From: a virus | Strand: one strand, 5' to 3' | Virus record (IMG/VR): IMGVR_UViG_3300012001_000108 | Coordinates: 1 to 25,032 of that record | DNA length: 25,032 bases | Shown: in pieces, positions 1 to 25,032 of the stretch | Layout of the letters: every line of letters begins with the position of its first letter | How positions within the stretch are numbered: the first letter of the stretch is position 1 | The notes under the pieces: generated by a model | Databases searched by the model: none | What the model was told of the DNA's origin: nothing | What the model saw: the letters and a program-made list of their open reading frames with translations, nothing else | Translations under genes and position numbers: made by a program

Positions 1-257
1 ATACTACCTTGGATGTTCTGTTGACCGCTATTCTGTCCACTGACAATGTTAGTCGGACTCATTTGGGCTTGCATCTGCTGGGCGTAGATAATGCTTTCTA
101 ATGATACGTAGGGAACAGTACCAAAGGTATTACTAACCTTACCAGACATACTCGGGGCAATCTGAAAGTTCATGTTACCAAAGGTCGCCGTGTACATCTC
201 CATTGGCGCACCGGTAGTATTGGCTGCTAGCGTATTGGCTTGACTGTTAGGTTGCAT
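1..257 (-). CDS. Virion-associated protein, N-terminal part (runs off window)
   Basis: The reading frame starts with ATG at 257 and stays open to the window edge (85 codons), so only the N-terminus is visible. The start shares its A with the TAA of the upstream 704-residue gene (TAATG), which fixes the start and implies translational coupling. The visible part is rich in Asn, Gln, Met, Ser and Thr and ends in a Gln/Ser-rich stretch; no signal peptide or membrane segment is seen. From its position after the connector and the large tail protein it could be an internal virion or tail protein, but I do not recognise a family. Confidence 0.7.
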   Translation of the reverse strand, partial: MQPNSQANTLAANTTGAPMEMYTATFGNMNFQIAPSMSGKVSNTFGTVPYVSLESIIYAQQMQAQMSPTNIVSGQNSGQQNIQGS

Positions 258-2371
258 TAACTTCCCTCTCGCTGGTCATCGACACGTACATCTTCCTCAG
301 AATTTAGGGGGTCAATCTCGTAAACGATGCCGGTAATAGTAGGTATCGTTGCCGGACTGCTACAAGTGCCTGTGAAGCCCCACTGGGCCTCGTAGAAGCG
401 TCCTGGCTCAACATCTATAACAATACTCGTATCACCAGTCGCAGGCGAGTAGGCGGTACTTGTAGTCGGGTCAGCGCTAATCTGTGCGCCACGTTCAGTA
501 GAAACCCATGCCGTCAGAGTAGCATTAGCGGGCCACGGTAAGAAGTTAACCTTATAACGGCCAGCATTCTTCTGCTTATAGCGCACGCCACCGTCATAGA
601 TTAAACTTGTCCAGCTAAAGACTGAAGCGGCCGGGGAACTGTTGTTAACCATATCAAGATAGTAAGTCGTGACACCAGCTACTGTTTTACGACTCGACAC
701 ATACATCGTATCGACGAAGTTCTGCACCATACCGATTTGCAAGTTATTAGTTGCCGAGTAGTTGTAGGTAGCATTGCCTAGCGCATAGCTGTAACCGAAG
801 CTGTTAGGATAAATCAGTTCCACGGCCCCCCAGGAATAAATGCCGTACTTGAGGTTGACGTTAGTAGTGACGCTTGGATAACCTATCATGAGTAGGTTGT
901 AACGGGGGGCCATCATGTGAGGGTTAACAATTGTCGTATCGGTCGTACCAAGATAGTCAGTATTCTGGTAAGCAATCGGCCGTACTTTGATGACCTGCTG
1001 ACCACCGCCCCACGCATACAGCGCACCGGCAGCTATGAAGTAGGTAATATTGTTAAACGTATAGACGCTGTACGGTGCGCCCATCGGTATAACTATCTTA
1101 AAGTTATAGCTGGCGTTCTGACCATCCCAGAAGTACAGCGCACCCTCTTGGTAGTTGTTGGTGGTACTGCTAACGCTGCGCTTCTCGGCAGCGATTACTA
1201 GGTACTGGTTGTTTTGACTTAGGCCGCAGATTTCATAGCCAGCGTCGATAGGAAAGCGCTCCCGTTGCCAGACGTTGTTGCTAGGGTTAGCGTCATTGCT
1301 AAAGTTGTAAGTACTCAAGTATTGACCGTTACCGACACACAGCAGGAAAACATTACCCGTAAAGATGGTCGCAGGGTGCCAGCCATTATTAGTCTTGACC
1401 ATGCGGTAGTTAAACAAAATCATGTCAGCAGTACTTAAGTCTACGGTTGTTAGAGTACGCACCTTTGTATCGGCCACGGTGCTGGTAATATGCCAGTGAT
1501 AAGCAGCCGACAGGCCAGACTGAATTGCGCCTGTAAATGACCGGATACCGGGTGCCGCAAACACAAACTCGTTATAGCCGGTTGTCAGACTAGCGTGGGC
1601 GATAGTAATTGCTGCCAGTGACCTGTTAAAGCCATCGTGAAGCGTTAACGTGACATTACCCGTACCAACAGTGTCTACGTAGACAGCTATCGAGTAGAAC
1701 GGCTCTAAATCAGGCGCAAACGGACACTTGCCAGTTAGGACAGTCTCGGCCGGTATGCTGGTCGGCGTGGTGTAGAAAAGGGAAGTCGCATTAGTTGTGA
1801 CTTGACTGGTAGCAGTCACGCCCTGCGTAGTGGCTAAGTTAAGCATGTTATTACGGGCGGCACCGTCATAGTTAGTCGAGACTGAGTTGTATAAGTTAAC
1901 CACTCCGTTAGCACTACTAGCCGACTTACCAAACTGAGCGTCTTTTAAGGCTGGACTGCTAGCTAGTGGCCCGTACATGCTGACGCTCTGCTGGCCTGTG
2001 ATATACAGGAAGTCTGACAGCTGGTTATAAACGATACCGTAACCGCTTGTCTCTGTAGTGGTGGCAACCTTAGTCAGAGTGTTGCTAGTATCTAACTTGT
2101 ACAGATTTCCAGCATTACCGATTAGCCAGCGATTGCCAGTGGGGTCTTGTACCATATCAACTGGCAAGTCTACTAGTACGGCACTTGCGCCAGACACGGC
2201 TGCCAAGCCCGGCAAGACGGACATCTGACTAGCTTTGCTGCGGAAATCTAGCCCCTCAGAAGCGTAGAACGAGTTAGACACGCCATTTTTGAAGTCGATC
2301 GACTGACCGCCCTCGAAACTTGCCATATTAATCAGGAACTTATTGGTGTCGCCGGGGCCTTTACCTGCCAT
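257..2371 (-). CDS. Large tail/nozzle-like virion protein (704 aa)
   Basis: A 704-residue protein with no membrane segments. It is rich in Thr, Ser, Asn, Tyr and Gly, with recurring short beta-type segments (for example PTGNRWLIGNAGNLYKLD near residue 80, and GNGQYLSTYN and GALYAWGGGQQV further on) that read like blades of a beta-propeller. It directly follows the connector-like gene and precedes the truncated window-edge gene. In T7-like podoviruses the adaptor is followed by a nozzle protein of about this size with a propeller-like core, so a tail nozzle/tube role is the favoured inference. Alternatives are a P22-type tail stabilisation protein or another large baseplate protein. The family was not recognised by motif; the call rests on size, composition and order. 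Confidence 0.55.
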   Translation of the reverse strand: MAGKGPGDTNKFLINMASFEGGQSIDFKNGVSNSFYASEGLDFRSKASQMSVLPGLAAVSGASAVLVDLPVDMVQDPTGNRWLIGNAGNLYKLDTSNTLTKVATTTETSGYGIVYNQLSDFLYITGQQSVSMYGPLASSPALKDAQFGKSASSANGVVNLYNSVSTNYDGAARNNMLNLATTQGVTATSQVTTNATSLFYTTPTSIPAETVLTGKCPFAPDLEPFYSIAVYVDTVGTGNVTLTLHDGFNRSLAAITIAHASLTTGYNEFVFAAPGIRSFTGAIQSGLSAAYHWHITSTVADTKVRTLTTVDLSTADMILFNYRMVKTNNGWHPATIFTGNVFLLCVGNGQYLSTYNFSNDANPSNNVWQRERFPIDAGYEICGLSQNNQYLVIAAEKRSVSSTTNNYQEGALYFWDGQNASYNFKIVIPMGAPYSVYTFNNITYFIAAGALYAWGGGQQVIKVRPIAYQNTDYLGTTDTTIVNPHMMAPRYNLLMIGYPSVTTNVNLKYGIYSWGAVELIYPNSFGYSYALGNATYNYSATNNLQIGMVQNFVDTMYVSSRKTVAGVTTYYLDMVNNSSPAASVFSWTSLIYDGGVRYKQKNAGRYKVNFLPWPANATLTAWVSTERGAQISADPTTSTAYSPATGDTSIVIDVEPGRFYEAQWGFTGTCSSPATIPTITGIVYEIDPLNSEEDVRVDDQREGS

Positions 2372-2374
2372 TAT

Positions 2375-3271
2375 TTAACCTGTCATTCCTGTAGGGGGAA
2401 TACCAAACAAGTTATAGCTGTAGGAATCTAACGACTGCAAAATCTGCCCAGTACTCTTAGCAGCGTAAACCTCTTTATACTGTATCAGTAAGTCTTCAAA
2501 CAGTTGCTTGTAACCGGCTGCCGTAGCAGCGTCTTTACGCTTTAAGTAGTAGTTGTAAGCAGGGAAGTAGACCATAGCCATGTGATAATCCTCTGGGATA
2601 TCTGGTACTTGACCGATCAGACTTGCTACCCCGGACTTAGTTGGCCCTAGGTAGACATTCTCAAGCGTAATGGAACTGGAACTTGTGTAGCCGACTATTG
2701 GGTACCAGTTACCATCACTGCCGTCTGTTACCTGTAAACTCATACCGACCATGTTAGCGTTGAACAGTGCTGATGATGCTACCGTAACCGAGCCATTAGT
2801 AACATTAATCGCTGGCGTAGCGTCATCGAGAGACATATCTTTTAAGCGTGGTTCGTAAGAAACAATCAAGCCGTTAGTAGCATTAGCAGATGGTACTGGG
2901 TAGAGTTCTAACTCATTCTTCCCCCGTACAAAGCCTGTCGTAGGTATGCCGACAGTCATAGCCGGTACGAGTGTTAAGCGGTTCCACATCTCCTCAGAGT
3001 CTACAAGCGTCACTGGCAGGGTTAATCCGCCACTGGTTACTTTGACAGTCGTTATGCGTACCATGTCCTGCGGGAACGTGTAACGGGCTTGTGAGGCGAC
3101 TAGGTTAGTCGTAACCTCTTTACGTGTCCAGTAGCGACGGCTGGCGTTCTTGAAGATTCTAACAGCCTGATTAGCGTCCTGTTTTAGGTTTGTTAGGGCT
3201 AGGCTGTTTGTCGTTGGGCTAATGCCGACTATATCGCTACTTCTGGTGTATCCTTGGGTGAAAGTTAGCAT
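2375..3271 (-). CDS. Head-tail adaptor/connector-like protein (298 aa)
   Basis: A 298-residue soluble protein. The N-terminal third is helical, with a basic stretch near residue 45 (ASRRYWTRKEV). The centre is beta-rich (GKNELELYPVP near residue 115) and the end is helical with DIPEDYHMAMVYFPAYNYYL followed by a charged helix. This layout (helical N-terminus, beta centre with an LELYPVP-like motif, C-terminal DIPEDYH helix) matches adaptor proteins of short-tailed phages that sit between portal and tail. The following gene, two bases after the stop codon, is the large tail protein, as expected for an adaptor-nozzle pair. The 120-bp gap upstream contains a small hairpin (3319-3333) but no convincing promoter. 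Confidence 0.6.
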   Translation of the reverse strand: MLTFTQGYTRSSDIVGISPTTNSLALTNLKQDANQAVRIFKNASRRYWTRKEVTTNLVASQARYTFPQDMVRITTVKVTSGGLTLPVTLVDSEEMWNRLTLVPAMTVGIPTTGFVRGKNELELYPVPSANATNGLIVSYEPRLKDMSLDDATPAINVTNGSVTVASSALFNANMVGMSLQVTDGSDGNWYPIVGYTSSSSITLENVYLGPTKSGVASLIGQVPDIPEDYHMAMVYFPAYNYYLKRKDAATAAGYKQLFEDLLIQYKEVYAAKSTGQILQSLDSYSYNLFGIPPTGMTG

Positions 3272-3391
3272 TTGTTTGTCCTTATGGGGTTATTGTATAT
3301 CATTACTTGCATTCGCCGGTGTTACCATAACACTCATAGCCTCTGCGTGCCTTGTAACATAATCCAAATTTGTGAAGTAGATATTTCATAT

Positions 3392-4204
3392 TTAGGCACC
3401 GATAGCCGTCCACTGGGCATACACAGTATTGGAAGTTGACCAAGTACCGCCAGATGTGTTAACAGTCCAGGCAAACCCTGTAGTAGTTAGGCTTTTGGCG
3501 ATAGCCCAGGCACCATTGACATTTGCACCACCAGCACCCAGTGTAGCGGTAACACCAGCCGTATCACCGCCGAAAGTAATAGTAACTATGGGTACATTAG
3601 TGAAGGCAACGGGGAAGGTAATTGTTCCACCGGCAGCCCCAGTACCATTGCCTTGTGTCGCAACCCAACCTGTTTGTACTTTAGCAACTGTCTCGGCTAT
3701 ATTACTGCCGTTATTCCCCCTATTTGTTGAATAGGAAGTAATCGCACTCCCACCAATATTCGTTAGTGTATTATTAGCCCCTGATATAGTCTTATTAGTC
3801 AACGCAACCGTAGCAGCATTCTTAGTAGCATCACTAGTATTATCAACATTACCTAGTCCAACATCACCCTTGACAATACCAGTTGGCGTAGTAAGCGCAG
3901 GCGAAGTAGACAGTACCACGCTACCTGTACCAGTAGAACTAGTTACGCCACTGCCCCCATTAGCAACTGGCAAAGTACCAGCAACATCAGTAGTCAATAC
4001 AGCTTGTGCGTAGGCAGTAGTACCCGTTCCAGTACCACGTAACAGAGTACTTGCAACCGGCGTACTAGCACCAGTACCTACTTTTGCCTCTAAAGCTTGA
4101 ATAGCCGTTATTTCGAGTACATGGGTGCCAGCATGCGATGGATTGTTAGTAAGACTACCAGCACCGGGCTGTGGAATGCTATCAAGGCTTGCTGGAAATG
4201 ACAC
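3392..4204 (-). CDS. Tail fibre protein with VDNTSD motif (270 aa)
   Basis: A 270-residue Gly/Thr/Ser-rich protein. It contains LPVANGGSGV (about residue 80) and KGDVGLGNVDNTSDATKN (about residues 111-128), a repeat signature of phage tail fibres seen in many long and short fibres. The C-terminal ~100 residues are beta-rich (TFPVAFTNVPIVTITFGGD, then Trp-containing strands ending in QWTAIGA), resembling fibre-tip binding domains. The start is GTG at 4204, directly after the TAA of the previous gene (TAAGTG), consistent with termination-reinitiation. It lies in a block of fibre/spike genes and probably takes part in host attachment. Confidence 0.75.
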   Translation of the reverse strand: MSFPASLDSIPQPGAGSLTNNPSHAGTHVLEITAIQALEAKVGTGASTPVASTLLRGTGTGTTAYAQAVLTTDVAGTLPVANGGSGVTSSTGTGSVVLSTSPALTTPTGIVKGDVGLGNVDNTSDATKNAATVALTNKTISGANNTLTNIGGSAITSYSTNRGNNGSNIAETVAKVQTGWVATQGNGTGAAGGTITFPVAFTNVPIVTITFGGDTAGVTATLGAGGANVNGAWAIAKSLTTTGFAWTVNTSGGTWSTSNTVYAQWTAIGA

Positions 4205-4492
4205 TTAGTTAGCCCACCCTGTAACATTCTTATTGTTAGTCGTGTTCGTGACCATCTGCAAGTAGTCATAGGTATAAGAATTGTCGTAGGTAATCGTTGC
4301 GTCATCGTATGTGTAAGGCGTTAGTTGCATAGATTCATTAGCCCAACTACTAGGTGTACGGGGTGTTACCGTAAAGCTGGTCTGGTTCTTGACCACGTTA
4401 TTAACCCACGCCGACCCACTTTTAGTAACGGTCGCCCACGGGCTAGTACTCTTACTACTACTGTTCCAAGATGTTACGCTTTTAGCCATCAT
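4205..4492 (-). CDS. Small Ser/Thr/Trp-rich virion protein (95 aa)
   Basis: A 95-residue protein rich in Ser, Thr, Asn, Tyr and Trp, with a repeated pattern of short strands (SSWANESMQLTPYTYDDATITYDNS). There are two possible start codons, ATG at 4492 and ATG at 4489, behind AGAGGATAA, so the start is uncertain by one codon. It lies 10 bases after the stop of the 120-residue gene and its stop abuts the fibre gene. From composition and position it is probably a small fibre or spike-associated structural protein. No family recognised. Confidence 0.65.
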   Translation of the reverse strand: MMAKSVTSWNSSSKSTSPWATVTKSGSAWVNNVVKNQTSFTVTPRTPSSWANESMQLTPYTYDDATITYDNSYTYDYLQMVTNTTNNKNVTGWAN

Positions 4493-4502
4493 TTATCCTC
4501 TG

Positions 4503-4865
4503 TTAATAGCAGCTAAAAAAGAAATTGCAAACCGTACTTGCTGCAGCTGATAGATAGATATTAGCCTGACGAGCACAAGGTACAGTGACCTGTTGCCCGG
4601 CCGGTATGCTAAACGATGCGCTTGAAGTACTGTCTTCTGAGACTTGCAAGGCGTTCGTAGTGCTGATGATAGTAAGCGATACTGCGTTAAGCGGTACAAG
4701 CAGCGTAGCCGTTGTGTTGACTGTTAGTGGGGATGCGTTAGGCGTACCTGTAATATCTACTGTTTGAAAGTAGTTTGCTGAACCAGTTAATGCTACCCGG
4801 TTGCCGTCTGTTACTGACCCACCTAGTGGGGTTGATTGTTTTAGTCCGCTTTGTGTATAACTCAT
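4503..4865 (-). CDS. Small beta-rich virion protein (120 aa)
   Basis: A 120-residue protein of alternating Ser/Thr/Val strands with SFSIPAGQQVTVPCARQANIYL near the C-terminus, a pattern common in small decoration or fibre-accessory proteins. The start codon follows a strong Shine-Dalgarno site, AGGAGAATCTA-ATG. It is the first gene after the terminator at 4888-4911, so its expression depends on readthrough or on an unseen promoter. Probably a component of the tail fibre/spike assembly; family not recognised. Confidence 0.65.
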   Translation of the reverse strand: MSYTQSGLKQSTPLGGSVTDGNRVALTGSANYFQTVDITGTPNASPLTVNTTATLLVPLNAVSLTIISTTNALQVSEDSTSSASFSIPAGQQVTVPCARQANIYLSAAASTVCNFFFSCY

Positions 4866-4883
4866 TAGATTCTCCTGTTAAAT

Positions 4884-4911
4884 AAAAACAACCCGAAAGG
4901 AGTCGGGCTGT
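4884..4911 (-). terminator. Intrinsic terminator after the spike gene
   Basis: Read on the minus strand, a 9-bp stem (ACAGCCCGA/TCGGGTTGT with one G-U pair, 4888-4911) with a 6-nt loop is followed by a U-tract (4884-4888). It lies 30 bases after the stop of the beta-helix spike gene and just before the RBS of the next gene. Confidence 0.85.
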
Positions 4912-4941
4912 ATGTTTTGCCTATGGTGGTAGTGTACTATA

Positions 4942-7413
4942 TTAGTTAATAATTATCCAACCGATAGTGCTAGTATCAGTAGCAATTGAACTATTGATTA
5001 CAAAAGATGTTCCAGCTACTACAGTACCTTTAGATAGTACCCCTACTGTTCCACCGACTAGCTGACAAGTTAGCATAATGATTGAATTAGCTGTTACAGC
5101 AGTTGTTGAAACGGTTACCGTACCAGCTACTAGCACAGCAGTTCCGATAGAAGCATTCGTGCCGGTGCCTATACTTAATTTGTTGCCAGTAGTAAGCGTT
5201 AGACTGCCAGCCTCAATTAACACACCTCCAGTCTTAACATCTAGTCCTGGACCCGTTCCAGCGTTATCTACTTTTAAAGTAGCTCCAGTGGTACTAGCAT
5301 TAGTTGACCGAAGCCAAACTAAAGGTGAGTTGGTATTGACAGCATTACTGTTGACGTACAGGGCAAATTTGTTAGAAGCCAGAATTCCGTTTTGGATAAT
5401 ATCTAAGCCCATGCCTGTACCGTTGTTCGTGATGAGTTCAGCCGTTGGGTTATTAGTAGTATCACTCTGAGTAATGGCTAGTGAGGTAGCGTTGCCACCG
5501 CTTGGAGTGGTGACGATTAAACTATTAACTGTACCGAGGCTAAAACCAACATTACTGGTGCCAGAAACACCTAAAACTGAGATTGTTGTACTGGTATTTG
5601 ATATGAGTATCGGGTTAGTCAAGTTCCCAGACAGAGCGCCGCCGACGACGCTACAGTTAGCCAGGGCACTACCGCTTCGCAGATAGATACCGTACCGCTG
5701 GGTCTTGGTGTTCTGATTATCGAAACAGTGGTTATTGGCCAGTGTCAGGTTAGTAATAGGGGTGTTAGCATTAGGGTTAACGTTGATGCCGTCATGGAGA
5801 GCGTCTAGCGTACCGTTGTTATAGATAAGGTTGCCGGACACGTCCAGACAGTCGAGCGGCTGGTAGTTACCGCCAGTGATAATCTCGATGCCGTCATAGC
5901 CATTGCCGTAGATGCGGTTGCCAGCAATCGTGCCGTAACCGCTGCCAGCGTAGATACCGTAGAAAGTGCCATTCTTAATCGTATTACCCCTAGCACTAAC
6001 GCCGTCGGAGTGAGCGAAAATCTGGATACCATAGAGGATAGGATTGGTGAAGACGTTGTGGTTGATCTGCGTACCGTCAACAGCATGCCCTACGACCTGG
6101 GAACTGCCAAAAACCGTACCGGCTCCAACCGGGTCAACCGCCATAGCTACGGTAAAGGTTGTAGTAGTCGGCGTACTAGCTATATAGAAGTAGCCGTTAT
6201 AACCGGCGGGGGTAACACCAGAGACCGTGACATACTGCCCAACCGAGAAGCCATGGACGGCACTAGTGGTATAAGTAGCTACTGAAGCTGTCCACGAGGA
6301 AGCCGTCAGAGTCTTACTGATATTGGTTACCCCAACGAAACAACTAATCAACGACCCATAATCATAGTTATTGTTGAACTGGACGTTTGGCGTACCTGTG
6401 TTGCGGTAGCCAGCTTGGCCGCCGTTAATCGAGATGTTATCAGAGAAGATGTAGGAAGCTGTATTTCCAGTACCGACGTTATCAGCCTCGATTAAGAAGT
6501 TGTTGTTCTGGTTGCCGATACAGATATTATTACTAATCACCATGTATTCGGCAGTATTAGACCCGGAGGCGATACCGATACCATTACAGCCTAGAATTGA
6601 GGCAGAAATCTGGCCAAAAGTGGTAGCTGTGCCGGGGTTTACGGATAGCTGTAAGTTGCCGGAGTTGTTGCTGGTATCAACCGTGAAAGTAGTAGTCGTC
6701 GGTACACTAGTCACCCTGAAGACACCATTGTACCCCACCGGCACCATACCGGTTATGACAATGTAATCGCCAACTGAATAACCGTGGGCTGTACCGGTAG
6801 TCGCAGAGAACGTATTAGCGGTGTAGGCCATAACGGTGATAGCAGCGACTTTACTGAAACCGCAACGCTGGACGATACACTCGGTAATAGTCACGCCGGT
6901 ATAATCATCAGCCCCAAGGCCGGTAGCAGTCGTGTCGTGGACGTTGAGGCGCATCAACTTACAGTCTTTAAGAGAGGAAGCGTTGAAGCCTTTTTTACCA
7001 TTGGTGTTGAGCATGTTACTGCCATCGAGTTCCATGTCGGAGATAATGCCGTTAGTGTAGGGCGTAGTTGAGTTATAAGTACTATAGTTGTCCAGTATGC
7101 CAAAGGTTGAACCGCTGACGGTCGTCACCTTAGTCTGGAACATGCCTTGACCCCTTAGCCAAACATTATTAAGCGGCACGACTGACGCACCCAGAGTAAA
7201 TGTACCGTCTAGCAGGTCAACAATACCGCCATTAGTCAGGGCGTTGGCGGCCACTATGGCCGCGTTTATCTCGACGTCATTAGCGGTGTTATTGGCACAG
7301 GTGTAGTCAGCTGGACGGGTATCGCCGAAAGGGGCAACTATGAAGCGGGTCGTGCGTTTATTCGGGTCAGTAGTACGCAACTGTCCAAGCAATGGATCAA
7401 AGACAGTGCCCAT
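4942..7413 (-). CDS. Beta-helix tail spike / pectate-lyase-like receptor-binding protein (823 aa)
   Basis: An 823-residue protein. Residues ~20-90 contain APFGDTRPADYTC and NGGIVDLLDGTFTLG, the usual entrance of phage right-handed beta-helix spikes (pectate-lyase-like fold). Repeated rungs with Asn, Gly and Ile follow (ISNNICIGNQNNNFLIEA, VSARGNTIKNGTFYGIYAG, GNRIYGNGYDGIEI). Two similar ~60-residue segments interrupt the helix at residues ~200-262 and ~375-440 (HGYSVGDYIVITG and HGFSVGQYVTVSG, each followed by a YNG and a PTTTTFTV motif). The last ~90 residues (after KLSIGTGTNASIG) form a separate beta domain found at the end of many phage fibres. The protein most likely binds, and perhaps cleaves, host surface glycan; catalytic residues cannot be assigned by eye. 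It starts one base after the previous stop and is followed by a terminator. Confidence 0.85.
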   Translation of the reverse strand: MGTVFDPLLGQLRTTDPNKRTTRFIVAPFGDTRPADYTCANNTANDVEINAAIVAANALTNGGIVDLLDGTFTLGASVVPLNNVWLRGQGMFQTKVTTVSGSTFGILDNYSTYNSTTPYTNGIISDMELDGSNMLNTNGKKGFNASSLKDCKLMRLNVHDTTATGLGADDYTGVTITECIVQRCGFSKVAAITVMAYTANTFSATTGTAHGYSVGDYIVITGMVPVGYNGVFRVTSVPTTTTFTVDTSNNSGNLQLSVNPGTATTFGQISASILGCNGIGIASGSNTAEYMVISNNICIGNQNNNFLIEADNVGTGNTASYIFSDNISINGGQAGYRNTGTPNVQFNNNYDYGSLISCFVGVTNISKTLTASSWTASVATYTTSAVHGFSVGQYVTVSGVTPAGYNGYFYIASTPTTTTFTVAMAVDPVGAGTVFGSSQVVGHAVDGTQINHNVFTNPILYGIQIFAHSDGVSARGNTIKNGTFYGIYAGSGYGTIAGNRIYGNGYDGIEIITGGNYQPLDCLDVSGNLIYNNGTLDALHDGINVNPNANTPITNLTLANNHCFDNQNTKTQRYGIYLRSGSALANCSVVGGALSGNLTNPILISNTSTTISVLGVSGTSNVGFSLGTVNSLIVTTPSGGNATSLAITQSDTTNNPTAELITNNGTGMGLDIIQNGILASNKFALYVNSNAVNTNSPLVWLRSTNASTTGATLKVDNAGTGPGLDVKTGGVLIEAGSLTLTTGNKLSIGTGTNASIGTAVLVAGTVTVSTTAVTANSIIMLTCQLVGGTVGVLSKGTVVAGTSFVINSSIATDTSTIGWIIIN

Positions 7414-7414
7414 C

Positions 7415-7726
7415 CTAGCTCCAGACTACTGTAGTTATCACGGCCTTAGTAGAATCGGTGTAGTTCACGGTTTGAGTTGCTTTTGTAACGCCTGCCAATG
7501 TATATACATAAACATCGCTCGTAGTATTAGAGGTATACGTCATAGTGTCATAGGTCGTAGGCTTAAGTGCTACTGATGATGAACTAGATACTTGCAACAG
7601 GTGCGTAGTAGGGTCAGCCTCTAAAACAACAGGCGTAATACCATCAGTTGTACTAGCAGCCAGTAAAAAAGGCACACGGTTAGCATCTCGTGGTGCAGAG
7701 TAAGGCGAACCTGAGCGATTAGACAT
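7415..7726 (-). CDS. Small virion protein preceding the spike (103 aa)
   Basis: A 103-residue protein. The N-terminal half contains RDANRVPFLLAASTTDGITPVVLEADPTTHLLQV, a layout I associate with short structural genes beside phage fibre genes. The C-terminal half is Thr/Tyr-rich and beta-like, ending TTVVWS. It starts five bases after the TAG of the coiled-coil gene and its stop nearly abuts the spike start, so it is in the same transcript. It may be a decoration or spike-adaptor protein; the function is an inference from context. Confidence 0.6.
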   Translation of the reverse strand: MSNRSGSPYSAPRDANRVPFLLAASTTDGITPVVLEADPTTHLLQVSSSSSVALKPTTYDTMTYTSNTTSDVYVYTLAGVTKATQTVNYTDSTKAVITTVVWS

Positions 7727-7731
7727 TACGC

Positions 7732-8562
7732 CTATTCTACGTTATAAAGTCGATCTCTGCTAGTCTGACGATGACGCTTCTCGGCCATGTCTAGTTCTTC
7801 ACGTTGCAGCGCATCACGTTTCGCCATGATTTCACGCTCTTTTACGTCTAGTGTACGAAGCTTTTTATCTATTTCTGTCTGCTGTTCGGCAGTTCTGTTA
7901 GTAACTATGACAAGTTGCGATTCCTGCTCAACAACATCTGCTTGTAATTGGTCTAACTCAGACTGTTTTGTATCAACACCAGCTTGCAAACGGTTGATTT
8001 CTACTTCCATATCATCTCTAGCCTGGTCTAAATCGACTGTAAGCACTTTAAGATTATCGCTTACGTCATGCAAAGCTAACTTACTCTCTTTTAGCACATG
8101 CTTGGCTTCGGTAATCTCGTAGTCAATACCACGGAGTCGAGTATTGCCCGCTTCGGCTTGGTCGTTAATCGCAAACTCTTGCCGTTTGGCATACTTTTCA
8201 CGCTCTTGGATAGACAGTTTAACAGTATCCAGCTCTTGCTTGGCTGCTTGGAGCAGTAAGTCTTGCCGTTGTTGCGATTCTATGTATTTAGCCTTCAAAT
8301 CGGCTGTCCGTCGGTCATAATCGACTTCCATGCTGGCTATCCGTTTAGTATGTTGGTCAATTAGGTCTTGACGGCTGCGTAACTCACTGCTCAGAGTGCT
8401 AAACTGCTTATCTTGTAGTTCAAAACGAGTATTTAGCTGGGCTATATCAGCCTCTAGTTGTTCGGCCAGTTGTTCACGGGTTACGAGGTAAGCTTCCCGA
8501 GCGTCTAGTTCCCTAGACCGTCTGGTTAGCTGGTCGGCCGGGGCCACGCTTGGCTGGTTCAT
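7732..8562 (-). CDS. Coiled-coil protein (276 aa)
   Basis: The body of this protein is one long predicted coiled coil: almost continuous heptads of Leu/Ile/Val with Glu, Lys, Arg, Gln and Asp (for example LNTRFELQDKQFSTLSSEL and DDMEVEINRLQAGVDTKQSE), without Pro or Gly breaks. An upstream in-frame TTG at 8628 would add 22 residues, but ATG at 8562 (MNQPSVAP) follows AAGGGGG at a usable distance and is preferred. It overlaps the previous gene by 50 bases. Possible roles are an internal virion protein, a tail-shaft or scaffold component, or a chaperone; none can be proved. Coiled coils are rare among the surrounding beta-rich genes, so it probably plays an assembly role. Confidence 0.65.
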   Translation of the reverse strand: MNQPSVAPADQLTRRSRELDAREAYLVTREQLAEQLEADIAQLNTRFELQDKQFSTLSSELRSRQDLIDQHTKRIASMEVDYDRRTADLKAKYIESQQRQDLLLQAAKQELDTVKLSIQEREKYAKRQEFAINDQAEAGNTRLRGIDYEITEAKHVLKESKLALHDVSDNLKVLTVDLDQARDDMEVEINRLQAGVDTKQSELDQLQADVVEQESQLVIVTNRTAEQQTEIDKKLRTLDVKEREIMAKRDALQREELDMAEKRHRQTSRDRLYNVE

Positions 8563-9055
8563 AGCTCTCGCCCCCTTCAGGAAGCTTTGCGACGCTTGTT
8601 GATGTAAAGCTAGGTACTTCTTTACCAACTAGAATACGGTCAATCCAGTAGTCTTGCTGAGTACCATCAGCGTAGTTGAAAGCTCTAGCCACGCCCGGCT
8701 TAAACTCTACCTTAGCCAGTACTTTTTTAGCGGTTAGTTTCTTGTAAAGTCCTTCAATCATCAGGTAAGCGTTACCACCGACAATGACATCCGTCTCACC
8801 GGCTCCTAGTTCCCAGATTTCAGGTTCAGAGCGGCGAGTATGACGGTGCATACCATCGGTTGTGTACTCGTACTCTTCGTTAGCTTCAGGCATGTACTGC
8901 CACATGTACGGCTCATCATCGACATTAATAACTTTGACGTATTCGTGAGCCTTAAACCGTTCCATCAGGCGTTCCTGAAAGGACATCTGATTAGTGTTTG
9001 GCTGTGTACCGTACGGCTTTACATCGTTCGTCGCTGTTTTGGTTACTAATGGCAT
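8513..9055 (-). CDS. Unknown protein with C-terminal AT-hook-like motif (180 aa)
   Basis: A 180-residue acidic-to-basic protein with no membrane segment. The central part has an EYEYTTDGMHRHTRR segment and a YLMIEGLYKKLTAKKVLAKVEF helix. It ends with KRGPGRP (residues 169-175), which matches the AT-hook minor-groove-binding pattern (GRP core flanked by basic residues). The start ATG at 9055 follows AGGGAGTTATCA. It is the first gene after the terminator at 9153-9182 and a weak extended -10 candidate. Its last 50 bases, which encode the AT-hook, overlap the start of the coiled-coil gene. A DNA-binding head or internal protein is possible; family not recognised. Confidence 0.6.
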   Translation of the reverse strand: MPLVTKTATNDVKPYGTQPNTNQMSFQERLMERFKAHEYVKVINVDDEPYMWQYMPEANEEYEYTTDGMHRHTRRSEPEIWELGAGETDVIVGGNAYLMIEGLYKKLTAKKVLAKVEFKPGVARAFNYADGTQQDYWIDRILVGKEVPSFTSTSVAKLPEGGESYEPAKRGPGRPANQTV

Positions 9056-9128
9056 TGATAACTCCCTATTAATGCCACAAAAGAGGATATGATTGGCCTG
9101 CTAGAGGGCTGTTGTTTCATGTACGCTA

Positions 9129-9137
9129 AATATAACA
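9129..9137 (-). promoter_or_regulatory. Possible extended -10 promoter
   Basis: Minus-strand TGTTATATT matches an extended -10 element (TGnTATAAT), lying between the terminator at 9153-9182 and the gene starting at 9055. No good -35 box is visible 17 bases upstream, so this is only a candidate for restarting transcription after the terminator. Confidence 0.3.
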
Positions 9138-9152
9138 CATATGCTTACCAAG

Positions 9153-9182
9153 CAAAAGAGACCCCTTTCGGAGCCTCTTTTG
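9153..9182 (-). terminator. Intrinsic terminator, 13-bp stem with GAAA loop
   Basis: On the minus strand a 13-bp stem (CAAAAGAGGCTCC/GGGGTCTCTTTTG, two G-U pairs) closes a GAAA tetraloop. The AAAAG/CTTTT base supplies the U-rich 3' side. It lies 27 bases after the stop of the 166-residue gene, in a gap without other genes, and would end transcripts of the capsid segment. Confidence 0.85.
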
Positions 9183-9209
9183 TTCTCGCAGTGTCTCTAC
9201 TAGCTTACG

Positions 9210-9710
9210 CTAAGCTGCGGTAAAGATACCAGTCTGAGCAGTAACCCACCAAGCAGTACCATCACATACTAGTGTGATTGCATCGCCAACTACTGCTGTA
9301 GCTTGGGTGTTTGTTAGTGTAGTACCACTAACCGCTGTTCCTGTGGCCGCAGTCTTAGCGTGAACAGTCCCGCCTGTAACGGTAAATCCAGCTGTAGTAC
9401 TAGCAGTCGTAAAGGTAAACTCTAGACCATTAGCAGCCGTTGGTAGCGTCCAAGATGGACTACCACTGGTCGCACGGTTCTGAAAAGTACCACCAGATTG
9501 TGCGGCGGTTAATACAACTGTCGCACCGACTAATGCGCTCTGTACAACAGGAGAGGTTACTCCCGTAACTCCACCCGATACTGCAATTCCACCGGTCGCA
9601 GTCAATACACCTGTTATTGCCACAGTACTACCAAAGGTAGCTGCTTTGTTTGTGTTCAAACCGTCTTCACGGACAACTTGAACGTACTTCTCTAGTTTGC
9701 GATTTGCCAT
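9210..9710 (-). CDS. Beta-rich head decoration / fibre-like protein (166 aa)
   Basis: A 166-residue protein. The N-terminus (MANRKLEKYVQVVREDGLNTNKAATFG) is polar and the rest is Ala/Thr/Gly/Val strands (SWTLPTAANGLEFTFTTAS, then GDAITLVCDGTAWWVTAQTG). The C-terminal pattern, a GDAITLVCDG segment followed by WWV, resembles the folded ends of small phage decoration or fibre proteins. The start has an A-AGGGGGGG Shine-Dalgarno. It follows the 251-residue beta-rich gene and precedes a terminator, so capsid, two decoration-like proteins and terminator form one segment. Confidence 0.6.
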   Translation of the reverse strand: MANRKLEKYVQVVREDGLNTNKAATFGSTVAITGVLTATGGIAVSGGVTGVTSPVVQSALVGATVVLTAAQSGGTFQNRATSGSPSWTLPTAANGLEFTFTTASTTAGFTVTGGTVHAKTAATGTAVSGTTLTNTQATAVVGDAITLVCDGTAWWVTAQTGIFTAA

Positions 9711-9744
9711 GCTAAGTACCCCCCCTTAAAGGGTAATATTGTTT

Positions 9745-10500
9745 TTAGGAGTTAATGTTTAGAACAACTGAAGCCGTACCGCTAGCAGCCGAGGCTTTAG
9801 CCCAGCCGATGTTACCAGTCGTAGCAGCGGCAATGATGACATAACCGGCAGTACCGGCAAGGTCAACAGCGACACCAAGGCCAATAGTGGCGGTGGTTGC
9901 TTTGACGAATGCTTTACCACCAGTTTGTACCCAGCCGTAGTTAGTGACAGTAGCGCTGTTAGGAACAGCGTTAACAGTTACACCAGCCGGAGCGTTACCG
10001 GTCAGAGATGGGCTGGCACCGTTAAAGTTTGACAGTACCAAGTTAGCGGTATCAGTGCCAGGAATCAAGGTAGTGACACCTTGTGGCAATGGGTCGGCTA
10101 ACGTGACAGTCACGTAACCACTAGCAGCAGCTGCAGTGTTACCGTTGATCCGAAGACTGTAGGTAAGGTCAGCAGCACTAACAATTTCTAAGAACTGAAA
10201 CTGGTTGACAGTCACAGCGGTTGCGCCGTTAGTCAGAACCAAAGTACGTGAATTGGCGACCAAGTTACCAGTGGCTTGTCCACCAGTACCAACAGCCGTA
10301 ATGGCTAGACCAGTCGAGTTAGCCGGTGCGGCTGGGCCAGTACAGACGAGACCAGCTGAAATAGCTGACGTACCGCCAAACTTAGTGTACTGAAAAGTAC
10401 GACCATCTTTAGTCTTACCCAAAGCGCCGAACTCTTCTAACTGGGTCACACCAAAGGTATTCAGGTCAGCAGCGGTAAGTGTTTTATATCCATTTTCCAT
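9745..10500 (-). CDS. Capsid-adjacent decoration-like protein (251 aa)
   Basis: A 251-residue protein directly downstream of the major capsid gene. After a polar N-terminus (MENGYKTLTAADLNTFGV, GKTKDGRTFQYTKFG) it is a run of Ala, Thr, Val and Gly strands with few charges. The start ATG at 10500 is preceded by AAAGG. Position after the coat gene and the small-residue beta composition suggest a capsid decoration or cement protein, or a head fibre. No membrane segment or signal peptide is convincing. No family identified. Confidence 0.6.
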   Translation of the reverse strand: MENGYKTLTAADLNTFGVTQLEEFGALGKTKDGRTFQYTKFGGTSAISAGLVCTGPAAPANSTGLAITAVGTGGQATGNLVANSRTLVLTNGATAVTVNQFQFLEIVSAADLTYSLRINGNTAAAASGYVTVTLADPLPQGVTTLIPGTDTANLVLSNFNGASPSLTGNAPAGVTVNAVPNSATVTNYGWVQTGGKAFVKATTATIGLGVAVDLAGTAGYVIIAAATTGNIGWAKASAASGTASVVLNINS

Positions 10501-10521
10501 AGAATCTTTGCCTTTCTAAGC

Positions 10522-11610
10522 TTAGTTGCTCATGATAGAAATTAATTTGCCGTTACGTCGAGGTTGCTTGTGGATCAAGTTACCCATAAGTATTAATAGG
10601 CCGACTTCACCGTACTGGTTAACAGGACTCATCAGTTCACGCATTTGGAAGGCGCTAGGCATTGGAACGTCCTTGTAGAAACCTTCGGTTACTTCAACAG
10701 TACTACCGATTTGGTTCAGGCTTGAATCAATCAGGCGCTTAAACTCAAGGTAGTGTTCGTTTAACCAGAAGAAAGTACCAGTCGTACAGTTGTCATCAGC
10801 GACCAACGGACGGCCACGGTAAACGAGGGCGTTAAAGCCACCGAATGCGGTAAGTCCTTCAGTTTTGCTAGTGACACCACCGGGAGGCGTACCGCCATCA
10901 ACACGGTCGTAACCGTGAATACCGATAGTCTCGTAACGACCTTGTACCATAGGTTGCATCAGACCTTCAACGAAAGTCCAGTCAGCCTTAGTGGTGAGGC
11001 CGATGGTTGGGCTTTCACCCTGTGAACCAGCCGCGCTAGAGTTGTCAAACTCGCTACTTAAGTAGTCAAGCGTAACGATACCACTAGTAACAGTCGTAAC
11101 GTCACCGTTGATGTAGGCGTTGCTAGAACGAATCACACCAGCGTAGGCGGCACTGTTCGTACCAGCATCGACAATCAGGCCAAGACCGTCAAAGTCTTTA
11201 CCTGCACCGACACCGTAGAACATAACACCGATGTTCTGGGCAGCAGAAATCTTTGCTTCGTCCATGCGGGTAGCGAGAAGGCGCAAAACTTGCTTTTCGT
11301 TGTTAGCGTTGACGGCACGTTCGATACCGGGTACGACAACTGACTGCTCGTAAGCGGCCACGTACCAAGTAAGAATACGGGTGTTGTTGGTAGCAGCCGT
11401 TGGGAAGGTGTCCATGCCTGAGAATGAACCACCGGTAGTGCTGTTAGCAATGCTGATAGGTTGGTTCTCGGTCACACCACGCCAAGTGGATGGTTTGCTC
11501 AAGACTTTTGCCATTAATATGTTTGAGTTGTTGATTTGGTCAACAACGCTCGGCAGAATCTCCTGATAGGTGATGTCTACCACTCGGTCAGTAAATGTGA
11601 TACCAGCCAT
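10522..11610 (-). CDS. Major capsid protein (362 aa)
   Basis: A 362-residue protein with start ATG at 11610 behind AGAAGGA. The order portal, scaffold-like, small gene, this gene, decoration-like genes is the classic coat position. Internal features support it: an N-terminal arm (VDITYQEILPSVVDQINNSN), a spine-helix-like stretch (EKQVLRLLATRMDEAKISAAQNIG, about residues 104-127), an E-loop/A-domain part (TPPGGVTSKTEGLTAFGG) and the end (MRELMSPVNQYGEVGLLILM). These fit a HK97-fold coat of typical length without a long N-terminal delta domain; a separate scaffold-like gene is present upstream. It will be the most abundant virion protein, which makes the hairpin just upstream of its RBS noteworthy. 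Confidence 0.8.
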   Translation of the reverse strand: MAGITFTDRVVDITYQEILPSVVDQINNSNILMAKVLSKPSTWRGVTENQPISIANSTTGGSFSGMDTFPTAATNNTRILTWYVAAYEQSVVVPGIERAVNANNEKQVLRLLATRMDEAKISAAQNIGVMFYGVGAGKDFDGLGLIVDAGTNSAAYAGVIRSSNAYINGDVTTVTSGIVTLDYLSSEFDNSSAAGSQGESPTIGLTTKADWTFVEGLMQPMVQGRYETIGIHGYDRVDGGTPPGGVTSKTEGLTAFGGFNALVYRGRPLVADDNCTTGTFFWLNEHYLEFKRLIDSSLNQIGSTVEVTEGFYKDVPMPSAFQMRELMSPVNQYGEVGLLILMGNLIHKQPRRNGKLISIMSN

Positions 11611-11638
11611 GTATAAATCCTTCTCTTTTAGTTAAATT

Positions 11639-11675
11639 AAAAAAGACAACAATGCCGGTGAGGGCTATTGTTGCC
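11639..11675 (-). terminator. Terminator-like hairpin just upstream of the capsid start
   Basis: Minus-strand hairpin with arms GGCAACAAT/ATTGTTGTC (11645-11653 with 11667-11675, one G-U) plus an inner GCC/GGC, one bulge and a 6-nt loop. Six U residues follow (11639-11644). It ends only ~29 bases before the capsid ATG. It may limit readthrough from upstream genes, or act as a 5' stabilising hairpin for transcripts from the promoter candidate at 11688-11716. Confidence 0.8.
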
Positions 11676-11687
11676 TTGATAATTACA

Positions 11688-11716
11688 AGAATACTGACTA
11701 ATCAGCAGTATTGCAA
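11688..11716 (-). promoter_or_regulatory. Sigma70-like promoter candidate for the capsid segment, with inverted repeat
   Basis: On the minus strand TTGCAA (11711-11716), a 17-bp spacer and TATTCT (11688-11693) form a fair -35/-10 pair. A perfect 7-bp inverted repeat (AATACTG at 11690-11696, CAGTATT at 11706-11712) lies across the -10 box and spacer and could be an operator. The predicted start falls a few bases before the terminator-like hairpin, so the transcript would begin with that hairpin. Confidence 0.45.
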
Positions 11717-11720
11717 ATTA

Positions 11721-11873
11721 TTATTTGTCAAGCAGAGTTTTGATGGCTCGCTGTGCATCTACGAAGTGCGTCGATTGGGTCGCACCTTGCAGAAACTCGG
11801 CTATCTTAACAGCTTCATCTTCAGTGATGATTTTCTTGTGTTCTAGGATGGCTAGTATGGTGTTTAAGTTCAT
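11721..11873 (-). CDS. Small helical protein between scaffold and capsid (50 aa)
   Basis: A 50-residue frame, starting at ATG 11873 and ending in TAA at 11723-11721. Its start overlaps the TAA of the scaffold-like gene (TAATG), which supports translation. The sequence begins MNLNTILAILEHKKIITEDE and continues with helix-forming residues (AVKIAEFLQG, then DAQRAIKTLLDK at the end), so two to three amphipathic helices are likely. It occupies the slot between scaffold and coat, suggesting a role in head assembly, but no family is recognised. It ends just before the candidate capsid promoter. Confidence 0.65.
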   Translation of the reverse strand: MNLNTILAILEHKKIITEDEAVKIAEFLQGATQSTHFVDAQRAIKTLLDK

Positions 11874-12895
11874 TAAAAGTCTCCGTTATCAATCCTGTTA
11901 AGCAGGTCACGGGTCGTAGTACCAGCTTTGACGGTTGGGCGTACAACATTGTTGGCGCTCATGCCCCGTGACGTACCGACTTTATCAGCGATACCTTTAC
12001 GCTCAGTGTCTTCGTCCTTCTGGGCAACGTCTTGCTTCTTAACATTGGCGTTCTTCTGAAATACGTCAAACGCCTCTTTGAAGCCAATATGCTTATAAGG
12101 ACGGCCTTGCTGGTATTCTTTCATGTACTGGTCGTTACGCTTGCCCATGATGTCGAGTACTTCAGCCATCTGCTTACTAGCTGGGTCATCGTCAAAGCCT
12201 TTAGAGCCGGGCTGTGACTTGAACTTCGGAAAGTCACCGTCTTTTTGCAACTCGGCAACATCCTGTCTAATACCTTCATTCTCACGGGTCTCGAAGTCAG
12301 TTGCTTGGGTCTGTGACTGTTGGTTACGGAAGCCACCAACTAAGCTTTGCGCCTTAGTCTCTAAACGGCCAAAGCCTTGCTGAGCACTAAGTAGATCAGC
12401 CTGACTGCCGAACTGGAAGTCTCTTGGTATCTGGCTTGGGTCATAGACCTTTAGCTCAACCTCTTTAGCATCGTCACCTGTGCCACGAATACCACGAATA
12501 ATCATTGGCTCGCCAATATTATCAAGCACATACTTCTGCTCAGCAGCACTTAACTGAATACCAGACGCATCAGTAATCGGTGCATCGGGAGTCTTTGGCG
12601 CATCGACCTCTAGGGCATCGTCTGCGGTGTACTCTTTTTCGTCTTCCTTTTTCTTGTCGTCTTTAGGCTTCTCAGCAGGCTTGTCTTCTTTGACTTCCTC
12701 GATGCGCTTGCCGTCTTTGTCGTACTTGGGCGTGATTGGCTGGTCATCTTCTTCAGGTGGCTTTTTAGCGTCTGGTTTCTTATCCTCGACTACTGGCTTG
12801 GTATCGGCTACTACTGGGGCAGTCTTAACCTCGTCTGCGTCAGTAATATTGTTTCGGGCGATGGCCTCTTCGACACGTAATTCTGTGGCGTTCAT
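11873..12895 (-). CDS. Scaffold-like charged protein (340 aa)
   Basis: A 340-residue protein. Residues ~20-100 are almost entirely Lys, Glu, Asp and Pro (KPVVEDKKPDAKKPPEEDD, KPAEKPKDDKKKEDEKEY), a low-complexity disordered region. The rest is helical and highly charged, ending near residue 310 with KVGTSRGMSANNVVRPT. Lying between portal and coat and being charged and helical, it fits the scaffolding protein of other phages (gp8 of P22, gp9 of T7), though sequence gives no motif. A Shine-Dalgarno AAAGGAG lies 11 bases before the ATG. No protease motif was seen. Confidence 0.6.
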   Translation of the reverse strand: MNATELRVEEAIARNNITDADEVKTAPVVADTKPVVEDKKPDAKKPPEEDDQPITPKYDKDGKRIEEVKEDKPAEKPKDDKKKEDEKEYTADDALEVDAPKTPDAPITDASGIQLSAAEQKYVLDNIGEPMIIRGIRGTGDDAKEVELKVYDPSQIPRDFQFGSQADLLSAQQGFGRLETKAQSLVGGFRNQQSQTQATDFETRENEGIRQDVAELQKDGDFPKFKSQPGSKGFDDDPASKQMAEVLDIMGKRNDQYMKEYQQGRPYKHIGFKEAFDVFQKNANVKKQDVAQKDEDTERKGIADKVGTSRGMSANNVVRPTVKAGTTTRDLLNRIDNGDF

Positions 12896-12927
12896 AGGGC
12901 TGTGTACTCCTTTAATTGATTTACTTA

Positions 12928-15150
12928 TTATCCCATAGGGGGCGGTTGAATACTACCTTCGGGCGGTAGTCCACCAGCGAACACGCTTTGTGGTGTCATT
13001 GGTGGCTGTTGTGGTGGCATACCCATCGGGGGGCCTTGTGGAGGCATCATTGGGGGTGGTTGCATAGGGGGAGCTTGCATCGGCATACCTTGAGGTTGAC
13101 CCATTTGTGGCGGTGGTATCATGCCAGGTTGGCCCATGCCAGGTTGGCCCATGCCAGGTTGGCCCATGCCCGGCTGCATCGGTGGCTGCAATGGTGGCAG
13201 CGGTGTACTAGGACGTAATGCTTGAGCAGCAGGTTCTGTATCAGTAGCCATGTCAAGCTCTGTACGGACTTCTAAGCTGTCCAGACACTCGTTAACGTAA
13301 TCTAAGAACTTCTTTTGCTTGTCTTTCTTAGCGTGAATAAAGTCATCGTTAAGCATTAACTTACGCAAGGCCAAGACGTATTCTTTTTCAGGATTCTCTT
13401 TTTTATCAACTTTCTGGCCTGCCATGATATCTTGATAGACTACGTACGCCTCAGACTCATCAACAATGTCTAGTGCGTCACGGGCTAGACTCATCGGGTC
13501 AGCTTTCTGTTTAGCCCAGTTGTCATATAGCTGTTGCGGATTATCGAGTTGCAGTTGCTTGTAAGCGTCCAGTAAGCTAATAGCTTCTTTATCAAGTAAC
13601 TTCATCACGATAGCCTCAACACGGCTACGATCAGGGCTGGCAGGCTTACCGGCCTTAACACGGATGCCCTCTTCAACCAGGCCACGCTTCAGGGTCACAT
13701 AATCAAACTCACCGTCACCCGAATCATGGACAAAGCTGTGCTCTTCGTCGTACCAGACAATCATCATCTGGACTAGGTACTCGTAGTAATCGCCCAACAT
13801 ACGGGTAATGGCCCGCACCATCTTGTCCTGTATACCGCTTGACTGATTCTTCTTAACCATAACCTCGCCCAGTGTCGGGTCGCCGTCATCAGCCTGCGAA
13901 CCTGTAAAGTCAGTCGGCGCACCTAGTAAGTTGCCAACCTGCATACGGGCATCAATCTTACTATTAGCGATGAAGTCAGGTAATTCTTGGGCTTGTATCT
14001 GATGTACTAGCTGGTCAACAGCCTGTCCGTTGGTCTTAATGACCAGCTTCTGGTTAGGGTCGCCGGTTAAGTTCTGGGCATCATCCTTAGTCAGACCGCT
14101 ATCAGTTGAGATAACCAGCATACCGTTAGCCTTAGCCGCGACTTCACCAATCTGCCGACCGAGCCGGTTAAGCACTTTCTGCTGTTCGATAGCCTGCTCA
14201 ACTGGCGATGTGTCATCAATCAGGTGGTCGCCGTAGTTGACTAAGTTACCAAAGATAAACGGCTTCTTAGGGAACTTAAGCAGGTTCAGATTCTCACTAG
14301 CATATAACCAGTTCGGGTTACGATCTTTCTCAAGCACCAAGTCTTCAAAGTACCAAACAACGCCCTCGACTGGCTTATTACCTACGTAGTGTGTGACCCA
14401 GACTTCCCTTACGGCTATCTCTTGGCTCATCTGCTTAGTGGTCTTGCGCTGGATACCTAGCTTCTTCTGTATTTCTTTAGCCTTGCTCGGATACTCAGCC
14501 AGCAGTTCATCAACCGACTTCTTCAGCACGTGACAGACAAACGCTGGATTGCCACCTAATGCGGTGTTCTTGTCAAGGATAATGTGTTCCGGGTTGATTG
14601 CCTCGCTGATTATCTCGCCATGCTTGCCGTAAAGCTTGTCGTAACGAAACTTAATAACGCTAATTCTCTTGAGGCGGATGTTACGTACCGATAACTCAAT
14701 GATGCGTTCTAGGTCAACAACATCCTCACCATGCGCCTTAATAGCTTTCTCAAGATCACCAGCGAACAGCTTGCTGCGGTCTTCCTTACTAGCTGGTATG
14801 ACAACCGGGCCAGCTATCTGCGCTGTGACATAGGCTGTGATACTCTCTTCGCCTAAGAATATCTGGTTCTCTTTATAGGCTTTCTGGTGCTTGTACAGGC
14901 CAGCCTCGTCAATCTTACCGAGATGGTAGCGAACGTTCTCGTTACGAACATTCTTAAGGTCAAAGCCTTTAGCATCGTTCCAGTAGTCACGTGATTCATT
15001 GATACGGAAGTCGAGGTTCTTGATGATATCTGCGTCGGAGATGTCTAAGGACAGACTGGGCAGCTTATCAATCACACCGGACTGTTGGCTAATGTTATCT
15101 ACGGTGGTGTTGTCATAGACAGGTGAAGTGCGATCGTATTGTACGCCCAT
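12928..15150 (-). CDS. Portal protein (740 aa)
   Basis: A 740-residue protein in the usual slot between terminase and scaffold. The N-terminal ~300 residues (RDYWNDAKGFDL, RISVIKFRYDKLYGKHGEI, EVWVTHYVGNKPVEGVVWYF) form the clip/wing part expected of portals. A helical region with VEQAIEQQKVLNRLGRQIGE and DARMQVGNLLGAPTDFTG follows (stem/crown region). The last ~80 residues are Met, Pro, Gln and Gly-rich (GMGQPGMGQPGM) and contain a 15-bp nucleotide repeat. Its start overlaps the stop of the small membrane gene upstream (TAATG). Portals form the dodecameric DNA entry ring and anchor the terminase. Family assignment rests on context and overall layout. Confidence 0.8.
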   Translation of the reverse strand: MGVQYDRTSPVYDNTTVDNISQQSGVIDKLPSLSLDISDADIIKNLDFRINESRDYWNDAKGFDLKNVRNENVRYHLGKIDEAGLYKHQKAYKENQIFLGEESITAYVTAQIAGPVVIPASKEDRSKLFAGDLEKAIKAHGEDVVDLERIIELSVRNIRLKRISVIKFRYDKLYGKHGEIISEAINPEHIILDKNTALGGNPAFVCHVLKKSVDELLAEYPSKAKEIQKKLGIQRKTTKQMSQEIAVREVWVTHYVGNKPVEGVVWYFEDLVLEKDRNPNWLYASENLNLLKFPKKPFIFGNLVNYGDHLIDDTSPVEQAIEQQKVLNRLGRQIGEVAAKANGMLVISTDSGLTKDDAQNLTGDPNQKLVIKTNGQAVDQLVHQIQAQELPDFIANSKIDARMQVGNLLGAPTDFTGSQADDGDPTLGEVMVKKNQSSGIQDKMVRAITRMLGDYYEYLVQMMIVWYDEEHSFVHDSGDGEFDYVTLKRGLVEEGIRVKAGKPASPDRSRVEAIVMKLLDKEAISLLDAYKQLQLDNPQQLYDNWAKQKADPMSLARDALDIVDESEAYVVYQDIMAGQKVDKKENPEKEYVLALRKLMLNDDFIHAKKDKQKKFLDYVNECLDSLEVRTELDMATDTEPAAQALRPSTPLPPLQPPMQPGMGQPGMGQPGMGQPGMIPPPQMGQPQGMPMQAPPMQPPPMMPPQGPPMGMPPQQPPMTPQSVFAGGLPPEGSIQPPPMG
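13121..13165 (-). repeat. Three 15-bp tandem repeats in the portal C-terminus
   Basis: Three perfect copies of atgccaggttggccc (plus-strand sense) from 13121 to 13165, followed by a degenerate fourth, encode the GQPGM repeats of the portal tail. The frame is kept, so copy-number change only lengthens or shortens the protein. Confidence 0.9.
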
Positions 15151-15335
15151 TACTTAGTAGTCTCCTCTGTTAATTTACTAAACTTATAGTCGATATGGTC
15201 TTTTAACTCTTGCTGATGGCGTGCGTGTTGCTTCTTAAGTTTGAAGTAGCCAACCATCCATAGAGGTACTGACCAGATAACCGTAGCAACTAAGTTGCCC
15301 CAGACGTTCATATATAGCCAGTGTATTAGTTGCAT
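15150..15335 (-). CDS. Small membrane protein upstream of portal (61 aa)
   Basis: A 61-residue protein with one likely membrane segment (residues ~13-31, NLVATVIWSVPLWMVGYF) followed by a basic-to-acidic helical tail (KLKKQHARHQQELKDHIDY). One-TM, short, charged tail and phage context could mean a holin, spanin-like or other envelope protein, but it is placed among packaging genes rather than a lysis cassette. The start at 15335 has no obvious Shine-Dalgarno; an internal ATG at 15311 is an alternative. Its TAA overlaps the portal start. Confidence 0.55.
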   Translation of the reverse strand: MQLIHWLYMNVWGNLVATVIWSVPLWMVGYFKLKKQHARHQQELKDHIDYKFSKLTEETTK

Positions 15336-15394
15336 GAATACTTATTTTATAGATATGATTGACAAATAAAGCTTGTCTTAGTGCGTAGTATACA

Positions 15395-15622
15395 TCACTG
15401 AAACAAAACTGAGTAGGGAGTCTTGCATGAGTGACAAATGTACTCGATGTAGTTACTACTTGGCGGTAAGTCTTTAAAGCTTGCCCCGTAAGCATTGCTG
15501 ACTAGGATATGACTACTATTAACTTTGAACAGCACACGCTTGCAGTTAAAGCAGTGGTACCAAGTCATCTCTACTGCTGGCTCCTGACTAGCGTAGATAT
15601 ACATCGTTATCATCATAGCCAT
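15395..15622 (-). CDS. Com-like zinc-finger protein (75 aa)
   Basis: A 75-residue protein with CFNC (residues 24-27) followed by KRVLFKV and, about 35 residues on, CHSC (63-66). The Mu Com zinc finger has the same plan: C..C, a LLFK-like strand, then a C-x-x-C pair preceded by an IEI-type strand (here YIEYIC). In phage Mu, Com binds mRNA and activates translation of the DNA-modification gene mom; no mom is seen here, so an RNA-binding role is inferred from the family only. The start ATG shares TAATG with the TerL stop. Confidence 0.6.
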   Translation of the reverse strand: MAMMITMYIYASQEPAVEMTWYHCFNCKRVLFKVNSSHILVSNAYGASFKDLPPSSNYIEYICHSCKTPYSVLFQ

Positions 15623-16896
15623 TACCAGTCTCCCTCTATGCTTTCTTTGATAGCCCGGCCCATGTTATGACTAAAGCCCTCAGCTAGGCCAGTCTCAGGA
15701 TTAGTTATAAACGAATGCACCACACGGTCAGCTGGACTAAGTGTCTCAACCACACCGGCCTGTGACCCACTGTTGCGCCAGTAAGTCTCCATGCGGTAAC
15801 GTATTGCGTCCATTGCATGATTGAACATGTCAATCGGTTTGTTAAGCACTTTGCCGTCACGATCTACTTCCCACATGTAATTGCGATACTCTTTGATAAG
15901 ATTAGTAGACTGCTTAGGTACACTGATGCGCTGGTCTTGCATGAACGCTATGCCTTGGTTAATACTGCCTTGACCCTTTTGCGCCGGCTGAATGTTCACG
16001 CCAAAGCTGCGTATCTCGTCAATGCTCTTAGGCTCACTACTATCGGCATAGACCGTAGACTGCGGACTATCTAAGTTAAGAATGACATCAGCTATCTGCT
16101 TATTGCTTAAGCCTTTTTGATACAACACTTCCTCTAAGATAAAGCCGCCATTGTACTTGTAGACATTTATAAGTGCCGTTGGGTCGTTGCTATAGCCGAA
16201 GTCTAGGCCACGCCCTTCTAGCTTAGCCTCATGCGGTATGTCATACAGTTCAATATCCCAGCCACGAAATACCTTGCCCTCAACCTCGCCAAGCTTACCC
16301 TCGCCGTAGACACGCCACCATTGCTTGTTATGTTTGTGACTCTCGATATCATCAACAATCTCCTGGCTAAGGGCTTCATTGTCTTTGTACGTCAGTGTTA
16401 AGAAATCATGGTCACGGTTTGGCATAACTTCCGTGTATGCCCAGAACTCGTTGGTAGGGTTCCAGTCAATGATAATCAACTCACGAGTACGTACCATCAT
16501 TTGGTCGGCTGCTTCCCATCTAATGTTATTACCCTCATTCATGTACAATCTGTCACGCCGTGGCCCACGAGTCTTGCTCGGCATATCTGCGCTAAAGAAC
16601 TCTATCTTGCTACCTGTTTCAAATGTATAGATAAAGTCCGACCTGTTCCACGACGCGTCTTTGTAGTAGCCATGCACCTGCATAATGTTTAGAAAGTCAC
16701 GCATTGCGCCTTTTTTAAGATGCGGCATTGTCTCACTGACTACGCTAGACAGCTTCGGCTGAGTATCGGTCTGTGCCAGTTGTATGAGCTTAAGCAGACT
16801 GCTAATAGTCTTACTAGCACTCGTTCCACCAGCAATACATTGAATACGCTTATTAAGGGATAAGATTTTGCGTGTCGCTGTTGTCTGGCTGTACAC
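15622..16896 (-). CDS. Terminase large subunit
   Basis: A 424-residue DNA-packaging motor. Walker A is AGGTSASKT (residues 22-30). A Walker-B-like RLYMNEGN (116-123) ends in the catalytic Glu, and IIIDWNPTNEFW (141-152) fits the coupling motif. The C-terminal RNase-H-like nuclease has GLDFGYSNDPT (Asp232), VYADSSEP (Asp284) and HAMDAIRY (Asp363). It cuts concatemeric DNA and pumps it through the portal. The start is GTG at 16896 because AGGAG lies six bases upstream; it overlaps the TerS end by 44 bases. Its length is at the short end for phage TerL, but both domains are complete. Confidence 0.95.
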   Translation of the reverse strand: MYSQTTATRKILSLNKRIQCIAGGTSASKTISSLLKLIQLAQTDTQPKLSSVVSETMPHLKKGAMRDFLNIMQVHGYYKDASWNRSDFIYTFETGSKIEFFSADMPSKTRGPRRDRLYMNEGNNIRWEAADQMMVRTRELIIIDWNPTNEFWAYTEVMPNRDHDFLTLTYKDNEALSQEIVDDIESHKHNKQWWRVYGEGKLGEVEGKVFRGWDIELYDIPHEAKLEGRGLDFGYSNDPTALINVYKYNGGFILEEVLYQKGLSNKQIADVILNLDSPQSTVYADSSEPKSIDEIRSFGVNIQPAQKGQGSINQGIAFMQDQRISVPKQSTNLIKEYRNYMWEVDRDGKVLNKPIDMFNHAMDAIRYRMETYWRNSGSQAGVVETLSPADRVVHSFITNPETGLAEGFSHNMGRAIKESIEGDW

Positions 16897-17302
16897 TTAC
16901 TGCTCCTAGAATTGGTATTGGCAAATGTACTGTGTTGTCTATTTGCGATTGATCAACCCAGCCATAATTGTTCTTTAAACTGAATATTGCCATCGTTGCA
17001 TTGAGTCCGCCTTGCATCGCACGAGACTCGATTGCAGCCTCGCACTTGACTAATGCTCGTTTTATAGTGGGGAAATACTCATCCTTAGAACGATAGTTAT
17101 ACAATGTTTTTCTGTCAGTATCAAGATGAACTGCTAAACCTGTTATTGTAGGCAAGTCGCGTAAAGTATCACATCGTTCAAAATACGCTTCAACAAGTAT
17201 CGCGAACTCATCGGGATTGTTGAACTTATTAGGCTTACCAGGACGACGATAAGTAACTAACTCAATACTAGATTTAGGGCTGCGGGATATGGCCTTACTC
17301 AT
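16853..17302 (-). CDS. Terminase small subunit (149 aa)
   Basis: A 149-residue protein. The N-terminal part is basic (MSKAISRSPKSSIELVTYRR). Helix-turn-helix-like residues ~50-75 (TITGLAVHLDTDRKTLYNYR) are followed by an oligomerisation helix and AMQGGLNATMAIFSLKNNYGW (about residues 95-115). This HTH plus conserved AxFxLKNxxGW pattern is that of Gp3-type small terminases, which recognise the pac site and load the large subunit. It immediately precedes TerL with which it overlaps. Conserved motif and neighbourhood make the call strong. Confidence 0.9.
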   Translation of the reverse strand: MSKAISRSPKSSIELVTYRRPGKPNKFNNPDEFAILVEAYFERCDTLRDLPTITGLAVHLDTDRKTLYNYRSKDEYFPTIKRALVKCEAAIESRAMQGGLNATMAIFSLKNNYGWVDQSQIDNTVHLPIPILGAVSVQPDNSDTQNLIP

Positions 17303-17320
17303 TCTCTGAATAATAGCACA

Positions 17321-17602
17321 CTACCGTTTCTGTACACCCCCAAAGCCACTATTCTTATCATAAACATAATAACCTTTCTCTGTTCCCTCCTCTACCGAAA
17401 AGATTACTGTGTTCTTATCATTCTTCACGAGCGTTGCCTCGCTACCGCTAGGCGTTATAAACACATTGCTCTGCATATCTGTTCTATCAAGCTGTGATGT
17501 CTCATGTCCGCACTTGCTACAAGTCGTTACATATCTGTCTACAGCATAGATGTGTAACGTATGCTTATTGCAACTTACGCAGAATAGTTTAGCTGGATTC
17601 AT
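17321..17602 (-). CDS. Zinc-ribbon protein (93 aa)
   Basis: A 93-residue protein with FCVSC (Cys8, Cys11) and TTCSKC (Cys28, Cys31), a classic zinc-ribbon spacing, followed by a beta-rich C-terminal half (NTVIFSVEEGTEKGYYVYDKNS). The start ATG at 17602 overlaps the end of the preceding KGG-type gene. Zinc ribbons of this sort in phages bind nucleic acid or proteins, but which is unknown. It lies between the KGG-type genes and TerS. Confidence 0.65.
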   Translation of the reverse strand: MNPAKLFCVSCNKHTLHIYAVDRYVTTCSKCGHETSQLDRTDMQSNVFITPSGSEATLVKNDKNTVIFSVEEGTEKGYYVYDKNSGFGGVQKR

Positions 17603-17834
17603 TACTTAAGTTTACTCTTAACTTGGCTCGCCTCGATGCGCCAGACGCTATACCGCCTAACTTTCCCGCCCGTCTAGCTAGTTTCTTATTCAACGCAAAT
17701 CCACTATTATGTCCGTTCTTACCGCCTACTTTACCAGCTTCTGAATGTAGTTTACTCTTGCCGTCTGCCGTTAGGCCATACCGTTTCAAGACAGTTGCTT
17801 GAGCTTTTATCGCTCCGGCTTTAGTCTGTGTCAT
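17589..17834 (-). CDS. KGG-type small basic protein, copy A (81 aa)
   Basis: An 81-residue basic protein. It contains LKRYGLTADGKSKLHSEAGK followed by VGGKNG, then LARRAGKLGGIASG, i.e. two (A/R)GKxGG motifs. These resemble the Lys-Gly-Gly repeats of stress-type KGG proteins and of small proteins found in many phages. Copy B, directly upstream in transcription, has the same plan (DGKSKFH, VGKMGG, VGGKISRR), so the two arose by tandem duplication. Gene ends and starts share ATGA, implying coupled translation. The function is unknown; the high basicity would suit DNA or RNA binding. Confidence 0.65.
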   Translation of the reverse strand: MTQTKAGAIKAQATVLKRYGLTADGKSKLHSEAGKVGGKNGHNSGFALNKKLARRAGKLGGIASGASRRAKLRVNLSNESS

Positions 17835-18040
17835 TTGATTACCTTGGTACGCCTGCTAATCTTGCCGCCTACCCTGCCCCACTTTTGAGCAGTTTCCTTA
17901 GTGAAGCCACCACCTCGGCTGATCGTGCCGCCCATTTTGCCTACCCGAACGTGAAACTTACTCTTACCATCTTCAGTCACGCCCTCTTTAGCTTTGAGTG
18001 CTTTGCTTATGTTTGGATACTTCTTGCCTTTAGTAATCAT
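17831..18040 (-). CDS. KGG-type small basic protein, copy B (69 aa)
   Basis: A 69-residue basic protein with DGKSKFHVRVGKMGGTISRG and, about 20 residues on, GRVGGKISRR, the same two-motif plan as copy A. The N-terminus (MITKGKKYPNISKALKA) is shorter than in copy A, and a Gly-rich linker (SRGGG) sits between motifs. It overlaps both neighbours by four bases (ATGA), so it is part of the late operon. Divergence between the copies is substantial outside the motifs, suggesting an old duplication. Confidence 0.65.
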   Translation of the reverse strand: MITKGKKYPNISKALKAKEGVTEDGKSKFHVRVGKMGGTISRGGGFTKETAQKWGRVGGKISRRTKVIK

Positions 18041-18273
18041 TTCTTGTCCTTTTTCTCATTCATTGCTATTTCATGTAAGCGGTACAATGTTATTTCCATA
18101 ATCTCAAGTATATGGTTATAGCGTTGCCACTCTTTCTTACCCTCTTCATTGTCAAAAGCTTTGAACGCTTTATCCCGTAGTAAAGTAATACGTTCTAAAT
18201 CCATCGTGTAGAAGTGCGTGTCTTCTACCAACTTGCTTAGTTCAGTCCGTTTGGCTTTAGCTGTCTGAATCAT
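18037..18273 (-). CDS. Small helical protein (78 aa)
   Basis: A 78-residue protein, almost entirely helical and charged (LERITLLRDKAFKAFDNEEGKKEW is broken only by GK), with a basic tail ending EKKDKK. It probably forms two antiparallel helices. ATGA overlaps with both flanking genes place it in the late operon. Family not recognised; it could be an oligomeric regulator or accessory protein of head assembly. Confidence 0.55.
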   Translation of the reverse strand: MIQTAKAKRTELSKLVEDTHFYTMDLERITLLRDKAFKAFDNEEGKKEWQRYNHILEIMEITLYRLHEIAMNEKKDKK

Positions 18274-18539
18274 TGCTTCTGTCTTTCCTTTAATCGCTTA
18301 GCAACTGCCTGAGCCTTTTTAAGCCCGTATAAGCTATCATCATGCATGATTTGCTCTAGTACTTGGTCTTTGGGCGGTACTACGCTTCCAGCTAGGTGTA
18401 CGTCGGCCACAGTTAGGCAAAAGGCTGCCTGTTGTTCGTTGGCTGGCGCTTGCTGATTATGTAGAACCTTGTAGATGGCCAGAGCTTTATCAGGGTCAAC
18501 ATTTTGTTTACTACCGTCTGTATAGATTAAATACGCCAT
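18270..18539 (-). CDS. First gene of the late operon, small protein (89 aa)
   Basis: An 89-residue protein beginning MAYLIYTDGSKQNVDPDKAL, with a Cys-containing middle (AAFCLTVADVHLAG) and a helical, basic C-terminus (KKAQAVAKRLKERQKQ). The frame is open to an ATG at 18581, but that codon lies in the U-tract of the terminator at 18585-18621, so the internal ATG at 18539 is preferred. The Shine-Dalgarno there is weak (AGTGG). It overlaps the next gene by four bases (ATGA). The N-terminal YTDGxK-like opening resembles small phage proteins of unknown role. Confidence 0.6.
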   Translation of the reverse strand: MAYLIYTDGSKQNVDPDKALAIYKVLHNQQAPANEQQAAFCLTVADVHLAGSVVPPKDQVLEQIMHDDSLYGLKKAQAVAKRLKERQKQ

Positions 18540-18581
18540 CCTGCCACTAATGTAGCACAAGCCTAATAACAACACAAGCAT

Positions 18582-18621
18582 AAAAATACGCCCCTAGGAC
18601 GGAAGTACCTAAAGGCGTATT
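18582..18621 (-). terminator. Strong intrinsic terminator before the late genes
   Basis: In minus-strand RNA a continuous 14-bp stem (AATACGCCTTTAGG/CCTAGGGGCGTATT, with two G-U pairs) closes a 9-nt loop and is followed by five U residues counting the last two of the stem. It lies ahead of the first late gene (start at 18539), so late transcription needs readthrough. Confidence 0.8.
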
Positions 18622-18842
18622 GACCGGAAAAAAGTATTTGAGTGGTGCCTGCCGCATAGATTCGGCCGAGAAGTTTGTATAACCCGGCTGCTGGATATAG
18701 GTACGGGGTGGATTCCCGCTTCTATGACTCCGCAATACTCGGCAGACCTCTGGATAATACCTATGTAGCTTGCATTTGTAAATAGACTACTTTATATTAC
18801 TAAGCAACTGAGAGACCTTGTCTAAGATCACTCGGCTAGCAA

Positions 18843-18867
18843 GAAAAACACCCCCGTGAGGAGGTGT
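18843..18867 (-). terminator. Intrinsic terminator in the leader of the late operon
   Basis: Minus-strand stem ACACCTCC/GGGGGTGT (8 bp, one G-U) with a TCAC loop (18848-18867) and a U-rich tail (TTTTTCTT). It would stop transcripts from the promoter at 18890-18920 about 40 bases after their start, or the transcript of the 101-residue gene. Confidence 0.85.
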
Positions 18868-18889
18868 GATTCAGCGAGCCTTGTCTACT

Positions 18890-18920
18890 GATATAGTAGC
18901 AGAAATCGTAATTGCGTCAA
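18890..18920 (-). promoter_or_regulatory. Sigma70-like promoter of the late operon
   Basis: On the minus strand TTGACG (18915-18920) is followed by a 17-19-bp spacer and overlapping -10 candidates (ACTATA, CTATAT, TATATC, 18890-18897). The TGC just upstream of ACTATA may add an extended -10 contact. It points to the terminase and structural genes and is followed within ~40 bases by a terminator. Confidence 0.55.
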
Positions 18921-19080
18921 GCACATTATTCGTGATTGATATTACCAACTCAGCCCGACAGGACGCTATAGCTGGCGAACGACTCAGGGGCTTACAATAT
19001 CTGAGTAGATGTGATCGGTAAGTCACGAACAGCTTTAACTGGGGTGCGGTGCCTCTAAACAGCCGCCTTACGCCGAAGAT

Positions 19081-19095
19081 CGTTCTTTAACAATC
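19081..19095 (+). promoter_or_regulatory. boxA-like antitermination sequence
   Basis: cgttctttaacaatc closely matches the boxA element of E. coli rRNA leaders (core GCTCTTTAACA), which recruits NusB-NusE during antitermination. It reads in the plus direction, ~270 bases before the first rightward gene. A boxB hairpin directly downstream is not obvious, so the role is only suggested. Confidence 0.4.
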
Positions 19096-19346
19096 AACTT
19101 AGTAATAAACCTTTTACCCCCGCCGACCGTAATCACTCCGTAACCTAGATTTAAGTATTATCTACTTGAATTAGCTACTGAATCCAGACCAACTAAGTAA
19201 ATACAGAGAACTAAACTAGAACCCACTTCGGATTAGCTATAGTAAAGACGCTGTAAATGTAGCTCCCTTGCAGCTAACACTGTTAATTAAAGGGTAGATT
19301 AAACGTGGCTAATGCTAGAATAACTAAACAGATAAGGAACAAATAT

Positions 19347-19517
19347 ATGTCAATCAAACCAATTCCAATCCAACAGATCCCCAACAAACTATTCGCTCGC
19401 CTACCTATCGAGAAGACCTACAAGAATGGCCGGGTACGCTTAATCACGCCACCATTACGGTCTGATAGTAAAGTTATTAAAATCGATAACAGTTTTAAAC
19501 GTAATCCTAAAGGGTAA
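19347..19517 (+). CDS. Small basic protein (56 aa)
   Basis: A 56-residue basic protein (MSIKPIPIQQIPNKLFARL, later KVIKIDNSFKRNPKG). ATG at 19347 follows AAGGA at eight bases. An in-frame GTG at 19305 behind AAAGGG would add 14 residues and cannot be excluded. Its last 11 bases overlap the 3' end of the converging 101-residue gene, so minus-strand transcription would produce antisense RNA to it. No family; Pro-rich N-terminus and basic tail only. Confidence 0.45.
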   Translation: MSIKPIPIQQIPNKLFARLPIEKTYKNGRVRLITPPLRSDSKVIKIDNSFKRNPKG

Positions 19518-19812
19518 GTCTAGGCAACCAGCTAACACCTAACTCGTTACGTATCTCCTGGCGAGTTTGTGTGTGATTCATTGCGTCGTAGTAACCAGCA
19601 TAGGCGTCTAGCATTGAAATGCCTATCACACGGGCCGTAGACCGCCCTGCGGCAGTGATTCCCTCAATTATCCTATGTGTAGCAGTTGCTACTTTTAAGT
19701 TGCGTTCAGCGGCTCGTATGGCTGAATAATAGTCTTCGTCGGCTTCGCCATTACGGGTGACCAGTAAGTTTGCTATGTCGGATTGTTCGATGTTTGTTTG
19801 ATTTGCTTTCAT
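19507..19812 (-). CDS. Regulatory-region protein with leaderless start (101 aa)
   Basis: A 101-residue mostly helical protein (EDYYSAIRAAERNLKVATAT, then GRSTARVIGISMLDAYAGYY). The frame is open to a TTG at 19848, but that codon is part of the -35 box; the ATG at 19812 lies seven bases after the -10 box (TACTAT), so the mRNA would start at or very near the ATG. This leaderless arrangement is the reason for the chosen start. It is transcribed divergently from the RHH gene, as regulator pairs often are. Function unknown; it could be a lysis-lysogeny or early-late regulator. Confidence 0.6.
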   Translation of the reverse strand: MKANQTNIEQSDIANLLVTRNGEADEDYYSAIRAAERNLKVATATHRIIEGITAAGRSTARVIGISMLDAYAGYYDAMNHTQTRQEIRNELGVSWLPRLTL

Positions 19813-19819
19813 GTCAACA

Positions 19820-19848
19820 ATAGTATCATACATACTTGTGTAAGTCAA
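19820..19848 (-). promoter_or_regulatory. Divergent promoter, leftward
   Basis: Minus-strand TTGACT (19843-19848), a 17-bp spacer and TACTAT (19820-19825). Five of six -35 and five of six -10 positions match the sigma70 consensus. The ATG of the leftward gene is seven bases after the -10 box. Confidence 0.75.
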
Positions 19849-19866
19849 TACTTATATGTATACTAC
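19823..19866. promoter_or_regulatory. Operator candidate: inverted repeat across both promoters
   Basis: GTATCATACAT (19823-19833) and ATGTATACTAC (19856-19866) are inverted copies matching at 9 of 11 positions, centred near 19844.5. One half-site overlaps the leftward -10 and the other the rightward -10. This is a plausible binding site for the neighbouring RHH protein. Confidence 0.55.
19836..19864 (+). promoter_or_regulatory. Divergent promoter, rightward
   Basis: TTGTGT (19836-19841), a 17-bp spacer and TATACT (19859-19864). The ATG of the RHH gene (19874) follows nine bases after the -10 box, so the transcript leader would be about two or three bases. Confidence 0.7.
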
Positions 19867-19873
19867 CCTGCAT

Positions 19874-20047
19874 ATGAAAGAAACAACTATACGAGTACCG
19901 GTTAATTTGCGTGACAATATTAAAGCGGCTGCCCTAGCCCGTGCTAAGTACATAGGTATCAACAAGCTATCTATGGTTGATTATTTACGGTTACTTATAG
20001 CCGAACAGCCTAAGGACTTATCCACAGGTATACAAAAAAGTATTTGA
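19874..20047 (+). CDS. Ribbon-helix-helix DNA-binding protein (57 aa)
   Basis: A 57-residue protein. MKETTIRVPVNLRDNIKAAA gives the beta-strand (TTIRVPV) and first helix of a ribbon-helix-helix fold (Arc/CopG type), and KLSMVDYLRLLIAEQ the second helix. The tail is KDLSTGIQKSI. An upstream ATG at 19856 falls in the -10 region, so ATG 19874 is the start and the mRNA is almost leaderless. RHH proteins bind DNA as dimers, often at inverted or direct repeats in their own promoter, matching the repeat at 19823-19866. It likely controls the early-region switch. Confidence 0.8.
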   Translation: MKETTIRVPVNLRDNIKAAALARAKYIGINKLSMVDYLRLLIAEQPKDLSTGIQKSI

Positions 20048-20072
20048 CTAAGTATGTAACGTGATGTAAGCT
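20044..20072 (+). promoter_or_regulatory. Promoter candidate for the rightward gene series
   Basis: TTGACT (20044-20049), a 17-bp spacer and a poor TAAGCT -10 (20067-20072) precede the first small gene. The spacer contains AAGTATGTAA (20050-20059), which also occurs as AAGTATGTAT (minus strand, 19828-19837) in the divergent promoter region. A common operator is possible. Confidence 0.35.
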
Positions 20073-20112
20073 AAGGCTATCACTAAGTAATTCATGAACG
20101 GACGTTAAGCAC

Positions 20113-20287
20113 ATGAAGACCACAACTACTAAACAGAAAACCGTAGACGGAGCTAAGTTTAAGCTTCAAAGCAATGACGGTTACTTTTACCGGATTGACT
20201 GCTTCGAGCCTAACGGCCGGTTCAGTCACTGTTATCTTCGAGGGGCAAGCAGTTGCCGCTAACGAACTGTGGAAAGAGATAAAGTAA
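20113..20287 (+). CDS. Small gene with an apparent +1 frame change
   Basis: The frame from ATG 20113 (MKTTTTKQKTVDGAKFKLQS, then GYFYRIDCFEPNGRFS) reads well for about 39 residues, then gives nine unlikely residues and stops at 20262. In the +1 frame the sequence continues with VTVIFEGQAVAANELWKEIK and a TAA at 20285-20287 that overlaps the next ATG (TAATG). Joined near 20224 they make a plausible ~58-residue protein. Alternatively two overlapping small genes exist (the second from ATG 20174, 37 aa). An indel error, mutation or frameshifting would each explain this. Function unknown. Confidence 0.4.
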
Positions 20288-20445
20288 TGACTACCCTACA
20301 AGCAGACCTCCAGGTCTTAAAAGACACGACCGAAGCCTACAAGCTGTTGGTCGAACAAGCTAACTGTAACCACGCTTTTCTGTTCGACCATAATGCAAGT
20401 GGCCCGTTACAATGTGAATTGTGCGGACTGGAAATGGATTTCTAA
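20287..20445 (+). CDS. Zinc-ribbon protein (52 aa)
   Basis: A 52-residue protein. A helical N-terminus (LQADLQVLKDTTEAYKLLVE) is followed by CNH (Cys27, His29) and CELC (Cys43, Cys46), so a compact zinc ribbon closes the protein. Start and stop both overlap neighbouring genes as TAATG, implying coupled translation. The role is unknown; similar small zinc proteins fill this whole early block. Confidence 0.6.
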   Translation: MTTLQADLQVLKDTTEAYKLLVEQANCNHAFLFDHNASGPLQCELCGLEMDF

Positions 20446-20630
20446 TGGCTAACTTTACTATTGAAAAGAAAGTAACTGACATGTCTATCTACGGCATTAC
20501 TGGCGAGAACCAATGGGCCGGTGACGTAATTGTTAAGAGTAAGAACGGCATCAGTGTACATGGTACATACTTCCCTACTAAGGCACAGGCCGAAGCTTAC
20601 GTCGAACGCATGGCAAAGGAGATTGTGTAA
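20445..20630 (+). CDS. Small protein (61 aa)
   Basis: A 61-residue protein, MANFTIEKKVTDMSIYGITG, followed by DVIVKSKNGISVHGTYFPTK and a helical end (AQAEAYVERMAKEIV). An upstream in-frame ATG at 20421 would add eight residues, but the TAATG overlap at 20445 fixes the start. The pattern (small beta part, C-terminal helix) is common in phage early genes; no family recognised. Confidence 0.6.
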   Translation: MANFTIEKKVTDMSIYGITGENQWAGDVIVKSKNGISVHGTYFPTKAQAEAYVERMAKEIV

Positions 20631-20758
20631 TGTCTGAAGCACTAACCATCTGCAACATCTGCGGTGAGCCGACTTACCACAAAGGCCCTGACGCACTCGA
20701 CTACTGCCCTACCTGCGACATGATCGTTGAGGACAACACTCACGAGGTCATGGTATGA
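20630..20758 (+). CDS. Zinc-ribbon protein (42 aa)
   Basis: A 42-residue protein with CNIC (Cys8, Cys11) and CPTC (Cys26, Cys29), spaced like a zinc ribbon, then a short acidic tail. Start overlaps the previous stop (TAATG) and the end overlaps ATG 20755, so translation is coupled. A stand-alone zinc ribbon of unknown partner. Confidence 0.55.
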   Translation: MSEALTICNICGEPTYHKGPDALDYCPTCDMIVEDNTHEVMV

Positions 20759-20814
20759 ACCTACAACAAATCTGCGAAGAATACGCTAAAGGGTTTACCC
20801 GTATAGAACTCTAA
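20755..20814 (+). CDS. Possible 19-residue peptide
   Basis: A 19-codon frame (MNLQQICEEYAKGFTRIEL) beginning with ATGA overlap on the previous stop. It may be a short peptide or a remnant of a gene; nothing else supports it. Confidence 0.25.
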   Translation: MNLQQICEEYAKGFTRIEL

Positions 20815-20905
20815 CCAGCTGGTGCTCACTTGATATATAGGCACTCACCCGCCGATATCAAGGTAAAGGTAATAAGGTTAACACCGACCAGCCGTCCTGA
20901 ACATT
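20812..20905 (+). other. Structured stretch before the 24-bp-arm hairpin
   Basis: Non-coding sequence with a perfect 8-bp inverted repeat CTTGATAT/ATATCAAG (20829-20836, 20855-20862). Further outside it, GCTGG and CCAGC elements can also pair. The stretch lies between the last small gene and the long hairpin at 20912-21001, so the two may form one RNA. Confidence 0.4.
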
Positions 20906-20911
20906 AACAAC

Positions 20912-21001
20912 TTAAGTAAACATTCTGGCCGGTAAGTAATACTCGCAAGAGTTACAGCCCCGTCACTGGGTTACTGATTACCGGTCAAGATGTTTACTTA
21001 A
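20912..21001 (+). ncRNA. Structured RNA or regulatory hairpin, 24-bp arms around two inner hairpins
   Basis: Arms at 20912-20935 and 20978-21001 pair over 24 positions: 21 Watson-Crick, two G-U and one mismatch (12 perfect pairs at the outer end). The 42 bases between contain GTA-AT-ACTC-GCAA-GAGT-TAC (20936-20955), a hairpin with a GNRA-type loop, and AGCCC-CGTCACT-GGGTT (20956-20972), 5 bp with a 7-base loop. The whole forms a three-way junction. It ends ~18 bases before the ATG of the winged-helix-like gene, beside its Shine-Dalgarno. Small RNA, 5' leader control element or replication/processing site are possible. Confidence 0.55.
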
Positions 21002-21019
21002 ACGAGAGCAAAGGGAGTA

Positions 21020-21337
21020 ATGGCACAGCTAGATTTATTCGACACTACGCCAACACAAACAGCTATAAACAAAAGTTATGAAAATGCACCAATACAATGG
21101 ATAGTGAGAGCAGAAATGATTATTAGACAATTAGCAGTAAATGGACAAAGTTTCAATTCAGATCGAGTATGGTCTGAGCTAGAACAGCATGGCCTAACAG
21201 TCCGTGAGCCACGGGCCTTAGGCGCAATCATGCTACGGCTGGCTCGGGCTGGCGTAATCCGTTCGACGGGTCAGTATGTGAAGTCAGTTAGGAAAGAGGC
21301 GCATCGTCGCCCAATTTGCGTCTGGCAGGGTCTATAG
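21020..21337 (+). CDS. Winged-helix-like protein (105 aa)
   Basis: A 105-residue protein. After MAQLDLFD, residues ~25-90 form three helices and a beta hairpin typical of a winged helix: RAEMIIRQLAVNGQSFNSDR, VWSELEQHGL, LGAIMLRLARAGVIRSTGQY. The basic C-terminal (KSVRKEAHRRPICVW) resembles a family of phage early-region proteins. It has AAGGGAG before the start and a structured RNA (20912-21001) just upstream. Likely DNA-binding, probably in replication or control; partner unknown. Confidence 0.6.
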   Translation: MAQLDLFDTTPTQTAINKSYENAPIQWIVRAEMIIRQLAVNGQSFNSDRVWSELEQHGLTVREPRALGAIMLRLARAGVIRSTGQYVKSVRKEAHRRPICVWQGL

Positions 21338-21338
21338 C

Positions 21339-21593
21339 ATGACCTCTTCCCTAACCACCGGCAAGCGTCGCCGTCGATTTGATAAGTATCAGCTAATGCT
21401 TGGTGACGGTATGGCGGCAATGTCATCATCGTACATGAATAGTTTTGACGATTGTAACTTTGCCGCTTTGCAGAATAAACTAGACTACATAAATGAGGAG
21501 ATAGCTAAGATGGATAACAATCCAAATCGTGAAGACCAGGAATTTGAGATTTGCAAAGAGCAGATCATAGCTTTAGGGGAATTAGGGCTATGA
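21339..21593 (+). CDS. Small protein (84 aa)
   Basis: An 84-residue protein: basic N-terminus (TTGKRRRRFDKYQ), a Met/Ser-rich middle and an acidic helical end (LDYINEEIAKMDNNPNREDQ). It begins one base after the previous stop and ends in the ATGA overlap with the next gene. Family not recognised. Confidence 0.55.
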   Translation: MTSSLTTGKRRRRFDKYQLMLGDGMAAMSSSYMNSFDDCNFAALQNKLDYINEEIAKMDNNPNREDQEFEICKEQIIALGELGL

Positions 21594-21730
21594 CCTCACC
21601 AGAAAAACTAAAAGACATACCCGTAGCCCTAATTCAAACTATCGGGGTTAGCCTACTAATGTTAGGGGAGGTGCTGCTGGGTACGACAATTCCAGAGTCG
21701 GCTAGATGGATGGAGGAACACCATGAGTAA
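21590..21730 (+). CDS. Small hydrophobic protein (46 aa)
   Basis: A 46-residue protein, starting by ATGA overlap at 21590, with a hydrophobic centre (VALIQTIGVSLLMLGEVLL) that could be a membrane helix and an acidic tail (RWMEEHHE). It pairs with another small membrane protein that starts inside its 3' end (21723). Possibly a holin-like or envelope accessory pair; unproved. Confidence 0.5.
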   Translation: MTSPEKLKDIPVALIQTIGVSLLMLGEVLLGTTIPESARWMEEHHE

Positions 21731-21887
21731 AATACACAAAGTCAGGCATTACTTCTTTATGGCGGTAGGCTTGCTGATTATTTACTGGGGCGTTAGAGAT
21801 GTCAATACGGCTAAAACTGGCGTGGAGTTAATCAGAGGGTTCTTTTGGATAATAATTGGCGGGTTAAATATATGGACAGCAAAATGA
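21723..21887 (+). CDS. Small two-TM membrane protein (54 aa)
   Basis: A 54-residue protein. Two membrane segments are visible: YFFMAVGLLIIYWGV (about residues 10-24) and FFWIIIGGLNIW (about 41-52), with a short loop (RDVNTAKTG). The N-terminus is basic (MSKIHKVRHY). Its start overlaps the previous gene by eight bases and its end overlaps the next (ATGA). Two-TM with basic start fits a small holin or superinfection protein, but no lysis gene lies nearby. Confidence 0.6.
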   Translation: MSKIHKVRHYFFMAVGLLIIYWGVRDVNTAKTGVELIRGFFWIIIGGLNIWTAK

Positions 21888-22126
21888 CCTTTCAAGAAGC
21901 AGCCCCCGAAGTAAACGAAAATCAGACCAAGCTAGTCTATTCAGAATTGATTGGGATGTTGCCTAGAAACAGGACTGACATCACTGGCTACCATGAAGAT
22001 TTTGTACCAGAACAATTAACTAGAATTACAGTAGCAAACAGAACCTACAACCAAGCCCTAGCCGACGTTAAAGCTGTTCTTGAGGAATATTTCGGAGTAA
22101 AGGGGAATTATGGCGACTCAAAGTAA
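21884..22126 (+). CDS. Small protein (80 aa)
   Basis: An 80-residue protein from ATG 21884 (ATGA overlap; ATG 21872 behind GGCGGG would add four residues). It has a helical start (MTFQEAAPEVNENQTKLVYS), a middle with MLPRNRTDITGYHED, and a helix (YNQALADVKAVLEEYFG) that ends the chain. It overlaps the next gene's start by 17 bases. Family not recognised. Confidence 0.55.
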   Translation: MTFQEAAPEVNENQTKLVYSELIGMLPRNRTDITGYHEDFVPEQLTRITVANRTYNQALADVKAVLEEYFGVKGNYGDSK

Positions 22127-22586
22127 CTCTGAATTACAAGCAAAGCTAGAGGCAATCAAGCCGTTGCCCCCTGCCCCAAGCAAACGATGGCAACTGCGGG
22201 GCTGGAATATCAAGGGGGAGCGCCGTAGTGATTGGGCTATATACTTTGGCGACAGACCCGGCGCTTTCTTTATCGGCTTTTACTTCCCGCTACATACGGG
22301 GTGTTGCAGCCAGACGGGGATGGAGAGAGGATACGGTTGGCGCATAAAGGGCGGCTGGGAATACTATCAACCGGCAATACTAACTGGCTGCCTGTACTCT
22401 GGTCAAAGCAAGTGGCATATGTTCCCGACGTACTATATCCCCGCAAAACTCACGCACCTGTGGCGTATGCGCCGCAAATCATATAGACACGCAATAGTGA
22501 ACGACTTGGTTGCGTTAGGCTTTGCAGACTCCCCAAGCGTCACCAATCCGCCCAGTAACCCCACTAACGTAAATCGAAAGGGATAA
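22110..22586 (+). CDS. Unknown protein (158 aa)
   Basis: A 158-residue protein with an unusual excess of Trp and Tyr (RWQLRGWNIKGERRSDWAIY, GGWEYYQPAI, GQSKWHMFPTYYIPAK) and two Cys close together (HTGCC). The C-terminus is Pro/Asn-rich. AGGGGAATT precedes the ATG. The aromatic, basic composition would suit nucleic-acid or carbohydrate binding, but no fold is recognised. Confidence 0.55.
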   Translation: MATQSNSELQAKLEAIKPLPPAPSKRWQLRGWNIKGERRSDWAIYFGDRPGAFFIGFYFPLHTGCCSQTGMERGYGWRIKGGWEYYQPAILTGCLYSGQSKWHMFPTYYIPAKLTHLWRMRRKSYRHAIVNDLVALGFADSPSVTNPPSNPTNVNRKG

Positions 22587-22620
22587 GAGAATGAACCAAG
22601 ATAACGTAAAAGGAGATTTT

Positions 22621-22809
22621 ATGGAAGAAGCAATGCAGCAAGATATAGATAAGTTCGCACACATGGATTTTGACCAGCTACTAAGTGCCTATGCTATCGC
22701 CTACAAAGCCAACGATGTAGTAACTTTTACCGACTATCGGGGCGAAATTATGGATAGAGTCCGAACTCTGAGAGTCGCCCAGTCTAAGTTTAAGAGCGTA
22801 CTCCTATGA
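22621..22809 (+). CDS. Small helical protein (62 aa)
   Basis: A 62-residue, helical protein from ATG 22621, which has an excellent Shine-Dalgarno (AAAAGGAGATTTT-ATG). An upstream ATG at 22591 with a poorer site would add ten residues. Sequence: IDKFAHMDFDQLLSAYAIAY, a VTFTDYRG turn, then a basic helix (RVRTLRVAQSKFKSV). Ends in ATGA with the next gene. Function unknown. Confidence 0.55.
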   Translation: MEEAMQQDIDKFAHMDFDQLLSAYAIAYKANDVVTFTDYRGEIMDRVRTLRVAQSKFKSVLL

Positions 22810-23129
22810 CCCCCAACCAGCCCACAGCTACAGTACGGGAGCAGCTAGAAAAATTGCTTTGGATTGATGACGCTAAAAAAGCTTACGGAGATGTTAGCCT
22901 ACACGCCAATGTTCGACCAGCACCACCAAATGGAGGCTTAGGCTATACGTTTGACATCGAGGGTGCTGCTGACCAAATCCTAGCCCTCCTAGCCTCCGAA
23001 ACTAAACGGGTAGCGATTGAGGAAGTCAATAAGTTTAGAGCGGCGATGACCTTTGAACATGCTACCCCATCAATTTATGCAGATAACCGTATTGCCACCC
23101 TTAACAAACTAGATAACGGGAGTAAGTGA
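22806..23129 (+). CDS. Small protein (107 aa)
   Basis: A 107-residue protein: N-terminal helix (VREQLEKLLWIDDAKKAYG), a Pro-rich middle (VRPAPPNGGLGYTFDIEG) and a helical C-terminal half (AADQILALLASETKRVAIEE). ATGA overlap fixes the start. Layout and neighbours suggest a small early regulatory or accessory protein, but no family is recognised. Confidence 0.5.
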   Translation: MTPNQPTATVREQLEKLLWIDDAKKAYGDVSLHANVRPAPPNGGLGYTFDIEGAADQILALLASETKRVAIEEVNKFRAAMTFEHATPSIYADNRIATLNKLDNGSK

Positions 23130-23130
23130 A

Positions 23131-23334
23131 ATGAGTAAATATAGAGAATGTGTTGACCCAATGTGTTGCCCGTCAGGGATTAGGGAGCATATCCAATACT
23201 ACAAATATTTGAAAGATGTCACCGAAATTACGTTTAGAGAATACTGGTGGCATGGGTTTAAGAGTTTAATTGGTTTCAACCGAATGTCTGCCGAAGACCA
23301 AGCGGAACTAGAAGCCGACGAGGAGAAATTATGA
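23131..23334 (+). CDS. Cys-rich small protein (67 aa)
   Basis: A 67-residue protein with Cys residues near the N-terminus (ECVDPMCCPSG), then an aromatic helical part (YYKYLKDVTEITFREYWWHG) and an acidic end (EDQAELEADEEKL). It may bind a metal through the clustered cysteines. Its end overlaps the next gene's ATG (ATGA). Unknown function. Confidence 0.5.
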   Translation: MSKYRECVDPMCCPSGIREHIQYYKYLKDVTEITFREYWWHGFKSLIGFNRMSAEDQAELEADEEKL

Positions 23335-23729
23335 GTAAACTTAAAGATACTGACATTTGCCCAACTTGTAGGGGTCAGGGTAACGAGGGCGATGTTCACT
23401 GCCCTACATGTGATGGGTCGGGTGAAATACCAGCTATGACCACCGAACAACCTAACGAGCAATGGCTAACTCAAGTTATTGCTACTTATCTGGAGGGATT
23501 ACATAACCCTAATGAAGACGGTTTATATAATGACCTCCGAGCAAAGCGTGATACTGACGCACTAAAATCTGCCATCTTTAAACACACTCGCTCGGTGGAA
23601 GCGATAGAGGCTGTGTTGCAGTATGAGGGCTATTTCGTTAAAGGTGAATTAAAGGACGCAACCTATATGCAGGAAGTACGTAACGAATTACGGGCAGAGA
23701 TTAGAGCCGCTTTGGAGTTAGACAAATGA
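23331..23729 (+). CDS. DnaJ-type zinc-finger protein (132 aa)
   Basis: A 132-residue protein. CPTCRGQG (Cys10, Cys13) and CPTCDGSG (Cys24, Cys27) are two CxxCxGxG motifs as in the DnaJ zinc domain; only this half of the four-motif domain is present. The rest is helical (NEDGLYNDLRAKRDTDALKS, EVRNELRAEIRAALELD). There is no J-domain HPD motif, so it is a stand-alone zinc adaptor rather than a co-chaperone. It overlaps the methyltransferase gene by four bases. Confidence 0.7.
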   Translation: MSKLKDTDICPTCRGQGNEGDVHCPTCDGSGEIPAMTTEQPNEQWLTQVIATYLEGLHNPNEDGLYNDLRAKRDTDALKSAIFKHTRSVEAIEAVLQYEGYFVKGELKDATYMQEVRNELRAEIRAALELDK

Positions 23730-24406
23730 GCGTTCACTTTAGCAGCCAAACAGATCTGTGGTCTACACCTCAAGAATTCTATGATAAGCTCCACGCCGAG
23801 TTTGGCTTTACGCTTGACCCATGTGCTACTGACGAGAACCACAAAACCCCTAAGTACTTTACATCTATTGATAATGGCCTAGCCCAAGACTGGGATAGGG
23901 AGATTGTCTTTATGAACCCGCCATATGGCCGTGAGATTGGCAAGTGGATGGACAAAGCCTCAACCGCACAAGGGGGGGTAGTTGTCTGCCTCGTACCCAG
24001 TCGAACAGACACAAGATGGTGGCACGATAACGTGATCGACAAAAATGCCGAAGTCAGATTTATTAAAGGACGCTTGAAGTTTGGCGGGCATGAAAACTCT
24101 GCCCCGTTCCCAAGTGCCGTAGTGATTTTTAGAGCCGCTTTGGGGCTGGGAGAGTCGAACGAGGGTCTAGCTCCTTGCGGACACTGCACGATGCCAAAAG
24201 CAATGCACCCGACCCCATATTGTAAGCGATACCGTGACCCAAGCGTTCCGTCGGAGAAATACATAGAAAATCACATAGTACCCAATGACAACACAGATGG
24301 CTCTATGACAAGCGCTAAGTCAACCTCCGATACAGAAAACGGTAATTCTGTTATAGATGGCGAGCGTGTATATCAGGATGTACCGAAAGAGGACACAGAG
24401 AAATGA
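23726..24406 (+). CDS. Phage DNA N6-adenine methyltransferase with extra zinc-knuckle-like tail (226 aa)
   Basis: A 226-residue protein of the phage Dam family. Motifs: DLWSTPQEFYDKL (10-22), LDPCATD (30-36, S-adenosylmethionine site), FMNPPYG (62-68, catalytic NPPY), then VVCLVPSRTDTRWWH (86-100), which is typical of the family. It should methylate adenine in DNA, possibly to evade host restriction. After residue ~145 it departs from the family core: CGHC (151-154), His161 and Cys166 form a C-x2-C-x6-H-x4-C zinc-knuckle-like motif, and the last ~50 residues are polar and probably disordered. Starts by ATGA overlap behind the DnaJ-type gene. Confidence 0.9.
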   Translation: MSVHFSSQTDLWSTPQEFYDKLHAEFGFTLDPCATDENHKTPKYFTSIDNGLAQDWDREIVFMNPPYGREIGKWMDKASTAQGGVVVCLVPSRTDTRWWHDNVIDKNAEVRFIKGRLKFGGHENSAPFPSAVVIFRAALGLGESNEGLAPCGHCTMPKAMHPTPYCKRYRDPSVPSEKYIENHIVPNDNTDGSMTSAKSTSDTENGNSVIDGERVYQDVPKEDTEK

Positions 24407-24711
24407 AAACTACCATACTGATTAAAGAAAACCGTACCCAGCTTGTGCTTCACCCTGAGAGCAAGCACGACAACGCAGTTCTCGATATGCTAGAGAGCAT
24501 GCCGAATACCCACCGCACCAACCTATATGACCGACAAGGTGGCTATACTATGTTCACGGAGTATGGGGACGGCTACGGCTATCACGACCAGAATAAAGAC
24601 CTGATGATAGTATTCGACAGCCCAGAAGCCACAAAGCCAGTTACCGACTTGGTTGTGAAGAACTCTGACGGTGCGAAAGGTTCGGCTAATCCGCCCAAAG
24701 AACAATCATGA
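24403..24711 (+). CDS. Small protein (102 aa)
   Basis: A 102-residue protein with a beta-rich start (MKTTILIKENRTQLVLHPES), an aromatic turn region (GGYTMFTEYGDGYGYHDQNK), and a polar, probably disordered tail (NSDGAKGSANPPKEQS). It overlaps the methyltransferase by four bases and the next frame by ATGA. Function unknown. Confidence 0.5.
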   Translation: MKTTILIKENRTQLVLHPESKHDNAVLDMLESMPNTHRTNLYDRQGGYTMFTEYGDGYGYHDQNKDLMIVFDSPEATKPVTDLVVKNSDGAKGSANPPKEQS

Positions 24712-24773
24712 TCACAATAAACAATAAGTCCTATCCTATCGTTTTGTTTACTTGGGGAAAGGTTAGCTATTAA
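24708..24773 (+). CDS. Short frame that may be the 5' part of a membrane-protein gene (21 aa)
   Basis: A 21-residue frame (MITINNKSYPIVLFTWGKVS) that begins by ATGA overlap and stops at 24773. The next frame (+1) continues with a hydrophobic segment. It may be a stand-alone peptide or the first part of one frameshifted gene with the following entry. Confidence 0.3.
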   Translation: MITINNKSYPIVLFTWGKVSY

Positions 24774-24897
24774 CGTCACCCAATACGGCATAATCCTGAC
24801 CGGCGTAATCGTAGTAGTCTTAGCGATTGACGATACTACGCCGGTATTTAGACGTCGGAAGATTAAAGCTAAACGAGTTTATAGGAAGCGGAAATGA
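24769..24897 (+). CDS. Possible small membrane protein (about 42 aa, start unclear)
   Basis: A frame lacking ATG, with one hydrophobic segment (GIILTGVIVVVLAID) followed by a strongly basic tail (FRRRKIKAKRVYRKRK) and a TGA that overlaps the next ATG (ATGA). AAAGG lies six bases before ATT at 24769, so a rare ATT start is possible. A +1 frame change from the 24708 frame is an equal alternative. One-TM, basic-tail layout. Confidence 0.3.
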   Translation: MNVTQYGIILTGVIVVVLAIDDTTPVFRRRKIKAKRVYRKRK

Positions 24898-24995
24898 AAC
24901 GACTATTAAGATGGTTTCATCCTGCCTGCCCTGATAAAGACGGTGGCCGTTTGTATGCTGCTGGTTTAGCCTTTCCAGACAGAATGTTTGAGTAG
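24894..24995 (+). CDS. Small basic protein (33 aa), possibly frameshifted
   Basis: A 33-residue frame (MKRLLRWFHPACPDKDGGRL) with a TAG at 24993-24995. In the +1 frame just beyond, YFYECDKCGKRW gives a CxxC-type zinc half, so this may be one gene disrupted near 24985. Starts by ATGA overlap behind GGAAGCGGAA. Confidence 0.4.
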   Translation: MKRLLRWFHPACPDKDGGRLYAAGLAFPDRMFE

Positions 24996-25032
24996 CTATT
25001 TTTATGAATGTGATAAATGTGGAAAACGATGG
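24988..25032 (+). CDS. Zinc-ribbon fragment at window end
   Basis: An open +1 frame with a possible TTG start at 24988 that runs off the window. It encodes SYFYECDKCGKRW, a typical zinc-ribbon half. It is either the 3' continuation of the 24894 gene or the beginning of a new one; the window end prevents a decision. Confidence 0.3.
   Translation, partial: MSSYFYECDKCGKRW

Follow-up and report, generated by a model that had tools for sequence, protein, structure and literature searches.

Introduction

RNase III processing sites sit between the early genes of phage T7. The element described here, 90 bases at positions 20912–21001 of a phage DNA of 25,032 nucleotides (IMG/VR record IMGVR_UViG_3300012001_000108, positions 1 to 25,032; in the following, the window is this whole stretch), resembles these sites in that it is intergenic, lies in an early operon and places a long imperfect duplex a short way ahead of a gene whose Shine-Dalgarno sequence (SD) is left open. 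Unlike the T7 sites, it possesses a branched three-way-junction cap and it comes from a different phage group and host; its cleavage is something that we infer.

Phage phi29 does without a TerS/TerL pair, while the phage of the window has both. A phi29-type packaging RNA was consequently rejected as the identity of the element, given the presence of these two genes and the absence of an Rfam match. What the element does have in common with the prohead/packaging RNA of phi29-type phages, a phage RNA with a three-way junction (PMC5340915), is the junction itself. The large and ornate phage RNAs GOLLD and ROOL, which have no assigned function (PMC12286853), are similar in size to noncoding regions of about 800 nt that we found in two sister phages, while the leader in the window measures about 205 nt. 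In contrast to GOLLD and ROOL, neither the window nor these sister regions match any Rfam model. Our search for literature on RNA-level control in Saccharibacteria phages returned no paper.

Results and Discussion

The window is a piece of a tailed phage, composed of a leftward packaging and structural block that encodes TerS (GP3_package), TerL (Terminase_3) and a portal-like protein, and of a rightward early block. The major capsid protein shares 55% identity with that of the TM7 phage DolZOral124_53_65, and therefore the host is likely, as judged from this sequence relationship, to be found among the Saccharibacteria. These are ultra-small bacteria that are difficult to culture. Among 384 genomes from the class to which G031 belongs, searches with the capsid protein and with a noncoding model termed R2 (see below) revealed no near prophage, and the DNA of positions 20400–21700 showed no similarity to named phages. 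A gene for RNase III is present in three of the four bacterial assemblies in which relatives of the phage's proteins occur. Between the portal and TerL genes we also noticed a 75-aa ORF with two CxxC pairs (15395–15622, minus strand), the DNA of which is 59–75% conserved in many relatives.

A sequence-only reading of the window had proposed that the 90 bases form a three-way junction of the RNA type, in which two 24-base arms pair at 23 positions, G·U included, and enclose a GNRA-like hairpin and a second hairpin of 5 bp with a 7-base loop. The minimum-energy fold of the 90-mer bears this out. The 5′ arm TTAAGTAAACATTCTGGCCGGTAA (20912–20935, plus strand) and the 3′ arm TTACCGGTCAAGATGTTTACTTAA (20978–21001, plus strand), both of which are also recovered by the inverted-repeat search, form a closing stem of 12 bp, one C·A mismatch and 10 bp; 23 of the 24 arm positions can pair when the open terminal U-A pair is counted, two of them as G·U. 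On the same strand, hairpin A (20936–20955) carries a GCAA loop at 20945–20948, which is a true GNRA tetraloop, and hairpin B (20956–20972) has 5 bp and a 7-nt loop (20961–20967), exactly as had been read. The fold also beats random expectation, as claimed: its energy of −37.5 kcal/mol corresponds to a z-score of −6.17 against 200 dinucleotide shuffles (mean −17.8, SD 3.2), none of which folded equally well. Additionally, the arms are the longest and best short-range inverted repeat of the 25-kb window. In raw energy, four 90-nt windows of higher GC content elsewhere in the 25 kb outfold the element; after correction for composition it is the most structured 100-nt window of the 25 kb (z −6.4). 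Our z-score survey covered the 25-kb window and ten relatives, and since windows of other related phages reach −7 to −9, the strength of the element is high, not unique. The plus strand folds better than the minus strand (−37.5 versus −32.7 kcal/mol), and of the three arm positions that are not Watson-Crick pairs on the plus strand, two are G·U. The 90-base structure is real and strong, with the plus strand favoured.

The gap that contains the element is noncoding, measures about 205 nt and is the largest between rightward genes of the window. On the upstream side the gap is bordered by a possible 19-aa ORF (20755–20814, plus strand), proposed from the sequence and a strain comparison, whose ATG overlaps the stop of a 42-aa ORF (20630–20758); on the downstream side follows the gene for a 105-aa protein (21020–21337, plus strand). 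No ORF of at least 40 aa lies over 20912–21001, in keeping with the intergenic position assigned earlier. The upstream part of the leader (20815–20911, plus strand) shows weaker predicted folding, with a candidate fold made of a GCTGGT/ACCAGC stem and an inner hairpin CTTGATAT/ATATCAAG. At its 3′ end the structure stops 8 nt before the Shine-Dalgarno-like sequence AAAGGGAG (21010–21017, plus strand) and 18 nt before the start codon of the 105-aa gene, so that it indeed adjoins the SD of the predicted winged-helix-like gene. A translational operator that hides the SD, which had been offered as one role, is nevertheless unsupported, because the SD lies beyond the end of the structure and its core stays mostly unpaired in the predicted leader fold.

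Several known identities were rejected. No run of T follows the stem on either strand, confirming the earlier remark that a U-tract is missing, and the element is absent from the terminator-like sites, which argues against an intrinsic terminator. ARAGORN detects no tRNA or tmRNA, and the neighbouring ORFs show no reverse transcriptase match of the kind that would point to a retron ncRNA. Rfam searches at gathering and relaxed thresholds, performed on the window, the leader, the divergent region and the two sister regions, gave no credible match to the element: nothing reached the gathering threshold, and the best relaxed matches were eukaryotic miRNA models with E of at least 0.17. In the divergent region itself, a noncoding stretch of the window (18942–19093, plus strand) is 70% identical to L194:10559–10710 of a related phage (E 2e-15). 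In three short helices it shows compensatory changes that affect both sides, five in all, and it has no Rfam match; on this comparative evidence it is likely a conserved structured RNA.

When we searched 2.9 million viral contigs with exact-arm and looser patterns, we recovered two near-identical strains only, and an arm search in 84,980 bacterial and archaeal genomes gave no match. The idea of a host-factor mimic is thus unsupported, since there is neither a copy in these genomes nor an Rfam relative. A second copy was found neither in the window nor in the phage's own strains; around 24972 part of an arm is matched, apparently by chance, with no similar structure about it. In strain L005 the sequence of the element is identical. 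Over the 9.4 kb that align with the window, ends excluded, L005 differs by substitution at three positions only (20796, 20811 and 20815). They lie a short distance upstream of the element, and two of the three are synonymous in the possible 19-aa ORF. Their clustering within 20 bases (20796–20815) perhaps marks a small recombination tract.

The element is unique in sequence, and its place is similar to that of long hairpins that relatives of the phage carry. Terminase and capsid proteins were used as bait to gather about 760 kb of DNA from related phages, in which inverted repeats that score at least 19 and span at most 120 nt number four, namely those of the window, L011, G016 and W01. All four are intergenic, while intergenic DNA makes up about 10% of the total, and they end 18, 22, 25 and 80 nt, respectively, before a predicted start. 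L017 adds a fifth strong inverted repeat, with a longer loop, and here too a gene follows directly. A DNA operator is a possible alternative for the repeat of W01, which sits in a divergent region. The sequences of the relatives' strong hairpins are unrelated to that of the element and to each other. The pattern is weaker in terminase relatives that are more distant, where about half of the repeats of this kind fall entirely between genes: among the further ones that we checked, those of L035, L064 and L049 are intergenic and upstream of genes, and those of L042, L048, L068 and L078 overlap predicted genes. A palindromic TTCTATATAGAA, perhaps an operator, is common to two distant relatives, where it lies inside intergenic inverted repeats (L139:14117–14173 and G017:36323–36385).

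Because shape and place recur without sequence, we prefer the reading that the element is a cis-acting mRNA processing or stability hairpin of the early operon, similar to an RNase III site; we hold it tentatively, at somewhat less than an even chance. That the sequences differ among the relatives' hairpins fits a site that is read by its shape. The strength and strand preference of the fold, its GNRA loop, and its place in the largest gap between rightward genes with the SD outside the duplex speak for this reading as well, and the RNase III genes in three of the four assemblies would suit it. As an RNase III site would be, the element is placed between rightward ORFs (20630–20758 with the 19-aa ORF, and 21020–21337), whose co-transcription is assumed, and the imperfect duplex of 12 bp, mismatch and 10 bp spans about two helical turns. 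The 90 bases would be the structured portion of a leader that lies between genes of the rightward early operon in a Saccharibacteria-type phage. Transcription would run through the element, and the plus-strand transcript would adopt the long imperfect duplex with its three-way-junction cap. Since about two helical turns is the length that RNase III cuts, we propose that the operon mRNA is split at the element. Such a cut would leave a protected 3′ end on the upstream mRNA, while the winged-helix gene would keep a short leader in which the SD is open; an uncut duplex would still shield the mRNA from exonucleases; in either form an effect on expression would be expected. Against this reading stands that a three-way junction is unnecessary for an RNase III site and that the DNA strands fold well too, so that a role as DNA may apply.

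The main rival reading, possible though doubtful and close to the small regulatory RNA proposed earlier, is that the element is instead a domain of a trans-acting phage ncRNA, related to long-stem elements within the roughly 800-nt noncoding regions of the sister phages G005 and G007. These regions fold far better than shuffled sequences (z −6.1 and −15.4, 20 shuffles each), and their long-stem elements (L188:11168–11252 in G005 and L191:10229–10309 in G007) carry GGCGGTAAG on the 5′ side (GGCGGTAAG...CTTGCCG). Between the two, 17 of 17 pairs are kept, and in four of them both partners have changed; these counts make no use of a MAFFT alignment of four long-stem elements, in which the arms were misaligned. 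The 5′ arm in the window, CTGGCCGGTAAGTA, resembles CTGGCGGTAAGTA of G007 (p 0.001) and also the arm of G005 (p 0.005), and a similar element with GGTGGTAAG is found in L011 (L011:3798–3905), 22 nt before a gene and thus, like that of the window, just upstream of one. All three share with our element a long closing stem, GGTAAG on the 5′ side and small inner hairpins. They differ from it in the 3′ arms and in the inner hairpins, and those of G005 and G007 are embedded in the 800-nt structured regions, whereas the leader of the window is merely about 205 nt long. The 3′ arm of the window shows no resemblance to those of G005 and G007 (p 0.94–0.97), and the shared motif was spotted post hoc. Moreover, a covariance model of the G005 and G007 elements missed the window element in a large search. 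With filters off, the same model gave it 13.5 bits, the top score of 7 kb, of which long hairpins generally earn much. A pattern scan for further elements of this type returned 42 matches, about the estimated chance number; matches with a stem scoring at least 15 occurred only on the G005 and G007 contigs, the next best scoring 11. By sequence, kinship of the window element with those of G005 and G007 is no more than suggestive. That it would be a small representative of a fast-evolving and so far undescribed class of structured ncRNAs of Saccharibacteria-type phages, with GGUAAG 5′ in a long closing stem and larger, multi-domain members of about 800 nt, appears to us more doubtful still.

The relatives contain a further conserved structured noncoding core, GAACGTAG..TAAAA.CCGTG..GTTAG..GCCCACC, which lies just upstream of small genes near TerS (L191:9975–10773 in G007, L204:12537–12654 on the minus strand, L150:1215–1343, L232:300–428 and L194:8136–8273 on the minus strand). 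The separate R2 model of this core, trained on G007, G014, L150 and L232, independently recovered it in G009 (E 3e-9); in the window it is absent. In G007 the core is part of the 800-nt region with z −15.4, which has no Rfam match. In G009 it is directly adjoined by two tRNA-Met genes predicted by ARAGORN (L194:8295–8474, minus strand), one of which is supported by Rfam.

Control of the downstream gene was considered as well. The 105-aa protein matches phrog_27658, a PHROG without assigned function, and its homologues are found in Streptomyces phages and in many uncultured phages. The predicted structure is winged-helix-like (pLDDT 79, good confidence over most of the length), with weak matches to PadR-type regulators and the replication terminator protein (best E 0.014). 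A leader that controls translation of this gene, through binding of a protein, perhaps its own product, or through a change of fold, would suit the adjacent position and the predicted nucleic-acid-binding fold of the product. We regard it as unlikely, given that SD and start codon are outside the structure, that no alternative fold was identified, and that no comparable leader was found upstream of the homologues in Streptomyces and IMG/VR phages.

We judge it just as unlikely that the 90 bases function as DNA, that is as an operator or a replication or recombination site in the form of an inverted repeat or cruciform. Folded as DNA, both strands give good structures (z −5.7 and −4.8), which leaves the strand evidence for RNA over DNA only modest, and a gene of the DNA-binding type is adjacent. 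The GNRA loop and the excess of G·U over A·C positions on the plus strand modestly favour RNA, and a DNA site of this kind lacks a second copy in the window or the phage's own strains. A replication element, named earlier among the possible roles, is conceivable, the neighbouring gene being the one thing that points to it. A chance inverted repeat without function is quite improbable. In its favour, an equally good repeat turns up somewhere in 2 of 400 dinucleotide shuffles of the full 25 kb, and the known homologues are near-identical with none divergent, but the intergenic place beside a start codon, the GNRA loop and the similar pre-gene hairpins of relatives speak against it.

Conclusion

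On present evidence the element is ordinary in kind, and uncommon in its host group and its shape. If the long leader hairpins are mRNA processing or stability sites, the reading that we prefer, they show how such phages separate gene expression within one operon. If they are ncRNA domains, they would point to a new phage RNA family beside GOLLD and ROOL.
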